In this document: in pieces, positions 1 through 64,000 of the stretch
Position numbering within the stretch: the stretch's first letter is position 1
Layout: every line of letters starts with the position of its first letter
Assembly (NCBI RefSeq): GCF_900048895.1
Contig: NZ_LT160634.1
Span: 1-64,000 of the forward strand
Source: Neglectibacter timonensis
GTDB taxonomy: Bacteria; Bacillota; Clostridia; Oscillospirales; Acutalibacteraceae
DNA: 64,000 nucleotides
Direction of reading: 5' to 3'
Notes under the pieces: model-generated
What the model was told of the DNA's origin: nothing
Databases searched by the model: none
What the model saw: only the letters and a program-made list of their open reading frames with translations
Made by a program: the position numbers and the translations under genes

Positions 1-118
1 TTGGCCGTTCCTGCTGGGCGGGGCGCTGGCTCTGGCGGCGGGAGCGGCGGTGCTGGGCCTGCGCTCCCACCGCCCCGGCAGGCATGGGAAGCGGCGAAAG
101 GGGGGCGGACGGCCATGA
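1..118 (+). CDS. C-terminal end of a membrane-anchored protein (partial)
   Basis: The frame starting at base 2 encodes 38 residues and stops at TGA 116-118. The visible tail is one hydrophobic segment (WPFLLGGALALAAGAAVLGL) followed by an Arg/Lys/Gly-rich end, the usual layout of a C-terminal membrane anchor with a cytoplasmic positive tail. Its stop overlaps the ATG of the following kinase gene by four bases (ATGA), so the two are probably translationally coupled in one operon. The rest lies outside the window, so no function can be given. Confidence 0.6.
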   Translation, partial: WPFLLGGALALAAGAAVLGLRSHRPGRHGKRRKGGGRP

Positions 119-2016
119 GAGAAAAACAGCGGTTTTCTCCGGCTTTCGCGTTGGCGCTGGGAGCGGTGGTGCTGGCAAGCTGCGCCCTATTCCTATTCTG
201 CTACCGGGCCGATAACAAATACACCGCGCCCCGGCCCGTTTCGGAGCCCGGCATGACCCGGATTGACATGGCCTGGTACGACGCCCACCCCTTTTTCTAT
301 CTGGTGGACGGCTGGGAGTTCTACCGGGATGCCCTGTCCCCCGGGGAATTTGAGGGCAGGCAGCCGGACGCCCACCTCTATTTGGGCCGCTACGGCGGCT
401 TCGACTTGGGGGACCCCTCCGCGAATCCCCATGGCTGCGCCACGTACCGCACCGTGCTGGAAACGGACGAAATCCAGCGGGACTACGCCCTGGAATTGAC
501 GGAAATCTATTCCCGCTGGCGGCTGTGGGTCAACGGCAGGCTGGTGCAAAGCGTGGGCATGGGGGAGGAAAACCCACCCGCGCCCGCGGACAGCCTGGCG
601 GTTTTTTCGGCCTCGGGCGGCATCGAGATTGTGGCGCAGGTTTGGGACGACGGCCATTTTTACAGCGGCATGGTCTACCCGCCCGCCTTTGGCAGTCCCC
701 AGGCCGTGGGGCGCGTGGCGGCCCTGCGCCTGCTGTTTCACGGGGCGGCCTGCGCGCTGGCCCTGCTCACGGCGCTGCTCTGTGTGCTGGCGTGGCTTCG
801 CTACCGCTTTCACCGGCCCTATCCGGCGCTGGCCCTGCTGTGCCTGTGCTTCTGTGGAAGCGCGGCCTGGCCTCTGTTTCAAGCCCTGGGCGGACGGGGG
901 CAGGGCTGGACCGTGGCGGAACGGGTGTGCTATTACGGAAGCTTTCTGGCGTTGGTCGTCATTCAGGGGCGCATTTGCAGGGTGCCGAAGCCCGTGTTCT
1001 GGCCCGCCTGCGGGCTGGGGGCGGCGGTGTGCGCGGCTGTGGCGCTTCAGCCGCTGTTCCCGGTTTCCACGGCGGGGCCGCTGATGTTCTACGCAAGCTG
1101 CCTGGGGGCGTATAAATGGTTTACCGCCGCCTGGCTTCTGGGCGCCAGTGTTTGGGGGCTGTGCCGGGGCGCCGAATATTCCAAGCCCTTGCTGGCGGGA
1201 GGCTGCGTGTTCTCCTGCGCGCTGGTGCTGGACAAGCTGCTGCCCCTGCATGAGCCGATTCTGCTGGGCTGGTTTGTGGAGATGGCCGGAGGCGTTCTGC
1301 TGGGTCTCGTGGCGGGCATCGCTTGGTACGACACGGTGCGGGTGTACCGGGAAAGCACGGAACTGCAGCAGCAGAAAGCCCTGCAGGAGGTTCGGCTGGA
1401 GGCTTGGGGCCGTCAGGCCCGGCTGCAAAGGGAATATGTGCACCGTACCCGGGAGCAGCTTCACGAAAGCCGCCATCGCCTGACGCTGGTGCGCCATTAT
1501 TTGGAGGCGGGGGAGCTGGGAAAGCTCTCCGCCTACCTGGAAGAGATTACGCCCCAGGTGACCAGGGGCGCGCCGGTGGAATACACCGGAAACGGCCTGG
1601 TGGACGCCATTTTGGGGGTGGAATTTTCCCTGGCGGAGCAGGGCGGTGTGTATGTGGAATACGACTGCGGCCGCCTGCCTGAGCCGCTGTTCGTGGCGGA
1701 CGACGACCTGACCTCGGTGCTGATGAACGTGCTGGAAAACGCCGTCGAGGGCTGCGGCCGTTTGGCGGACCCGGGGGAGCGGTGGCTGTTTTTCCGGCTG
1801 TGTCTGGCGGGGGGAAGCCTTACGCTGGAGTGCCGCAATTCCGCCCCGCCTGGAACGGAGGACCGTACCAGCAAGCGGGACCGGCGGGCCCACGGCTTCG
1901 GCCTTTCCATTCTGCGGGGCATTGCCCAGCGTTACGATGGGGAGTTGAGCGCGGGCCGGAGGGAGGACGCCTATGAAACCGTTCTCACGCTGTACGGCGG
2001 CGAAACGGAGGGGTAA
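115..2016 (+). CDS. GHKL-type sensor histidine kinase
   Basis: The 633-residue protein starts at ATG 115, inside the stop of the upstream gene. An open frame continues further upstream, but that stretch is the Gly/Pro-rich shadow of the preceding gene. It has an N-terminal membrane segment (about residues 8-30), an extracellular domain to about residue 205, then a run of membrane helices to about residue 420, a layout like 7TM-DISM sensors. A charged helical stretch leads to ESRHRLTLVRHYLEAGEL, where His454 is the likely phospho-acceptor in the AgrC/LytS-like manner. The ATPase domain follows, with an N-box (NVLENAVEGCG) and a G-box (HGFGLSILRGIAQ). The ligand is unknown and no response regulator lies in the window. 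It may sense an envelope signal, given the SLH genes downstream. Confidence 0.85.
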   Translation: MREKQRFSPAFALALGAVVLASCALFLFCYRADNKYTAPRPVSEPGMTRIDMAWYDAHPFFYLVDGWEFYRDALSPGEFEGRQPDAHLYLGRYGGFDLGDPSANPHGCATYRTVLETDEIQRDYALELTEIYSRWRLWVNGRLVQSVGMGEENPPAPADSLAVFSASGGIEIVAQVWDDGHFYSGMVYPPAFGSPQAVGRVAALRLLFHGAACALALLTALLCVLAWLRYRFHRPYPALALLCLCFCGSAAWPLFQALGGRGQGWTVAERVCYYGSFLALVVIQGRICRVPKPVFWPACGLGAAVCAAVALQPLFPVSTAGPLMFYASCLGAYKWFTAAWLLGASVWGLCRGAEYSKPLLAGGCVFSCALVLDKLLPLHEPILLGWFVEMAGGVLLGLVAGIAWYDTVRVYRESTELQQQKALQEVRLEAWGRQARLQREYVHRTREQLHESRHRLTLVRHYLEAGELGKLSAYLEEITPQVTRGAPVEYTGNGLVDAILGVEFSLAEQGGVYVEYDCGRLPEPLFVADDDLTSVLMNVLENAVEGCGRLADPGERWLFFRLCLAGGSLTLECRNSAPPGTEDRTSKRDRRAHGFGLSILRGIAQRYDGELSAGRREDAYETVLTLYGGETEG

Positions 2017-2102
2017 GCACAGAGGTTTTCCGTTGTCAAGGGTTTTTGCGAAAAGAAAAAAATTAAATTTTGTTAATTTTCGTTTTTGAGTAAAAAACGA
2101 GG

Positions 2103-2159
2103 TATAATGAAAGCGCAAGAGAGAAAACACCGGACGTCCCGTGAGAGCGGGCGCCGGTG
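2103..2159 (+). promoter_or_regulatory. Candidate -10 element and leader hairpin
   Basis: TATAAT lies at 2103-2108 in an AT-rich stretch after the kinase gene. The -35 region is poor. About 20 bases downstream, CACCGG (2128-2133) pairs with CCGGTG (2154-2159) and CCCG (2138-2141) with CGGG (2148-2151), giving a two-part hairpin. No T-run follows on the plus strand, so it reads as a leader structure rather than a plus-strand terminator. It suggests the next two genes have their own transcript. Confidence 0.45.
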
Positions 2160-2213
2160 CTTTCGCCGTTTTAGGGGGATTTTTTGCGAAAAAAGGAGGC
2201 GGGAATCCATGCA

Positions 2214-2711
2214 ATGAGCGGGAAAAGCAGGCTCGCGGAAGCGCTGGTGGACTGGATGAAGCAGGCGGAGGAGCGGGGCGTGTACCTGGAATACCGGTTT
2301 TCGGGGGCCGCGCCCGCGCCCGTGCTGTGCGAAGCGGACGGAAAGCTGCTGGGAGAGATTGGAAGCGTGGTGAGCACCATGCTGGACGCCTGCGGCAGGC
2401 TGCCGGAAGCAGAGCGTTGGATGAGCCTGGAGCTGGACCGGGACGCGGAGGGCCTGCATCTATCCTGCGCGGCTTCGGGAAGCTGTGAAGTGGAGCCGGG
2501 GGAAATCAATTCCTCGGGGCTGCGGGCGGTGTTTCGCCGGGACGGAGACGGGACGCGGCTGGAGCTGGAGACGAAGGCCGAAGGAACAACAGGGAAAGAC
2601 AGTCAAGGGGGTACCCCCTTGTGTTGTTGGAAAGAATTCTCTTTCCAACACAATCCCCTCTGGCTGGACAAACAGGAGGAGAGAACAAAACCAAAGGAGG
2701 AAACGATATGA
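2214..2711 (+). CDS. Degenerate GHKL-ATPase fragment protein
   Basis: This 165-residue protein starts at ATG 2214 with AGGAGG at 2194-2199. Residues about 20-95 resemble the ATPase domain of the kinase at 115-2016: GVYLEYRFSGAAPAPV matches GVYVEYDCGRLPEPL, and MLDACGRLPEAERW matches the stretch after the kinase N-box. The N-box asparagine and the glycine boxes are missing, so ATP binding is not expected. The last 35 or so codons run through the palindromic element at 2604-2653. The stop overlaps the start of the SLH gene (ATGA at 2708-2711). It may be a relic of a duplicated kinase or a short partner protein. Its function is not known. Confidence 0.55.
   Translation: MSGKSRLAEALVDWMKQAEERGVYLEYRFSGAAPAPVLCEADGKLLGEIGSVVSTMLDACGRLPEAERWMSLELDRDAEGLHLSCAASGSCEVEPGEINSSGLRAVFRRDGDGTRLELETKAEGTTGKDSQGGTPLCCWKEFSFQHNPLWLDKQEERTKPKEETI
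2604..2653. repeat. Compound palindromic element
   Basis: CAAGGGGGTACCCCCTTG (2604-2621) is a perfect 18-bp palindrome. Directly after it, TTGTG..TTGGAAAG pairs with CTTTCCAACACAA (2641-2653) around a six-base loop, with a three-base bulge. The element sits in the 3' part of one coding frame and about 55 bases before the start of the SLH gene. No T-run follows, so it is not a standard terminator. It looks like a small intergenic repeat, or an RNA processing or attenuation signal. Confidence 0.6.
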
Positions 2712-5071
2712 AACAGATGGGAAGAAAGCTGATGGGACTGGCCATGAGCCTGGTGCTGCTGGCAGTGCTGCTGCCGGGGACGGCAAAGGCGGCGGAGCAG
2801 GAGAGCCCGGCGGGGCTGGATTTGACACAAACGGAAGATGTGACATATTCCTATGGAGAAAATGGAACGGCGAACTGGGTGAAAAGCACCCTCACCCTCA
2901 CCCTCAGCGGGGACGGGAAAATCGAGGCGGAAGGGGACAACAAGGGCATTACTCTTCCTGCGGGCAGCCAGCTGGTGGTGGCGGAAAACGCCCACTGGAC
3001 GGTCAAGGGAGCGGGCAGTGCATCAAACGCTTACGATGGTATCCATGTCAACGGAGATTTGACACTGGAAATAAAGGAAAATGCTTCCCTGGATACTGCC
3101 GGAGGGAATTGCAGAACACGTTGGGGCGGGTCCGGTGTTGGTGTGGATGGCGGCGCGCTCACTGCGGAGGTGGCGGAAACCGGCAGTCTCACCGCTGTTG
3201 GCGGGGACAGCAGCGAAAGAGGCGGTTATGGAATCCGGTCCGGTTTGCTTCATCTTACCAACAACGGAACGGTGAGGGCGGCCAGTGGGAAAACCAAAGA
3301 CGCATACTCCAGTATAGGGCTTTGGTCTTATTCCGGAGCTGGAACTTCTTCCATCTCCGGCACGGGCCGCCTGCTCTGTATGGGAGAACTAGGGATCACT
3401 GTGCAAAAAGAGGGAATCGGCCACCCCGGCGCCCTCAAAATAGATGGTGGAACTGTAATCGCGGTAGGGCAGTCCCTTAGCGGCGTATATATGTTTGGCG
3501 GCATGGTGACGGTAGAATCCGGCGCGTCCCTCACCGCCGTAGGAGCCGAGCTCGGCATTAACGGCGCAGTATCGGGCGGGGGTAAGGTGTTTCAGTTTAC
3601 CGCCGCGCTGGACGCGGATTTCGACTCGGAGGATATCGTGACCGACTATCAGTCTGAGGAACTTGACCTGACCGGTGTGACGGAAACCACGCTGTATACC
3701 AACGTGAGGGGCGGCATGGCGCTGTGGGAGCCCGGTCAAACGTCCAACCGGCTGACCCTGAACGGGGCTAAACTGTACGGTGGTGGCGGCGGCCTGCTCC
3801 TGCCGGCCGGGGAGAACGAAATCGCCCTCCTGGGGGAAAATAGCATGGAGGACGGCATCACCCTGGCGGAGGGAAATTCCAACTCCTTGACCCTTTCCGG
3901 CTCCGGCAGCTTGAAGCTTATAAAAATGACGCCGGAGGGCACACACGTAAAGCCGCTTATCGGCACGGACGGCGTGGCTATCGCAGCGCCCGAGCCCGGC
4001 TGGTATGCCACGGCGGTGGCAGGGGCAGGTCCCATAGGGTATGGTGGCAGGGGCATCCCCGGCAGCGTGTTCCGGGAGGGAGACGGAGGCCGCTATACTT
4101 TCCAGGACGATGACCTCTATTTTGAGCTTTCCTACGGCCGGGAAAATGAACTGGAAAATAAGTACCTGCTGACGGTGAGAAACGGCTATGGCGGCGGGAT
4201 ATATCCCGAGAGAACCTCCGTTCCGGTCAGCTTTATCGATGAAGATGGAAGGACCGGCCGCTGGGAGGAACAGGACGAAGACGGAAATATGGTGAAGGCC
4301 TACCGTACCGCACGGGAGTTCACCTTCCCCATGCCGGGGCGGGATGTGATACTGTACTATAACGTGGAATACCAGCCGCCCAAGCCCGGCCCCACGCTGG
4401 AAACAGGGGAGCACCGGGTATACCTGCACGGATACGAAGACGGAACGCTTCGCCCCAACGGGACCTTGACCCGGGAGGAGGCCGCCATGATCTTCTATAA
4501 CCTGCTGGACGAGGCCAGCAGGGAAAAGTACGAAACAGAGGAGTGCCCGTTTTCGGATTTGAGAGCGGGGAGCTGGTCTTACAAGGCAGTGTGCACCCTG
4601 GCAAACGCGGGGCTGCTGAAGGGGGATTCCGGCGGGCTCTACCGTCCCGGAGACCCGGTGACGAGAGCGGAATATGTGACCATCCTCACCCGGTTCGAGC
4701 CGGGGACGTATGAGGGGGAAGACCTGTTCCCGGACATTGGGAAGCACTGGGCGCGAGGGAATATCAACTACGCCGCGTCCAAGGGATGGATCGAAGGGTA
4801 TGAGGACGGGACGTTCCGGCCCGATGAAAAGATCACCCGTGCCGAGGCGGCAGCGGTGCTGAACCGAGCGCTGCTGCGCCTGCCGGAGTCGGAGGACGAC
4901 CTGCTGCCGGGAAGAAAGGTGTTCCCGGACAATACGGATCCAAAGCAGTGGTATTACCTGATTCTGGAGGAAGCCGCAAATCCCCACGAATACCAGCGCA
5001 AGAGCGATGGCATCCACGAAAGCTGGACGAAATTGGGAGCACGGCAGTCAGAAGGGCACAAAAACATGTAA
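2708..5071 (+). CDS. Secreted surface protein with C-terminal SLH domains
   Basis: The 787-residue protein starts at ATG 2708 with AAAGGAGG just upstream and overlaps the preceding stop by four bases. A signal peptide is clear (LMGLAMSLVLLAVLLPG then AKAA). The middle, about residues 30-450, is rich in Gly/Thr/Asn and short beta-strand patterns (for example GDLTLEIKENA, GALKIDGGTVIAVG), like a beta-helix or repeat-type surface protein. The C-terminus carries SLH repeats: HGYEDGTLRPNGTLTREEAA, LLKGDSGGLYRPGDPVTRAE and EGYEDGTFRPDEKITRAEAA. SLH domains bind pyruvylated secondary wall polymers, so the protein is probably displayed on the wall. Its substrate or partner is not evident. Confidence 0.8.
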   Translation: MKQMGRKLMGLAMSLVLLAVLLPGTAKAAEQESPAGLDLTQTEDVTYSYGENGTANWVKSTLTLTLSGDGKIEAEGDNKGITLPAGSQLVVAENAHWTVKGAGSASNAYDGIHVNGDLTLEIKENASLDTAGGNCRTRWGGSGVGVDGGALTAEVAETGSLTAVGGDSSERGGYGIRSGLLHLTNNGTVRAASGKTKDAYSSIGLWSYSGAGTSSISGTGRLLCMGELGITVQKEGIGHPGALKIDGGTVIAVGQSLSGVYMFGGMVTVESGASLTAVGAELGINGAVSGGGKVFQFTAALDADFDSEDIVTDYQSEELDLTGVTETTLYTNVRGGMALWEPGQTSNRLTLNGAKLYGGGGGLLLPAGENEIALLGENSMEDGITLAEGNSNSLTLSGSGSLKLIKMTPEGTHVKPLIGTDGVAIAAPEPGWYATAVAGAGPIGYGGRGIPGSVFREGDGGRYTFQDDDLYFELSYGRENELENKYLLTVRNGYGGGIYPERTSVPVSFIDEDGRTGRWEEQDEDGNMVKAYRTAREFTFPMPGRDVILYYNVEYQPPKPGPTLETGEHRVYLHGYEDGTLRPNGTLTREEAAMIFYNLLDEASREKYETEECPFSDLRAGSWSYKAVCTLANAGLLKGDSGGLYRPGDPVTRAEYVTILTRFEPGTYEGEDLFPDIGKHWARGNINYAASKGWIEGYEDGTFRPDEKITRAEAAAVLNRALLRLPESEDDLLPGRKVFPDNTDPKQWYYLILEEAANPHEYQRKSDGIHESWTKLGARQSEGHKNM

Positions 5072-5190
5072 AATCCGGCGGAAGGCCCCATCCCTCTGGA
5101 CGGCATGGAACGGGGAAACACGCATTCCCTTTCAGAACAAGGTCCGTTTCCGGCAGTCCGGAAAATTTTCTCCCTGGAGCAAGAATAAGT

Positions 5191-5219
5191 TTGCGTTCAA
5201 CCAGCGGACATGCTAAGAT
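5191..5219 (+). promoter_or_regulatory. Sigma-70-type promoter
   Basis: TTGCGT (5191-5196) and TAAGAT (5214-5219) are separated by 17 bases. They lie about 40 bases upstream of the second SLH gene, which therefore appears to be transcribed independently of the first. Confidence 0.6.
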
Positions 5220-5257
5220 AAAAGTAAGAAAAGTGACGGAGAAAGGTGGGACTGGAG

Positions 5258-7456
5258 ATGAGTAAAATAAGAGCGGGATTTACAAAAATGGTGGTTTTGC
5301 TGCTGATTCTGCTGATCGCACCGGCTGTCCCTGTGTCAGCCGAGCCAGCGCCTGCTTTTCAGGATGTAAAGACTGGGGACTGGTTTTATCCGGCGGTGGA
5401 TTTTGTCACAGAAAAAGGCCTGTTTCATGGAACAGGCGACAATAAGTTCTCTCCCAATACCGCTATGACGCGGGGAATGTTTGTAACGGTTTTGGGCCGT
5501 TTCGAGGGAATCGATCCAGATTCCTATGAGTACCAGCTCAAGACCTTTTATGATGTGAACCCCTTAACTTGGTATGGCCCTTATGTGGCCTGGGCTTCCG
5601 GAGAGGGGGTTGTCGGCGGCATAGGCGATGGAAAATTTGGCCCCGAAAATGCTGTCTCCCGGCAGGATCTTGTCACCATGCTTTACCGGTATCTGGGAAA
5701 GCCCTCTAACGGAACTGCGCAGAGTGCCGGCGGGCTTGAAAAGTTTGCGGATTACGGCAGTATCAGCGGGTATGCGAAACCGGCGGTGGAATGGGCTTTT
5801 ACCAATAAGGTACTCAATGGTTCTGGAAACAGGCTGCTGCCGAAGGAGGGCGCTACAAGGGCGCAGGTGGCGCAAATTTTCTATAATGCCTATGATTTGC
5901 TGCGCGGCCAGGATGGAGAAGACGCGGAAGCTGCCCTGGAAAAAGTGGAGGAGAGCAGCCGGAAAAAGCTTGAAGAGTTGACCCGAGAGGGCGGTCTTGT
6001 CTCCAGCGCGGCGGTAATGACGGAGATGGGGAAACTTGCCGCGGAACTGGAAACCGCCGGGACGATTCGGAATGTTTCTCAGGATACTGAGGGGATTTTC
6101 TTTGAATATGCGGATGGGACCCCCGGCGGCTGGCTGATGGAGCTTGACGGCGCGGAGGCTCAGCCAGCCTCCATGCCCATGTCCGTGAGGCAGAGCGGCA
6201 TGGAGGGTGCGGCTGTTATGGAGCTGGAAACTGCCGGGCTGGCGGCTTCCAACGCTTCTGAAACTGTGATTGGAAACAAGAAGATCCTGATCAGCACCTA
6301 TTTTGCCTCCCGCGCCGGGATCCCCATATACAATGGGATGATCGATAAGTTTTACAACAGTACCAAGGGTTTTTCCATAACCACGAAGGAACCCACCGTG
6401 GAAAACCTCAAGGAACTCAACCAGTACGGCGCAGTGTTCCTGTCCATCCCCCATGCCTACAGCCCCAGTAACGGGGGGCTCTATCTGAAGCTGGAGGAGA
6501 CGTATGTCAAAGGTAAATATTTTGAGGACCGGGCGGCTGGAAGGGTCGGCATCTTCAACGTGCTCTCCCCAGGTAGCGCCCAGGGCTGGGACGAGGCCAA
6601 CGGGGATATCCTGGCCGCGTATTCCTATGATATGGAGCTGCGGTACGTGGTGCGGGCGCAGAAGTTTTTCCCTCATTACTACAATGCTGATAATCCTTTC
6701 CCCAATTCCTTTGTTCACTTAGGCTTCCATCACAGTTTGGATGCCAAGTATCAGCTGTCCAATACCTTCCTGGATGCGGGCGCGGGATGTGTGAGCGGAT
6801 ATGACCAGGGAATCGTTCAGCCCCATGATTTCCAGGTAATGGATACCATGGCAGGCGTTTTCCTGGGTGACGGCGGGCGTACGGTGGGCGATGCACGGAA
6901 GGCGCTGCTGGACGCGGGCCTGGAGAGCAAGGAGCTGACCATCAGCTTCTTCAAAAATCTTCAATGGCAGGTCGAGAACCGAAAGGTGGAGACGATCCAT
7001 CACGAAATGGGGAATTCCGGCCTGATGCTGTGGGACGAGGAACCCCTTCCTCCGGGAGAGCTGACGAAGTATGCGGAGGAATTGATTAAGAAGATGCACG
7101 AGGAGCGAAGCGGTAGCCCTCTGGATGCGCTGCTTCCCCCCAACCGCGAGCCTATCCGCCGCGTCTTTAACGATGAGAGCATTCGGGGAATCAGCAGCCT
7201 ATACCGGAACGGCTCGATCAATCCCTCTGTCCCCTATGTCTTTGCTCCTCAGAGTGAAAATTTTGTGCCGGATTTTTCCATAAATCTCATAGACGAAAAC
7301 GGGGATGGATACGTGAAGAAAACGCCGGTCACAGCGGTGGCGGTAACTTCCCGATATGCCTCGGTTGGAGGAGGCGTTACGGAGGGGAGATGGGTCTTTT
7401 ATCTGACGCCCAACAAGGAACTGATGAACTTCGGAGTGTCCTGGTTCAGCCGCTGA
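5258..7456 (+). CDS. SLH-anchored protein with a caspase-like region
   Basis: The 732-residue protein starts at ATG 5258; GTG 5246 is a less likely alternative. A signal peptide (MVVLLLILLIAPAVPVSAEP) is followed by three SLH repeats at about residues 34-85, 93-145 and 165-215, each with the DGKFGPENAVSRQ-like signature. A charged helical linker follows. From residue 338 (IGNKKILISTYFA) the order of strands and motifs resembles a caspase/gingipain-like fold: a strand ending in His399 (VFLSIPHAYS), then FVHLGFHHS at about 485-493, and a C-terminal AGAGCVSGYDQ and GDGGRTVGDA pattern. The usual catalytic cysteine after the second strand is not seen; Cys511 lies later. It may be an inactive or divergent surface peptidase. 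Confidence 0.7.
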   Translation: MSKIRAGFTKMVVLLLILLIAPAVPVSAEPAPAFQDVKTGDWFYPAVDFVTEKGLFHGTGDNKFSPNTAMTRGMFVTVLGRFEGIDPDSYEYQLKTFYDVNPLTWYGPYVAWASGEGVVGGIGDGKFGPENAVSRQDLVTMLYRYLGKPSNGTAQSAGGLEKFADYGSISGYAKPAVEWAFTNKVLNGSGNRLLPKEGATRAQVAQIFYNAYDLLRGQDGEDAEAALEKVEESSRKKLEELTREGGLVSSAAVMTEMGKLAAELETAGTIRNVSQDTEGIFFEYADGTPGGWLMELDGAEAQPASMPMSVRQSGMEGAAVMELETAGLAASNASETVIGNKKILISTYFASRAGIPIYNGMIDKFYNSTKGFSITTKEPTVENLKELNQYGAVFLSIPHAYSPSNGGLYLKLEETYVKGKYFEDRAAGRVGIFNVLSPGSAQGWDEANGDILAAYSYDMELRYVVRAQKFFPHYYNADNPFPNSFVHLGFHHSLDAKYQLSNTFLDAGAGCVSGYDQGIVQPHDFQVMDTMAGVFLGDGGRTVGDARKALLDAGLESKELTISFFKNLQWQVENRKVETIHHEMGNSGLMLWDEEPLPPGELTKYAEELIKKMHEERSGSPLDALLPPNREPIRRVFNDESIRGISSLYRNGSINPSVPYVFAPQSENFVPDFSINLIDENGDGYVKKTPVTAVAVTSRYASVGGGVTEGRWVFYLTPNKELMNFGVSWFSR

Positions 7457-7581
7457 CCGGACGGATCGTGGGGCTGCGGCATGGGATATATGGAATCCCG
7501 TGCACAGGTGCAAAAATTCAGGGTAGGATCATCCTGTTATAGCATGGAAAACCTGTCTTTTGAAGAGGGTGAACGCAAAAA

Positions 7582-7617
7582 AAGAAGGAATTCTGCCGAA
7601 AGGCAGAATTCCTTCTT
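7582..7617. terminator. Bidirectional rho-independent terminator
   Basis: A perfect 16-bp stem (AAGAAGGAATTCTGCC with its complement) closes a GAAA loop, with A and T runs on either side. It ends the SLH gene on the plus strand and the tRNA-Arg transcript on the minus strand. Confidence 0.9.
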
Positions 7618-7619
7618 TT

Positions 7620-7696
7620 TGGCGCGCCAGGAGGGACTCGAACCCCCGACCTTTTGGTTCGTAGCCAAACACTCTATCCGGCTGAGCTACTGGCGC
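7620..7696 (-). tRNA. tRNA-Arg (anticodon ACG)
   Basis: Read on the minus strand, the sequence begins GCGCCAGTAGCTCAG and ends with the T-arm GGTTCGAGTCC, the acceptor CTGGCGC, discriminator G and an encoded CCA. The anticodon loop is CTACGAA, giving ACG, which is read as ICG after deamination and decodes CGU/CGC/CGA. The seven-base acceptor stem pairs perfectly. A strong terminator follows directly. Confidence 0.95.
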
Positions 7697-7780
7697 AAAA
7701 ACTATCAAAAAGGAACAAGGCTTTCTGATAGCTTACTAATTATAGTCGAACACAAAAAAAATGTCAAGTATTAATTTTAA

Positions 7781-9685
7781 TCATTCTGCAGCATCAATAG
7801 CTTCTTCCTGTGTTTCAGGAGCGTCCCTGTGAAAACGCAGCAGGGAATAACCGTAAGGGGAAAGCACTCTGGTGTGATTCAACGGCTCGCCTGCGAGAAC
7901 AGAGCCCTTTTCAAAATCGATATCCGCCTCTAGAATACTTTGCGGACGATGGCTGCGGTTGACTACTATCAGGAGACTGTCTTCCCCTGCGTCCGTCTCC
8001 TGATACCGCTCGTAGGCGAGAAGATTGCCGTCTGCATACCGGGTGCGGAAGCCTCCTTCTGCCAGGATGCTTCTCTGCTCCCTGCGCAGCTGTCCCAAGG
8101 TGCGGTACCATTCCAACAGCTCTTGATCCTCATGGCCCCAGGGATAGCAGCTGCGGTTGAAGGGGTCTTTATACCCCTCCAGACCTGCCTCATCCCCATA
8201 ATAGATGCAGGGGATACCGGGCAGTGTGAATTGCAGCAGGGAAGCCAGCTTCAGTCTCCGTCTGCCCTTTTCCCGCTGTTCCGGGGAAAGGGCATGACAG
8301 CTTTGCCATTCCCTGCCGTTGCTGCCTGACGGTTCTCCGCCCAACACTGTGAGGGCACGCTCTGTGTCATGTGTGCCGATATGGTTCATCAGCAGGCGGA
8401 CGCATTGGGGCGGATAATTTTCCAGTATGCTCTCTACGGTCTCACAGAAAGCGAGGGGATCTCCCCCGAGCAGAAAGCCCAGTATGGCGTCACGGAAGGG
8501 ATAATTCATTACGGTGTCCAGCTGGCGCCCCAGTAGGTACCGGCGGCGGACACCGTAGGCGGTCTTATTGGAGGCGTCCTCCCAAACCTCGCCCAGTACT
8601 AGGGCATCGGGGGTTTCGGCCTTGGCTGCAGCGGTGAGACGGTCGAGAAATTCGTCGGGCAATTCATCTGCAACGTCCAGCCGCCAGCCGGAGGAGCCTG
8701 CTTTAAGCCAGCTGCGCACAATTCCATGCTCGCCGTTGATGTACTCATTGTAGCTGGGCTCTGTCTCCTTCACATTGGGCAGTGTGTCAAAATTCCACCA
8801 GCAGTCATAGGAATTCGGCCATTGGCGGAAGGTATACCAGGGATAGTAGGGAGACTGCTGCGAATGGAAGGCCCCCGGGGTCTCATAGCGTCCCTCCCGG
8901 TTGAAATATACGCTGTCGCTGCCCGTATGGCTGAACACGCCGTCCAGAACCACCCGGATTCCCAGCTTTTCCGCGGCGGCGCAGAGAGAGGAAAAATCCT
9001 CTCTGGAGCCCAGAAGGGGATCTATCTTCGAATAATCGGCTGTGTCGTAGCGGTGATTGGAATGAGATTCAAAGACGGGATTGCAGTAGATACAGGTGAC
9101 ACCCAGCTCCTTCAGGTAGGGGAGCTTCTGTTCGATCCCTTTCAGGTCGCCACCGAAGAAATCGCTGTTGGTGACGCGGCCCTGGGCGTTGGGACGCCAT
9201 TGGGGCTGCTCCCCCCAGGCTTCATGCAGCGCTCTGTCCGCCGGGAGCGGCCCCTTTGCCGTGCCGGAGGCGCAGAAACGGTCGGGGAAAATCTGATACA
9301 TGATTCCTCCGGAAAGCCAATCAGGCGTGCGAAAGTTTTTTTCATATACAGTCATCTGCCAGCGGTTCATGCCGCCGAAGACCGCCTGGCCTCCGAATCC
9401 GCGGGAAAGCCGAAGACGTCCCCGGCAGGTGGTGATCTCGAAATGATAGAAATAGAGCCCAGGGGCGTCAGGGGTGAAATGGCATTCCCACCATTCCTGG
9501 TCGGCGCCTTCCATACCGCACCAGAACATGCCCAGACAGCTGGCGGCGCCGTTTTCCTGCTCCATGATCAGGTTTGCCTCCCGGCAGCTGAGCTCCCGGG
9601 GCAGCAGAATTTTAAAATGGACGGACCGTCCGTCCGGGACGGCCCCTACAGGATTGCGGTGCCGTTTCTCTCTGGAATTAAACAT
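7781..9685 (-). CDS. GH13 alpha-glucan hydrolase (neopullulanase/alpha-amylase type)
   Basis: The 634-residue protein has an N-terminal beta-sandwich (about residues 1-115, with WWECHFTPDAPGLYFYHFE), then the GH13 barrel. Conserved regions are visible: VVLDGVFSHTG, GWRLDVADE with the nucleophile Asp337, LGEVWED with the general acid Glu366, and NHIGTHDTER with Asp440. No signal peptide is present, so it acts in the cytoplasm on maltodextrin or glycogen. It lies 102 bases downstream of glycogen phosphorylase on the same strand, a natural pairing for alpha-glucan breakdown, but a terminator lies between them. AAAGGA precedes the ATG. The exact specificity (neopullulanase, cyclomaltodextrinase or amylase) cannot be told from sequence alone. 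Confidence 0.92.
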   Translation of the reverse strand: MFNSREKRHRNPVGAVPDGRSVHFKILLPRELSCREANLIMEQENGAASCLGMFWCGMEGADQEWWECHFTPDAPGLYFYHFEITTCRGRLRLSRGFGGQAVFGGMNRWQMTVYEKNFRTPDWLSGGIMYQIFPDRFCASGTAKGPLPADRALHEAWGEQPQWRPNAQGRVTNSDFFGGDLKGIEQKLPYLKELGVTCIYCNPVFESHSNHRYDTADYSKIDPLLGSREDFSSLCAAAEKLGIRVVLDGVFSHTGSDSVYFNREGRYETPGAFHSQQSPYYPWYTFRQWPNSYDCWWNFDTLPNVKETEPSYNEYINGEHGIVRSWLKAGSSGWRLDVADELPDEFLDRLTAAAKAETPDALVLGEVWEDASNKTAYGVRRRYLLGRQLDTVMNYPFRDAILGFLLGGDPLAFCETVESILENYPPQCVRLLMNHIGTHDTERALTVLGGEPSGSNGREWQSCHALSPEQREKGRRRLKLASLLQFTLPGIPCIYYGDEAGLEGYKDPFNRSCYPWGHEDQELLEWYRTLGQLRREQRSILAEGGFRTRYADGNLLAYERYQETDAGEDSLLIVVNRSHRPQSILEADIDFEKGSVLAGEPLNHTRVLSPYGYSLLRFHRDAPETQEEAIDAAE

Positions 9686-9735
9686 GGCTTACACCATTCC
9701 TTTCTGACGTGGAAATGCGGGCCGGAGAGTTCCGG

Positions 9736-9770
9736 AAAAACGCAGAGAGGAACCGAATCCGCTCTGCGTT
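9736..9770 (-). terminator. Terminator after glycogen phosphorylase
   Basis: On the minus strand AACGCAGAG pairs with CTCTGCGTT around a GGA..TCC inner stem and is followed by a T-run. It lies between the phosphorylase stop and the GH13 start. Confidence 0.8.
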
Positions 9771-9787
9771 TTAAAATGCTTTCAATT

Positions 9788-12229
9788 TTATTTCTCAAGT
9801 GTTCTGGCGCTGAGGTTTTGAACGGGGGGCACAGGAGATGCATGCCAGATGTTCCCTGCGTACTCCCTGATCGCACGGTCTGCGGCAAAGCGGCCTGCGC
9901 AGGCGGTATTGACCAGCGACATCCGGTTCCAGGATTTCTGATCCAGATAAAGCTTTTGAGCCCTCCTTTGCGCCTCTGCATAGGATTCAAAATCGGCCAA
10001 AGCCATGTAGCGGTCCTCATTGAGCAGGGCATTGAAGATATCCTTGAATTTCTGGCCGTCAAAGCCGGTCAGGAGTTCGTCCATAGCGCGGTGTATTACC
10101 TGGTTGTTCTGATAGTGAAGCCTGGGGGAATAGCCGGAACGCTTCAGCTCCTCTACCTGTGAGGCGGTCATACCGAAGAGGATGATATTTTCATCGCCTA
10201 CTGCTTCGTGGATTTCCACGTTGGCGCCGTCCAGCGTGCCAAGGGTCACCGCGCCGTTGATCATGAACTTCATGTTGCTGGTGCCGGAGGCTTCCGTGCC
10301 CGCCAGGGAAATCTGTTCGCTGATTTCCGCGGCAGGGGTCAAAAGCTCTGCCCAGGTGACACAGTAATTTTCCACGAACACCACCTTGAGCTTCTTGTTT
10401 ACCCGGTCGTCCTTCCTGATCTTCTCTGCCAGGGCGGCAATGAACTGAATGATCTGTTTGGCGAAGTAGTACCCGGGCGCTGCCTTGGCGCCGAAGAAGA
10501 AGGTGTGGGGCGTGAAGTCCGCGTTGGGATTCTCCCGCAGCCACTGGTAGGTTGCCAGAATATTCAGGGCGTTCATGTGCTGGCGCTTATATTCGTGAAG
10601 ACGCTTTACCTGCACGTCAAAGATGGAGTCGGGATCCACACGGTCGTTTTGTGTCTTTTTGATGTAGTCTGCCAAACGTACCTTGTTGAAGCGCTTGATC
10701 TGCTGCAGCTGTTCCAGTACAGCCTCATCATCCTTGTAACGGAGCAGGCCGGAAAGCTTTCCGGCGTCATAGATATACTCGGAGCCGATCAGGTCTGTGA
10801 TGAGGCCGCTGAGTTTTGGGTTGGATTGGTTGAGCCAGCGCCGGTGTGCAATGCCGTTTGTCACATTGGTGAACTTCTGGGGCTCTTCCATATAGAAGTC
10901 GTGAAACACATCCTCTTTCAGGATTTCGCTGTGCAGGGCAGAAACGCCGTTGACGCTGTGAGAGCCGATGACAGCCAGGTTCGCCATTTTGACATAGCCG
11001 TCGCCAATGGGGGCCATACGGTAGATTTTAGACTCTTCCACGCCCTTCCAGCGCATTTCCTCCCAGAAGCGGCGGTCGATCTCCTCCACAATCTGATAGA
11101 TGCGGGGCAGGCGCATTTTGAACAGGTCGATACTCCAGCATTCCAGAGCCTCGCTCATGACGGTATGGTTGGTATAGGCCACCGTCTGCCTGACGATATT
11201 CCAGGCATCCTCCCAGCCGTAGCCGCATTCGTCCAGCATCACCCGCATCATCTCAGGAATAGCCAGCACAGGATGGGTATCGTTGAGGTGGATGGCGGCC
11301 AGCTTCGGCAGATCGTCCAAGGTGCTGTGGGCAAAGAGGTGCCGCCGGATAATATCCTGAATGGAGGCGGAAACCAGAAAATATTGCTGGGAGAGCCGCA
11401 GCATCTTGCCGTCGGTGTGGTTGTCTTCCGGATAGAGTACTTTGGTGATGACCTCAGCCATGGCCTGCTGCTCCATGGCGCGCATATAGCTGCCTCCGTT
11501 GAACAGGTTCATATCAAACTTATTGTTTTCTGCTTTCCAGATCCTCAAAAGGCTGATCCCTTTCCCATCCATACCGGCCACACAGAGGTCATAAGGAATG
11601 GCGGTGACAGAAGTATAGTCACGGTGGCGCACAGAGTGATACTGTTCGTGCCACTGCTCCTCAATATGTCCGTCAAAACGGACCTCTACAGAATTTTCAG
11701 GAACTTGCTGCAGCCAAACGCTGCCGCCCGGCAGCCAGAAGTCGGGCAGCTCGGTCTGCCATCCATCCACCAGCTTCTGGCGGAATATGCCGTATTCATA
11801 TCGCAGGGAATATCCCATGGCGGGGTATCCCTGTGTGGCCAGGCCGTCCAGGAAACAGGCGGCAAGCCGCCCAAGGCCCCCGTTGCCCAAACCCGCATCG
11901 GGTTCCTGCTCATAGAGGTTATCCAATTTGATATCGTATTCGGCCAGGGCCTTCTTGAAACTGTCTTCCAGCCCCAGGTTGTAGAGGTTGTTCCGCAGGG
12001 AACGGCCCAGCAAAAATTCCATGCAGAGATAATAGACCTGTTTTGTTCCGGTTTTTTCCGCATTATCTATAAATTCCGTACGGCCCTTGGTGAGCAGCTC
12101 CCGTACGATAAGCACTACAGCCTTGTAGTATTCCTCATAGGTTGCATTTTCCAGAGAGACGCCGAAAGAATGGGATAGTTTTTCCCGAATGGCCTCCTTG
12201 ATTTGAGGAACTGTCATCTTATAAGTCAT
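9788..12229 (-). CDS. glgP: Glycogen/alpha-glucan phosphorylase (GT35)
   Basis: The 813-residue protein has the usual length for the family. It releases glucose-1-phosphate from the non-reducing end of alpha-1,4-glucans using phosphate and pyridoxal phosphate. Hallmarks include PDAGLGNGGLGRLAACFLD near the N-terminus and the cofactor site EASGTSNMKFMINGA, where Lys654 carries the pyridoxal phosphate, followed by GTLDGANVEI. It has its own promoter upstream and a terminator downstream. Together with the neighbouring GH13 enzyme it forms a storage or maltodextrin breakdown pair. No glycogen synthesis genes are in the window. Confidence 0.97.
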   Translation of the reverse strand: MTYKMTVPQIKEAIREKLSHSFGVSLENATYEEYYKAVVLIVRELLTKGRTEFIDNAEKTGTKQVYYLCMEFLLGRSLRNNLYNLGLEDSFKKALAEYDIKLDNLYEQEPDAGLGNGGLGRLAACFLDGLATQGYPAMGYSLRYEYGIFRQKLVDGWQTELPDFWLPGGSVWLQQVPENSVEVRFDGHIEEQWHEQYHSVRHRDYTSVTAIPYDLCVAGMDGKGISLLRIWKAENNKFDMNLFNGGSYMRAMEQQAMAEVITKVLYPEDNHTDGKMLRLSQQYFLVSASIQDIIRRHLFAHSTLDDLPKLAAIHLNDTHPVLAIPEMMRVMLDECGYGWEDAWNIVRQTVAYTNHTVMSEALECWSIDLFKMRLPRIYQIVEEIDRRFWEEMRWKGVEESKIYRMAPIGDGYVKMANLAVIGSHSVNGVSALHSEILKEDVFHDFYMEEPQKFTNVTNGIAHRRWLNQSNPKLSGLITDLIGSEYIYDAGKLSGLLRYKDDEAVLEQLQQIKRFNKVRLADYIKKTQNDRVDPDSIFDVQVKRLHEYKRQHMNALNILATYQWLRENPNADFTPHTFFFGAKAAPGYYFAKQIIQFIAALAEKIRKDDRVNKKLKVVFVENYCVTWAELLTPAAEISEQISLAGTEASGTSNMKFMINGAVTLGTLDGANVEIHEAVGDENIILFGMTASQVEELKRSGYSPRLHYQNNQVIHRAMDELLTGFDGQKFKDIFNALLNEDRYMALADFESYAEAQRRAQKLYLDQKSWNRMSLVNTACAGRFAADRAIREYAGNIWHASPVPPVQNLSARTLEK

Positions 12230-12303
12230 GAATAGACCTCCAATTATGTTTAAAATAACCTAATTCAAAATTTTATGGGTGGCTTTCATATAGCAATATG
12301 TGC

Positions 12304-12332
12304 ATTATAAACTAAAATATGCCAGAAAACAA
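12304..12332 (-). promoter_or_regulatory. Promoter of glycogen phosphorylase
   Basis: On the minus strand TTGTTT and TATAAT are spaced by 17 bases, about 75 bases upstream of the start codon. The sequence around it is very AT-rich. Confidence 0.6.
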
Positions 12333-12672
12333 CAGCAATAAAGCCTCAAGCTCAACGATAATATTTGTTTACTATTTACAAGGCGGCAAAGCTTTAGTAT
12401 GTGCCAAGGAAGGCCGGGAAAAACAAAAGGGCCGGTATTTTTTCTGTAGCTTTTTGTACTGCCGAAACCAAAAAACAGAAAAAACACACAAAGAGGCCCG
12501 CCGCCGGAAAAGGCTGCGGGCCAAAGCCGGCAGAAGTCTTCTCTCCTATTGGAAATTCAACGCAAGTATATCATAGAAGGAAGAAAAAAACAATAAAAAT
12601 TCCGAAGTATCTCCGGAAATATGGGGGAAGACAGTGTTTATCGAAATTTTCTGGAAAAAAGGGAGAAAAGCT
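12333..12672. other. Intergenic region between divergent glgP and zapA
   Basis: This non-coding, AT-rich stretch holds one clear hairpin: GGCCCGC (12495-12501) pairs with GCGGGCC (12516-12522). On the minus strand the hairpin is followed by T-rich sequence, so it could end a minus-strand transcript. No protein or RNA gene was recognised. Confidence 0.5.
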
Positions 12673-12701
12673 TTGCGTAATCTGCGGTTTTGCACTATAA
12701 T
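12673..12701 (+). promoter_or_regulatory. Promoter of the zapA operon
   Basis: TTGCGT (12673-12678) and a perfect TATAAT (12696-12701) are separated by 17 bases, 45 bases before the GTG start of zapA. Confidence 0.75.
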
Positions 12702-12745
12702 CTATAGTGTAAAATTATACGGTTATGGGAAAGGAAGGATCGGCG

Positions 12746-13654
12746 GTGGAAAAAAAGCGCATCCGTTTGGAGATTAACGGTGTTGTCTGCGGTTTAATCA
12801 CCCAGGAGACCGAGGAATATATGCAGGCTCTCGCGGCTGAGGTGGGAGAAATGATGAAGGAAATCCAGTCCGCCTCCCCCTTTATTACCCGGGAGGCTGC
12901 GGCCTTGACCGCAGCTTTGAGCTATTGCGACGACGCAAAAAAGAACGGAAAGCGGGCCGCCGAACTTTCGGACCGTGTGGAGGAACTGGAAGTGGAGGCT
13001 GAAATCTGGCAGGAAGATCAGGAGAAGCTTCTGCAGGAGGCGAAAGCTTCTCCTCAGGATCCGGAAACGCAGCGGCGTCTTTCCCTGCTGGAGGAGGAAA
13101 ATGCCGGACTGAAGGCCGCCGCGCAGGATGCCCGGGAACTGGCGGAGACGATTTCCCGGCTCGCCGCGGAAAACGCCTCTTTGAAAGAAACCGCAGTGGA
13201 GAATGGCGGGACGGAGGAGCTGCAGCGGCTGAAGAGGGAAAACGAGGCGCTGAAGTCCGCATCTCAGGCCGGTTCTGAAGGCGGGGCTCAGGACATGGCT
13301 GCTCTGGAGGAACAGTTGGATAAACTGCGGGAAGAAAAACAGGCTCTGGAGGAGGCGAATCTTCGGGCGGAATTGGAAAAAACGCAGTTTCGTCAAGCTG
13401 CCGAGCGGGTTGCCGAAGAGGCGAGGCAGCTGAAGCGCCGTGCGGAGGAGCAGATGAGGCAAGCGGAGGAGAGGGTCCGCTTATTGGAGGAAAAGGCTAA
13501 CGGCAGTATGGCACAGAGCGGAGAGAAACAGCCTGCCGACCCGTCCGGGATGAGAGAGAGGACGGCGCAGTCAGCGCAGAAAAAGATGCGGAACCCCTTG
13601 CGGCACGAGGAGATGGAGCAGCAGGGCCTGGTGAGCTTCTTCGAGAAAAAATAG
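12746..13654 (+). CDS. zapA: Cell division protein ZapA with a long coiled-coil extension
   Basis: The start is GTG 12746, chosen because AAAGGAAGGA sits 7 bases upstream; ATG 12725 would place this ribosome site inside the gene. Residues 1-85 match ZapA (KRIRLEINGVVCGLITQE, then a helix with EYMQALAAEVGEMM and an alanine-rich stretch). ZapA binds FtsZ and bundles its filaments at midcell. The protein is about 302 residues, three times the usual ZapA length; the extra 200 or so residues are almost continuous Glu/Leu/Ala-rich coiled coil. The U32 peptidase gene follows 57 bases later and may be cotranscribed. Confidence 0.8.
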   Translation: MEKKRIRLEINGVVCGLITQETEEYMQALAAEVGEMMKEIQSASPFITREAAALTAALSYCDDAKKNGKRAAELSDRVEELEVEAEIWQEDQEKLLQEAKASPQDPETQRRLSLLEEENAGLKAAAQDARELAETISRLAAENASLKETAVENGGTEELQRLKRENEALKSASQAGSEGGAQDMAALEEQLDKLREEKQALEEANLRAELEKTQFRQAAERVAEEARQLKRRAEEQMRQAEERVRLLEEKANGSMAQSGEKQPADPSGMRERTAQSAQKKMRNPLRHEEMEQQGLVSFFEKK

Positions 13655-13711
13655 GGCAGGATAGATTTGCAGAGAGGATGAGAGGCTATCGGCAGCAGTA
13701 AAATTGAGGTC

Positions 13712-15766
13712 TTGGCACCGGCGGGCGGGGAAGATTCTCTGCGCGCCGCCGTGTTTTCCGGGGCGGATGCCGTCTATCTGGGGGGACAGGCGTTTGGGGC
13801 CAGGGCAAATGCAAAGAATTTTAGCCGGGAAGAGCTGCGGCGGGCAGTTGCTTTTTGTCACGCCCGCGGAGTTAAGGTATATGTGACGGTAAACACGTTG
13901 ATCAAGGAAAAAGAGATGCCGGCTGCACTGGAATTCGCAAAGTTTCTCTGTGAAATTTCCGTGGATGCGGTGTTGGTGCAGGACATTGGGCTTTTTTCTC
14001 TGCTGCGGCAGTGCGCGCCGGAGCTGCCTCTGCATGCTTCCACCCAAATGAGCCTTCATACTCCGGATGGCGTAAGGCTGCTGTATGGGCTAGGGGCAAA
14101 GCGGGCAGTGCTGGCCAGGGAGCTTTCCCTGCAGGAGATTCGGGAGATTTCCCGGAGCTGTCCCATTGAGCTGGAAGCCTTTGTACATGGGGCCCTGTGC
14201 ATGTCAGTGTCCGGGCAGTGCTATCTCAGCGCCATGCTGGGGGGACGCAGCGGGAACCGGGGAATGTGCGCCCAGCCGTGCCGCCTGCCTTTCGGGGCGC
14301 CGGGCGGCACGGGGCACGATCTGTCCCTGAAGGATCTCTCCTTTCTGCGGGAAGTGGAGGAACTGCGGCGGGCGGGCGTCTGCTCCGCCAAGATAGAGGG
14401 ACGTATGAAGAGGCCGGAATATGTGACGGCAGCGGTTTCAGCCTGCCGCATGGCGGCAGAGGGCGGAGAGATCCCGCAGGAGCTGCTGGACAATCTGGAG
14501 GCGGTATTTTCCCGCTCCGGCTTTACCCAGGGCTATCTCACAGGAAAGCTGGGCGGATCCATGTTTGGAATCCGCCGGAAGGAGGATGTGACTGGGGCGA
14601 CGGAACGGGTATTTTCTGCTCTTCGGCAGCTGTACCGGGGAGAGCGCAGCTGTGTGCCGGTTATTTTGGCGTTGCGGGAGGCGAAGGAAGAGATAGAGCT
14701 GACTGTGAGGGATGAAGACGGTCATGCGGCGTGTGTACGGTGTCCGGCTGTTCGGGATGCTGTGCCGCTGAGCGGAGAACGTTGTCTGGTTCAGCTGAAA
14801 AAAACCGGCGGTACTCCTTTCTATTCAAAGGAGGCTGTTGTGCCGGAGGATGGGGCTGCGGTTACGGTTTCCGGGCTGAACAGTCTGAGAAGGGAGGCGC
14901 TGGAGGAGCTTCTGCAGCTTCGAGAAAAGAGGGAGCCCATTCCTTTTGAAACCAGGCTTCTGAAATTTTCAGCACATGTGCAGAGAACGGGAGAACATCT
15001 GCCGTTACGTGTTTCTTTTTCCCGAATGGATCAGATCTTTGATGCGGCTAAGGGCTGTGAGGCCGTTCAGCTGCCTCTGAGTACGGATAAGGAGGAACTC
15101 CAGCGATTGCGTGACCGGGGGTTCCGGCGCATTCTGCTGGAGCTTCCCAGGGCGATGTTCGGCGTTCAGGAGCAGGTGGAACGGATGCTCCTGGAACGGA
15201 TGGAACTGGGATTCCGGGAAGTGGTGTGCGGCAATCTGGGGGCATTGGAAACAGCCCGGCGGGCAGGGGCTGTTCTGCACGGATCTTTTTCCCTGAATAT
15301 TGCAAACACAGCTTCCTTGACCTGTCTGGAACAGCTGGGACTGAGCTCGGCTGAGCTTTCTTTTGAACTGACCGGGAAAGAGCTTTCTTCCTTGGGCGGA
15401 AGTCTGCCCCGGGGTGTGATGGTGTATGGCAGGCAAGCGCTGATGCTGCTGAGAAACTGTCCGCTGGCCAATACAAAGCGGGGCTGTCTCGGGTGCGGCG
15501 CTCCAGGCATGCTGACGGACAGAATGCACAAAAACTTTCCTGTGCTATGCACCCGTGGAGGAGGCACTCGGGTGACCGAGCTGCTTAACAGCGTGCCGCT
15601 GTGGATTTCTCTGGGAGAGAAAGATCTGCGTGCGGTTGATTTCGGGCTGATGCGTTTTACTGTGGAAAACTCTGTGGAATGCGAGAGCATTTATCAGGCC
15701 TTTCTTCGACAGGAACCGCCTGGATTTGACTGTACGCACGGGTTGTTCTTCCGGGGAGTGGAATAG
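13712..15766 (+). CDS. U32 family peptidase-like protein (RlhA/YrrO type)
   Basis: The product has the U32 barrel signature near the N-terminus (LAPAGGEDSLRAAVFSGADAV), the family block FVHGALCMSVSGQCYLSAML with GGRSGNRGMCAQPCRLP, and a long C-terminal part of the kind found in large U32/DUF3656 proteins. Members act in rRNA C-hydroxylation (RlhA) or tRNA/ubiquinone hydroxylation; the clustered cysteines fit an Fe-S site. The start is uncertain. TTG 13712 gives 684 residues but cuts the conserved KIEVLAPAG, which is in frame from 13682 without any ATG, GTG or TTG. An AUC at 13688 behind AGAGAGGATGAGAGG is a possible true start. Confidence 0.85.
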   Translation: MAPAGGEDSLRAAVFSGADAVYLGGQAFGARANAKNFSREELRRAVAFCHARGVKVYVTVNTLIKEKEMPAALEFAKFLCEISVDAVLVQDIGLFSLLRQCAPELPLHASTQMSLHTPDGVRLLYGLGAKRAVLARELSLQEIREISRSCPIELEAFVHGALCMSVSGQCYLSAMLGGRSGNRGMCAQPCRLPFGAPGGTGHDLSLKDLSFLREVEELRRAGVCSAKIEGRMKRPEYVTAAVSACRMAAEGGEIPQELLDNLEAVFSRSGFTQGYLTGKLGGSMFGIRRKEDVTGATERVFSALRQLYRGERSCVPVILALREAKEEIELTVRDEDGHAACVRCPAVRDAVPLSGERCLVQLKKTGGTPFYSKEAVVPEDGAAVTVSGLNSLRREALEELLQLREKREPIPFETRLLKFSAHVQRTGEHLPLRVSFSRMDQIFDAAKGCEAVQLPLSTDKEELQRLRDRGFRRILLELPRAMFGVQEQVERMLLERMELGFREVVCGNLGALETARRAGAVLHGSFSLNIANTASLTCLEQLGLSSAELSFELTGKELSSLGGSLPRGVMVYGRQALMLLRNCPLANTKRGCLGCGAPGMLTDRMHKNFPVLCTRGGGTRVTELLNSVPLWISLGEKDLRAVDFGLMRFTVENSVECESIYQAFLRQEPPGFDCTHGLFFRGVE

Positions 15767-15786
15767 TTGTGGAAAACTCTGTGGAA
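15661..15786. repeat. Two copies of a 19-bp direct repeat
   Basis: TGTGGAAAACTCTGTGGAA occurs at 15661-15679, inside the end of the U32 gene, and again at 15768-15786, just after its stop. Each copy contains two TGTGGAA motifs, which differ by one base from the DnaA-box core TGTGGATAA. Confidence 0.6.
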
Positions 15787-15907
15787 AGTGTTGATTTTTC
15801 CAGGTTGTGGGCCGTGTTTTATGCGGTTTCACTTCAAACAATAGAAGTAAGACCTGGTTTCAGCCTGTGGGAATGAAAAAATGATGGTTGATGTGGGAGG
15901 AAGAGAT

Positions 15908-16345
15908 ATGATTTTAAAAGTGAAGAAGTTGAAAGAAGAGGCGGTGCTTCCGGAAAGAAAGACGCCGGGGAGCGCGGGATTTGACTTGTGCGCCTGTATT
16001 GCACAGGAAATTACGATGGAGCCGGGGGATATGGCTGTATTCCCCACGGGGCTGGCGGCTGAAATTCCGGAAGGTTGTGCAGGCATGATCTTTACCCGTA
16101 GCGGCCTGGGAGTGAAGCATGGAATTGCCGTATCCAACGGTGTTGGCGTCATAGACAGTGATTACCGGGGCGAGATCCAGGTGGGCCTGCACAATTTTAG
16201 CCGGACCGCTTACACGGTGTGTCCCGGCGACCGCATTGCCCAGCTGATCGTCATGCCGGTCTGCCTGCCCCAGGTGGAGGAAGCGGCGGTTCTCAGTGAG
16301 ACCGACCGGGGCGGCGCCGGGTTTGGTAGCACCGGAAAGCGTTAA
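15908..16345 (+). CDS. dut: dUTP diphosphatase
   Basis: The trimeric-type dUTPase splits dUTP to dUMP and pyrophosphate, keeping uracil out of DNA and feeding dTMP synthesis. The start is ATG 15908, behind GGGAGGAAG; 145 residues is the normal size. All five family motifs are present: AGFDL, TRSGLG, GVIDSDYRGEI, GDRIAQLIV and RGGAGFGSTG. It follows the U32 gene by 141 bases and is followed directly by the 68-bp tandem repeats. Confidence 0.96.
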   Translation: MILKVKKLKEEAVLPERKTPGSAGFDLCACIAQEITMEPGDMAVFPTGLAAEIPEGCAGMIFTRSGLGVKHGIAVSNGVGVIDSDYRGEIQVGLHNFSRTAYTVCPGDRIAQLIVMPVCLPQVEEAAVLSETDRGGAGFGSTGKR

Positions 16346-16367
16346 ATGGAGCAGATCGGAAAGTTTT

Positions 16368-16784
16368 CGATCCGAAAGGGTCAGCAGAAAGCAAGCCGGA
16401 ATAAAGTTTTCGAAGAAAACTTCAGGAAGATTTTTCGATCCGAAAGGGTCAGCAGAAAGCAAGCCGGAATAAAGTTTTCGAAGAAAACTTCAGGAAGATT
16501 TTTCGATCCGAAAGGGTCAGCAGAAAGCAAGCCGGAATAAAGTTTTCGAAGAAAACTTCAGGAAGATTTTTCGATCCGAAAGGGTCAGCAGAAAGCAAGC
16601 CGGAATAAAGTTTTCGAAGAAAACTTCAGGAAGATTTTTCGATCCGAAAGGGTCAGCAGAAAGCAAGCCGGAATAAAGTTTTCGAAGAAAACTTCAGGAA
16701 GATTTTTCGATCCGAAAGGGTCAGCAGAAAGCAAGCCGGAATAAAGTTTTCGAAGAAAACTTCAGGAAGATTTTTCGATCCGAA
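16368..16784. repeat. Tandem array, six 68-bp units
   Basis: Units begin with CGATCCGAAA at 16368, 16436, 16504, 16572, 16640 and 16708; a seventh partial copy starts at 16776. The units are essentially identical. Each holds a hairpin AAGTTTTC-GAA-GAAAACTT and a smaller one, TTTCG-ATC-CGAAA. There are no variable spacers. The period is not a multiple of three, so it does not encode a repeat protein. It fills the gap between dut and the mreB promoter. Confidence 0.95.
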
Positions 16785-16792
16785 AAATCTTC
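16766..16792. other. Perfect 12-bp hairpin closing the array
   Basis: GAAGATTTTTCG pairs with CGAAAAATCTTC around the loop ATC. Only the last unit has this complete 3' arm; inner units diverge after CCGAAA. The following bases TGTATATATCTT are AU-rich but not a proper T-run, so termination is possible but weak. Confidence 0.75.
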
Positions 16793-16876
16793 TGTATATA
16801 TCTTGTGGTTTCGGGAAAAAAATACAGCACATTTACTGAAATCTTCAGAATCTATAAGTTTATGTAAACTTTGTTG

Positions 16877-16905
16877 TTGAGAAACCGGGAAAAATGCGAT
16901 ATAAT
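16877..16905 (+). promoter_or_regulatory. Promoter of the mre operon
   Basis: TTGAGA (16877-16882) and TATAAT (16900-16905) are spaced by 17 bases. The leader to the mreB start is about 120 bases and contains small GC-rich inverted repeats, for example GAGGAA with TTCCTC near 16922-16937. Confidence 0.75.
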
Positions 16906-17033
16906 GTATCCTATCTGAGCGGAGGAAGGTTTTCCTCTGCCGTAGGCGAAATGAGGACGGGGAAAAGCCCCGCGGGGTATCATAAGATAATATTTCAGTA
17001 CAGGGCCTAAGGGGCCGGAAAGGCAGATTTCAG

Positions 17034-18083
17034 ATGGCGTGGTTTTCAGGACTTTTTTCCATGTTTTCCATGTTTTCCAAGGATATCGGCATAGACTTGG
17101 GAACCGCTAATACTCTTGTATTTATGAGGGGAAAAGGCATCGTAATGCGGGAGCCTTCGGTGGTGGCTGTGGATGTGCGCAGCGACGAGGTGTTGGCCGT
17201 AGGCAAGCAGGCTAAAGAGATGCTGGGCAGAACGCCCGGCTCCATTGTAGCGGTGCGTCCCCTGAAGGACGGCGTGATTGCGGATTTCGATGTGACGGCC
17301 GCCATGCTCAAATATTTCATCAAAAAGGCATTGAAATCCGGCACGTTGAGCCGGCCCCGTATCGTGGTGTGTATCCCTTCGGGCGTCACTGAGGTGGAGC
17401 GCAGGGCAGTAGAGGATGCGGCGCGGCAGGCGGGTTCCAACAATGTGGATCTCATTGAGGAACCGATGGCCGCCGCTATCGGCGCGGGTCTGCCCGTAAG
17501 TGAGCCCACCGGCAGCATGGTGGTGGATATCGGAGGCGGCACCAGCGAGGTGGCGGTGATATCTTTGGGGGATATCGTCACGGCTGTGTCCGTCAGGATG
17601 GCGGGAGACAAATTCGATGAGGCGATTGTCACCTATGTGAAAAAGAAATATAACCTACTCATCGGCGAACGCACGGCGGAGGAGATCAAGGTTAAAATCG
17701 GTTCAGCGTTCCCCACAGACGACACGATCAACTCCTTTGTGGAAATAAAGGGACGGAACCTGGTGGACGGCCTGCCGAAGAATGTGACCATCCATGCCGA
17801 CGAGGTACGGGAAGCTTTGGCGGATTGTGTCATGATCGTGGTGGATGCGGTGAAAGATACGTTGGAAAAAACGCCGCCGGAGCTTGCGGCGGATATCATC
17901 GACCGGGGAATCATGCTCACGGGCGGCGGAGCACTTCTGCGCGGCCTGGATAAGCTGGTAAGCCAGGAAACCGGGATTCCTGTCCATGTGGCGGAGCGTC
18001 CGCTGGACTGCGTAGTGGAGGGCACAGGCAAGAGCCTGGAGGTGGAACTGCCGAAATCCTATTATCGTTCCCGGAAGAAATGA
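17034..18083 (+). CDS. mreB: Rod-shape determining protein MreB
   Basis: The bacterial actin homologue polymerises on the inner membrane and guides the elongation machinery. The 349 residues show the actin-fold nucleotide motifs: [14 protein letters not shown] (phosphate 1, about residues 17-30), [12 protein letters not shown] (phosphate 2) and [12 protein letters not shown] (adenosine). The N-terminus has a Phe-rich membrane-binding stretch ([13 protein letters not shown]). It heads the mreB-mreC-mreD-PBP2 group, the usual order of the rod complex genes. Confidence 0.97.
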
Positions 18084-18128
18084 GCGGTGCCGGTGCGGTC
18101 CGGCAGAAAGAAAAAGCGGGATAGAGGA

Positions 18129-18209
18129 GGACTGCTGCGTAGGCGAGCGGTGTGAGTGACGCCCCTGGTTTGGGGGCAGCGCCCGGAACATCGTGCCCTG
18201 CGGCAGTCC
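18129..18209 (+). other. Structured RNA segment between mreB and mreC
   Basis: GGACTGC (18129-18135) pairs with GCAGTCC (18203-18209), enclosing an inner hairpin GCCCC..GGGGC near 18160-18177. It ends 28 bases before the mreC start. It may adjust the ratio of MreB to the downstream proteins; this is inference from the fold. Confidence 0.45.
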
Positions 18210-18237
18210 GACTTTGACTTAGAAGGGAGCTTTGTGC

Positions 18238-19143
18238 TTGAAGGACTTTTTTAAAACCAGCTCATTTAAGGTCCTCATGATTGCGGTGGTGGTGCTGCTG
18301 GGGCTGATCATCTACACGGCGACAGCGGGCGGTTCGGTGCTTGCGAACATGCTGGGGTTCGTCTCTTCCCCCATGCAGAGTATCAGTACCAAGGCGGCAG
18401 GGTCGGTGAAGAACTTCATTGACCTGGATGGCCTTTCCAAGGATGAACTCAAGCAGATGATCTCCGAACTGGAAACTGAGAATGCGGAACTACTGCAGCA
18501 GCTGGTAGATTATTACGACCTACAGCAGGAAAACGAGCAGCTCAAGGTGCAGTTGGATATTTCCAAGGATCTGCCGGATCAGGAGATGGAGGCTGCCTCC
18601 GTGATCGGGCGGGACCCCAGCGATGTATTTTACGGTTTTTCAATCGATAAGGGCACCCTGTCCGGCATAGCGGTGGGCGACCCTGTCATCACCCAGAGAG
18701 GGCTGGTGGGAATTGTGACACAGGCCTATGCCACTACCAGCAAGGTTTCCTGCATCCTTTCGGAAGAGGTAAAGGTGGGGGCTATCTCCAAGAAGCATTC
18801 GGAAAGCGGCGTGGTGACCAGCAATATTCAGTCGGCTGCCAGCGGGCTGGTACGCATGAATTATCTTTCCGGCGATACAGAGTTGGAGAAGGGAGACATC
18901 ATTACCACCTCCGGCTCAGGAAGTATCTATCCCGAGGGGCTTATTATCGGCGAGGTACAGAGCATAGAAAAGTCGGAAAACGACATCTCCCAGTATGCAG
19001 TTGTCAAGCCCTATGAAGATTTGAAAAATGTGACGGATGTGTTCGTCATCACCAATTTTCCGGGGAAGGGCGATGAAGGCACGGAGATTCCCTTGGCCAG
19101 TCCAGGGCCGGAAAACAGTGAGGATGCGGAGGCGAAAAAATGA
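18238..19143 (+). CDS. mreC: Rod-shape determining protein MreC
   Basis: MreC is a bitopic membrane protein that links MreB to the wall synthases. I place the start at TTG 18238, 8 bases after GGGAG; TTG 18232 lies too close to that site. The 301 residues give a membrane helix (VLMIAVVVLLGLIIYTA), a coiled coil at about 65-110 (ELETENAELLQQLVDYYDLQ), then the beta-rich extracytoplasmic domain with VIGRDPSDVFYGF and GDPVITQRGLVGIV. The stop overlaps the mreD start by four bases (ATGA). Confidence 0.93.
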   Translation: MKDFFKTSSFKVLMIAVVVLLGLIIYTATAGGSVLANMLGFVSSPMQSISTKAAGSVKNFIDLDGLSKDELKQMISELETENAELLQQLVDYYDLQQENEQLKVQLDISKDLPDQEMEAASVIGRDPSDVFYGFSIDKGTLSGIAVGDPVITQRGLVGIVTQAYATTSKVSCILSEEVKVGAISKKHSESGVVTSNIQSAASGLVRMNYLSGDTELEKGDIITTSGSGSIYPEGLIIGEVQSIEKSENDISQYAVVKPYEDLKNVTDVFVITNFPGKGDEGTEIPLASPGPENSEDAEAKK

Positions 19144-19661
19144 CGGATTTCAACCGGCTGATTCGCTATCTTGCCTACACGCTGGAACTGCTTGTGCTTT
19201 TTATGCTGCAGGAGACGCCGGGCCTGCTGCCGACAATCTTTGGAAGCAGGCCGCTGTTGGTCCTGCCGGCTGTGCTCACCATCGCCCTGTTTGAAAAGGA
19301 GCTGCCCGCCATGATTTTTGGAATCGTGGGCGGGCTGCTGCTGGATTTCGGGCTGTCCGGAGTGATGGGTTTTCATGCTTTGATTCTGGCGGTGCTGTGC
19401 TTCCTGGTCAGCTTACTGGCACAGGTTTATCTGCAGGTAAACATTGTCACGGCTGTGTTCATGGGGATTTGGACTGCTGGAATAGTCATCTGCCTGCAAT
19501 GGGTCTTCCTGTACTATTTTAGGGGATATTCCTTGCCGGGGTATGCTTTTATGCACCATCATCTGCCCAAATATTTTTACACGCTCCTGTTTTTTCCATT
19601 GGTTTATCTTCTGAACAAAGGCCTGTTCCAGGCTTTGCAGGATCCGAATGCGGCGCCATAG
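19140..19661 (+). CDS. mreD: Rod-shape determining protein MreD
   Basis: The 173-residue protein consists mostly of hydrophobic helices (LLVLPAVLTIALF, MIFGIVGGLLLDFGLSG, FMGIWTAGIVICLQWVF), matching the small polytopic MreD of the elongation complex. It is translationally coupled to mreC. The gene for PBP2 follows 124 bases later. Confidence 0.88.
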   Translation: MTDFNRLIRYLAYTLELLVLFMLQETPGLLPTIFGSRPLLVLPAVLTIALFEKELPAMIFGIVGGLLLDFGLSGVMGFHALILAVLCFLVSLLAQVYLQVNIVTAVFMGIWTAGIVICLQWVFLYYFRGYSLPGYAFMHHHLPKYFYTLLFFPLVYLLNKGLFQALQDPNAAP

Positions 19662-19785
19662 CGTAGTGCAGCAGGAGCGGGGCTGATTGTGCCCGGCCGT
19701 CTGCCCCCATATCACGTTTTAGGCCGGAGAATTCCATGGGAACGAAGCTGTATGGCGGGTTTCCAACTCTAAGAGAGGTGTCGAT

Positions 19786-22161
19786 ATGAAATTGCCGAAG
19801 CTGCCTAAAATCGGGCGGTCTGCCGTATGTATTCTGGTTGTGACCGCTATTTTTCTAGTCTATGTCGTCAGGCTTGTGGAGTGGCAGATTGTGCGGGGGG
19901 AAGAATTCCACCAGATCGCCCTGAGCAACAAAACCGACACCATTGAGCTTTCTGCAGCCCGGGGGGAAATCCTGGACAAGGACGGCGTTGTGCTGGCTGG
20001 AAATAAAACTACTTACGACCTGGTCTATAACGCTCTTAAAATGGTCTACGAGGAGCGCAATGCAACCATTGTGAAGGTGGTTGCTCTGCTGGAAGAACGT
20101 GGAGAAAAATGGGTGGACAGGCTGCCCATCGAGCTGGATGAAGAGGGGGACTATGTTTTTTCTGAGAATAGAGAGGACTCCATCGCTTCCCTGAAGGAAA
20201 CCTTTGATCTGGCTGAATATGCCACGGCGGAAGACTGTATGAACGCGTTGATCAATGAGTACAACTGCTCAGGCTATTCCCGCGAGGATACCCGCATTGT
20301 GGCGTCGGTTCGTTACAATATGACCCGTTCCGGCTATTCCAGGACCAATCCTTACGTAATTGCTCAGAATGTTTCACCGGAGACGGTGGGGGTTTTCAGT
20401 GAGCGGGAAGATGAGTTCAAGGGGATTGAGCCCAGAGTGTCCGTAACCCGTACCTACGGGGAAGACGGTTCCCTGGCGCCTCACATCCTGGGCGACGTGG
20501 GCCTGCTGAGTCCGGAGGATTATGAGGCGGCAAAGGAAAACGGCACCGTTTATGACAGTGAGACCAACCCCTCCGGCTACAAATGGACGGACAGCAAGGG
20601 GAAGAGCGGCCTGGAAGAGGCCTTTGAATCCCAGCTCCGGGGAAAGCGGGGCAGGGAGAGCATCCTGGTGGACGAGACCGGTGCCGTAAAGAGCACTACC
20701 GTTACTGAGGCCCCGGAGGAAGGGAATACCGTTCATCTGGCGCTTTCGGCGGACCTGCAGCGGGTGGCGAACCTGTCTCTGGAGGAGAACGTGAAAGCTA
20801 ATACCGGGGCGGCGAACTGCGAGGCGGGCGCCGCCGTGGTGCTGGATGTGAAGACCTTTGGCGTGCTGGCCTGCGCCTCCTATCCCACTTTCGACATGAA
20901 CCGCTATAAGGCGGATGACAGCTATGTGGAGCAGATCGGGGAGGATAAAACCAGCCCGCAGTATAACCGGGCGCTGGACGGCAGTTTCACCCCCGGTTCC
21001 GTCTTCAAGCCTATGGTGGCGTTGGCGGCACTGCAGGAGGGCGTGATCAGCGCTTCCTCCACGCCCTATAATTGCCAGGGGTATTATCAGTACGCCGATC
21101 TGACGCTGAAGTGCACCGGCGTCCATGGTTATGCCGACGTGTATGAGGCGCTGTCAGGTTCCTGCAACGCCTTTTTCTGCGACACAGGCATGAATCTGAG
21201 GATTAAGAAGATGGATGCCTATGCGGAGTATTTCGCTTTGGGCACGAAGACCGGGGTGGAGTTGTCCGAAAGTTCCGGCATCATGTCCAGCCCGCAGGAA
21301 TATGCGGAGAACCACCCGGGCTTCACCTGGACGGACGGCCTGACCGCACAGACGGCCATCGGCCAGTGCGACAACATGTTCACTCCCATCCAGCTGGCCA
21401 CCTACTGTGCCACCATTGCCAACGGCGGCGTACGTCTGAGAACGCATTTCCTGGATAAGATCACCAACTATACCGGGGACGAGGTGGTGGAAGCCTATCA
21501 GCCGGAGCAGATGTCAGACGCAGGCCTTTCCAGCGACGTGCTGGGCGTGGTACGGGAGGGAATGCGGCAGGTAGCCGCGGATCCCAACGGCACCGCCTAT
21601 GCCACCTTTGGGGATTATCCGGTTGCAATCGCGGCAAAGACCGGTACAGCCGAAACCGCCAATGATGAAGAGACGGATCCCAACCTGACCTTTATCGCTT
21701 ACGCCCCCTTGGATGACCCGCAGATTGCGGTGGCCGTGGTGATGGAGAAAGGGAAAAAGGGCGCCTATGCCCAGAATGTTGCAAAAGATATCCTGGACCA
21801 GTATTTTGGATTTGTCACCCGGGATGAGGACGGCAACCGCTTTGACAGCGAGGGGAACCAGATCGACAAGGATGGTAAGGTTTTGAAAACAGCGGACGAG
21901 GTGGCGAAGGAGAAAGAGGAACGGGAGAATGCAGAGAAGATGGAAAGCGAAGCCTCGCAGCTCCCGGAGAAACAACAAGGAACCAATTCTTCCGCTTCAG
22001 AGGAATCTTCCAGTTCTAAGGACAGGGATGAGGGGATTCCCGACACACCCTTTACCGGAGAATCGCAGCCTGTATTGCCTGAAAGTACAATGCCCCCGGA
22101 AAGCAGTTCAGGGAGCAGGACGGAAAGTTTCCCCAATTCCCCCTATTGGGGCGGTCCCTGA
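19786..22161 (+). CDS. mrdA: Class B penicillin-binding protein 2 (elongation transpeptidase)
   Basis: The 791-residue protein has an N-terminal membrane anchor (VCILVVTAIFLVYVVRL), the dimerisation domain starting RGEILDKDGVVLAGN, and a transpeptidase domain with the active-site SVFK (Ser405, Lys408), SCN (Ser459-Asn461) and KTG (Lys618). It cross-links peptidoglycan during cylindrical growth, in keeping with its place after mreBCD. A Glu/Ser-rich low-complexity tail of about 100 residues follows the catalytic domain. AGAGAGG precedes the ATG. Confidence 0.95.
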   Translation: MKLPKLPKIGRSAVCILVVTAIFLVYVVRLVEWQIVRGEEFHQIALSNKTDTIELSAARGEILDKDGVVLAGNKTTYDLVYNALKMVYEERNATIVKVVALLEERGEKWVDRLPIELDEEGDYVFSENREDSIASLKETFDLAEYATAEDCMNALINEYNCSGYSREDTRIVASVRYNMTRSGYSRTNPYVIAQNVSPETVGVFSEREDEFKGIEPRVSVTRTYGEDGSLAPHILGDVGLLSPEDYEAAKENGTVYDSETNPSGYKWTDSKGKSGLEEAFESQLRGKRGRESILVDETGAVKSTTVTEAPEEGNTVHLALSADLQRVANLSLEENVKANTGAANCEAGAAVVLDVKTFGVLACASYPTFDMNRYKADDSYVEQIGEDKTSPQYNRALDGSFTPGSVFKPMVALAALQEGVISASSTPYNCQGYYQYADLTLKCTGVHGYADVYEALSGSCNAFFCDTGMNLRIKKMDAYAEYFALGTKTGVELSESSGIMSSPQEYAENHPGFTWTDGLTAQTAIGQCDNMFTPIQLATYCATIANGGVRLRTHFLDKITNYTGDEVVEAYQPEQMSDAGLSSDVLGVVREGMRQVAADPNGTAYATFGDYPVAIAAKTGTAETANDEETDPNLTFIAYAPLDDPQIAVAVVMEKGKKGAYAQNVAKDILDQYFGFVTRDEDGNRFDSEGNQIDKDGKVLKTADEVAKEKEERENAEKMESEASQLPEKQQGTNSSASEESSSSKDRDEGIPDTPFTGESQPVLPESTMPPESSSGSRTESFPNSPYWGGP

Positions 22162-22290
22162 GAGCGGAAAGCTTCCGGATGTACCGTGAGTGGATGTAGC
22201 ATTAACTCTTTGTTTGAGCATGAGAATGTCAAAAGCAAAGCAGGAAATTTATGCATATAATATAAAATTATAGGAAATTAATATTTGTTT

Positions 22291-22319
22291 TTGACAATGT
22301 GCGTCATGTGTGTTAAGAT
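22291..22319 (+). promoter_or_regulatory. Promoter of minD
   Basis: A perfect TTGACA (22291-22296) and TAAGAT (22314-22319) are spaced by 17 bases, 20 bases before the minD start. Confidence 0.75.
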
Positions 22320-22339
22320 GATATTCGAGGTAGTTTCTT

Positions 22340-23077
22340 ATGGGAGTTTCAACAGTTATCACATCTGGAAAGGGAGGCGTAGGAAAATCTACGGTCTCCG
22401 TGGGTCTGGGACGAGCTTTGGCACAAAGGGGACGGCGAGTTCTTCTGATCGATTGTGACGCAGGCCTCCGCAGCCTTGACCGGATGACAGGTACTGAGGA
22501 GGCTCTTGTATTTGATCTGTCTGATGTGATACAGGGCAGATGTGCCCCGGCAGACGCTATTTATCCCTGCACCGAAACAGAAGGGCTGTTTTTGCTGCCA
22601 GCGCCCTCTTCAGGGGAAGATATGGCAAGTCCCAGCGTTATGCGCAGGCTGGTGCCGCTGCTGAAACGATATTATGACCATGTTGTGCTGGATTCTCCCG
22701 CAGGTGTGGGAGGCGGTTTCCGCTCAGCAGCTTGTGCGGCGGATCGTGCGCTGGTCGTGTGCAGCCCGGATCCGGTATGCGTACGCAGCGCCAGTGCAGT
22801 TAAGAGACTTCTGGAAAAGCTGGCGGTCCCGGAGCTCCGGTTGGTGATCAATCGCTTTAACAGCAGGCTTTTTGACGAGACCGGCGTTTACAGTGATTTG
22901 GACAATGTGATCGATGCCTCCAGCATTCGGCTGTTTGGTGTGGTTCCGGAGGACTATTCCCTGGCGGCGGCCTTTCTGAAAGGAAAGAAGGCGGAAGAAC
23001 ATTCCAAGGGTATGATGGCTCTCTGCCGGATTGCCGGCCGGCTTGACGGAGAAACGATTCCTCTTTCTGTCTTTTAG
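22340..23077 (+). CDS. minD: MinD/ParA-family septum-site ATPase
   Basis: The 245-residue P-loop ATPase has the deviant Walker A motif SGKGGVGKSTVSV, LLIDCDAGLRSLD (switch I region) and VVLDSPAGVGGG (switch II/Walker B). It is close to MinD, which recruits the division inhibitor MinC to the membrane. The C-terminus ends in GRLDGETIPLSVF without the basic amphipathic helix that anchors typical MinD. No MinC or MinE gene is nearby, so another MinD/ParA-like role cannot be excluded. It has its own promoter behind the mre group. Confidence 0.82.
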   Translation: MGVSTVITSGKGGVGKSTVSVGLGRALAQRGRRVLLIDCDAGLRSLDRMTGTEEALVFDLSDVIQGRCAPADAIYPCTETEGLFLLPAPSSGEDMASPSVMRRLVPLLKRYYDHVVLDSPAGVGGGFRSAACAADRALVVCSPDPVCVRSASAVKRLLEKLAVPELRLVINRFNSRLFDETGVYSDLDNVIDASSIRLFGVVPEDYSLAAAFLKGKKAEEHSKGMMALCRIAGRLDGETIPLSVF

Positions 23078-23222
23078 GCGGTAAGGCGCCGGAGCAGAAC
23101 CGTGTAGGATGATACGAAGCATCAGCGTTTCCAATTCGGTTCAGTGAGAGGTTAGGATGGATGAGGTTTGTTCTGGTAGAGGATAAAATTCGGATATTTA
23201 TAGTTTAGGGAGGAATATCGCC

Positions 23223-23621
23223 ATGAATATTGCAATTACGGCTCACGACGCCAAGAAGGAATTGATGGTTCAGTTTTGTATCGCTTATTGCGGTATTTTG
23301 AGCCGGCATACTCTGTGCGGAACGGGGACTACCGGCAAAATGGTGTCGGAGGCGACGGGCCTTAAAATTCAGCAGTTTTTAAGCGGGCCTCAGGGAGGCG
23401 ATCAGCAGATTGCCGCACGCATTGCCTGCAATGAAATTGATCTGCTTCTGTTCTTCCGGGATCCGCTGACTCCGAAGCCCAATGAACCTAACGATATGAA
23501 TTTGCTTCGTATCTGCGATATGCACAATATTCCGGTGGCCACGAATATTGCCACGGCTGAGGTGTTGATCCACGGCTTGGAGCGGGGCGACTTGGATTGG
23601 AGAGAGATTGTCCGGAACTGA
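23223..23621 (+). CDS. mgsA: Methylglyoxal synthase
   Basis: The enzyme converts dihydroxyacetone phosphate to methylglyoxal and phosphate, a bypass of lower glycolysis when phosphate is scarce. At 132 residues it has the standard size, with GTGTTGKM, the phosphate-binding [12 protein letters not shown] and FFRDPL motifs and the conserved [17 protein letters not shown] end. GGGAGG lies upstream of the ATG. It is followed by a new promoter. Confidence 0.96.
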
Positions 23622-23635
23622 AGCTGCAGTGCGGC

Positions 23636-23664
23636 TTGACAAGGGATGTTCCTGGCAGTATAAT
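23636..23664 (+). promoter_or_regulatory. Consensus promoter of the T-box operon
   Basis: TTGACA (23636-23641) and TATAAT (23659-23664) are both perfect and are spaced by exactly 17 bases. It starts right after mgsA. Confidence 0.9.
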
Positions 23665-23670
23665 GAAGAG

Positions 23671-23896
23671 TACAACCGGCGAGGACCGGGAGGAGTATTC
23701 TGCGGCCACGCAGCAGAGAGAGGGGGCGCGAAAGCGCTGAAAGCCCCCTTGGCGCAGGACAGGAGAAAGACACCCGTGAGCCATACAATGGAACATTGCA
23801 AAGGAAGGCGGTTTGTCCGCTTTTGAATTAGGGTGGCACCACGGAGATACCTTCGTCCCTTGCACGGCAGTATGCCGGCGGGGGAGGAAGGTTTTT
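23671..23896 (+). promoter_or_regulatory. T-box riboswitch, specifier GAC (Asp)
   Basis: The T-box core TTAGGGTGGCACCACGG lies at 23828-23844 and pairs with the uncharged tRNA end in the antiterminator. A terminator follows: ACCTTC (23849-23854) pairs with GAAGGT, then TTTTT at 23892-23896. In stem I the loop-E type AGGAGTA and the 3' side GAAA-GAC-A-CCCGT-GAGC (23765-23780) place the specifier at GAC, 23769-23771, an Asp codon. CAC (His) overlaps at 23771-23773. This fits an operon containing both hisS and aspS. Low charged tRNA-Asp should allow readthrough. Confidence 0.88.
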
Positions 23897-23927
23897 CTGT
23901 TCTTTGGAGAAAGAAGGAGAGGAAAGT

Positions 23928-24257
23928 ATGCGGGAAGAACAAGCTGTTGTGGCGGAGTTCGTCCGTGCCCATGGGCTGGAAACGGATGGTTGGGTGCGTT
24001 TTCTGGATTTGGTTTCAGAGCTGGGAGAGCTGTCCAAGGAACTGCTCAAGGTGTCGGATTATGGGAAGCTTCCCCTGACGGCGACTGACGCAATGAAGGA
24101 CGAGCTGGGGGATTGTATGTTTTCCCTGCTGTGCCTGTGCGGCGTGCTTGAACTGGACGCAAAGGATGCGCTGGACGGGGCGCTTGCAAAGTATGAACGG
24201 CGTATCGCCCAGTACGGGGAGGCGGGGCAGCGTGACGCTGCACCCGAGTCGCGGTGA
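23928..24257 (+). CDS. MazG-like nucleotide pyrophosphohydrolase
   Basis: The 109-residue protein starts at ATG 23928 behind AAGGAGAGG. It has the all-alpha NTP pyrophosphatase metal motifs: SELGELSKELLK (ExxE) and DELGDCMFSLL (ExxD). Such enzymes hydrolyse NTPs or dNTPs to monophosphate and pyrophosphate, often removing damaged nucleotides. It is the first gene behind the T-box, so its expression follows tRNA-Asp charging, an uncommon arrangement. The substrate cannot be told. Confidence 0.8.
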   Translation: MREEQAVVAEFVRAHGLETDGWVRFLDLVSELGELSKELLKVSDYGKLPLTATDAMKDELGDCMFSLLCLCGVLELDAKDALDGALAKYERRIAQYGEAGQRDAAPESR

Positions 24258-24259
24258 TT

Positions 24260-24681
24260 GCGGCGTAACGCCGCTGCGTTTTGGGGAAGGATGGAGCCCG
24301 CATCACGTGATTTTTAGCTGCTCCCGGCTTTTTATGCCGACAGTATTCGCTTGCCCCCGGTGAGCGTACTCCATATTTCTACCCAGCCGGAAGAAGCTCG
24401 GTACTTTTCGAAGAAAAGGCGGGCGCTGCGTGCCGGTGGCACGCGTCCAGCACCATTCTCCGCTGTCGCGTCGGTCGGTCTTACCGGTCCCCACCGGGGA
24501 CCAAGATCCGTAGCGGAGCGGAGACCGCATTGCGCCGGAGATCTTTTGTCACGCGTTCCGGAAGAGACTTCCGGTTTATATGGGAAAAAAGTAGGTGTGG
24601 GCATCGGGGAGTGAGCCCAAAATTTGGAGGAGTCCGAAGCCGGAATAGAAGATTTTGGCGTACCTTTTTACAAAAAGGTAC
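24260..24681 (+). other. Chain of five small hairpins before hisS
   Basis: This 444-base gap shows no convincing coding. It contains perfect inverted repeats: GCGGCG-TAA-CGCCGC (24260-24274, then a short T-run, possibly a terminator), CGTGCC-GGT-GGCACG (24429-24443), GGTCCCC-ACC-GGGGACC (24486-24502), CCGGAAG-AGA-CTTCCGG (24558-24574) and GTACCTTTTT-AC-AAAAAGGTAC (24660-24681). The last lies 20 bases before the hisS start. The spacing suggests processing or attenuation sites, or a composite intergenic repeat. Confidence 0.65.
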
Positions 24682-24701
24682 GGGGAAAGAGAGGAAATGA
24701 A

Positions 24702-25988
24702 ATGGAATTGATCACAAGAGCGCCCAAAGGGACAGTAGACCTGGTCCCCGGAGTGTCGGAAAAGTGGAAGCTGGTGGAAGGGGTATTTGAGAGCGAAGCA
24801 GAGCTCAACGGTTTCGCCGAGGTTCGCACGCCTGTGTTTGAGCACACCGAGCTGTTTCTCCGGGGTGTGGGAGACACCACGGACGTGGTGGAAAAGCAGA
24901 TGTACACCTTTGAAGATAAGGGCGGACGCTCTGTCACCCTGCGTCCCGAGGGAACTGCAGGCGCAGCGCGTGCCATGCTGGAAAACGGCCTCTACAACGG
25001 GGGATACCCGGTGAAGCTGTACTACAATACCTCTTGTTACCGGTATGAGAAGCCTCAGGCAGGCCGTCTGCGTGAGCTGCACCAGTTTGGTGTGGAGATG
25101 TTCGGTACGGCGGAGCCCATTGCAGATGCCCAGGTGATCGCACTGGCTCTGTCCGCATTTAAACGTCTGGGGCTTCAGGACGTGGGACTGCAGCTGAATT
25201 CCATCGGCTGCCCTGCATGCCGGAAGGAGTATCATAAGGCGTTGAAGGAATATTTCACTTCCCGGAAAGATGAACTCTGTGATACGTGCCTTTCCCGGCT
25301 GGACCGCAACCCCATGCGCATCCTGGACTGTAAGAGTCCCGTGTGCCAAGAAATTGCCGCGGCCGCGCCCAAAATTACGGATTACCTGTGTGACGACTGC
25401 AGGGCGCATTTTGAGAGGGTACAGGAATATCTCACGGCGCTTGGCGTGGAATTTACCATTGATCCCGCGTTGGTACGGGGGCTGGATTATTATACCCGAA
25501 CCGTGTTCGAATTTCCCTCCAAAAGCCTGGGCTTTGCGCTGGGCGGCGGCGGGCGTTACGACGGGCTGGTGGAGGAGCTGGGGGGTAAGCCTACCCCTGG
25601 ACTGGGCTTCGGCCTGGGCCTGGACCGTATCATGATGGCGCTGGACGCCCAAAATGTGGAATTCCCCCAGCCGGTGCGGTGTGAGCTGTATTTGGCTGCA
25701 CTGGGCGCGGAGGCCCTGAAGAAGGCGTTCCTGATGGTAGATGAGCTGCACAGATGCGGCGTGCCTGCGGAATGCGACCTCTGCGGCAGAGGGCTGAAAG
25801 CCCAGATGAAATATGCGGATAAGCTGGGCGCCGGGTACACGATGGTCCTGGGCGACAACGAGCTGCAGGAAGGAAAGGCGGAGCTCAAGAATATGAAGAC
25901 GGGGGAAAAGCGGAAAATTTCCATCGGGGAAGATTTCATCGACGCCTATCTTACCGCCAGCACGGCGCAGGATGACCTGAGCGTTTAA
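24702..25988 (+). CDS. hisS: Histidyl-tRNA synthetase
   Basis: The class II synthetase charges tRNA-His. The start is ATG 24702 behind GAGAGGAA; 428 residues is normal. Motif 2 (RYEKPQAGRLRELHQFG), the histidine-specific motif RGLDYYTRTVFEF and the second motif CDLCGRGLKAQMKYADKLGA are present, followed by the anticodon-binding domain. It sits between the MazG-like gene and aspS and is probably under the T-box at 23.7 kb, unless the hairpins before it separate the transcripts. Confidence 0.97.
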   Translation: MELITRAPKGTVDLVPGVSEKWKLVEGVFESEAELNGFAEVRTPVFEHTELFLRGVGDTTDVVEKQMYTFEDKGGRSVTLRPEGTAGAARAMLENGLYNGGYPVKLYYNTSCYRYEKPQAGRLRELHQFGVEMFGTAEPIADAQVIALALSAFKRLGLQDVGLQLNSIGCPACRKEYHKALKEYFTSRKDELCDTCLSRLDRNPMRILDCKSPVCQEIAAAAPKITDYLCDDCRAHFERVQEYLTALGVEFTIDPALVRGLDYYTRTVFEFPSKSLGFALGGGGRYDGLVEELGGKPTPGLGFGLGLDRIMMALDAQNVEFPQPVRCELYLAALGAEALKKAFLMVDELHRCGVPAECDLCGRGLKAQMKYADKLGAGYTMVLGDNELQEGKAELKNMKTGEKRKISIGEDFIDAYLTASTAQDDLSV

Positions 25989-26129
25989 AGAGGGTCGGGG
26001 CGGACAGAGGACCGAGTTCTCCCACAAGGCCCGGAGCGGTCGGTTAAGTGCGGACAAGGCTGCCGGTTCCATGGGAAGCTTCGGAAGCGATTGGGAAAGA
26101 AGTAAAAGAAAGAAATGAGGTTATACGGC

Positions 26130-27920
26130 ATGAGCCAATACAGGACACATACCTGCGGCCAGCTTCGTCTGGAGCATGCAGGAGAGACGGTCACCCTTTC
26201 AGGTTGGATGGAAAATCTTCGTGAGGTGGGCAGCAACTTTGCCTTTCTGGTTCTGCGGGATTTCTACGGCGTCACCCAGGTGGTGCTGGAGACCGAGGAG
26301 ATGGTTTCAAAGGTTAAGGCGTTGAATAAGGAATCCACCCTGTCCGTCACCGGCGTGGTGCGGGAGCGCAGCAGCAAAAACCCCAAACTGGATACCGGAG
26401 ACATTGAGGTGGTACCCTCAGAGATCACAGTGCTGGGCCGCTGCCGTCATAATGAACTCCCCTTTGAAATCAATTTTTCCAGGGATGCGGATGAGAGCCA
26501 GCGGCTGAAATACCGTTATCTGGATCTGCGAAATCCCCAAGTGAAAGGGAATATTGTACTGCGCTGCCAGGTTGTCTCAGCCCTGCGCAGGGCTATGGAA
26601 GAACAGGGGTTTCTGGAGATCACCACGCCCATCCTCACAGCATCCTCTCCGGAGGGAGCCCGGGACTATCTGGTGCCCTCCCGGAAGCATCCTGGTGAAT
26701 TTTACGCACTGCCCCAAGCGCCCCAGCAGTTTAAGCAGTTGCTGATGACCGCCGGATTTGACCGCTATTTCCAGATAGCCCCCTGCTTCCGGGATGAGGA
26801 CGCCCGGGGGGACCGCTCTCCCGGCGAGTTCTATCAGCTGGATATGGAAATGGCCTTTGCCGGACAGGAGGATGTGTTTGCCGTTCTGGAAGATGTGCTT
26901 CCTCCCATCTTTGCCAAGTACGGTGCGTACCATGCCGCATCCCAGGCTCCGTTCCGCCGCATTCCCTATTTTCAGGCAATGGAGGAATTCGGCACTGATA
27001 AGCCGGACCTGCGCATCGACCTGCGGGTCAGCGACGTGACCGCCCTGCTTTCCGGCTGTGGTTTTGCTCCCTTTGAAGAGGGCGTGGTGAAGGCCGTGCC
27101 TGTATCGGACTGTAAGCTCCCGCGCAAGGCTGTAGATAAGCTCTGTGCTGACGTGGAAGTACAGGCCGGACAGAAGCCCTATTGGTTCAAGATGGATGAA
27201 AAGGGAGAGATCGCAGGCGGAGTGGCCAAATTCATCAACGCCGATCCTGCCCGCGCCCAGGCGCTTACGGAAGCGCTGAATCTCAAGCCCAATACCCTGG
27301 TATTCCTGTCCGCTGGCACTCTGACGGAGGCCAGAAAGACGGCCGGCGTTATGCTGAAGCTGTTGGGCGCTGCCTGTGAGGGTCATATGGACTGGGAACG
27401 CTATGAGTTCTGTTGGATTGTGGATTTCCCCCTCTATGAGATCGGGGAGGAATCCGGGGAGCTGGAATTCTGTCACAATCCTTTTTCCATGCCTTCAGGC
27501 GGCATGGAGGTCCTGGAAAAGGCTGAGCGTGGGGAGTTGAATCCGTTGACCATCCTGGCGGAGCAGTACGATTTGGTCTGCAACGGCGTGGAGCTCTCCT
27601 CCGGCGCGGTGCGGAACCATGATCCGGAGATCATGGTGAAGGCTTTCGAGCTGGTGGGACTGGGTGAAGAGGATGTCAAAGCGAAGTTCCCCGCCATGTA
27701 TCATGCTTTCTGCTACGGCGCGCCGCCCCATGCGGGAATCGCTCCCGGCGTAGACCGCATGGTCATGCTGCTTTCCGGTGAAAGTTCCATCCGTGAGGTC
27801 ATCGCGTTCCCCATGAATAAGAGCGCCCAGGATGTGATGATGGGGGCTCCCTCCCAAGTGGAGCCGGGCCAGCTGGATGAATTGGGCATCGAAATTGTGA
27901 AACATCAGGAGAAAGCCTGA
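26130..27920 (+). CDS. aspS: Aspartyl-tRNA synthetase (bacterial type)
   Basis: The protein charges tRNA-Asp. I chose ATG 26130 (MSQYRTHTCGQL), 8 bases after GAGG, over the in-frame ATG 26115, which lacks a good site. The 596 residues give an N-terminal OB-fold (VTLSGWMENLREVGSNFAF), class II motif 2 (CFRDEDARGDRSPGEFYQLD), the bacterial GAD insertion and motif 3 (GVDRMVMLLSGESSIRE). It matches the Asp specifier of the T-box leader 2.3 kb upstream. Confidence 0.97.
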   Translation: MSQYRTHTCGQLRLEHAGETVTLSGWMENLREVGSNFAFLVLRDFYGVTQVVLETEEMVSKVKALNKESTLSVTGVVRERSSKNPKLDTGDIEVVPSEITVLGRCRHNELPFEINFSRDADESQRLKYRYLDLRNPQVKGNIVLRCQVVSALRRAMEEQGFLEITTPILTASSPEGARDYLVPSRKHPGEFYALPQAPQQFKQLLMTAGFDRYFQIAPCFRDEDARGDRSPGEFYQLDMEMAFAGQEDVFAVLEDVLPPIFAKYGAYHAASQAPFRRIPYFQAMEEFGTDKPDLRIDLRVSDVTALLSGCGFAPFEEGVVKAVPVSDCKLPRKAVDKLCADVEVQAGQKPYWFKMDEKGEIAGGVAKFINADPARAQALTEALNLKPNTLVFLSAGTLTEARKTAGVMLKLLGAACEGHMDWERYEFCWIVDFPLYEIGEESGELEFCHNPFSMPSGGMEVLEKAERGELNPLTILAEQYDLVCNGVELSSGAVRNHDPEIMVKAFELVGLGEEDVKAKFPAMYHAFCYGAPPHAGIAPGVDRMVMLLSGESSIREVIAFPMNKSAQDVMMGAPSQVEPGQLDELGIEIVKHQEKA

Positions 27921-28034
27921 CGAAACCCTGGGCGGCACCCGCCTTTCGTCAGTCTTCGTCTGGAAAATAAAGAGGAAAATCGCCTCCGGCCGGTTTGTGA
28001 AACCATGTCGGGGGCGGTATATTTTGCGCTATTC

Positions 28035-28071
28035 ACACTAAAAATGTCTTAAAATACACTATATATAGTAT
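28035..28071. promoter_or_regulatory. Tandem NrdR boxes
   Basis: ACACTATATATAGTAT (28056-28071) matches the NrdR-box consensus closely, and ACACTAAAAATGTCTT (28035-28050) is a weaker copy. The centres are 21 bp apart, two helical turns. The strong box abuts the -35 hexamer. NrdR represses ribonucleotide reductase genes when dATP is high. Confidence 0.85.
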
Positions 28072-28099
28072 TGACAGAAAGCGGTCTGGGCTCTATAAT
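28071..28099 (+). promoter_or_regulatory. Promoter of nrdD
   Basis: TTGACA (28071-28076) and TATAAT (28094-28099) are both perfect, with 17 bases between them. The transcript leader before nrdD is about 170 bases. No known riboswitch was recognised in it. Confidence 0.88.
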
Positions 28100-28277
28100 A
28101 AAAGTCGTTCTCCCTTGGGTGTTTCTGTATGAGAGCTAGGGGAATTTTTTTCCTTGAGCCTTTGGCCCTGTAAGCGGAGGCACGGATGGGATTTGAGAGT
28201 GTGCGTGACGTGTGTGGAAAACATACATCCGGATAAGGCGGAAATCTTCGAGAGAATTAAGAAAGAGGAATGGATAC

Positions 28278-30575
28278 ATGCTGAAAACGGTCGTTAAAAG
28301 AAGCGGGGAAAAGGTCCCCTTTGACGCATCTAAAATACGCGGCGCAATTTTCAAGGCGAATGTGAGAATTGCCACAGAAAAGTTCAGTGAGGCGGAACTG
28401 GACCGGCTGACGGATGAAGTGGTGGAGGCTGCGGGTAAGCTGCGGACCACCCCTACGGTGGAGCAGATACAGGATATCGTGGAGGAGAAGCTCATTGAAT
28501 CCGATTACGCAAAGACCGCCAAAGCCTATATCCTGTACCGGGCAGAACATCAGAAACTGCGGGAGATGGACGACGAGCTGGTAAAGATCTATTCCGCACT
28601 GACTTTTGTGTCAGCCGAGGATGTGGACCTGAAGCGGGAAAATGCCAACATCAATGCGGATACCGCTATGGGAACCATGCTCAAATACGGCTCTGAGGGA
28701 GCAAAGAGCTTTTATGATAAGTATGTCATCCCCCCCCACATTGCCAAGGCTCACGCCGACGGCGATATCCATATCCATGACAAGGACTTTTACACTCTGA
28801 CGGAGACTTGCTGTCAAATCGATCTGCTGAAGCTTTTCCACGGTGGTTTTTCCACGGGACACGGTTACCTGCGGGAGCCCAAGGATATCCGCAGCTATGC
28901 GGCGCTGGCCTGCATTGCCATCCAGGCCAATCAAAATGAGATGCACGGCGGCCAGAGCGTGCCCAATTTTGATTATTCCATGGCGGAAGGTGTGGATAAA
29001 ACCTACCGCAAGGAATATTTCAAAGCACTTATTGAATTTTTGCAAATTCGAAAGGGCATGTCCTATGAGGATGCGGAAGCCCTGATCTCTGCGGCGAAAG
29101 AAGAACTGGGGGACGACGTCACCATGGGCAGCGCCTGTGCATACAGCGAACGCTTTGCCGAATATCTGCCCCGGCATCAGCGGGAGAACGGTTTTGAGGA
29201 GATCACTGAGGAAGAGGCAATGGATGCCGGCTCCTATGCGGAAAAGACTGCGTGGAGAGAGACGGACAAGGCTGCCTACCAGGCGATGGAGGCCCTGGTG
29301 CACAACCTGAATACCATGAATTCCCGTGCAGGCGCACAGGTCCCCTTCTCCTCGTTGAACTATGGCACCGATACTTCCGAGCAGGGCAGAATGGTTGTGC
29401 GCAATTTGCTGCTGGCCACAGAGGCAGGCCTGGGCGATGGGGAAACCCCGATCTTCCCGGTACAGATTTTTAAGGTCAAGGAAGGGGTCAACTATAATGA
29501 GGAAGACCCCAACTATGATCTGTTCAAGCTGGCTATGCGGGTGTCTGCAAAGAGACTGTTCCCGAACTTCAGTTTTATTGACGCGCCCTATAACCTGCAG
29601 TATTATAAGCCTGGGGATTATGATACGGAGGTAGCCTACATGGGCTGCCGCACCAGAGTGATGGGGAATGTGCATGATCCTAAGAGAGAGGTCACCTGCG
29701 GCAGGGGCAACCTGAGCTTCACGTCCATCAACCTGCCCCGTATCGGTATTGAGGCGGAAGGGGACGTCAAGAAATTCTACCGGATTCTGGATGATAGAAT
29801 CGAAGTGGTGGTAGAGCAGCTGCTGCACCGCTTCAAAATTCAGTGCAGCAAAAAGGCTTATAACTACCCCTTCCTCATGGGGCAGGGCGTGTGGATCGAT
29901 TCGGAAAAGCTGGATCGCAACGACTCCGTAGCGGAGCTTTTAAAGCATGGAACACTTTCCGTAGGCTTTATCGGTCTGGCTGAGACCCTCAAAGCGTTGA
30001 CAGGCAAGCACCACGGAGAAAGTCAGGAAAGCTACAATTTGGGCTTGGAAATTATCACCTATATGAGAAAACGGATGGATGAGCTGTCTCAGCAGACAGG
30101 CCTGAATTTCACTCTGCTTGCCACTCCGGCCGAAGGCCTCTCCGGCAGGTTTGTGCGTATCGACCAGAAAAAGTTCGGCAAAATTGAGGGTGTGACGGAT
30201 CGGGAATACTACACCAATTCCTTCCATGTACCGGTCTATTACCCCATCAGCGCCTTTGAAAAAATAAAAAAGGAAGCCCCCTTCCACGCGCTGACCAATG
30301 CAGGCCATATCAGCTATGTGGAGTTGGACGGGGATATCTGCAAGAATGTGGATGCCTTTGAAAGCGTGATCCGCTGCATGAAAGAGGCCGGCATTGGATA
30401 CGGTTCGGTCAACCATCCGGTGGACAGAGATCCGGTTTGCGGCTACAACGGGATTATCGACGAGACCTGTCCCCGCTGCGGCAGGCATGCAGGCGAGGGA
30501 GTACCGGTGGATAAATTGCTGGAGCTGCGCAAGAAATATCATGATGTGCCGGATTATTCCCATTTGATTCGGTAA
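28278..30575 (+). CDS. nrdD: Anaerobic ribonucleotide reductase catalytic chain lacking the glycyl-radical tail
   Basis: The 765-residue class III enzyme reduces ribonucleoside triphosphates. The start is ATG 28278 behind AAGAGGAA. Residues 1-95 form an ATP-cone (VVKRSGEKVPFDASKIRGAI) for allosteric control, followed by the barrel with AYMGCRTRVMGN and CGRGNLSFTSINLPRIG. Near the C-terminus is the zinc region PVCGYNGIIDETCPRCG, with three cysteines where four are usual (the first CxxC is DxxC here). The chain then ends in YHDVPDYSHLIR with no RxxGY glycyl-radical motif. That motif is in the next gene. The two chains must act together. Confidence 0.93.
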   Translation: MLKTVVKRSGEKVPFDASKIRGAIFKANVRIATEKFSEAELDRLTDEVVEAAGKLRTTPTVEQIQDIVEEKLIESDYAKTAKAYILYRAEHQKLREMDDELVKIYSALTFVSAEDVDLKRENANINADTAMGTMLKYGSEGAKSFYDKYVIPPHIAKAHADGDIHIHDKDFYTLTETCCQIDLLKLFHGGFSTGHGYLREPKDIRSYAALACIAIQANQNEMHGGQSVPNFDYSMAEGVDKTYRKEYFKALIEFLQIRKGMSYEDAEALISAAKEELGDDVTMGSACAYSERFAEYLPRHQRENGFEEITEEEAMDAGSYAEKTAWRETDKAAYQAMEALVHNLNTMNSRAGAQVPFSSLNYGTDTSEQGRMVVRNLLLATEAGLGDGETPIFPVQIFKVKEGVNYNEEDPNYDLFKLAMRVSAKRLFPNFSFIDAPYNLQYYKPGDYDTEVAYMGCRTRVMGNVHDPKREVTCGRGNLSFTSINLPRIGIEAEGDVKKFYRILDDRIEVVVEQLLHRFKIQCSKKAYNYPFLMGQGVWIDSEKLDRNDSVAELLKHGTLSVGFIGLAETLKALTGKHHGESQESYNLGLEIITYMRKRMDELSQQTGLNFTLLATPAEGLSGRFVRIDQKKFGKIEGVTDREYYTNSFHVPVYYPISAFEKIKKEAPFHALTNAGHISYVELDGDICKNVDAFESVIRCMKEAGIGYGSVNHPVDRDPVCGYNGIIDETCPRCGRHAGEGVPVDKLLELRKKYHDVPDYSHLIR

Positions 30576-30640
30576 GGAAAACGACTTATAACAGCAGGGC
30601 TGTCTCCGTGGGCAGCCGCAAAATGAAAGGAAGGTAATTT

Positions 30641-30835
30641 ATGACTAAGACAACAAAATCCGCACAGAGCACGAAAGCTGTTTCGACAGAAAATCAGGTA
30701 CTCGTAGGCGAAGGCCGTGATTTTGAACGGATCCGCCGCATTACCGGCTATCTGGTCGGCACCATCGACCGTTGGAACAACGCCAAGCGCGCCGAGGAAC
30801 AGGATCGGGTAAAGCACACTCTGTCAAGCCTGTAA
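30641..30835 (+). CDS. Separately encoded glycyl-radical domain of NrdD
   Basis: This 64-residue protein has its own AAAGGAAGG and ATG start, 65 bases after nrdD. Residues 31-60 match the C-terminal end of class III ribonucleotide reductases: RRITGYLVGT then DRWNNAKRAEEQDRVKH. Gly36 is the predicted radical site activated by NrdG. The first 28 residues are a Thr/Ser/Lys-rich leader with no match I recognise. A small hairpin GGCTG..CAGCC (30598-30617) lies between the two genes. The layout recalls the YfiD/GrcA spare part of pyruvate formate-lyase, but here the main chain has no radical site of its own. surE starts three bases after its stop. Confidence 0.88.
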   Translation: MTKTTKSAQSTKAVSTENQVLVGEGRDFERIRRITGYLVGTIDRWNNAKRAEEQDRVKHTLSSL

Positions 30836-30838
30836 GCG

Positions 30839-31597
30839 ATGCATATTCTACTGGTCAATGATGATGGAATTCATTCTCAGGGCTTAAAGCGGCTGGCCTT
30901 ATCCCTGGCGGAGAAGCATGAGGTGACTGTGGTGGCTCCGGATGGGGAGCGCAGCGCCATAGGCCACGGGATTACTCTTCGGCGTCCGCTGTTTGTTCAG
31001 GAAGCTTTTTGGTCAGAGCAAATAAAGACGTATGCGATTTCGGGAACGCCCGCAGACTGTACCGGTTTGGGTTTGGATGCGCTGACGGAAGGACCGGTAG
31101 ACCTGGTAATTTCCGGGCCAAACGACGGCCCCAATACGGGCACGGATCTGCTTTATTCCGGCACGGTGTCGGCAGCGCTGGAGGCGGCAATGCTGGGAAA
31201 GAAAGCTTTGGCCTTGTCTGCGCCCCACGGGGCTGATACGCGGGCAGTTGTGGAGATATTTCTGCAGATTTTAGATCAGCTTGATTTGGAACAGGATGTA
31301 CGGCACGCGCTTAATATCAATATTCCGGCGCTGCCCGGTGAAAAGCTTAAGGGTGTCCGTTGGGCGCCCCAGGAACTTGTCCAGTGGACAGAGGAAAAGT
31401 ACGAGCGGCGGATGACTCCGGACGGAAGGCTTTCTTATTGGCCTGTTCTTCGGGAGATGCCGCCTGTGCAGAACGAAGCCTCCGATATCGATTGTCTGAC
31501 AGAGGGCTATGTTTCACTCACCCCGCTCACCTTCTGTATCACAGATTCCTCAGGCTTCCGGGAGAAAGAGTTTCAGATTTCTTTCGGCGGACGGTAG
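30839..31597 (+). CDS. surE: 5'/3'-nucleotidase SurE
   Basis: SurE dephosphorylates nucleoside monophosphates and is linked to stationary-phase survival. The 252 residues contain the metal site VNDDGIHSQGL, APDGERSAIGHGIT, and the SGPNDGPNTGTDLLYSGT block with its conserved Asn and Ser. It starts three bases after the radical-domain gene, so it is part of the nrdD operon. A strong terminator follows. Confidence 0.95.
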   Translation: MHILLVNDDGIHSQGLKRLALSLAEKHEVTVVAPDGERSAIGHGITLRRPLFVQEAFWSEQIKTYAISGTPADCTGLGLDALTEGPVDLVISGPNDGPNTGTDLLYSGTVSAALEAAMLGKKALALSAPHGADTRAVVEIFLQILDQLDLEQDVRHALNINIPALPGEKLKGVRWAPQELVQWTEEKYERRMTPDGRLSYWPVLREMPPVQNEASDIDCLTEGYVSLTPLTFCITDSSGFREKEFQISFGGR

Positions 31598-31666
31598 CAG
31601 GAGCGGCTGTCATCCGGTTCTGCCGCTATTTCTGCGGAAGGAACGGATATCTCTGAAAAACTGCAG

Positions 31667-31694
31667 CGGGCCGTTTTTAACGGCCCGTGTTTTT
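31667..31694 (+). terminator. Terminator after surE
   Basis: CGGGCCGTT (31667-31675) pairs with AACGGCCCG (31679-31687) and is followed by TGTTTTT. It closes the nrdD-surE operon. Confidence 0.9.
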
Positions 31695-31697
31695 CTG

Positions 31698-31951
31698 GGC
31701 AAACTCTGAATAAATCCGAAGGTGGGTTTGTAGAGGAAATTTAGCCTGCAGCCGGAAAAAGCCGCACGTATGCCGGCGCATTTAAAATCGCCAAAGGTGT
31801 CTTTGAAGCAGTTGCGGGGTACTTCTACGTGAGGACGCCGCCTGGGAATCCGGAACGAGTGATTCAGCGGATATCCGGGATGTGTAATGTTGCAGCGCGC
31901 CCTGACGGAAAGAGGGAGCACGTAACTTTGGGCTTGGGAAAGGAAAAGCGT
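31698..31951 (+). other. Leader region of nrdG, no gene seen
   Basis: About 250 bases separate the surE terminator from nrdG. No promoter of good quality, riboswitch or convincing coding frame was found, although an open frame reaches back to 31829 in phase with nrdG. The conserved start of nrdG (ELKIAGVVKESIVDG) is at 31952, so the upstream part is probably not translated. Confidence 0.4.
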
Positions 31952-32449
31952 ATGGAATTGAAAATAGCAGGAGTCGTGAAGGAGTCAATTGTGGATGGAA
32001 GGGGAATTCGCTATACAGTTTTTACCCAGGGTTGTCCCCATCACTGCCCGGGCTGCCATAATCCACAGACACATGACTTCTATGGAGGCAAAACGGTGGA
32101 GGTGGGGGAACTGTTTGAAGAATTTCAAAAAAACCCGATGCTCAAAGGCATGACCTTCAGCGGCGGTGAGCCCTTCTGCCAGCCGGAACCGCTGGCGGAA
32201 TTGGCCAAACTGGTGCACGGGATGGGGAAAGATGTGACTGTGTTCAGCGGCTGGACCTATGAGCAGCTTCTGGAAAAGCATGACCCACAGGTGGATGCCC
32301 TGCTGCAGGAAACGGATGTGCTGATCGACGGGCCTTTCCTGGAGGAGCAAAAAAACCTGGAATTGGCATTTCGCGGCAGCGAAAACCAGAGGGTGATCGA
32401 TTTGAAAGAAACACGGCGGAAAGGACAGCTTGTGCTGCTGGATGTATAA
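31952..32449 (+). CDS. nrdG: Anaerobic ribonucleotide reductase activating protein
   Basis: This radical-SAM activase installs the glycyl radical of class III reductase. The 165 residues start at ATG 31952 behind GGAAAGGAAAA. The 4Fe-4S motif is GCPHHCPGCHNPQTH (CxxxCxxC), followed by the SAM-binding MTFSGGEPFCQPE. Its target here should be Gly36 of the small radical-domain protein rather than the large chain. It lies outside the nrdD operon, beyond the surE terminator, on the same strand. Confidence 0.95.
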   Translation: MELKIAGVVKESIVDGRGIRYTVFTQGCPHHCPGCHNPQTHDFYGGKTVEVGELFEEFQKNPMLKGMTFSGGEPFCQPEPLAELAKLVHGMGKDVTVFSGWTYEQLLEKHDPQVDALLQETDVLIDGPFLEEQKNLELAFRGSENQRVIDLKETRRKGQLVLLDV

Positions 32450-32509
32450 AAGCCAGACTGTCCCGTACTCTACAGTTGGAAGGCAGAACAGACAAGATAA
32501 GCAAAACGT

Positions 32510-32555
32510 AAAATCCTCCTGGAAGGGCTGCATTGAGCCCTTCCAGGAGGATTTT
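32510..32555. terminator. Bidirectional terminator
   Basis: A near-20-bp perfect stem (AAAATCCTCCTGGAAGGGCT with its complement) closes the loop GCATTG. It serves nrdG on the plus strand and the convergent Spo0A-like gene on the minus strand. Confidence 0.9.
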
Positions 32556-32593
32556 GTCTGTGCCGTTCCGTAACCAGAACGGCATGTCCCTTT

Positions 32594-32935
32594 TCAGCGC
32601 AGCTTAATGGTACCGCCGGCAAGATAATTGGCGAGCAGGAAAATCACATCGCCGGGAGTTACATCGTTCATTCCGATCCGGTTCAGCAGAACCTGAAGCT
32701 TTCCGTATTCCAAAATCTGTTTGACGGACTTTGCGATGGCACGGGAAACGGTACGGTCTGAAACCCCGTCCGGCGCACCGATCTCTCCATAGAGCTGCAT
32801 CAAACCCTTTGCGGGAAATTCCCCTTTTTCCAAAACTCTCCGCACAGCCTCCTCTAGGTATTTCATACCCACACCGGTGCGGTACTCGGCAATTTTGTCG
32901 AGCAGGCTTCCAACATTTTCTTGATCTGGGACCAT
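32594..32935 (-). CDS. Stand-alone Spo0A C-terminal-domain-like protein
   Basis: The 113 residues resemble the DNA-binding effector domain of the sporulation regulator Spo0A: YRTGVGMKYLEEAVRRVLE corresponds to the G..G..YL..AI helix, and LYGEIGAPDGVSDRTVSRAI to the recognition region with its RVERAIR-like end. No receiver domain is present, so it cannot be phosphorylated like Spo0A. A role as a regulator in the cytoplasm is inferred. The AT-rich upstream region (32990-33055) carries two TAATTTTGAC copies on the minus strand that could be operators. The match is by eye, so moderate confidence. Confidence 0.6.
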   Translation of the reverse strand: MVPDQENVGSLLDKIAEYRTGVGMKYLEEAVRRVLEKGEFPAKGLMQLYGEIGAPDGVSDRTVSRAIAKSVKQILEYGKLQVLLNRIGMNDVTPGDVIFLLANYLAGGTIKLR

Positions 32936-33067
32936 GAAATAGCACCTCTTTCGAATGAAATCGGCTAACTATACCATAATTTCCCATAATTTATACAAAC
33001 TTGTCAAAATTAGTCACTTTATTCGCTAAATCGTCAAAATTACTCTTGCAGCCACAACCGGCTGAGT

Positions 33068-33985
33068 TTAGAAATCTTTCAAAGGAAGGAAATCTGTAAC
33101 GAGATTTCCACTGCCTTCCACTTGCATGGTCAGAGAGTGGCCGTAATAGTAACCACTGTCCGAGGTGAAGGGAAAGAAATCGGTGATAGCATAGGTTTGA
33201 GTTTCAGGGCCAAACAGCATCTTCTCCCCATACCATGGGCCGCTGCCCACAGCATACTTTATCTTGTAGTTTCCCAGTGGCATATATACCGTCGCCTCCG
33301 AATTGGGTTCTATAAAGAAGGTGAGGATATCCTTCTGAACCTCCCCGTCGTCCGAATAGGCCTTAAAGAAATAGGCCTCGTTTCCGGGATTGAGAATTTT
33401 AAAGGGAGCGTACCGGTCTTCTGTGGAGGCATAAAATATTGCACCGCTATCGGGATAGGGGGTTTCCAGCTTTTTCATCAGAGTTTCGAAATTTTCCTGA
33501 TATGTTTCGGCAGCATAGAGATACCCTTCATCCATACCATCGCTTCTGCCGCTCTCATAGCCTTCGCTGCGTCCCGCTTCGTACCCCTCTTTTTTGCCGG
33601 AACGGGTACCGTCGCCATAGCCGTTATCGTACCCATCGTCATAGCCGGTATTATAGCCTGTGGACCAAGCTTCATTCGCCTGGCTGTCGGCTGTTTTTTT
33701 GAGGACTGCCTGTCCGGTGGAAAAAGTCAGTACAGCGCTCAGGCATAGCAGCGCTGTGCAGCATGCTGCAGCCAGAAACCAGTTTTTCCAGAAATTTTTG
33801 CCGCGGCTTTTTTTCAAGGGGGAAACCGCAGCGCTGTTCGCCTGCCCGGCCCGGTATTGTGCAGTATAGGCGTCATAATCAGCCTGGTTTAAAATAGGCT
33901 GGTTTGTGTAGGGATTATAGTATCGTTTTTCCCGAAATTCCGGGTCTGCGTTCTCCCAAGAATAGTTCGACGGCTGTTGATTCAT
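33068..33985 (-). CDS. Membrane protein with G-x-x-x-G repeats (Yae1-like)
   Basis: The 305-residue protein has a polar N-terminus (residues 1-60, with YYNPYTNQPILNQADYDAY), one membrane segment (FLAAACCTALLCLSAVLTF, about 69-87), then a run of G-x-x-x repeats (TGYNTGYDDGYDNGYGDG then EGYEAGRSEGYESGRSDG, about 108-154), like the deca-GX3 helix of Yae1-type proteins. The last 140 residues form a beta-rich extracellular domain without recognised family. It has its own promoter and a good ribosome site (AAAGGAGGA). The function is not known; it might pack against another membrane or wall protein through the glycine helix. Confidence 0.75.
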   Translation of the reverse strand: MNQQPSNYSWENADPEFREKRYYNPYTNQPILNQADYDAYTAQYRAGQANSAAVSPLKKSRGKNFWKNWFLAAACCTALLCLSAVLTFSTGQAVLKKTADSQANEAWSTGYNTGYDDGYDNGYGDGTRSGKKEGYEAGRSEGYESGRSDGMDEGYLYAAETYQENFETLMKKLETPYPDSGAIFYASTEDRYAPFKILNPGNEAYFFKAYSDDGEVQKDILTFFIEPNSEATVYMPLGNYKIKYAVGSGPWYGEKMLFGPETQTYAITDFFPFTSDSGYYYGHSLTMQVEGSGNLVTDFLPLKDF

Positions 33986-34014
33986 GGAAATTCCTCCTTT
34001 ATACCTATGAGATT

Positions 34015-34043
34015 ATCATACAGAGAAAATCCGGGGAAGTCAA
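34015..34043 (-). promoter_or_regulatory. Promoter of the GxxxG-repeat protein
   Basis: On the minus strand TTGACT and TATGAT are spaced by 17 bases, about 30 bases before the start codon. Confidence 0.65.
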
Positions 34044-34132
34044 TGACGGAGATAAAAGTGTTTAAAATATTGAATACTTTTACAAAAAAATTATAAATAA
34101 CAAATAATCGTCCCGCCAAAATTTAAAATTTA

Positions 34133-34141
34133 TGCTATAAT
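34133..34141 (+). promoter_or_regulatory. Extended -10 promoter of the first GH5 gene
   Basis: TGCTATAAT carries an extended -10 (TGn plus TATAAT at 34136-34141). The -35 is poor, so an activator may be needed. The 130-base leader has small inverted repeats near 34180-34215. Confidence 0.5.
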
Positions 34142-34271
34142 AGCAGCGAATAGTTCATAGCACGGAAACAAAATCGAAGCATCGTAGGACTGAAGCCTGC
34201 GGCATCATACCGCGGGTGGGAAAAGTTATGTCCGGCCTTCTGAACCAGGCTGGACCAGGGAGGAAGCCGAT

Positions 34272-35951
34272 ATGAAGCAGGAATTCGAAAATGCAAGGGT
34301 GAAAGGTTTTTTGCATGCCGATGGAAGAAGGATGGTCAACGGCTGCGGGGAGGAGGTTCTACTGAGAGGCTGGGGCATGGGAAACTGGAACAATCCGGAA
34401 GGCTTCATGCTGGGAGGAAGCAGCCATTTCAATCTTCCCCAAAATGGAGAAATCCAACATATGGGCAGACTGGACCGGGGCAGGTCTATGGATCTGATTT
34501 TAAGGGAGACCTGTGGTACGGTGTTTGCCGGAGAATTCTGGAAGAAATGGCATAGGGCCTATCTTTCCGAAGGGGATATCCGGCTGCTGCATGAGCTGGG
34601 TTACAATTCCGTGCGTCTCCCCATCCGGGCTTGCTGTTTTCTGGAGGAGGAACCGGGAATTCACTATAATGAGGATTCCTTTGCCATGCTGGAAAAGGTG
34701 CTGGATTGGTGCGAGGCTTACCAGGTATACGCAGTGATAGATCTGCATGCGGCTGCAGGGGCGCAGTCCTGCCTACCCTGCGACGACGGACCGGACAATG
34801 CACCCCATCTCTTCCTGGATGAGGAAAGCGCGGAGCGCACCATCGTGCTTTGCGAGGAGATCGCCCGCAGGCTTGCAGGCCGCTGGATTGTGGGAGCCTA
34901 TGACTATATCAACGAGCCGCTCTCCGCTATGGCGCCTAATGCAGAGCTGGAGGAAAAGCTGAGAAGCTTTTATCTGGAATTGGTGAGCCGGGTACGCAAA
35001 CTGGACAAAAACCATATGTTCCTGCTCAACGGAACCATGTTTTCCTCCAAGGTTCACATTTTCGACCGGAATTTTGACCCGGAATGCAACAATTGGGGCA
35101 TCAGCATCCACTGCTATGGAGCGCGACCCGAGGTTGCTTCCTTCGGCAGTGCGCTGCGGAAATCCCGGGAGCTGAACGTGCCGGTTTGGATGGGAGAAAC
35201 CGGGGGTGAAAACGAGTGGATGAGCAGTCTGTACGAATTGCTGCTGGAGCATCATATCGGATTTAATATCTGGTGCTGGAAATCGGCGGAAGGCTCCGGC
35301 TGTGCGGGTACGCTGCGGTTCCAGCTGCCGGAGGGATGGGAACTGATCCGGAACTATGCGGAAAATGGCGGTCCCAAACCTTCCTATGCCCATGCCCAGG
35401 AAATCTGGGAAGAATATCTGGAGCGGGTAAAAGTGGAAAATTGCCGGGTCGAACGGGAAAACCAGGCGTTTATCCTGAGAAACGGCAGCTTTTCCCTGCC
35501 CGGCGTTTGCTATGACGCTCTGCCGGAGGGCTCATTCCGGGGCAGCGGCTGGTACGGCGGATTTACCAAGTACCGGGCGGCGGACCGAATGGATATCGTC
35601 TATCCCGACTCCTGGGAACCCGGCCCCATGCCCATGGGAAATCCCAGGGAAGATGAGGAATTCTCCCGTATGGTGCTGTGCCTGCATGCTGGGGATTATG
35701 CCGGTTATACGGTGCGGTCGGCAGCATCAGACCGGACGGTAAAGCTGGAGTACCGGGCCGAGAGTCCGGCGGAGGTTCGGGTTTCCTTGGATGGGGATGT
35801 CCTCTTTGAGGGAACGTTGCCGCTTTGCCCGGAGTTTTCATTGGAAACGGCCGGTGTGGTGGAGGCAGGCCGGATGGGTCAGGTTAGAGTGGAAGATATC
35901 TCCGGCAGCTTGCTGCTGCGCAGGGTGCGCTTTGAAACACGGGAGGGCTGA
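34272..35951 (+). CDS. GH5 glycosidase with C-terminal carbohydrate-binding-like domain
   Basis: The 559-residue protein starts at ATG 34272 with GGAGG 9 bases upstream. The barrel (about residues 10-390) starts FLHADGRRMVNGCGEEVLLRG and has the acid/base Glu215 (DYINEPLS) and nucleophile Glu309 (WMGETGGEN). Residues about 395-559 look like a galactose-binding beta-sandwich, such as CBM6/CBM35. There is no signal peptide, so it acts on imported oligosaccharides. It begins a plus-strand run with a PQ-loop-like protein, a metallo-hydrolase and GH130. GH5 covers cellulases, mannanases and exo-glucanases; the substrate is not resolved. Confidence 0.88.
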   Translation: MKQEFENARVKGFLHADGRRMVNGCGEEVLLRGWGMGNWNNPEGFMLGGSSHFNLPQNGEIQHMGRLDRGRSMDLILRETCGTVFAGEFWKKWHRAYLSEGDIRLLHELGYNSVRLPIRACCFLEEEPGIHYNEDSFAMLEKVLDWCEAYQVYAVIDLHAAAGAQSCLPCDDGPDNAPHLFLDEESAERTIVLCEEIARRLAGRWIVGAYDYINEPLSAMAPNAELEEKLRSFYLELVSRVRKLDKNHMFLLNGTMFSSKVHIFDRNFDPECNNWGISIHCYGARPEVASFGSALRKSRELNVPVWMGETGGENEWMSSLYELLLEHHIGFNIWCWKSAEGSGCAGTLRFQLPEGWELIRNYAENGGPKPSYAHAQEIWEEYLERVKVENCRVERENQAFILRNGSFSLPGVCYDALPEGSFRGSGWYGGFTKYRAADRMDIVYPDSWEPGPMPMGNPREDEEFSRMVLCLHAGDYAGYTVRSAASDRTVKLEYRAESPAEVRVSLDGDVLFEGTLPLCPEFSLETAGVVEAGRMGQVRVEDISGSLLLRRVRFETREG

Positions 35952-36014
35952 TCCTTTTTTTGTAAGAACAAACATGGACGTACCGGAAGAACAGGAAAAA
36001 TCGGAGGGAAAACT

Positions 36015-36305
36015 GTGTCTGAATTTTTTGAAATGCTGATGGTGGTGGCGTTCGGTATCTCCTGGCCGCTGAATATCGTGAAATCTTTGCGCTCCAGAAC
36101 GGCCAAAGGTAAAAGCGCGGCCTTTACCGTATTGATCCTGATTGGTTATGTGTGTGGTATTGTCAGCAAGCTGACGGCGGATAAAGGGCTTACCTATGTG
36201 TTCGTGTTTTACGTGCTCAATCTGGTCATGGTTTCGGTTGATCTGGGCCTCTATTTTCGAAACCGGAGGCTGGACGCGGAACGGGATAGGACGGCAGAAA
36301 AATAA
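36015..36305 (+). CDS. Small PQ-loop-like membrane protein
   Basis: The 96-residue protein starts at GTG 36015 behind GGAGGG. It has three predicted membrane helices: FFEMLMVVAFGISWPLNIVK, AAFTVLILIGYVCGIV and YVFVFYVLNLVMVSVDLGL. The first turn, WPLNIVKSLRSRTAKGKS, resembles a PQ-loop (PQ replaced by PLN, with a later KGKS). SemiSWEET sugar transporters share this size and form, so a small solute transporter in the carbohydrate island is possible, but this is inferred from topology and a loose motif. Confidence 0.55.
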   Translation: MSEFFEMLMVVAFGISWPLNIVKSLRSRTAKGKSAAFTVLILIGYVCGIVSKLTADKGLTYVFVFYVLNLVMVSVDLGLYFRNRRLDAERDRTAEK

Positions 36306-36329
36306 GGCTTTGGAAAGGAGTCTGGAAAA

Positions 36330-37172
36330 ATGGGAAATTCGAAATTTTTTGAATCTGAAAAATTATTCGATAATGTAACGGTAATTGCGGGGCTGGCGGG
36401 AGAACAGTGCTATCTGGTGGAGGGAAGCGAAAAGGCGCTGCTCATTGATGGGCTCAGCGGCGTGGGAAGCCTGAAAGCTTTTGTGCGGGAGCTGACAGAT
36501 CTGCCGGTGGAGGTGGTGAACACCCATGGGCACGTGGACCACTGCGGGGCCAATTTTGAGTTTGGAGAATGCCGCATCCATCCGGCAGATATCCGGCTGA
36601 TGTACGACCATTCCGACCCGGAGCGCAGGTTTGGTTTTGCCATGAGCGGTGCGCGTGCCAAGGCTATGGCAACGCCGCCCACCATGGCTGACGTGATTCC
36701 GGCCTGTGCGGTGAAGACCTATCCCGTATATGACGGGGACGTATTCGATCTGGGCGGCGTGCAGCTTGAGGTGATCGGCGTTCCGGGGCACAGCTTCGGC
36801 ACCATCGTGCTGCTGGACCGGGAGAGAAGGGTGGTGTTTTCAGGAGATGCTTGCAATCCCAATACGCTGTTGTTTCTTCCGGGCTCCACCACCATCGAGG
36901 AGTACAGGGAGAGCCTGCTGCATTTCAAGGAATACCAGCCGGACTTTGACGTAATGTACGGCGGGCACGGCAGAAACGCAGTTCCAAAGGCGATCATCGA
37001 CGACGCGCTGGAGCTCTGCGGCGAGATCATGGCCGGCACGGACGACAGAATGGAGAGCGCCTATACCGGAAGGCATTGCTATTATGCCAAGCGCTTTACC
37101 GGAGATTTCAAGCGTCTGGACGGCGGTATTGCCAATATTGCATATGCATTGGACGGGATCAGAAAGAAATGA
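36330..37172 (+). CDS. Metallo-beta-lactamase-fold hydrolase
   Basis: The 280-residue protein carries the zinc motif NTHGHVDHCG (HxHxDH), then VPGHSFGTIVLL, FSGDACNP and the last ligand in YGGHGRN. It starts 24 bases after the PQ-loop-like gene. Enzymes of this fold hydrolyse thioesters, lactones or phosphoesters; no feature here fixes the substrate. The setting between glycosidases suggests a step in sugar or sugar-lactone metabolism. Confidence 0.85.
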   Translation: MGNSKFFESEKLFDNVTVIAGLAGEQCYLVEGSEKALLIDGLSGVGSLKAFVRELTDLPVEVVNTHGHVDHCGANFEFGECRIHPADIRLMYDHSDPERRFGFAMSGARAKAMATPPTMADVIPACAVKTYPVYDGDVFDLGGVQLEVIGVPGHSFGTIVLLDRERRVVFSGDACNPNTLLFLPGSTTIEEYRESLLHFKEYQPDFDVMYGGHGRNAVPKAIIDDALELCGEIMAGTDDRMESAYTGRHCYYAKRFTGDFKRLDGGIANIAYALDGIRKK

Positions 37173-37361
37173 GAAAAGGCGCTCCGCCTCAAAATGAAAC
37201 CAATAAAATTGACAGGGTATGCGGCCGGAAGGAATGGATCCGGAAGAGGTATGGAGCAAATATGAAAAAAGTTGGGAAAGCCCTTCCCTTCCGAAGCGGC
37301 AGTTGTTATAATGAAGACAGCAATCGTTCCGGGAACTCCCGGAAAAGGAGGATGTGTCAGT

Positions 37362-38363
37362 ATGGCGAAAATCATTGGAAGGCCAGCATTGCCCAATATG
37401 CCCTGGCAGGACAAGCCGGCGGGGTGCGACAAGCCGGTGTGGCGCTATGACGCCAACCCCATCATCAAACGGGATGCAATTCCCACGTCAAACAGCATTT
37501 TTAATTCTGCAGTGGTAATCTTTGGGGACGCCTATGCGGGCGTATTCCGCTGTGATAACCGTGGGGTGGAGATGGACATTTTTGCCGGGTTCTCTGAGGA
37601 CGGCGTCCATTGGAATATCAACCCCGATCCCATTGTGTTCGAAGGGGAGAAGGACGTAGTCCGCAAGGAATACCGCTATGACCCCCGGGTCTGCTTTATT
37701 GAGGACCGTTATTACATCACTTGGTGCAACGGCTATCACGGACCCACTATTGGCATCGGCTATACCTTTGATTTCAAGACCTTCTATCAGCTGGAAAATG
37801 CCTTTTTGCCCTATAACCGCAACGGCGTGCTGTTCCCCAAAAAGATCAATGGGAATTTTGCAATGGTCAGCCGTCCCAGCGACACCGGCCATACGCCCTT
37901 CGGCGATATCTTCTACAGCGAGAGCCCGGACCTGACTTTCTGGGGGAAGCACCGTTATGTGTTTGGTACGGCAGGCGGCTGGCAGTCTAAGAAAGTGGGC
38001 CCCGGACCTACCCCCATCGAGACGGATGAGGGATGGCTGATGATCTATCATGGCGTGTTGAATTCCTGCAACGGCTTTGTCTACCGTTTCGGCGTGGCCC
38101 TTCTGGATATCGACCGCCCCTGGATCGTCAAGGAGCGCGGGAACTTTTACGTGTTCGGGCCGGAGGAGCAGTATGAGCTCACCGGGGATGTGCCCAACGT
38201 CACCTTCCCCTGCGCCACGCTTACCGATCCGGAAACAGGCCGCATCTCCATCTATTACGGCGCTGCCGATACGGTGACGGGGCTGGCCTTCACTACGGTG
38301 GATGAGCTGCTGGGCTATATGCGGAAATATCCCATGAATGTGGGAGATCAGGAAAACAAGTAA
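37362..38363 (+). CDS. GH130 glycoside phosphorylase (beta-mannoside type)
   Basis: The 333-residue protein starts at ATG 37362 behind AAAAGGAGG. GH130 enzymes phosphorolyse beta-1,4- or beta-1,2-mannosides to mannose-1-phosphate. Motifs include NSIFNSAVV, FRCDNRGVEMDIF, EYRYDPRVCFIEDRYYITWC, GPGPTPIET and YHGVLNSCNGFVYRFGVALL. It is cytoplasmic. With the nearby GH5, GH42 and GH30 enzymes this points to manno- or mixed beta-glycan oligosaccharides. The exact acceptor is not resolved. Confidence 0.93.
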   Translation: MAKIIGRPALPNMPWQDKPAGCDKPVWRYDANPIIKRDAIPTSNSIFNSAVVIFGDAYAGVFRCDNRGVEMDIFAGFSEDGVHWNINPDPIVFEGEKDVVRKEYRYDPRVCFIEDRYYITWCNGYHGPTIGIGYTFDFKTFYQLENAFLPYNRNGVLFPKKINGNFAMVSRPSDTGHTPFGDIFYSESPDLTFWGKHRYVFGTAGGWQSKKVGPGPTPIETDEGWLMIYHGVLNSCNGFVYRFGVALLDIDRPWIVKERGNFYVFGPEEQYELTGDVPNVTFPCATLTDPETGRISIYYGAADTVTGLAFTTVDELLGYMRKYPMNVGDQENK

Positions 38364-38401
38364 CAGAAAAGCGATGCAGAGTTGGGGGAAGAGTGAAAGT
38401 C

Positions 38402-39058
38402 ATGCCATTGGAAGAGATGAACAGTTTTTTTGACGCCCGTGTCAAGGACTATGAGGAGTACGTGCGCCAAGAGGCCGACGGAGCGCAGGATTATTACCGG
38501 GAGACAGCCAAGCTGATCCCGAAGCGTAAACGCCTCTCCCTGGTGGATTTGGGAGTGGGTACCGGTCTTGAGCTGGATGAGATCTTTCAGCAAAACCCGG
38601 GCGTCACCGTGACGGGGATTGATATTTCGGAGGGGATGCTTCGGAAGCTTCGGGAGAAGAACCGGAAGCGAATGGAGCAGGTCCAAGCGGTAAAGGGAAA
38701 CTTCTTCGAATATGATTTCGGTATCGAACGGTATGACGGGGCGGTTTCTGTGATGTCAATGCACTATTTTGAACCCCAGGCCAAGCTTGAACTGTACCGC
38801 AAACTCGGCCGGAGCCTGAAAAAGGGCGGGTTCTATCTGGAAACGGATCTCTATGCCCCCAACGGAGAGTACGAACAGTCCTGTGCCGCAGAGAACGAGA
38901 GGCTGCGCAGGGAACAGGGCATTCGCGGTGGATTCTACCATTACAGGATCCCCTGTACGGTGGAGCGTCAGGCAAAGTTGTTTTTTGCGGCGGGCTTTTC
39001 TTCGGTGAGAGTCTGCTGGGCCTGTGGAAACACGGTTATTCTGATGGCGAAAAAGTGA
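38402..39058 (+). CDS. SAM-dependent methyltransferase
   Basis: The 218-residue class I methyltransferase has motif I LVDLGVGTGLELDEI, the acidic end of strand 2 in GIDISEGML, and a later FEPQAKLELYRKL region. I chose ATG 38402, 8 bases after GGGGGAAGAG; GTG 38393 lies too close. It follows GH130 by 38 bases. The substrate is not known. Confidence 0.8.
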   Translation: MPLEEMNSFFDARVKDYEEYVRQEADGAQDYYRETAKLIPKRKRLSLVDLGVGTGLELDEIFQQNPGVTVTGIDISEGMLRKLREKNRKRMEQVQAVKGNFFEYDFGIERYDGAVSVMSMHYFEPQAKLELYRKLGRSLKKGGFYLETDLYAPNGEYEQSCAAENERLRREQGIRGGFYHYRIPCTVERQAKLFFAAGFSSVRVCWACGNTVILMAKK

Positions 39059-39144
39059 GAAGTGGATGGAGCAGGGCGGGGTTTGCGCTCTGCTCCTTTT
39101 CTGTGCTGCCGGCCGGAACCGTTTGGGAAGAGGATGATGAAATA

Positions 39145-39173
39145 TTGACCGGACGCGGAGATTCGTGTATCAT
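39145..39173 (+). promoter_or_regulatory. Promoter of the degV gene
   Basis: TTGACC (39145-39150) and TATCAT (39168-39173) are spaced by 17 bases, about 120 bases before the start codon. Confidence 0.6.
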
Positions 39174-39290
39174 TAAGAGAACGCAGAAAAAGGTCGGACT
39201 TCCCCGGCGTTGCTTCCACTGGAGAAAGTCGGAGCCTGTGCGGCCGTCTGCCCGGAGCAGGCGGGTTGGAGAAAGGAAGAGATTCTATTT

Positions 39291-40127
39291 ATGGTAAAAA
39301 TATTGACGGACAGTTCCTGCGACTTGAGCGTGGAACGCTGTGCAGAGTTGGATGTGGAGATGCTGCCCATCACCGTGCATTTCGGTGAGGAGAGTTACCG
39401 CGCAAATCTGGATATCACAAACGGGGAATTTTACGAGAAGCTGGCAGAGGCCAAGGAACTGCCAAAAACCGCGCAGATTCCTCCTGCCTTTTTTGAACAG
39501 AAATTCCGGGAATACCAGGAACACGGCGACGAGGTAGTCTGTCTGTTTATCTCTTCCAAGATGAGCGGCACCCTGCAGTCCGCCACGGTAGCCAAGGATA
39601 TCCTGGGGGCCACCAACATCTATCTTCCGGACACGCTGAACGTCACATTCGCGCTGGCGCTCCTGGTGGAGGAGGCGGTAAAGATGCGGGACCGCGGCCT
39701 CTCTGCCCCGGAGATTGTGGAGCATATTCAGGAGCTAATCCCCCGTGTTAGGCTCTGGGCGCTGATTGACGATCTGAAATATTTGAAGATGGGAGGCCGG
39801 TTGTCGGCCACCAGCGCACTGGTGGCCTCCATCCTGGGGATCTGTCCTATCATCACTTTGAAAGATGGACTGGTGGAGGTTGTGGGAAAGGCACGGGGGA
39901 AAAAGGCGGCCTTCAAATATATTGAGGGCCTGGTGCAGAAGCATGAAATTTCCTCCGATTATTGCGTCACGGTTGGGAATGCCAATGTGCCGGAAACTTG
40001 CGAGGACTTTCTGGAGTATTTTGAGGAGATTCTGAAAAAACGTGAGGTTCATTGCTGTTCTATCGGCAGTATCGTAGGGACTCACACAGGCCCCGGCGCC
40101 GTGGGGCTGGCTTACATCAAGAAATAG
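39291..40127 (+). CDS. DegV family fatty-acid-binding protein (FakB type)
   Basis: The 278-residue protein starts at ATG 39291 behind GAAAGGAAG. It has the DegV signatures ILTDSSCDLS at the N-terminus, FISSKMSGTLQSA in the middle and DLKYLKMGGRLSATSA. FakB proteins bind a fatty acid and hand it to the FakA kinase. No FakA is in the window. It is monocistronic, with its own promoter and terminator. Confidence 0.93.
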   Translation: MVKILTDSSCDLSVERCAELDVEMLPITVHFGEESYRANLDITNGEFYEKLAEAKELPKTAQIPPAFFEQKFREYQEHGDEVVCLFISSKMSGTLQSATVAKDILGATNIYLPDTLNVTFALALLVEEAVKMRDRGLSAPEIVEHIQELIPRVRLWALIDDLKYLKMGGRLSATSALVASILGICPIITLKDGLVEVVGKARGKKAAFKYIEGLVQKHEISSDYCVTVGNANVPETCEDFLEYFEEILKKREVHCCSIGSIVGTHTGPGAVGLAYIKK

Positions 40128-40137
40128 GAGTTGTTCT

Positions 40138-40186
40138 GCAGTCCTGAAGCATGGTCTTTTTTGCCGGCTTTTGGACTGCTTTTTTT
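40138..40186 (+). terminator. Terminator after degV
   Basis: GCAGTCC (40138-40144) pairs with GGACTGC (40173-40179) and is followed by a long T-run. About 100 bases of non-coding sequence separate it from the next regulatory box. Confidence 0.75.
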
Positions 40187-40324
40187 ATTTTTTTCACATC
40201 AGCGGGTGATTTGCAGCAGCCGGGATTCCGCTTATGTTTCAGATTCAAAGTTGTATCCAAAGTAAAATATATAATTTGTGTAACAAATTTGTAATTATGT
40301 GAATAAAAACAGGATAAATTATCT

Positions 40325-40396
40325 AAAATCCAGTAGTTTATTCCTTAAAATCGTAATTTACTACTATTCCCAGAAGCGGCAGCTTCATAGTAAGAT
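40325..40396 (+). promoter_or_regulatory. Regulated promoter of lipoprotein gene 1 (shared box)
   Basis: The box TTATTCCTTAAAATCGTAA (40338-40356) recurs before all three lipoprotein genes, 53 bases from box start to the -10 TAAGAT (40391-40396). AAAATC half-sites are found at 40325 and 40347. No consensus -35 is present, which suggests an activator-dependent promoter. The leader is about 115 bases. Confidence 0.75.
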
Positions 40397-40516
40397 AACG
40401 CTAGAAGAAGCTTCCGAATTCCCATGGATAATCCTGGGAGGAGAAGCAGCTCGGCCGGCGCCGGAAGCGGCGGCGGGGGATAGAAGCGTACGAATATAGT
40501 ATGGAGGTGTCTGTGT

Positions 40517-42094
40517 ATGAAACGATCGGTCAGGCTGGCAGCGTTCTTGATGACGCTCGCCATGGTAATCAGCGTCTTTGCCGGGTGCGGCGACAATAAG
40601 GGCGGCGGCTCTGCAGCATCCCCCTCATCCAAGGAAGAAAAGAAGTCTTCTGAGTCGGTTTCCTCTGAAACCACACCGGAGGATGCCGGCGCGCTGGATA
40701 CATCCAAGGAAGTGGAGCTTGTGATGTATGTGGTCAGTGACCGTCCCGCAAAGCAGGATGAAATCGATGAAAACTTCAATAAGATTTTTAAAGAGAAGCT
40801 CAACTGCACACTGAAGGTGAACTGGATCGGCTGGGCGGAATATCCCAATAAATATCCGCTGCTGTTCTCCTCCGGCGAGAAATTCGACATGGCATATACG
40901 GCCACATGGCTGAATTATGCTTCCTTAGCGCAAAAGGGCGCCTTTTTGAACCTGGATGAGCTGTGGCCCAAATACGCGCCGAAGAACTTCGAGCGCCAGT
41001 CTGATTCCGCGTTGTTCCAGGCTACGGTGGACGGACACTATTACTGCATCCCCACCCTGCTGGCCACCTATTCCGCCTATGGCCCTATCTTCCGGACGGA
41101 TATTCTGGAGGGGACCGATTGGGATGGAAAGATGGAAAACTTTGATGATTTGGAGAAATACTTGGGCTATGTGAAGACCGCCAGGCCTGATATGGAGCCG
41201 CTGAACGTGTATCAGTCCGGCTCTGAGGTAGACGACCTTTTCATGCACTTCAACGGTCAATATCCTGTGAAGGGCGCCATGTCCAACGATTTCCTGTGGC
41301 TCGATCCGGCGGAGGAGGATCCGCAGCTCTATACTTTCTACGAGTATGAAAAAACACCGGAATTCCTGGAAATGATGAACCGCTGGAACGAGGCAGGGTA
41401 TTTCACAAAGTCCGCTCTGTCCGATACGGATTCCCAGAAAGTCAAGAACGGCAAGGCTGCCTGCTCCGTGCACAATATCGACAGCTACTCCGGCAGCTAT
41501 ATCGAGCATCCCGAATGGAAATTCCGGTATGCCAATTTTACCAAGGATGTTTCCAACCTGCCCTTTACCCAGGATGCTCTGGTTATCTCCAATACGGCGG
41601 AGAATCCTGAAAGAGCTCTGGCTCTGTATGATCTGATCACCAGCGATGAGGAAGCCTTCCGGGCGTTCTTTTATGGCGTAGAGGGCACCTCCTATGAGAT
41701 TATCGACGGTCAGGTCAAATCTCTGGATCCGGACAACTATGCGTTTTCTGCCTGCTGGGCGGCCCGTACCTCGGAGTTTAACCTGGATTCTTACGGCGCC
41801 CCGGCGGATCTGAAGACCTTTAAGGACGGCTTTGACGAGCACATCAAAGAGATGAATGGGGAAGGTACCGCGAAGTTCCGTGGATTCTCTGTCAACACCA
41901 CCTCTATCGAGACGGAATATGCGGCCTGCCAGAACGTACACCAGCAGTACTGGTGGCCTCTGGAGCTGGGCTATACCGATCCGGTGGAAGGGCTGAAAGA
42001 CTATCAGTCCAAAATGGAAGCGGCAGGCGTCGAAAAGGTCCGTGAAGAGCTTAAGCGCCAGCTGGACGACTATCTGGCTGAAATTGCAAAATAA
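40517..42094 (+). CDS. Sugar ABC transporter binding lipoprotein, paralogue 1 (DUF3502-like C-terminus)
   Basis: The 525-residue protein is a family 1-type extracellular solute-binding protein. It has a lipoprotein signal (LMTLAMVISVFAGC, Cys at the lipobox), a Ser/Glu-rich linker, then the binding domain from ELVMYVVSDRPAKQDEIDEN. The C-terminus (FSVNTTSIETEYAACQNVHQ, then DYQSKMEAAGVEKVREEL) resembles the DUF3502 domain of LplA-like proteins. It captures oligosaccharides at the outer face of the membrane. Two close paralogues lie at 49365-50927 and 51299-52873. No permease or ATPase gene is in the window. Confidence 0.9.
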   Translation: MKRSVRLAAFLMTLAMVISVFAGCGDNKGGGSAASPSSKEEKKSSESVSSETTPEDAGALDTSKEVELVMYVVSDRPAKQDEIDENFNKIFKEKLNCTLKVNWIGWAEYPNKYPLLFSSGEKFDMAYTATWLNYASLAQKGAFLNLDELWPKYAPKNFERQSDSALFQATVDGHYYCIPTLLATYSAYGPIFRTDILEGTDWDGKMENFDDLEKYLGYVKTARPDMEPLNVYQSGSEVDDLFMHFNGQYPVKGAMSNDFLWLDPAEEDPQLYTFYEYEKTPEFLEMMNRWNEAGYFTKSALSDTDSQKVKNGKAACSVHNIDSYSGSYIEHPEWKFRYANFTKDVSNLPFTQDALVISNTAENPERALALYDLITSDEEAFRAFFYGVEGTSYEIIDGQVKSLDPDNYAFSACWAARTSEFNLDSYGAPADLKTFKDGFDEHIKEMNGEGTAKFRGFSVNTTSIETEYAACQNVHQQYWWPLELGYTDPVEGLKDYQSKMEAAGVEKVREELKRQLDDYLAEIAK

Positions 42095-42111
42095 ATGCAG
42101 CAGCAAAAAGA

Positions 42112-42148
42112 GGCGGTGGGGGAGTTCCTCTTCCCATCGCCCCTTTTT
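42112..42148 (+). terminator. Terminator after lipoprotein gene 1
   Basis: GGCGGTGGG (42112-42120) pairs with CCCATCGCC (42133-42141) with one G-T pair, followed by CCTTTTT. Expression of the lipoprotein is thus separable from the hydrolases downstream. Confidence 0.85.
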
Positions 42149-42330
42149 CGTGTTATGATACCTTCAATGTACAAAAGGGACAGAGAGAAAAAAGCAAGAG
42201 ATTGTATTTTTGTCCCTTGTTCCAGAAACCGAAATTAAGAAGGACAGTGCGGCGTACCTGTTCGCAGGGCACAGATGCTGCGCAGGGTAACTCAAGGACG
42301 CTTGCTGACAGAGAAAGGAAGATGGTTACA

Positions 42331-44337
42331 ATGGATCGTTTGCTTTATGGAGTAGCGTACTATGACGAGTACATGCCGGAGGAACGGCTGCGGAAGGATA
42401 TGGAGATGATGCGGGAGGCGGGCATCAATGTCATCCGTATTGCGGAATCCACCTGGGCCACGGAAGAACCTGAAGACGGGGTGTTCGATTTCACCCATGT
42501 GCGCAGGGCGCTGGAGGCCGCGCAGGAAGCGGGGATTTCCGTAATTGTGGGTACGCCCACTTACGCGGTGCCGCCCTGGTTGGCGGCAGCCCACCCTGAA
42601 ATCATCGCCGTAACGGAACGCGGAGCGGGAAAATACGGTGCCCGGCAGAATATGGACATCACCAGCCCTGTGTATCTCTACCATGCGGAGAGGGTCATCC
42701 GGAAGCTGATGGAATGCGTACAGGAGTACGGCAATGTCATCGGGTTTCAGCTGGATAACGAAACCAAGCATTACCACACGGCGGGACCCAATGTACAGAA
42801 GCGTTTTGTGCGGTACCTGCGGGAAAAATTCGGCACGGTGGAAGAGTTGAACAGGGAGTTTGGGTTCAACTATTGGAGCAACCGCGTCGACAGCTGGGAA
42901 AATGTTCCGGATGTGACGGGCAGCATCAACGGCAGCTTCCGGGCAGAATTTGAGAAATTCCGCAGAGAGCTGGTCACGGAGTATCTTGCGTGGCAGTCGG
43001 AGCTGGTTCGGGAATACCTGAAGGAAGGACAGTTTATCACCCATAACTTCGATTATGAATGGCGGGGCTATTCCTACGGCATACAACCGGATGTGGACCA
43101 TAAAGCCGCGGCAGAGGCGGTTACCATTGCCGGCTGCGATATCTATCATCCCACCCAGGACCTGCTCACCGGCGCGGAAATCTCCTTTGGCGGAGATGTG
43201 TCCCGCAGCCTCAAGCAGGATAATTACCTGGTCATCGAAACCGAGGCCCAGGGGCATGTGAACTGGACGCCCTTTGATGGGCAGCTGCGCATGCAGGCTT
43301 TCAGCCATGTGGCGTCCGGCGCCAACGCGGTGATGTACTGGCATTGGCATTCCATTCACAATGCCTGCGAAACCTATTGGAAGGGGCTGCTCAGCCACGA
43401 CCTGCAGCCCAATGCTCCCTATCGGGAAGCCTGCACCATTGGGGCGGATTTTGACCGGCTGAGCGAGCATTTGGTGAATCTGAAAAAGAAAAACCGGGTG
43501 GCAATGCTGGTGAGCAATGAAGCCCTGACCGGATTGGAGCTTTTCCGCCTGCCGGACGGAAAAACAAAATACAACGATGTGGTACGTCTGATTTACGATG
43601 CCCTCTATGAGCTCAATGTAGAGTGCGATATCCTGTTTCCCCAGGATGAGGAAAGGCTGGGCGAGTATGATTTCATCGCGGTTCCGGCGCTGTACAGCGC
43701 GCTGGATTCCCTGCTGCAGTCTCTTGCTGGCTATGTGAAAAATGGCGGACATTTGCTGGCCACTTTCAAGACAGGATTTTCTAATGAGTATCTCACTGTG
43801 GCTCATGAGCGCCAGCCGCATCTTCTGACAGAGTGCTTCGGCGTGAGCTATGATGAGTTTACAGAGCCCCGCAATGTCGCCCTTGTGGGGGATGAATTGC
43901 CGGTGGCCGGTGCGGACCGGCAGGTTTCCACCTGGATGGAGCTGCTCACCCCCACCACTGCCAATGTATTTGCAAGGTACGGCCACCCCTTCTGGGGCCG
44001 CTATGCCGCCATCACGGAAAACGCCTATGGGAAGGGGTCGGCAGCCTATGTGGGCTGTATGCCCACGAAAGCCTATTTGAAGGCTTTTCTGCGCAGGCGT
44101 CTGGCCCGGGCCGGACTGTGGGGAACGGAACAAAAGGCAGAGTTCCCTGTGATTGTCAAAAGCGGGGTAAACGGTTTGGGTAAGACGGTGCGATTCTATT
44201 TCAATTATTCCATGGAGCCGAGAAAGCAGGAGTATTTCCATGGCCACGGTGTGGAACTGATTTCCGGAGATCTGATCGCTCATGGTTCGGAGCTGGAGCT
44301 GGAACCCTGGGGATTCAAGGTGATTGAAGAGGGCTGA
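42331..44337 (+). CDS. GH42 beta-galactosidase-like enzyme
   Basis: The 668-residue protein starts at ATG 42331, 8 bases after AAAGGAAG; ATG 42322 overlaps that site. The barrel begins LYGVAYYDEYMPEERLRKD, with the acid/base Glu144 (FQLDNETKH) and the nucleophile in VIETEAQGHVNW (Glu303 or Glu305). A trimerisation-like domain (VECDILFPQDEERLGEYDF) and a small C-terminal domain follow, as in GH42. No signal peptide, so it acts inside the cell. It starts a hydrolase run of GH42, UroD-like, GH30, GH5 and AraC with short gaps, probably one transcript. Confidence 0.93.
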   Translation: MDRLLYGVAYYDEYMPEERLRKDMEMMREAGINVIRIAESTWATEEPEDGVFDFTHVRRALEAAQEAGISVIVGTPTYAVPPWLAAAHPEIIAVTERGAGKYGARQNMDITSPVYLYHAERVIRKLMECVQEYGNVIGFQLDNETKHYHTAGPNVQKRFVRYLREKFGTVEELNREFGFNYWSNRVDSWENVPDVTGSINGSFRAEFEKFRRELVTEYLAWQSELVREYLKEGQFITHNFDYEWRGYSYGIQPDVDHKAAAEAVTIAGCDIYHPTQDLLTGAEISFGGDVSRSLKQDNYLVIETEAQGHVNWTPFDGQLRMQAFSHVASGANAVMYWHWHSIHNACETYWKGLLSHDLQPNAPYREACTIGADFDRLSEHLVNLKKKNRVAMLVSNEALTGLELFRLPDGKTKYNDVVRLIYDALYELNVECDILFPQDEERLGEYDFIAVPALYSALDSLLQSLAGYVKNGGHLLATFKTGFSNEYLTVAHERQPHLLTECFGVSYDEFTEPRNVALVGDELPVAGADRQVSTWMELLTPTTANVFARYGHPFWGRYAAITENAYGKGSAAYVGCMPTKAYLKAFLRRRLARAGLWGTEQKAEFPVIVKSGVNGLGKTVRFYFNYSMEPRKQEYFHGHGVELISGDLIAHGSELELEPWGFKVIEEG

Positions 44338-44376
44338 AAAGACAGGCCGGTATTGAGAGGAAAGAAGGGAACGCAC

Positions 44377-45615
44377 ATGAGCCGGGAACAGGACCGCACG
44401 ATTTTGCGGGAGCTGGCGAAGCGGCAGTTGGAAATATCTCAATCCATAAAAAACCAGGAGCGGATTTTACTTTGGAAGGCGCATAACGCCTTTCAGCCCA
44501 GCGCTCCGGTCGTCCATGTTGAAATCGATACCTTCGAACAGGAAATCCTTCCTTCTCTGCTGCGCTGTGAGGGGGAGGAGGCACGGGCGGCGGAACGGGA
44601 ACTGTACCGGAACTTTTTGAATTTGGAGCTCTTCGACGACGACTGGGTGGTTCCGGACTATTTTCCGGTGGAGCAGAGCGGCTGGTTCCGTCCTTTTGGA
44701 TACGAGATTACCCGTACTACGGCGGCAGATTCGGCCGGAAACAGGCTGGGTCACAGATTTCATTATGTATTGGCGGATCTGCACGAGGATTTTGAAAAGC
44801 TGACACCATCGGAGTTTGGATTCGATGGGGCGTTCTATCAGCGGAAGGAACGCTTTGCGCAGGAGATGTTCGGCGATATTTTGCCGGTGCGCCGCACGAT
44901 GAACGGACTCTATGCGGTGCCCACGCAGGATGTGGTCCATCTGATGGGGATGGAAAACATGTGCTTTGCACTGGCAGACTATCCGGAGGAATTCCGGGAA
45001 ATGATGGACCGGCTGGCAGAGGATTACCTTGCCTATTTCCACATGCTGGAAAAGGAGGGCTGCCTGCTGCCCACTGCAGGCTTTGAAAAGGTAGCCCAGG
45101 GATCGCTGTGCTTTACAGAGGAGCTGCTCCGCTCGGGCCAGCTCGCCACCCGGGATGTATGGGGATTCCTGGACTCCCAGGAGACGGTGAGTATCTCTCC
45201 GGAGATGTTCCATGACTTTATCTTTCCGTGCTACAGGCAGATAGCCTCCTGTTACGGAAAGCTTTCCTATGGCTGCTGTGAGCCGGTCCACCCGGTTTGG
45301 GAGGATCTGAAAACGCTGCCGAACCTGCGCAAGGTCTCCGTCTCCCCCTGGTGTGACGAGGAGTTTATGGGGGAGCAGCTGCGCGGCGCTCAAATCGCTT
45401 ATCTGAGAAAACCCAGCCCCAATTTTCTGGGGGTGGGGACCATATTGGAAGAAGAAGAGGTCCGGAAACATTTCCGCAGGACTGCCCGCGCAGCCTCCGG
45501 CTGCAGCCTGGAGCTGATTCAGCGGGATGTGTATACGATTAACCATGATGTTGGGAAGGTAAAGCGTTATGTGCAACTCATCCGGGAGGTCATGGCAGAA
45601 TGCTATCAGCCGTAA
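44377..45615 (+). CDS. UroD/MtaA-like domain protein in the glycosidase run
   Basis: The 412-residue protein starts at ATG 44377 behind AAGAAGGGA. It resembles the uroporphyrinogen decarboxylase/corrinoid methyltransferase barrel: the end region YGCCEPVHPVWEDLKTLPNL, KVSVSPWCDEEFM and a C-terminal GCSLELIQRDVYTI helix fit that fold. Heme genes are absent around it. Such proteins recur beside glycoside hydrolases in gut Clostridia, where their role is unclear; a demethylase acting on methylated sugars or a corrinoid-linked step is a guess. The family assignment is moderate. Confidence 0.6.
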   Translation: MSREQDRTILRELAKRQLEISQSIKNQERILLWKAHNAFQPSAPVVHVEIDTFEQEILPSLLRCEGEEARAAERELYRNFLNLELFDDDWVVPDYFPVEQSGWFRPFGYEITRTTAADSAGNRLGHRFHYVLADLHEDFEKLTPSEFGFDGAFYQRKERFAQEMFGDILPVRRTMNGLYAVPTQDVVHLMGMENMCFALADYPEEFREMMDRLAEDYLAYFHMLEKEGCLLPTAGFEKVAQGSLCFTEELLRSGQLATRDVWGFLDSQETVSISPEMFHDFIFPCYRQIASCYGKLSYGCCEPVHPVWEDLKTLPNLRKVSVSPWCDEEFMGEQLRGAQIAYLRKPSPNFLGVGTILEEEEVRKHFRRTARAASGCSLELIQRDVYTINHDVGKVKRYVQLIREVMAECYQP

Positions 45616-45679
45616 GGCAGCGGGGAAGCTATGGTTTCCCTGTTGGGCTTAAAATATGAGTTGGAGGTTTGTATTGGAA

Positions 45680-47062
45680 ATGAGCAGAAAAATAAGAGTC
45701 ATTGAAACGGACATGCGGGCAGGAAAGATGCTGCAGGAGCGGGAGGCGCTGGAATTCCGCCCTGATAAGCCTGGAACCGACGGACAGGAGGGTCATATCC
45801 TCAATGTGTACGATCAGGTACAATATCAGGAAATTCTGGGCTTCGGCGGGGCTTTTACCGAATCCTCCACCCTCAATTACCAAAAGGTTTCGGAGGAACA
45901 GAGGCAGAAGGTTCTGGAACTCTATTTCGACAAGGAGAAGGGGATCGGCTACAATTTCTGCCGCGCCACCATCAACAGCTGTGACTTTTCCGAAGATTTT
46001 TATTCCTATGACGATACGCCGGAAGACTTTGCGCTGAAGGATTTTACCATCGCCCATGACCGGGAATCGGTGTTGCCCATGATCAGGGCTGCGCAGGATA
46101 AAGCAGAGGATCTGCTGATTTTCTCCAGCCCCTGGAGCCCGCCTGCCTGGATGAAAACCAATGGAACGATGAATCAGGGCGGCTCTCTCAGGAAAGACTG
46201 CAAGGAAGTGTGGGCCCGCTACACAGCCCGGTATCTCCAGGAGTATGAGAAGGAAGGCGTGAAAATCTGGGGCGTCACTGTGCAGAATGAAGCCAAGGCC
46301 AGACAGGGATGGGAATCCTGCCAATATGAGGCGGGAGAGGAACGGGATTTTGTCACCGGTTACCTGAAGCCCATCTATGAACAGATGGGTGTGGGGGACC
46401 GGAAGGTGATGTTTTGGGATCACAACAAGGAGCGTGTGGTGGACCGGAGCCTGGATATCCTTTGCAATCAAAGAGCGCGGGACGCTTTTGACGGCGTAGC
46501 CGTGCACTGGTATTCCGGCGACCATTTTACCGCGCTGGATGTGGCGCATGACCTGTTTCCTGAAAAATTCTTTGTGGCTTCCGAGCAATGCACCGGCCAT
46601 GCCAAAGAGGTCTATGGGGCGGGAGAACATTATGCCCATGACATCCTGGGGGACCTGAACCACTGGGCGGGAGCCTGGGTGGATTGGAACATGTTTCTCA
46701 ACGAGGACGGAGGCCCCAGCCATTGGCTGGACGAGCAGAGGGAATCCGGCAAAGATCCGGCTGAGATCTGGGTGGGGGCGTCCCCGGTTATGATCGACCG
46801 TACGACGGGAGAACTGACGGTGACCTCATCTTATTATTATCTGGGGCATTTCAGCAAATTTATAAAGCGGGGCGCCAGAAGAATTGGCTACAGCATTTTT
46901 GACACGAGCCTGGAGGCCGGCGCGTTTCTCAATCCGGACGGCAGCATCGCAGTTGTGGTGCTGAACCGCTGGGAAGAAGACCGGCAGGTCACTCTGCGGT
47001 ATCATGGGGAGCTGGCGGATCTGACTTTGAAGGCCCACAGCATTCAGACCCTGCTTTTTTAA
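45680..47062 (+). CDS. GH30 glycosidase, copy 1
   Basis: The 460-residue protein starts at ATG 45680, 12 bases after GGAGG; TTG 45674 is closer to the site and cannot be excluded. GH30 signatures are clear: EILGFGGAFTESSTLNY at the N-terminus, FSSPWSPPAWMKTNG, the acid/base Glu204 (TVQNEAKA) and the nucleophile Glu302 (VASEQCTG), then the beta-domain with NRWEEDRQVTLRYH. It is cytoplasmic. It probably acts as a beta-glucosidase or 1,6-glucanase-type enzyme; the subfamily is not resolved. A second GH30 lies at 55237-56706. Confidence 0.93.
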   Translation: MSRKIRVIETDMRAGKMLQEREALEFRPDKPGTDGQEGHILNVYDQVQYQEILGFGGAFTESSTLNYQKVSEEQRQKVLELYFDKEKGIGYNFCRATINSCDFSEDFYSYDDTPEDFALKDFTIAHDRESVLPMIRAAQDKAEDLLIFSSPWSPPAWMKTNGTMNQGGSLRKDCKEVWARYTARYLQEYEKEGVKIWGVTVQNEAKARQGWESCQYEAGEERDFVTGYLKPIYEQMGVGDRKVMFWDHNKERVVDRSLDILCNQRARDAFDGVAVHWYSGDHFTALDVAHDLFPEKFFVASEQCTGHAKEVYGAGEHYAHDILGDLNHWAGAWVDWNMFLNEDGGPSHWLDEQRESGKDPAEIWVGASPVMIDRTTGELTVTSSYYYLGHFSKFIKRGARRIGYSIFDTSLEAGAFLNPDGSIAVVVLNRWEEDRQVTLRYHGELADLTLKAHSIQTLLF

Positions 47063-47095
47063 CTTACAGAGAAATCAGAAGGAGAGATGGTTTTA

Positions 47096-48199
47096 GTGGA
47101 GAAAATCAGAGGCGTCAATTTCGGAAACTGGTTGGTGCTGGAAAAATGGATGCACCCGGAACTGTTTGCGGGCACCACGGCGGAGGATGAGGACGAACTC
47201 TGCCGGCAGCTCCCCCGGGAGGAACTGGTAAGGCGGCTGACAGAACATCGGGATACCTATATCACAAAGGACGATTTCCTCTATGTGAGGGAACACGGTA
47301 TGAATATGGTGCGTATTCCGGTACCCCATTTCATCTTTGGGGACGACCCGGCATATTGCGACCCCTATGTGCCCTGCATTGAATATCTGGACCGGGCCTT
47401 CGACTGGGCGGAGGAGACAGGCCTGCAGATTCTGGTAGACCTGCATACTGCGCCGGAAAGCCAGAACGGCTTTGACAACGGCGGCATCTGCGGCGTCTGC
47501 AAATGGGCTCAGTCTCCGGAACGGATCGACAGAGTTCTGCTGGTGCTGGAAAAGCTGGCAGAGCGGTACGGAAAACGGGAGGGGTTATGGGGCATTGAAC
47601 TGCTCAATGAACCCATTTCAGAGCAGCTTTGGCACCACATTCAGGACAGGTACCTGCCTCATGACCCACAGCGGGCGACAGGCTCCGATTTTGTGCCGCT
47701 TTCTGTTCTGCAGGACTTTTATAAGCGGGGCTATGAGGTACTGCGCAGGCATATGGAGGAATCGAAGGCGGTGGTATTTCACGATGGCTTCCGCTTTGAC
47801 GCCTGGTTCAACTTTATGACGGAACCAGAATACAAGAATGTGGTGCTGGACGCCCACTGGTACTTGGGCATGGATTTGGGCAGCAATCTGGAAGAGTTGG
47901 ACTTTATGCGGACAATTTTCCATGACCATGCGGAAAAGCTCAAATTGATGGAACAGGTCCATCCGGTGATCGTAGGCGAATGGTGTCTCTGTCATGATTC
48001 CCAGTCCAAACGGGAACGCACCCCCCTGCAGGAGGAACTGTTTTTCCGGCTGGTGGGCGACGCCCAGCTGGCGGTGTGGGAGGACTGTTCCGGTTATTTC
48101 TTCTGGAGCTATAAGCTGATTTCCGATCCGGCTGGGTGGGATTTGCGCAAATGCATTGAACGCGGCTGGCTCCCACAGAATTTGACTACCGGAAGATGA
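47096..48199 (+). CDS. GH5 glycosidase (exo-glucanase-like)
   Basis: The 367-residue protein most likely starts at GTG 47096, 9 bases after AAGGAGAG; ATG 47087 directly abuts that site. It begins IRGVNFGNWLVLEKWMHPEL, the N-terminal pattern of exo-beta-1,3-glucanase-like GH5. The acid/base is Glu172 (ELLNEPIS) and the nucleophile Glu295 (VIVGEWCL). No signal peptide. Its stop overlaps the AraC start by four bases (ATGA), so enzyme and regulator are coupled. Confidence 0.9.
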   Translation: MEKIRGVNFGNWLVLEKWMHPELFAGTTAEDEDELCRQLPREELVRRLTEHRDTYITKDDFLYVREHGMNMVRIPVPHFIFGDDPAYCDPYVPCIEYLDRAFDWAEETGLQILVDLHTAPESQNGFDNGGICGVCKWAQSPERIDRVLLVLEKLAERYGKREGLWGIELLNEPISEQLWHHIQDRYLPHDPQRATGSDFVPLSVLQDFYKRGYEVLRRHMEESKAVVFHDGFRFDAWFNFMTEPEYKNVVLDAHWYLGMDLGSNLEELDFMRTIFHDHAEKLKLMEQVHPVIVGEWCLCHDSQSKRERTPLQEELFFRLVGDAQLAVWEDCSGYFFWSYKLISDPAGWDLRKCIERGWLPQNLTTGR

Positions 48200-49059
48200 C
48201 AGAGCCGGTTTTTGAAAGGAACGCCCTGGACCGGGAGTTTCCTCTGCTTTTGGCTGAAAGGAACGGGGCACAGCCTTGTCTCTATCACTGGCACGACGAG
48301 ATTGAAATCCTCTGCGGCCTGGAGCGGGAGACCGTCGTCGGCGTTCTGGAACACCCCTACCGGCTGAAAGAGGGGGATATCCTGATTATTGGCCCAAGGC
48401 AGAATCATTGCCTGTTCCCCTCGGAACGGGAGGCAAAGCGTTTGGTGTTGAGCTTTCATCCTTCCCTGCTCTTTTCCAAAAGTGCCTTTGCTGTGGACGG
48501 CGCCTGTTTCTCCAGAATAAGGAGGCACAGCAGCCAGTGGGGCAGAGAGGGCAGAGAGGCTGTCGAAAAAAGTATTGCCGTGATAGAGAGGGAATATCGT
48601 CAGCGGGAGCCGGGCTGGAGGGAAGGGGTATACGCCCAGCTGATGCTGCTGGCGGTAGCCGCCATACGGCTGCTGCCCCTTGAGACGCCTGAAAAACGGC
48701 GTTCCTCCCAGGATGACTCGCTGAAACGGGTGCTGTCTTATCTCTCTGAACACGATCTCTCCAGCCTGACGCTGAAGGACTGTGCGGAGGCCCTGGGCTT
48801 TAATGAGACCTATCTGTCAGGCTTGTTTAAACGCCAGACAGGGACGACCTTTCATCAATATGTGCTGAAGCTCCGCCTGAATCAGGCAGAACAGCTTCTG
48901 GAAAATACCAACTTATCCATTTCTGCAGTATCAGTACAGTCCGGCTTTTCCAGTGTTAAGACCTTTCACCGGGTATTTCATGAACAATACGGAGTGACTC
49001 CCGGACAATACCGGGATCAAATAAGAGCGGTTCTTCAGCCCGGTGTGATAGGGACGTAA
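48196..49059 (+). CDS. AraC-family transcriptional regulator 1
   Basis: The 287-residue protein has an N-terminal cupin-like sensing domain (LYHWHDEIEILCGLE, about residues 30-45) and two helix-turn-helix motifs at about 185-280 (LTLKDCAEALGFNETYLSGL and ISAVSVQSGFSSVKTFHRVF), with the usual GVTPGQYR end. It is translationally coupled to the GH5 gene. It lies just before the lipoprotein gene 2 promoter, so it is a candidate activator of the shared boxes. Confidence 0.92.
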   Translation: MTEPVFERNALDREFPLLLAERNGAQPCLYHWHDEIEILCGLERETVVGVLEHPYRLKEGDILIIGPRQNHCLFPSEREAKRLVLSFHPSLLFSKSAFAVDGACFSRIRRHSSQWGREGREAVEKSIAVIEREYRQREPGWREGVYAQLMLLAVAAIRLLPLETPEKRRSSQDDSLKRVLSYLSEHDLSSLTLKDCAEALGFNETYLSGLFKRQTGTTFHQYVLKLRLNQAEQLLENTNLSISAVSVQSGFSSVKTFHRVFHEQYGVTPGQYRDQIRAVLQPGVIGT

Positions 49060-49133
49060 TATTGGAGAGAGGGAGATTCACAGTCGTTTTGTGTGCTCTC
49101 CCCTGTCAGTTTTAGTGTCATACATCCTTATTG

Positions 49134-49161
49134 GGACGGCTCCTTTGAGCCGTCCTTTTTT
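49134..49161 (+). terminator. Terminator after the AraC gene
   Basis: GGACGGCTC (49134-49142) pairs with GAGCCGTCC (49147-49155) around CTTT and is followed by TTTTTT. Confidence 0.92.
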
Positions 49162-49223
49162 CGTATAGTAAATTTTGTAAATGTATCAAAATTGTAACAT
49201 CAACTGAAGAGAATACGGTTAAA

Positions 49224-49291
49224 ACGCTTAATTTATTCCCTGAAATCGTAGTTTTGTTCTATTCCGTCCCAGCTGCTTTTTATAGTATAGT
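49224..49291 (+). promoter_or_regulatory. Regulated promoter of lipoprotein gene 2 (shared box)
   Basis: The box TTATTCCCTGAAATCGTAG (49233-49251) lies 53 bases from the -10 TATAGT (49286-49291), exactly as at the two other lipoprotein genes. A weaker AAAACG half-site lies 21 bp upstream of GAAATC. The leader is about 65 bases. Confidence 0.75.
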
Positions 49292-49364
49292 GAGGAGGCG
49301 CTTTCGTAATGCTTCATACGTTGTGAAAGGCGGCATACCAAACTATTTTTGGAGGTACGAGGAA

Positions 49365-50927
49365 ATGAAAAAAACTGTCAGACTGGCATCCCTGCTGCTG
49401 GCCCTGGCCCTGGTCGTGAGCACCTTTGCGGCCTGTGGTGACAATTCGTCATCAACAGCGTCCAAAGGCGGAGATTCCAAGAGCAGCAACGCGTCAACAG
49501 ACGTTTCAGAGAGTTCTACCGCAGAGGGCGGAAATGATCTGGATACATCTAAGGAAGTAGAGCTTGTCATGTATGTGGTCAGCGACCGCCCTGCAAAGCA
49601 GGATGATATGGACGCCAATTTTAATGAGCTGTTCAAGGAAAAGCTCAACTGCACGCTGAAAGTCAACTGGATCGGCTGGGCGGAATATGCCAATAAGTAC
49701 CCGCTGCTGTTTTCTTCCGGTGAGAAATTCGACATGGCCTATACTGCCACTTGGCTGAATTACTCCTCTTTGGCACAGAAGGGCGCTTTTAAGGCTCTGG
49801 ATGAACTTTGGCCCAAATATGCGCCGAAAAACTTCGAGCGTCAGTCCGAGACTGCGTTGACCCAGGCTACCGTGGGAGATCACTATTACTGCATTCCCAC
49901 CCTGCTTGCCACCTATTCCGCTTTTGGGCCCATCTACCGCACCGATCTCCTGAAGGACACGGATTGGGACGGAAAGATGGATAATCTGGCTGATTATGAG
50001 ACCTATCTCAGCTATATCAAACAGTACGCTCCCGAATACGAGCCTTGGGACGTTTATCAGGCAGGTTCTGAAGTGGATGACGTATGGATGATGGAGCAGG
50101 GCTTCTTTGGCCCCAAGGGCAACACCTTCCTGTGGGTGGATCCCGCCGAGGAAAACCCGCAGTTCTTCACCTGGTATGAATATGAAAAAACCCCTGAATT
50201 CCTGGAGATGATGAAGCGCTGGAACGAGGCTGGTTATTTCACCAAGTCCGCCCTTTCCGATACGGATTCCCAGAAGTTTAAGAGCGGTAAGTCTGCCAGC
50301 CGCGTCCATAATATCGACGCCTATTCCGGCGAGTACATTGATCATCCCGATTGGGGCATCAAGTATGCCAACTTTATCACGGACGTGTCGAACCTGCCCT
50401 TTACTCAGGACGCTCTGGTCATTTCCAACACCTCGGATAATCCCGAGCGTGCGCTGGCGCTGTACGACCTGATCACCAGCGATGAGGAGGCTTTCCGCGC
50501 CTTCTATTATGGCATCGAGGGCACTACCTACGAGATCATCGACGGCCAGGTGAAAAATCTGGATGCGGACAACTATGGCTTCTCTGCCTGCTGGGCGGCG
50601 CGCACCACGGAGTTTAACCTGGATTCCTACGGCGCTCCCGCTGATCTGAAGACCTTGAAGGAAGGCTTTGACGAGCACATCAAGGAGATGGACGGAGAGG
50701 GCAGCCAGAAGCTTCAGGGCTTCTCCCTTGACACCTCCTCCATCGAGACTGAGTATGCTGCGGTGCAGAACGTGATTCAGCAGTACTGGTGGCCTCTGGA
50801 GCTGGCCTATGTGGATATCGAAAGCGGCCTGAAGGATTATCAGTCGAAGATGGAAGCTGCGGGCATCGAGAAGGTGCGCGAGGAGTTCCAGAGACAGCTG
50901 GACGAATATCTTGCTTCCCTGAAATAA
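49365..50927 (+). CDS. Sugar ABC transporter binding lipoprotein, paralogue 2
   Basis: The 520-residue protein starts at ATG 49365, with GGAGG 9 bases upstream; an open frame to 49254 is non-coding leader. The signal is LLLALALVVSTFAACG with a lipobox Cys, followed by a Ser-rich linker. The mature part is highly similar to paralogues 1 and 3 (SDRPAKQDDMDANFNELF, EKTPEFLEMMKRWNEAGYF). Differences cluster around VYQAGSEVDDVWMMEQGF and GFFGPKGNTFLWVDPAEE, which may set ligand preference. Confidence 0.9.
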   Translation: MKKTVRLASLLLALALVVSTFAACGDNSSSTASKGGDSKSSNASTDVSESSTAEGGNDLDTSKEVELVMYVVSDRPAKQDDMDANFNELFKEKLNCTLKVNWIGWAEYANKYPLLFSSGEKFDMAYTATWLNYSSLAQKGAFKALDELWPKYAPKNFERQSETALTQATVGDHYYCIPTLLATYSAFGPIYRTDLLKDTDWDGKMDNLADYETYLSYIKQYAPEYEPWDVYQAGSEVDDVWMMEQGFFGPKGNTFLWVDPAEENPQFFTWYEYEKTPEFLEMMKRWNEAGYFTKSALSDTDSQKFKSGKSASRVHNIDAYSGEYIDHPDWGIKYANFITDVSNLPFTQDALVISNTSDNPERALALYDLITSDEEAFRAFYYGIEGTTYEIIDGQVKNLDADNYGFSACWAARTTEFNLDSYGAPADLKTLKEGFDEHIKEMDGEGSQKLQGFSLDTSSIETEYAAVQNVIQQYWWPLELAYVDIESGLKDYQSKMEAAGIEKVREEFQRQLDEYLASLK

Positions 50928-50942
50928 TAACTGCTTTGGAAA

Positions 50943-50992
50943 AAGGACTGCTGCCAAGGGAGAAGATTCTCCCGAGGCTGCGGTCCTTTTTT
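50943..50992 (+). terminator. Terminator after lipoprotein gene 2
   Basis: AAGGAC..GGGAG pairs with CTCCC..GTCCTT in a long stem and is followed by TTTTTT. About 115 bases of AT-rich spacer then lead to the next shared box. Confidence 0.85.
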
Positions 50993-51112
50993 GTTGTTGA
51001 CCTTTCCGGTCTTATGTCCAAGATCACTTCACTATCCCTAAAATTGCAGGAGCAACTCAATATTTCTAACATAATTGTAATAAATTAATATGAAATATAG
51101 TGGAATACATCT

Positions 51113-51183
51113 AAAATCATTAAGTTATTCCTTGAAATCGTAGTTTTTTCTTGTTTCTAAGGAAAGCTCCCTCATAGTAAGAT
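51113..51183 (+). promoter_or_regulatory. Regulated promoter of lipoprotein gene 3 (shared box)
   Basis: The box TTATTCCTTGAAATCGTAG (51125-51143) again starts 53 bases before the -10 TAAGAT (51178-51183). An AAAATC half-site lies at 51113, 21 bp from GAAATC. The leader is about 110 bases. Confidence 0.75.
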
Positions 51184-51298
51184 AACAGAGGAAAGGGCGT
51201 ACGTGATTTTTTGAAAAGGGAGAGCCGGCTGACGGACTTTCTCTAAAAGAAGAGAAGACGGCGTCCTTGTACTCTTAATTTTTTAGGGAGGTATTGTT

Positions 51299-52873
51299 AT
51301 GAAAAAACCAGTCAAACTGACGTCCCTTCTGCTGGCAATCGCTTTGCTGGCAAGCGTTTTCGCCGGATGTGGGGACGGCAAGAAGGAGAGCAGCTCTTCC
51401 CCGGCGCAATCGCCTGCTTCCAAGGCGGAAGAATCCTCTGCGGCAGGCGCGGAATCCACACCTGTTGAAACGGGCGATCTGGACACGTCCAAGGAAGTTG
51501 AAATCGTGATGTATGTAGTCAGCGACCGTCCTGCAAAGCAGGATGAAATTGATGAAAATTTCAACAAGCTGTTTAAGGAAAAGCTCAATTGTACGCTGAA
51601 GGTAAACTGGATCGGTTGGGCGGAGTATCCCAATAAATATCCGCTGCTGTTCTCTTCCGGCGAGAAATTTGACATGGCTTACGCGGCTACCTGGTTGAAT
51701 TTTGCCTCTCTGGCCCAGAAAGGAGCTTTTATGAGCCTGGATGAGCTCTGGCCCAAGTATGCGCCGAAGAACTTTGAGCGCCAGTCGGAAGCTGCTCTGC
51801 GGCAGGCTACTGTGGAAGGTCATTACTACTGCATTCCCACCCTGCTTGCCACCTATTCCGCCTATGGCCCCATTTACCGCACCGACATTCTGGAGGGCAC
51901 GGATTGGGACGGAAAAATGGAAAATCTCGCAGATTTTGAGGCCTATCTGGGGTACGTCAAAAAGACGGCTCCGCAGTTTGAACCCTACAATGTCATGCAG
52001 TCCGGTTCGGAAGTGGACGATATGTACATGCGGGAGCAGGGGATGTATGCGGTGAAGGGAGCCACCAATGATTTCCTGTTTATCGACCCCAACGAGACAG
52101 ACCCTAAAATTTTTACCTATTATGAATATGAAAAGACCCCTGATTTCCTGGAAATGATGAACCGTTGGAATGAGGCGGGCTACTTTACGAAATCCGCCCT
52201 GTCAGATACGGATTCTCAGAAGTTCAAAAATGGAATTGCGGCATCTACCATTCACAACATTGACAGCTATTCCGGGAATTACATTGACCACCCGGACTGG
52301 GGCGTCAAATATGCAAACTTTGTCAAGGATGTTTACAACATGCCCTTTACCCAGGATACAGTGGTCATCTCCAACACTTCGGAGAATCCTGAACGGGCTT
52401 TGGCGCTTTACGATCTGATCACCAATGACGAAGAGGCTTTCCGCGCTTTCTATTATGGCATCGAGGATACCTCTTATGAGATCATTGACGGCCAGATCAA
52501 AAACCTGGATGCTGACAACTACGCGTTTTCAGCCTGCTGGGCGGCCCGGACAACGGAATTCAACCTGGATTCCTACGGAGCGCCGGCGGACCTGAAGACC
52601 TTCAAGGATGGATTTGATGAGTACATCAAGGAGAAAAATGGGGAAGGCGGAGCAAAATATGCCGGTTTCGCCATCAACACTTCTTCTATCGAGACTGAGT
52701 ATGCTGCCTGCCAGAACGTACATCAACAGTACTGGTGGCCGTTGGAACTGGGTTATACCGATGCAGAATCCGGCTTGAAGGATTACCAGGCAAAAATGGA
52801 AGCAGCAGGGATAGAAAAGGTCCGTGAAGTGATTCAGGGACAGCTGGAGGAATATATTGCTTCCTTAGCATAA
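51299..52873 (+). CDS. Sugar ABC transporter binding lipoprotein, paralogue 3
   Basis: The 524-residue protein starts at ATG 51299 behind AGGGAGG. The signal LLLAIALLASVFAGCG has a lipobox Cys. It is very similar to paralogues 1 and 2 throughout, including the DUF3502-like end (FAINTSSIETEYAACQNVHQ). As with the others it sits alone between a regulated promoter and a terminator. Confidence 0.9.
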   Translation: MKKPVKLTSLLLAIALLASVFAGCGDGKKESSSSPAQSPASKAEESSAAGAESTPVETGDLDTSKEVEIVMYVVSDRPAKQDEIDENFNKLFKEKLNCTLKVNWIGWAEYPNKYPLLFSSGEKFDMAYAATWLNFASLAQKGAFMSLDELWPKYAPKNFERQSEAALRQATVEGHYYCIPTLLATYSAYGPIYRTDILEGTDWDGKMENLADFEAYLGYVKKTAPQFEPYNVMQSGSEVDDMYMREQGMYAVKGATNDFLFIDPNETDPKIFTYYEYEKTPDFLEMMNRWNEAGYFTKSALSDTDSQKFKNGIAASTIHNIDSYSGNYIDHPDWGVKYANFVKDVYNMPFTQDTVVISNTSENPERALALYDLITNDEEAFRAFYYGIEDTSYEIIDGQIKNLDADNYAFSACWAARTTEFNLDSYGAPADLKTFKDGFDEYIKEKNGEGGAKYAGFAINTSSIETEYAACQNVHQQYWWPLELGYTDAESGLKDYQAKMEAAGIEKVREVIQGQLEEYIASLA

Positions 52874-52889
52874 AATTGTAACAAGCTGG

Positions 52890-52920
52890 AAGGACAGCGA
52901 AAAAAAGCTGTCCTTCCTTT
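52890..52920 (+). terminator. Terminator after lipoprotein gene 3
   Basis: AAGGACAGC (52890-52898) pairs with GCTGTCCTT (52907-52915) around an A-rich loop, followed by a T-rich tail. Confidence 0.85.
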
Positions 52921-53072
52921 CTGCATTCTCTGCCACGCTTTAGTTCTTTTTACTCTTCCGGAAGAATGCTTGTACTTTAAGCAGAGAAATGTTACCATGT
53001 TACTGTCTATAAATAGTGTTTGCATGAGCCTGCAGAGGAATGTTCCGGATGTGTTGGAGAGGAGTTGGTTCG

Positions 53073-54068
53073 GTGAAGCTGGGGTTGGCTTATTTTCATG
53101 GCTATGATCAGGAGAAGGTAAATGTACAAAAGCAGCTGGGGCTCTGCGAGGTGATATCCGGTTCGCGGGAAATGGACGGGTATGCGCCGTACACGATGGA
53201 GAGCGTGCAGGCTATCCAGAAGCAGTACGCACAGGCTGGGCTGAAGCTTTCGGTGATCGAGGGCCCTCCCGCTCTGGACGAGGTGAAATTGGGACGTCCC
53301 GGCGCGGACGAGCAGCTGGCGCAATTCAAGGAGTTTATTGCGGCCTGCGGAACCCTGGGCATTGATACGGTATGCTATAACTGGATGCCGGTCCTGGGCT
53401 GGTACCGTACCCATATGAATCTGGCCGCCCGGGGAGGGGCTACTGTGACGGGGTTCCGCCTGGAGGATACCGATTCCGCAGAGCGCACTTATGCGGGAGA
53501 GATTTCCGCCGACAGGCTCTGGTCTACGCTGGAGGGCTTTCTGCGGGAGATCCTGCCGGAATGCGAACGGTACGGCGTCAGGCTGGCGCTGCATCCGGAT
53601 GATCCGCCGGTATCCCCGCTCAAGGGGATTTCGAGAATCCTGACCAGCGCGGACGCTTTTAAGCGTGTTTTTTCCCTTCGGGAAAGCCCTATGAATGGTA
53701 TGACCTTCTGCCAGGGCTGCTTTGCCACCATGGGAGAAGACATACCTGCGTCGATCCGGCGCTTTGGGAAGGAAAAGATTTTCTTCGTACACTTTCGGGA
53801 TGTACAGGGAACCCGGGAAAGGTTTCAGGAGACCTTTCATGACGATGGGAAAACGGATATGTACGAGGCGATGAAAACCTATTACGACATTGGGTTTACC
53901 GGTGTTGCCCGTCCGGATCATGTGCCCACCCTGCTGGGCGAGGACAACGGCAACCCGAGTTATGGAGTACTGGGCAATTACTTTGCGGTGGGGTATATCA
54001 AGGGATTGATGGAGGCCGCAGAGCAAGAAACACGAAAACTGAACGCTGTGAGACAAGAAGGAGGCTGA
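53073..54068 (+). CDS. uxuA: D-mannonate dehydratase
   Basis: The 331-residue TIM-barrel enzyme converts D-mannonate to 2-keto-3-deoxy-D-gluconate in glucuronate breakdown. The start is GTG 53073, 8 bases after AGAGGAG. Recognisable blocks are TVCYNWMPVLGWYRT, VRLALHPDDPPVSPLKGI, MTFCQGCFATMGED, IFFVHFRDVQGT and VARPDHVPTLLGED, with metal-binding His, Cys and Asp residues. The next gene starts three bases after its stop, so they are cotranscribed. No uronate isomerase or mannonate reductase is in the window. Confidence 0.94.
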   Translation: MKLGLAYFHGYDQEKVNVQKQLGLCEVISGSREMDGYAPYTMESVQAIQKQYAQAGLKLSVIEGPPALDEVKLGRPGADEQLAQFKEFIAACGTLGIDTVCYNWMPVLGWYRTHMNLAARGGATVTGFRLEDTDSAERTYAGEISADRLWSTLEGFLREILPECERYGVRLALHPDDPPVSPLKGISRILTSADAFKRVFSLRESPMNGMTFCQGCFATMGEDIPASIRRFGKEKIFFVHFRDVQGTRERFQETFHDDGKTDMYEAMKTYYDIGFTGVARPDHVPTLLGEDNGNPSYGVLGNYFAVGYIKGLMEAAEQETRKLNAVRQEGG

Positions 54069-54071
54069 ACC

Positions 54072-54974
54072 ATGGAAAAGACAGACAAGGCTGATGCGAG
54101 ACCCGGCGATTCCAACCGCATCACCCGGGAGTATCTGGATTCCCTGCTGGTGGAAACACGCCTGGTAGACTCCGTGCTGCCCTGTACGGAGCTGGAGCTC
54201 TACGGACACACCTTTTCCACGCCGGTGATGATGGCGGCTTTGTCCCATCTGGACAGCTGCTGGCCTAACGGCATGGTGGAAATGGCAAGGGGAGCAGCAG
54301 CGGCAAATGCGGTGATGTGGGCAGGCATGGGAGAGGAAGCCGAGCTGGAGGCGATTACGGCCACCGGCGCGAAGACCATAAAAATAGTAAAGCCTTATGC
54401 GGACGAGGCGCTGATCTTCCGTAAGCTTCGCCATGCGGAGGCCTGCGGAGCCCTGGCGGTGGGTATGGATATCGACCATGCCTTCGGGCGCGGCGGCGCC
54501 TTCGACACGGTGCTGGGGTATCCCATGGAGGCAAAGTCGTTGGAACAGCTTCAGTGCTATTGTGCGGCCACAAGCCTTCCCTTTGTGGTCAAAGGAGTGC
54601 TCAGCGTGCAGGACGCCCGACGCTGCCTGGCGGCTGGCGCCGGCGGCATTGTGGTTTCCCACCATCACGGCATCCAGGATTATGCTGTGCCGCCCCTGCG
54701 CGTTCTGCCGGATATCCTGAAAGAGGTAAACGGCAGGATTCCCGTTTTTGTGGACTGCGGCATTTCCAGCGGAATGGATGTGTTCAAGGCAATGGCTTTG
54801 GGCGCGTCGGCGGTTTCGGTTGGAAGAAAGATGATGGAGTACCTCCATGTCTCCGGCGCTGCCGGTGTGGAGCAGGCCATCCATGAAATGACGGGGGAAT
54901 TGGCGACGGCCATGGCGCGTACCGGAACAAGGAACCTGTTCTCCTTTGATCCTTCCGTGATCTGGAGCAGCTGA
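54072..54974 (+). CDS. FMN-dependent alpha-hydroxy-acid dehydrogenase-like protein
   Basis: The 300-residue barrel protein has the flavin-phosphate site DCGISSGMDVFKAMALGASA with VSVGR, and VVSHHHGIQDY in place of the family active-site SNHGGRQLD. The catalytic His is kept but the substrate-binding Arg is replaced by Ile, so a usual lactate or glycolate oxidase reaction is doubtful. It is shorter than typical members (about 350). It is coupled to uxuA, suggesting a sugar-acid substrate or an isomerase-type role. Confidence 0.75.
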   Translation: MEKTDKADARPGDSNRITREYLDSLLVETRLVDSVLPCTELELYGHTFSTPVMMAALSHLDSCWPNGMVEMARGAAAANAVMWAGMGEEAELEAITATGAKTIKIVKPYADEALIFRKLRHAEACGALAVGMDIDHAFGRGGAFDTVLGYPMEAKSLEQLQCYCAATSLPFVVKGVLSVQDARRCLAAGAGGIVVSHHHGIQDYAVPPLRVLPDILKEVNGRIPVFVDCGISSGMDVFKAMALGASAVSVGRKMMEYLHVSGAAGVEQAIHEMTGELATAMARTGTRNLFSFDPSVIWSS

Positions 54975-55032
54975 CGCTCCGGCATACTCTATGACGGAAG
55001 AGACTTCAGCAGCTGAGAATAGAAAATAAAAG

Positions 55033-55106
55033 AACACCGGCAAAGCCGCAGATGTGAGTATGTCCAGTAATACGGACAGTGACAAATGCGGAGGCCGGTG
55101 TTTTCG
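55033..55106 (+). terminator. Large nested terminator after the FMN protein gene
   Basis: AACACCGGC (55033-55041) pairs with GCCGGTGTT (55094-55102), CCGCA with TGCGG inside it, and GTCC..GGAC at the tip. A T-rich tail follows. Confidence 0.75.
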
Positions 55107-55128
55107 TTGTTTTATGGGGGAGCAAAAC

Positions 55129-55159
55129 GGACAGCGTCCTTATGAACAAGACGCTGTCC
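55129..55159 (-). terminator. Hairpin after the second GH30 gene
   Basis: GGACAGCGTC (55129-55138) pairs with GACGCTGTCC (55150-55159). On the minus strand GTTTTGC follows, so it can end the GH30 transcript. Confidence 0.65.
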
Positions 55160-55236
55160 GTTCCTTTCTTCAGGCGTCGTTCTCATTTTGGCTTGTGATA
55201 TACTGCCGAAATGGAGAACGGGATAAACCAAGTTTG

Positions 55237-56706
55237 TCAGCGGATCACGATAGTGCTGAGTGTTCTGGCAGGCGCTTTGATCCGGATGACCTGGCCCTGA
55301 ATGCGAATAGCGTATTTCTGATCCTCATCCTGCTTGTTCAGCACGACTGCGGCGATGGAGCCGTCCGGATTTTTGGCGGCAGTCATCTCCACCTTGTCGT
55401 CACACCGGGAACAGCCGATCCGCATGGCCCCGGGCAGAATGTATTTGGAGAAATGCCCAATGTAGTCGTAGGTCAGATTTGTCCGGTAGCTGTAATCGTC
55501 GTTTACGATCATACAGGCGGTGAATCCCCCGGGCACATGGCGGGGACCGCCGTTTTTATCGACGCAGAGGTTCCAGTCGATCCAGCGGTTCATACCCGCG
55601 TTGAGGTTGCCGATGATGTCGTGGGCATAGGCTACGGCGTCCTCATATTCCACGGTTTCCGGCGTCTTCCCGCCGCCGCCGAAACCCATAAAGCCTACAC
55701 GGCCCGGCATGTGCAGGCCGCAGCACTCGCTCATCATCAGCACCTTGCCGGGATATTTCCTGCCGGCCATCTCCACCGCCTCGAAATGATCCCCGGAGTA
55801 CCAGTGGAAAGCCAGCCCTTCGATCATGGAATCAGTGGCGCTGTCGATGATGTCTGTAGCATATTCCAGAACCCTTTCCTTGTTGTGATCCCAGATGTAG
55901 ATTCCCACTTTCCCGGCGAGTCCGGCAGCTTCAAAAGCCGGATAGAGGAAATCACGCAGGAAAATCTTTTGCTCCTCCGCCGTCCAGACACAGCTGTCCC
56001 AATCGGTGGCTGCGATGGATTCGTTCTGGATGGACATCATGGTGACGGGTATGCCCTCCTGGAGATAAGCGTTGACAAATATTGTCAGATATTTGGCCCA
56101 GGAGGCGTAATATTCCGGCTTCAGGCTGCCGCCGTTGCAGCGGGAGGGCGTGTCGTAGTCGATTTCCTTTTTCATATGGCCCGGAAGGTCTCCGTAGACG
56201 GAAGCGTCGTTCTTCGGGCGTTCCGGAGGAGTCTTCCAGCAGGCAGGCGGAGACCAAGGGCTCAGCAGCACGGAAATCGGCTCTTTGGACATGGCGAGGG
56301 CTTCCTTCAGAACCGGGAGGATGTATTTCTGGTCCCGTTTCAATGAAAATGTTTCAAAGTCCGGGTCTGCTATCGGGTCCTCTACCGCTGTGTATTCCTC
56401 CAGGGAATAGTCACAGCTGTCCATATGGACTCTCAGAAACTTGACATGGCTGCCCTGTTCTCCAAAGAATGCCTCCAGAGCGGACTTTCGGGTTTGTTCG
56501 TCCATTTGGGAAAGCAGATAGGCGGAGGTTTCGGTCATGGCGCCGCCGAATCCTTCGATGGTTTGGTAGGTAATATCCGGATAAAGATTCAGGACGCCGG
56601 ATTCCAGATGTCTTGGCTCGTCGGCCTCCGGAGTGACCGGAATCCGTGTCGTTTCCGGGTAAGCTTTTCCGTTGGCGGAAAAAGTGACAATCTGTTCACA
56701 CTGCAT
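55237..56706 (-). CDS. GH30 glycosidase, copy 2
   Basis: The 489-residue protein has GH30 features: YQTIEGFGGAMTETSAYLLS, LLSPWSPPACWKTPP, the acid/base Glu229 (MSIQNESIA) and the nucleophile Glu327 (MMSECCGLH), and the C-terminal beta-domain (NPDGSIAAVVLNKQDEDQKY). It lacks a signal peptide. It is divergent from copy 1 at 45680-47062, with an insert around PERPKNDASVYGDLPGHMKK, so the substrates may differ. It is transcribed away from the AraC gene at 56954, a common layout for a regulator and its target. GAAAGGAG precedes the ATG. Confidence 0.93.
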   Translation of the reverse strand: MQCEQIVTFSANGKAYPETTRIPVTPEADEPRHLESGVLNLYPDITYQTIEGFGGAMTETSAYLLSQMDEQTRKSALEAFFGEQGSHVKFLRVHMDSCDYSLEEYTAVEDPIADPDFETFSLKRDQKYILPVLKEALAMSKEPISVLLSPWSPPACWKTPPERPKNDASVYGDLPGHMKKEIDYDTPSRCNGGSLKPEYYASWAKYLTIFVNAYLQEGIPVTMMSIQNESIAATDWDSCVWTAEEQKIFLRDFLYPAFEAAGLAGKVGIYIWDHNKERVLEYATDIIDSATDSMIEGLAFHWYSGDHFEAVEMAGRKYPGKVLMMSECCGLHMPGRVGFMGFGGGGKTPETVEYEDAVAYAHDIIGNLNAGMNRWIDWNLCVDKNGGPRHVPGGFTACMIVNDDYSYRTNLTYDYIGHFSKYILPGAMRIGCSRCDDKVEMTAAKNPDGSIAAVVLNKQDEDQKYAIRIQGQVIRIKAPARTLSTIVIR

Positions 56707-56953
56707 GTTTTTTCTCCTTTCTTTGCGGGCTGTATCGTTGTTTGGGAGCCCTCGGCGGACGGGGATAACGCGCTCCCTTTCGTGCCCCTATCATAGCATA
56801 TAAAATAGGTTTTGTCTTACCTGATTCAGGCTCATTTTTCCAGGATTCTATCAAAATCAGAAGGACTTTCTTGCTAAATTTCCATTTTTCTGCTATTGTG
56901 AAGACAATATGGAAAAAAGCAGGAGTGTTCGGATGTAAACGGAGGAGAGACGC
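56707..56953. other. Divergent promoter region, GH30 / AraC
   Basis: This 247-base AT-rich region must hold promoters for both genes. No strong consensus elements stand out, and the shared lipoprotein box was not found here, so this AraC probably recognises a different sequence. Confidence 0.4.
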
Positions 56954-57985
56954 ATGAGCCATTCCGGATATTATGAGATTGTGGGCAGCACCGTGAACCG
57001 CACAGGACTCAAGATGAACGTGATTGCGGGAAATATCCTATTCAACCGGCTTCACTGGCACGACAGCCTGGAAATCATCTGCTGCATCCACGGAAGCGTA
57101 CAGGTGAGAATACAGGGGGAGGCTTACGTGCTGAAGGAAAATGACCTGGTTGCCGTCAACTGCGGTCTCAGCCACGAGCTCACAGAGGGCTTGCCGGGAG
57201 GACTGCAGCTGGTGTTTTCGGTGGAACCGTCGCTGCTGCGGCTTCCGGCAGGAAGCCGATACGGCTTTTCCACGGTAGGAGAGAATGCCTTGCCGAAAGA
57301 CCAGAAGGATATTTGCGAAGTCCGGTCGGCAATCGCCCGGCTGGCAGCTTTGCTGACCCCCGACGCGGCGGATTACAAGCGCTGGAGGAAAAACCCCGCG
57401 TTTTACCAGCAGTGGGGAGCCGGCGCCATGGACTCGGAAGAACAGTGGTATCAGTATCATAAGGAGCTGTACCATATTTTGATGTGTCTTTCCAGGCACA
57501 GTTTCCAGCCCGGTGCGGAAAACGCTTCAGGCCGCCCGCTGGACCGGTTTATTCACTGTGTAGAAATCGTGCACAAGGAATACGACAGCCCCCTTTCCGC
57601 CAGTGTCCTGGCGGAAAGGATTGGCTTCAGTGAGCCCACGATCTACCGCCTTTTTCAAGAGCATATGGGAGTGAGCCTGACCCGGTACCTGAATTCTGTC
57701 CGGGTCAGCGCCGCCTGCGGGCTGATGGAAAACCTGGAAGGCTGCAGCATGACGGAAATTGCAGAACAATGCGGCTTTACCAGCCTGAGCAATTTTTACC
57801 GGACCTTCCGTCAATTCGTGGGAGTGCCGCCCCGGGAATACCGGAAACAGAGACAGGCATCGGCTGGCTTGCGGGGTATGCAGAAGGATTTGCTGCTGCA
57901 GAACCGGTTTCAGCCCTTTTGGCAGCTGCCCTATTCCCGCGAAGAACTGCGGCGCATCGGAGAGGGACAACCCCTCTCGAGTTAG
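56954..57985 (+). CDS. AraC-family transcriptional regulator 2
   Basis: The 343-residue protein has an N-terminal cupin-like part (NRLHWHDSLEIICCIHG, about residues 30-46) and two helix-turn-helix motifs at about 212-300 (LSASVLAERIGFSEPTIYRL and MTEIAEQCGFTSLSNFYRTF), ending GVPPREYRKQR. A 40-residue tail follows. Its divergent partner is GH30 copy 2, the likely target. Confidence 0.92.
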   Translation: MSHSGYYEIVGSTVNRTGLKMNVIAGNILFNRLHWHDSLEIICCIHGSVQVRIQGEAYVLKENDLVAVNCGLSHELTEGLPGGLQLVFSVEPSLLRLPAGSRYGFSTVGENALPKDQKDICEVRSAIARLAALLTPDAADYKRWRKNPAFYQQWGAGAMDSEEQWYQYHKELYHILMCLSRHSFQPGAENASGRPLDRFIHCVEIVHKEYDSPLSASVLAERIGFSEPTIYRLFQEHMGVSLTRYLNSVRVSAACGLMENLEGCSMTEIAEQCGFTSLSNFYRTFRQFVGVPPREYRKQRQASAGLRGMQKDLLLQNRFQPFWQLPYSREELRRIGEGQPLSS

Positions 57986-58056
57986 CGCCGCCCTTGTTCC
58001 AAACCTGGAACGTTGAGAGGGAAGTATGCCTCTGGCTTGTCCGCTCCTGGGAAAAT

Positions 58057-58737
58057 TCAGTCATCCAGAAGACTGCGCAGTCCCACCACCTGGTTAACTG
58101 GCAGGGAGAAAGCCGCCACCACCCGGTCCTGTTTGGAACCTGCCTTTTCCATTATGGCATGCATGATGTTTTTTTCATCCCTCTGTCTGGAGACAATGTA
58201 GATCAGCTCCTGTTCGGAGGCGATCGACATGCCAAAGAAGGGCGCGGCGTTTTTTTCGCCGATCCCCTTGGCGTGAATAATGGTGCCTCCGCCGGCGTTC
58301 GCGCTGCGTGCGGCCTCCATCACCAGTTCAGTATACCCTTTTTGGGCAATCACAACGATCAAAGAAAAGCGGTTTTCTTCCATTTCCATCACCTCATTTT
58401 GTTCTGTTTTTTGACCCTGCGTCAGATATTGCAGGCTGAGCGAGTTCGCCGCGCACTGCAGGGGAATGGTAAAGGAAATCCCATTGCCCGGCACGTCAAT
58501 CTGCATGGTGCGCATCTGGCCGCGCAGCAGCCTTGCTGCCAGAGAGCCCGGAACCACAGCGGAGAGCATGATCTTCTCCGTCTTTTCAATGCCCAGCAGA
58601 TCCAGGGTTTTCTTTTGCGCTGTGCCCTCGCACAGCGCGGCAGTCAGGGAATGAACCCCGCTTTCATAGAAAAACTCAATGAAATCCTCGCCGTATTCCC
58701 GCTTGGCAATTGTTATCAAATAGTACATGTTACCCAT
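58057..58737 (-). CDS. Double PII-like regulatory protein
   Basis: About 226 residues form two successive PII-like folds: MYYLITIAKREYGEDFIEFF to FTIPLQ, and SLIVVIAQKGYTELVMEAAR with the T-loop-like GGGTIIHAKG, then AFSLPVNQVVGL. PII proteins signal by binding nucleotides or 2-oxoglutarate and docking to partners. I chose ATG 58737; the frame is open to TTG 58851, which overlaps the stop of the DUF1538 gene, and ATG 58749 lies too close to GGGAAAGG. It follows the DUF1538 gene and probably regulates it. Confidence 0.75.
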   Translation of the reverse strand: MGNMYYLITIAKREYGEDFIEFFYESGVHSLTAALCEGTAQKKTLDLLGIEKTEKIMLSAVVPGSLAARLLRGQMRTMQIDVPGNGISFTIPLQCAANSLSLQYLTQGQKTEQNEVMEMEENRFSLIVVIAQKGYTELVMEAARSANAGGGTIIHAKGIGEKNAAPFFGMSIASEQELIYIVSRQRDEKNIMHAIMEKAGSKQDRVVAAFSLPVNQVVGLRSLLDD

Positions 58738-58847
58738 TGTTGTGACCATACCTTTCCCACGCTGGTCCGCGGATTTTGCAGTTTTATTTTGCACAGCCAA
58801 ATAGTGATATCCTGCATCTGTTTCCGAAAGCTTGTTTCCGTCTCTCG

Positions 58848-60395
58848 TCAAAACGTGATGATATCGTCATCCTCAGGGTCAGATGGGCTGACAGCGTCTG
58901 TCTCCTCTGCCTCTTTGGATTTCTGTTTGTAATATACCCCCAAAACCTGTATGGCAATCAAGGGAGTCATGGCCACCATAGCCACTACGCCGAAGGCGTC
59001 CACCACTACATTCCCGCCCACGCCGCTGCAGGTACCCATGGCGAGGGGAAGTAAGAAGGTGGCGGTCATGGGTCCGGAAGCCACACCGCCGGAGTCAAAG
59101 GCAATGGCGGTGAACAGCGGCGGGGAGAAGAAGGTGAGAACAGCGGCGGCAAGGTATCCCGGAATCAGCAGATAGAGGATAGGCAGTCCGGTTACAATAC
59201 GCAGCATGGCAAGCCCTACCGAAACGGAGACGCCGATAGAGAGACTGGTTGACAGTGCCTTTTTGGGGATGGCCCCCGCAGTGATGGTGAAAACCTGCCG
59301 GTTCAGCACATGGACCGCGGGTTCCGCTGCAACAATAAAGTAGCCGATTACCATGCCGATTGGGATGATGATCCAATTGTACGGCAGACTCCCTATCAAC
59401 TCGCCGATATAATTGCCCACCGGCATGAAGCCCACATTTACGCCGGTCAAGAATAAAACAAGGCCGGCATAGGTGTAGGCCAAGCCTACACAAATCTTGA
59501 TCAGCTCGCCTTTTTTCAGATGGAGCCGGGTGAATTGGAACAGCAGGAAGAAGGCGAGAATCGGACAGAGAGCAATCCCCACTTCCTTTATGTATTTTGG
59601 CAGGGAAGAGAGGAACATTTGGGAGAGCTCTTTGGAATCAGAGATTTCCGGAATAGCGACGGGAATATATTCGCCGGTCCCTGCCCGGTAGGCAATCCCG
59701 AGAATCAGAACGGCGAGAATCGGGCCCACAGAGCACAGGGCCACCAGGCCAAAGCTGTCGTTTTCCGCATCGCTGTCGCTTCGGATCGCCGCAACGCCCA
59801 CGCCCAGAGCCATGATAAACGGCACGGTCATGGGGCCGGTAGTGACGCCGCCGGAATCAAAGGCCACCGAAAGAAATTCCCTGGGAACAAACTGTGCCAG
59901 CAGGAAGACAAGAGCATATACGCCGATCAGCAGGTAGGAGAGCTTGATACGGAACAGCATACGCAGCATGGCAACCACAAGGAAAACACCCACTCCTACA
60001 GCCACGGCGACGATCAGCGTCATGTTGGGGATGCCGGGAACCTGTTCGGCCAGAACCTGGAGATCCGGTTCGGACATGGTGATAAAAATACCCACCAGAA
60101 AGCTTACCAGCACCACCAGCCAGATACTTCGTGATTTGGTGACGGCAGAGCCTACGTGAGTGCCGATGGGGGTCATGGCCATGTCGGTACCCAGAGTAAA
60201 AAGACCCATGCCCAGGATCAGCATCAGCGCGCCCAATACAAAGCCCATCAACAGGCCGTTGGGAACGGGAGAAACGGAAAAGCACAGCAGAAAAACTATC
60301 CCTGTGACCGGCAGTACGGAGGACAGGGATTCTTTGAGCTTTTCCGTTAATATGGTCCGATTTTGTTTCAGTTGGCGAAATTTTGATTTACTCAC
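58848..60395 (-). CDS. DUF1538 family membrane protein (two repeats)
   Basis: The 515-residue polytopic protein starts at GTG 60395 behind AGAGG. It has two halves, each with the conserved turn: AFDSGGVTTGPMTVPFIMAL and AFDSGGVASGPMTATFLLPL, and many hydrophobic helices. DUF1538 proteins are of unproven function; the inverted-repeat-like layout suggests a transporter. The adjacent PII-like gene supports this, since PII proteins gate ammonium and other transporters. It has its own promoter. Confidence 0.85.
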   Translation of the reverse strand: MSKSKFRQLKQNRTILTEKLKESLSSVLPVTGIVFLLCFSVSPVPNGLLMGFVLGALMLILGMGLFTLGTDMAMTPIGTHVGSAVTKSRSIWLVVLVSFLVGIFITMSEPDLQVLAEQVPGIPNMTLIVAVAVGVGVFLVVAMLRMLFRIKLSYLLIGVYALVFLLAQFVPREFLSVAFDSGGVTTGPMTVPFIMALGVGVAAIRSDSDAENDSFGLVALCSVGPILAVLILGIAYRAGTGEYIPVAIPEISDSKELSQMFLSSLPKYIKEVGIALCPILAFFLLFQFTRLHLKKGELIKICVGLAYTYAGLVLFLTGVNVGFMPVGNYIGELIGSLPYNWIIIPIGMVIGYFIVAAEPAVHVLNRQVFTITAGAIPKKALSTSLSIGVSVSVGLAMLRIVTGLPILYLLIPGYLAAAVLTFFSPPLFTAIAFDSGGVASGPMTATFLLPLAMGTCSGVGGNVVVDAFGVVAMVAMTPLIAIQVLGVYYKQKSKEAEETDAVSPSDPEDDDIITF

Positions 60396-60490
60396 GAAAC
60401 ACCTCTTTCTAAGCACAATTGCGGTACGTATGGAAGATACTCTTTGGAAGAATTCTCACTTCCCAAGACGGATCTTTCCCGGGTATTCCT

Positions 60491-60519
60491 ATTATAGCAT
60501 AAAAGGCGTGGTGTTGAAA
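60491..60519 (-). promoter_or_regulatory. Promoter of the DUF1538-PII pair
   Basis: On the minus strand TTTCAA and TATAAT are spaced by 17 bases, about 95 bases before the GTG start. Confidence 0.55.
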
Positions 60520-60586
60520 AGTAAATAAAATTTGAACGAATAAGTATTTTGTTTTAGATATTATAGAATTGAAAGACTGACTCCGG

Positions 60587-61345
60587 TTATTCCGTACAGG
60601 AAAAGCTGCCGTCCTCCTGCAGAAGTAAGGCCAGGTCGGCCGGACCGCTTTCCTCAAGGCAGCGGCGGATGTTCACTCCGTCGCCGGTCCGGTAAAATGC
60701 TTCGGCCTCTTCTCGGGAAAGACCGCCCTGCATCTTTCGGCGGAGCAGGCGTTCCCGCAGCAGGTTTTCCCTGGCCCGGAGAAAAAGGGTGAGGTCTGCG
60801 CTGTGGGAGAGCTCTGCCCAGCCTTTTTCACGGAGCAGCAGCCAGTTGCCTTCAATCAGCACAATAGGGTCCGTGACGGGCAGCTGTTCTTCCACCACGT
60901 CGTGGAGGCGGCGGTCGTAGACGGGCCACAGGGGGTCCTCCCTGCCCAAAGCGGCAAGCTTTTCAGCAAAATGGACCAGATCGTAGGTTTCCGGGCTGCC
61001 TTTCACCTGCCTCATGGGCAAGATATGGCCGTCCTTCTGCCGCACGTTGTGGGTTAAGATGTAGTCCTGGTGAAAATGAAAGCCGTCAAGACCCAACGCC
61101 TGCATGGGCAGGCAGTCCGGAAGCTCCCGGGACAAGAGGGAGAGGTAGGCCGCCAATGTGGATTTTCCGGCAGCGGGGGGCGCGGCCAGGAATACGATAA
61201 GCCGTTCTCCTTTTTCCCTTTGCAAAAGGGCGAGCCTGCGGAGGAGCGGGACAAAAAGACCGTGAATATCTTCCTGGGCGAAACGCGCCTGTACGGGAAA
61301 GCCGTTGATGGAAAAGCTGTAAGAATTCCAGGTTTTTGCAGACAT
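60587..61345 (-). CDS. P-loop nucleoside/uridine-kinase-like protein
   Basis: The 252-residue protein has Walker A LAAPPAAGKSTLAAYL and the phosphoribulokinase/uridine-kinase family pattern GLDGFHFHQDYI, YDLVHFAEKL and PIVLIEGNWLLL. Members phosphorylate uridine, pantothenate, fructose or other small molecules. The substrate is not clear. It is preceded by AAAGGAG. It lies between the DUF1538 system and the nuclease fusion gene on the same strand. Confidence 0.85.
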   Translation of the reverse strand: MSAKTWNSYSFSINGFPVQARFAQEDIHGLFVPLLRRLALLQREKGERLIVFLAAPPAAGKSTLAAYLSLLSRELPDCLPMQALGLDGFHFHQDYILTHNVRQKDGHILPMRQVKGSPETYDLVHFAEKLAALGREDPLWPVYDRRLHDVVEEQLPVTDPIVLIEGNWLLLREKGWAELSHSADLTLFLRARENLLRERLLRRKMQGGLSREEAEAFYRTGDGVNIRRCLEESGPADLALLLQEDGSFSCTE

Positions 61346-61360
61346 GGCAGACTCCTTTCG

Positions 61361-61471
61361 TTATGAGCGAGACTTCTGTTGACGGGCGGCCTCCATTAAA
61401 CGCTCTCGTTCCATCTTGTTCAGCGGGTGGAACAGGACAAAATCCCGACTTGCCGCTGGGTGCCCTTGCCC
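61361..61471 (-). other. In-frame coding-like extension after the nuclease fusion stop
   Basis: Directly after the TGA of the DUF4365-PLD gene the same frame stays open for 36 codons (for example SRDFVLFHPLNKMERERLME) to a TAA at 61361. It looks more like coding than spacer. It could be a remnant of a longer C-terminus, a readthrough extension or chance. Confidence 0.35.
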
Positions 61472-62359
61472 TCAGGGCGCGGCGATATCCCAGGCGCGTT
61501 CAAACTGCCTAAGGCGCAGGGCGGCAATTTGAGGATCGTCGTCGGGGAACAGTAGCTCCCGGGCGTCCCTCCATGCGGTTTTAGTCAGGCAGGCGGAGCC
61601 GTAAGCGGTATATGTTCTGTCCAGGATGACGGCCTTTTCGTGAAGAGCAGGCAGAACTCTCATTTCCATTCCATTCTTTCCAAGGCATTCTTCTGTCACT
61701 GCCCTGCCAGAACCGGAACCGGTAAGCAGGCGGATGGAAACCCGAAAAGACAGGGATTTCAAAATCCAGAGAAAGGCTTCGTCCAGAAAAGGGACGGCGA
61801 TGTCCAGTGAATTTTCAGCCAGACTTAGAAAATTTAAAATACGGTCCTCCCCAAAAGAGGAAATCTGATCCCGAGGAAAGTCTGTAAGCATTCCCCGAAA
61901 ATTTTTCCATTTTCTGCGGTGAGGCACAGCAAGCTCCCGCAGCGCTTCTCCGGCAAAACGGTCCAAGACCGAGCTGAAAGGCACCGCCATATTCCAGCCT
62001 CTGCTATTTCGGTGGATCCTGCGGGATTCTACCGGCGCCCAATAGGCCCGTTTTTCCTCCGGGTGATACAGGATCAGGATGACGGGGACAGAGTAGGAGG
62101 TCCAGTAGTCCAGATGCCGCAGAGATCCTGTATAGACAAAGCCTTCTTCGGTCCGTCTTTCAAACCAGCTTTTTCCGCTTTTGATCTGGGCCGCCAGCAG
62201 GCGGCCGGTGGGCTTTCCTTCCTCACAGATTTCAATGTGCGCGTCGATGCCGTAGTCTTCCACCGGCTGCTCCCGGAAAATCCAGCGGAGTTCTTCGCTC
62301 ACAATGCTTCCCACCGCGTAAAGACCCGCTCTCGCGGTAGTTGACCGGTTCTGCTCCAT
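61472..62359 (-). CDS. DUF4365 plus phospholipase-D-like fusion (two nuclease folds)
   Basis: The 295-residue protein starts at ATG 62359, overlapping the glycerate kinase stop by one base, behind AAAGGAA. Residues 1-140 match the DUF4365 domain, a PD-(D/E)xK-type nuclease fold: the acidic YGIDAHIEICEEG and the LAAQIKSGKSWF strand. Residues about 190-295 look like a phospholipase D half, with one HKD motif HEKAVILD followed by AYGSACLTKTAW. DUF4365 occurs in several defence-type contexts, so a nucleic-acid target is possible. Its translational coupling to a metabolic kinase is odd. Confidence 0.7.
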   Translation of the reverse strand: MEQNRSTTARAGLYAVGSIVSEELRWIFREQPVEDYGIDAHIEICEEGKPTGRLLAAQIKSGKSWFERRTEEGFVYTGSLRHLDYWTSYSVPVILILYHPEEKRAYWAPVESRRIHRNSRGWNMAVPFSSVLDRFAGEALRELAVPHRRKWKNFRGMLTDFPRDQISSFGEDRILNFLSLAENSLDIAVPFLDEAFLWILKSLSFRVSIRLLTGSGSGRAVTEECLGKNGMEMRVLPALHEKAVILDRTYTAYGSACLTKTAWRDARELLFPDDDPQIAALRLRQFERAWDIAAP

Positions 62360-63528
62360 CAGCGTTCCTTTCCTTTCGCGGTTCTCCCGGTGTGCTGGAA
62401 TCCGGCGGAAAGCAGCCTGGAAAGGTTCTCCATTGTAATTTTCAGGTTTTTTTCGCTTTCCCACCGGGATTGGCTGAAATCCATCGCTTTGGTATTGATA
62501 CTGAACATTGCGGTTACGCCTTGTTCGTAGATCTCTTCTGCGCCGTCTGCGATGGAACCCACAACCGCCACAACGGGGATTTGCTGTTTTGCCGCCCGTC
62601 TGGCAACCCCTGCTACCACCTTGCCGCGCAGGCTCTGCCCGTCTATCTGCCCTTCTCCGGTCAAGACCAGGTCTGTGCCGGTCAGACAGAAATCAAAGTT
62701 TGTCAAATCCAGAATAGTCTCGATGCCAGGCTTCAGCTGGGCGTGGAAAAAGGCGTGCATACCAGCGCCCGCCCCGCCAGCCGCGCCGCCGCCCGGCAGT
62801 CCGGAAACGTCTGTACCAAGCTCTTCTGCTATTTTTTTGCACAAATGCCGCAGGCCCTGATCCAGACGGATGACGGCTTCCCTATCCGCACCCTTTTGCG
62901 GGGCGAAAATATAAGCCGCCCCCGTCTCCCCGAAGGGGGGACTGTCCACGTCGCACATGGCGGTGATAGAGAGCTTGCGGAGAAGAGGATTCAGGCCCGA
63001 ACAGTCGATACGGTCGATCTCGGCGAGGGTATCCCCGGTGGGGACAAAACTCCTGCCGTCCTTGTTCCGAAAGACCACTCCTGCGGCAGCGGCGGCCCCG
63101 CAGCCGCCGTCGTTGGTAGCGCTGCCTCCAAGCCCCAGAATAATCTGCTCCACACCGTCCTCTGCTGCGGCAAGCAGCAGCTCGCCCACGCCGTAAGTGG
63201 TAGCTTTTCCAGGGTTCAGCCTGTCCTTAGCCAGAGGAAGCCCGGCGCATGCCGCCAGTTCCACCACGGCGGTCTTCCCTCCTGGCAGAACGCCGTAGCA
63301 GGACTGCATGGGCTCTCCGAAAACTCCATGTACCTGGACGTACTTCTTTTTGCCGCCAAGAGCACAAAGAAAGCAGTCTACGCTGCCCTCTCCTCCGTCG
63401 GCTACGGGAATACTGACGAGCTCTGCATCGGGGAAATGCGCCTGTAAAACGCCGGACATGATGCGGCATACAGTTTCAGAACTCATGGTGCCCTTGAAGG
63501 AATCGGGAATCAAGATTATCTTTTTCAT
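62359..63528 (-). CDS. glxK: Glycerate kinase (GlxK/GarK type)
   Basis: The 389-residue enzyme phosphorylates D-glycerate, feeding it to glycolysis. It begins KKIILIPDSFKGTMSSETVC with PVADGGEGSVDCF, then LGGSATNDGGCGAA and LTGEGQIDGQSLRGK. The start is ATG 63528; an in-frame ATG 63546 is less likely. Its stop is TGATG with the next gene's start. It may serve sugar-acid catabolism, in keeping with uxuA in the island. Confidence 0.95.
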   Translation of the reverse strand: MKKIILIPDSFKGTMSSETVCRIMSGVLQAHFPDAELVSIPVADGGEGSVDCFLCALGGKKKYVQVHGVFGEPMQSCYGVLPGGKTAVVELAACAGLPLAKDRLNPGKATTYGVGELLLAAAEDGVEQIILGLGGSATNDGGCGAAAAAGVVFRNKDGRSFVPTGDTLAEIDRIDCSGLNPLLRKLSITAMCDVDSPPFGETGAAYIFAPQKGADREAVIRLDQGLRHLCKKIAEELGTDVSGLPGGGAAGGAGAGMHAFFHAQLKPGIETILDLTNFDFCLTGTDLVLTGEGQIDGQSLRGKVVAGVARRAAKQQIPVVAVVGSIADGAEEIYEQGVTAMFSINTKAMDFSQSRWESEKNLKITMENLSRLLSAGFQHTGRTAKGKER

Positions 63529-63565
63529 CTTCTGTTCTCCATTCATTTCCAGCACGGAGCCGGTT

Positions 63566-64000
63566 TTATGACAAAGCAGTCTGTATGGCAACCTTGATGA
63601 CGCCGTCACGGCGGTTTTCGAACAGTTCGTATGCTGCGGCGATTTTCCCCAGAGGATAGGTGTGTGTGATAAGAGGCGTGGTATCGATTTTACCGTTTTC
63701 GATCAGCCTCAGCGTTTCAGCACAATTGCAGCCGTCTACTCCGCCTGTTTTAAAGATGAGGTTTTTGCCATACATTTCCGGAAGCGGCAGAATTTGCGGC
63801 TCATCATAGAGGGCGACCACTGTAACCACAGCGTTGGGCCGGGCATACTGCCACGCCATACGGAAGGAATCTTGGCTGCCTGCTGCTTCGAGAACTACGT
63901 CCGCTCCGCCATAGGGACAGCGCTGCCGGAGAACTTCCGGAAGGTGTTCCGGTTCTGCTGCGAGAATCTGCGGATAATGCTGCCGTATAAACTGCAGGCG
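63566..64000 (-). CDS. Zinc-type alcohol/polyol dehydrogenase, C-terminal part (cut by edge)
   Basis: The 144 visible residues are the end of a medium-chain dehydrogenase. GGADVVLEAAGSQDSFRMAW is the NAD-domain ending, and ITHTYPLGKIAAAYELFENR is the usual C-terminal block of sorbitol/threonine-type dehydrogenases. The N-terminus, with the zinc ligands, lies beyond base 64000. It precedes glycerate kinase on the minus strand, 37 bases upstream of its start. Confidence 0.88.
   Translation of the reverse strand, partial: RLQFIRQHYPQILAAEPEHLPEVLRQRCPYGGADVVLEAAGSQDSFRMAWQYARPNAVVTVVALYDEPQILPLPEMYGKNLIFKTGGVDGCNCAETLRLIENGKIDTTPLITHTYPLGKIAAAYELFENRRDGVIKVAIQTALS

Follow-up and report, generated by a model that had tools for sequence, protein, structure and literature searches.

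In class III ribonucleotide reductases (NrdD), the activase NrdG makes a radical on a glycine, and the radical then passes to a cysteine. The NrdD of P. copri carries its radical at Gly711 of 739 residues and has a zinc site before the radical loop; its glycyl-radical domain is mobile and is ordered in the active monomer, and the NxN flap is named after this enzyme (PMC11226230). Separate radical ends have been described for pyruvate formate-lyase, for which YfiD (GrcA) of E. coli and Y06I of phage T4 are spare parts, and YfiD is activated only when cleaved pyruvate formate-lyase is present (PMC8683613). Andorfer et al. (2021) listed only YfiD and Y06I as validated and considered spare parts for other enzymes possible (PMC8683613). 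Among the reductases, NrdJa and NrdJb form a split class II enzyme that is encoded in one operon and needs both chains in vivo, and the 2015 paper called it the only split reductase found in a non-viral organism (PMC4520616). In phages, nrdD genes with introns or inteins are known, and the nrdD of Aeromonas phage phiAS4 is fragmented for an unknown reason, with no intein found (PMC3653736). Similarly, in a Jug phage, two nrdD fragments of 230 aa and 91 aa were not seen to be spliced (PMC12363816). In the open-access literature, with most subscription papers and the RNR database outside the scope of the search, we found neither a split class III reductase in cells nor a spare part for NrdD.

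The window analyzed here is a 64,000-nt stretch of the Neglectibacter timonensis genome (3.67 Mb), and is part of contig C8. It contains, in this order, aspS (presumably, as named by eye) and, on the forward strand, the gene for an NrdD large chain, a small tail gene, a surE-like gene and nrdG. A sigma-70-type promoter-like site (TTGACA-17-TATAAT, 28071-28099, forward strand) was matched at 12/12 positions by a consensus scan that returned 6 sites in the region versus 3.6 expected from shuffles, and is likely the promoter of the nrdD operon. The large chain (28278-30575) has 765 aa and includes an ATP-cone at residues 4-92, the NxN flap (Asn122 and Asn124), Cys457 in an MGCR motif, and the segment CGY...CPRCGR. 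We take Cys457 to be the thiyl-radical cysteine and the cysteines of CGY...CPRCGR to be the zinc ribbon. The chain matches only positions 1-530 of the 562 positions of the Pfam NRDD profile (639.5 bits) and terminates at a TAA codon after a C-terminal extension of 29 residues past CPRCGR, in which no RxxGY motif was found. Thus, the chain has the catalytic domain of a class III enzyme but lacks RxxGY at its C-terminus.

The missing end is encoded by the next gene. A spacer of 65 nt (30576-30640) contains a predicted hairpin at 30598-30617 (GGCTGTC-TCCGTG-GGCAGCC) and the ribosome site AAGGAAGG at 30627-30634, 6 nt ahead of the ATG of the tail gene. The hairpin did not recur in 11 relatives that were folded and compared by eye, some of which have other hairpins. 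The tail gene (30641-30835) is frame-shifted relative to the large chain and codes for a small chain of 64 aa, which begins with the split-type N-terminus VGEGRDF, continues with the glycyl-radical loop RRITGYLVG and ends with the C-terminal tail of NrdD. Gly36, codon 30746-30748, is its proposed radical residue. The small chain matches positions 531-562 of the NRDD profile (E 2.7e-8, over the curated cut-off), so that nothing of the profile is missing between the two chains. No Pfam match besides NRDD was obtained up to E 0.1, and the NCBIfam matches were NrdD models only. The surE-like nucleotidase gene (30839-31597), which we named from its sequence by eye rather than by a family scan, follows directly and occurs at the same place in four relatives (L114, L115, L117, and L213). 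A radical-SAM activase gene of the NrdG family lies nearby at 31952-32449 (TIGR02491, 145.1 bits, cut-off 126.1). The preliminary description of this DNA had proposed a split class III NrdD at 28278-30835, with intact frames, a ribosome site of its own for the tail gene and the radical glycine at Gly36 of the small chain, and all of these points agree with our results.

The site of the division becomes clear from the comparison with the one-chain P. copri enzyme (PDB 8p23). Both have an ATP-cone, an NxN flap, the MGCR cysteine and a zinc ribbon, and the large chain was aligned to 8p23 in two stretches, residues 1-247 and 321-738. The match ends at position 706 of the 8p23 chain; with the radical at Gly711, this places the cut between the zinc ribbon and the radical loop and only a few residues short of the glycine, although the solved chain has 743 residues, probably with an N-terminal addition, and the offset to Gly711 is therefore approximate. 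Thus, the window chain stops just past the zinc ribbon and the loop is on a second polypeptide, whereas Gly711 of P. copri is in the same chain. Like NrdJa-NrdJb, the locus codes for a ribonucleotide reductase in two chains of one operon; however, NrdJa-NrdJb is a B12-dependent class II enzyme, and NrdJb serves dithiol exchange and carries no radical. Like the phage genes, nrdD is in several pieces here, but the phage genes are mostly interrupted by introns, inteins or endonuclease genes, some of them shown to be spliced, whereas the cellular loci have a short spacer and a cut just before the glycyl loop. Like YfiD and Y06I, the tail is a small separate glycyl-radical end of a glycyl-radical enzyme and is found in bacterium and phage. 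Unlike YfiD, the small chain of the window is homologous to NrdD and not to pyruvate formate-lyase, and represents a subunit otherwise missing, not a spare. It has the homology to a radical end that a spare part should have and no complete target enzyme, since the adjoining NrdD is tail-less and the sole full-length NrdD of the genome is a distant paralogue. Membership of the GrcA family proper was rejected, as the Pfam match of the small chain is to NRDD only and no homology to the glycine-radical end of pyruvate formate-lyase was seen; by analogy, the tail may work like this family. The two-chain cellular class III reductase is a variant not described in the open-access literature that we found. 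Taking the comparisons below into account, we consider it highly probable that one class III ribonucleotide reductase consists here of two polypeptides, and that elsewhere the separate tail most likely repairs oxygen-cleaved NrdD.

As the preliminary description had suggested, the locus was compared with related genomes, and the split proved widespread. In a sample of 150 genomes of the family counted by hand, the tail gene adjoins a tail-less large chain in 24, and NrdD of this subtype is full-length in 40. G077 shows both forms, and G039 and G144 are left out of the tally because contig ends cut them. With fused and separate forms taken together, a tail match was obtained in 65/147 genomes of the order, 57/196 of the class and 102/299 of the phylum. 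Among named relatives, those closest to the tail gene come from Neglecta, Acutalibacter, and Scatolibacter, the last being placed by NCBI in Oscillospiraceae, Clostridia. Beyond them, named split loci occur in Bacilli, Anaerovibrio, Megamonas, other Selenomonadaceae-type records, Mailhella and a Fibrobacter MAG, and in the draft of Desulfovibrio sp. RUI265, two large chains without a tail and two tails are spread over four different contigs (the 14 named genomes examined were hand-picked). Many of the relatives are MAGs; however, the split is also carried by the strain-named records of Scatolibacter rhodanostii, Anaerovibrio slackiae, Anaerovibrio sp. RM50, and Gemmiger sp. An87, so a binning error is not its cause. 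The asparagines of the NxN flap, MGCR and three zinc-ribbon cysteines, all present in the window chain, are invariant in 30 fused and split chains, and nrdG was within the fetched stretch in 55/70 relatives, some of the other 15 stretches ending early. The large-chain and tail genes run in the same direction and mostly sit a short distance ahead of nrdG. A FastTree tree of 125 large chains (42 fused, 83 split), in which some deep nodes have low support, requires at least 11 changes between fused and split forms by parsimony, which indicates that the division is ancient or repeated and switches readily. This tree leaves out 16 duplicate loci and L001-L003, L205, and L210, and counts L045, with its tail upstream, as split. 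The split is thus neither an error nor unique to this genome.

Tails also occur apart from any tail-less chain. A separate tail gene accompanies full-length NrdD of this subtype in 14 of the 40 family genomes that have it, or 14/150 of the sample (G020, G082, G120, G114, G124, G074, G119, G106, G103, G091, G024, G105, G001, and G051). Five other loci were not counted among them: L208 is at a contig edge, L210 at an assembly gap and L212 in a MAG of 59% completeness, the full-length NrdD was not found for L209, and L211 belongs to G100. The separate tail is about 5 kb from nrdD in G105, and on another contig or far off in the other 13. Six genomes of other families (G735, G759, G586, G647, G611, and G685) have other separate tails with full-length NrdD, two of them in G586. 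For these tails of relatives, a complete target enzyme is therefore present, and the reading of the tail as a replacement gains support from it. In the alignment, the separate tails of the family have about 50 additional N-terminal residues with common motifs (N-domain), and their profile matches the C-terminus of 8p23. The longer form serves as the tail of the split NrdD in Selenomonadaceae-type genomes. An AlphaFold2 model of one N-domain tail (L163, 18 rows) has a beta-alpha-beta-beta domain in residues 1-60 (block means 73-85). Foldseek found no PDB match to this domain at E up to 0.001, and the best VIA-align hit was the ToxR periplasmic domain at Z 5.5, a level common by chance. Among the two neighbors of each of ten family separate-tail loci, 19/20 matched Pfam and none was a phage protein; they include tRNA synthetases, transporters, spore germination proteins and sugar-related proteins.

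In addition, tails were found in viruses. From 409 relatives in the viral collection, 80 loci were kept, some of them near-identical copies; the tail is in its own frame in 67/80 and fused to NrdD in 12/80, and L111 starts at the locus edge. Among 46 virus contigs that were hand-picked from these loci and searched whole, 36 have a tail without other NrdD, while both parts occur in 8 and a fused NrdD in 2; many of the contigs are fragments, where absence is not proof. Among ten neighbor proteins on five viral contigs, matches were obtained to three endolysins and to a tail fibre, a terminase and an integrase, among others, which puts at least several of the copies inside phage genomes. The 91-aa fragment of the Jug phage could be a similar free tail.

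These separate tails, in phages and beside full-length NrdD, might instead compete for NrdG or the barrel and so act as decoys, inhibitors or regulators. The 36 virus contigs with a tail and no NrdD would fit such a role, as would the location of the five viral copies near phage tail, lysis, integration, packaging or replication genes, where host-manipulating genes are common, and the repair activity of separate tails is one that we infer. However, the radical motif is kept, and its glycine is invariant in 22/22 aligned N-domain tails. Separate tails also resemble the full-length tail of their own genome more closely than permuted pairings would predict (mean 0.79 vs 0.66 for all pairings; 20 pairs, leaving out G105; permutation p 0.0005), including within the family (0.84 vs 0.79, 13 pairs, p 0.0005), although common descent alone can yield this likeness, so that it shows co-inheritance rather than interaction. 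Furthermore, G100 has no tail other than such a protein. We therefore regard a competing role as unlikely, and repair as the preferred reading of the separate tails.

The preliminary description held that a second, full-length nrdD elsewhere that carries the activity would speak against its interpretation. A full-length copy is indeed present: the genome of the window has an NrdD of a distant subtype, potentially active, on contig C13 (G000:C13, L002). This protein has local segments 22-30% identical to the window NrdD, which makes it a distant paralogue, and by eye it has the motif RITGYYRPV, a C-terminal CPNC segment and an adjoining activase-like gene. Hence, the split enzyme need not be the sole reductase here. 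The paralogue also allows a different reading, in which nrdD lost its tail and is decaying, the cell uses the C13 enzyme, and the small ORF is a remnant. Against this, both frames are intact, the arrangement is common to 71 non-redundant loci, and the median dN/dS of a core of 32 tail codons is 0.09 (1,874 pairs with dS 0.2-1.5 from 180 loci, which include separate and viral tails and a few duplicates or contig-edge fragments). By these codon comparisons, the tail core is under strong purifying selection, and the idea that the tail gene is an unrelated chance ORF was rejected on the same ground.

Further evidence against decay comes from genomes that have the split enzyme only. Among 32 genomes chosen for a separate tail gene, the class I/II reductase family PF02867 was not found in 24, while a control search matched it in 11/14 reference genomes. 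The 8/32 genomes with a match include G095, G247, and G262 (the large chain being unchecked in the latter two), and thus some genomes have a further reductase beside the split enzyme. A search with PF17975 returned nothing in 14/14 genomes, its control being matched in 1/14 reference genomes. When 13 of the genomes chosen for a separate tail were searched again with NRDD, exactly one tail-less chain and one tail were found in ten (G125, G132, G081, G036, G031, G090, G123, G044, G100, and G198; estimated completeness 96-100%), and a further NRDD match in the other three (G054, G101, and G207). In these ten genomes, split NrdD is the only ribonucleotide reductase recognized by these models. G125 belongs to the same genus as the window and has no copy of the full-length paralogue. 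In G100, the large chain ends SERIKRLI-stop, where relatives have FERIRRITGY onward, and nrdG follows directly; its only tail found is an 87-aa protein on another contig. G100 is therefore a natural experiment in which the sole tail is located away from the large chain. Since no other reductase was found in the ten genomes, it is very probable, as far as gene content can tell, that the two chains work together as an enzyme, and the decay of nrdD in the window is most improbable. The conserved architecture, the two intact genes under selection and the ten sole-reductase genomes together strongly support the two-chain enzyme of the preliminary description.

Equally improbable is that the two frames are joined to a one-chain NrdD by programmed frameshifting, read-through, an intron or an intein. 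Besides the phage genes with introns or inteins mentioned above, it could appeal to a clade of Bacilli in which the tail frame follows after one in-frame stop, often TAG. However, several of these TAG stops sit in a TAGGAGG-like ribosome site. We scored 75 split loci, of which 71 remained after the duplicates L215, L221, L225, and L232 were dropped. Across these 71, the gaps span 1-411 nt. Relative to the large chain, the tail lies in frame 0 in 24 loci, in frame 1 in 28 and in frame 2 in 19, and the large chain stops at TAA, TAG or TGA in 40, 16, and 15. The tail genes have starts of their own (ATG 69/71, GTG 2/71), with a ribosome-site motif ahead in 70/71, a count that leans upward because the start-picking script takes the best motif and allows short ones. 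Such variety is not that of a simple frameshift, as the preliminary description had already argued for the window. Promoter matches of at least 10/12 were seen in 7/28 spacers of at least 50 nt versus 0.54 expected from shuffles, and the best match in the spacer of the window was only 6/12. In G100 and the draft G533, tail and large chain are on different contigs. An nrdD interrupted by an intron or intein was rejected as well, given the variable spacers of relatives and a 65-nt spacer without an Rfam match (no family reached its gathering score within 26000-33000).

We propose the following model for the two-chain enzyme. The large chain would provide the catalytic barrel and its thiyl cysteine, together with ATP-cone, NxN flap and zinc ribbon, and the small chain the glycyl-radical loop and the C-terminal tail. 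The small chain would dock with its Gly36 loop inside the barrel beside Cys457, and NrdG would make the radical on the small chain while it is bound to the large chain. An AlphaFold2 model of one in-frame pair read through (L189, TAG as Q, 30 rows) had a mean pLDDT of 80.5, but its tail region (residues 751-820) had block means of 31-55, too low to place the tail in the barrel. When oxygen cleaves the enzyme at the glycine, only the 64-residue subunit would need replacing. A rule like that of YfiD, with activation only together with the cleaved enzyme, would suit split NrdD. In cells with complete NrdD and in phages, the tail would most likely repair oxygen-cleaved NrdD in the manner of YfiD and Y06I. 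The YfiD-like replacement of the oxygen-damaged part, as put forward in the preliminary description, is plausible by this analogy. NrdD is probably modular, a true two-chain enzyme here and served by spare parts elsewhere. There is perhaps an even chance that this is a general system of an exchangeable part, which would be a permanent radical subunit in many anaerobes, a repair copy with a recognition domain of its own in others and a phage copy that sustains host deoxynucleotides, and in which loss of the built-in tail, as in G100, would make the spare essential. Such loss would account for the enzyme having changed between one-chain and two-chain forms more than once.

For a number of strict anaerobes studied here, no reductase other than NrdD was found, and a single attack by oxygen at the glycine ruins a chain of some 700-800 residues. 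If the radical sits on a separate subunit, such damage would be cheap to repair. The radical part could also be produced, labelled, mutated and swapped independently of the catalytic barrel. In addition, the finding bears on whether spare parts exist beyond pyruvate formate-lyase, a question raised in the article on YfiD (PMC8683613). For viruses of anaerobes, the phage copies predict a means of protecting the nucleotide supply.

In the near-complete genome G100, represented by loci L261 (G100:C10) and L211 (G100:C16), the tail is lost from NrdD precisely at the radical loop, and the sole tail retained is a separate one, encoded on a different contig from NrdD. In some genomes, two tail genes lie approximately 0.5 to 3.5 kb apart (G222:C58, G240:C23, and G279:C7). 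In two genomes of the same genus, G372 and G474, the NrdD tail match is interrupted by an in-frame TAA.

In the window, a surE-like gene (30839-31597), so named by eye, is located between the tail gene and nrdG, the gene for the radical-SAM activase. Of the loci scanned, only L114, L115, L117, and L213 share this arrangement with the window.

Split nrdD genes were also observed in viral sequences, including a phage whose host is named, Eggerthella phage EL753P1 (OP172808; locus L233, 6560-7240). Its tail is not annotated; the small frame has a stop directly before the GY motif, and the remainder lies in a different frame. By eye, this nrdD also carries a long insert 3' of the MGC motif, which looks like an intein. 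In the viral contig of L045, the gene order is inverted, with the tail gene preceding that of the large chain.

The second NrdD of the window's genome, L002 (G000:C13:781486-786183), is a full-length protein of a distant subtype, and a radical-SAM-like gene is located immediately upstream of it. This NrdD carries RITGYYRPVQNWNDGK near its end, followed by a further C-terminal segment in which a CPNC motif was recognized by eye. On the same visual inspection, the segment resembles a fused thioredoxin or glutaredoxin.
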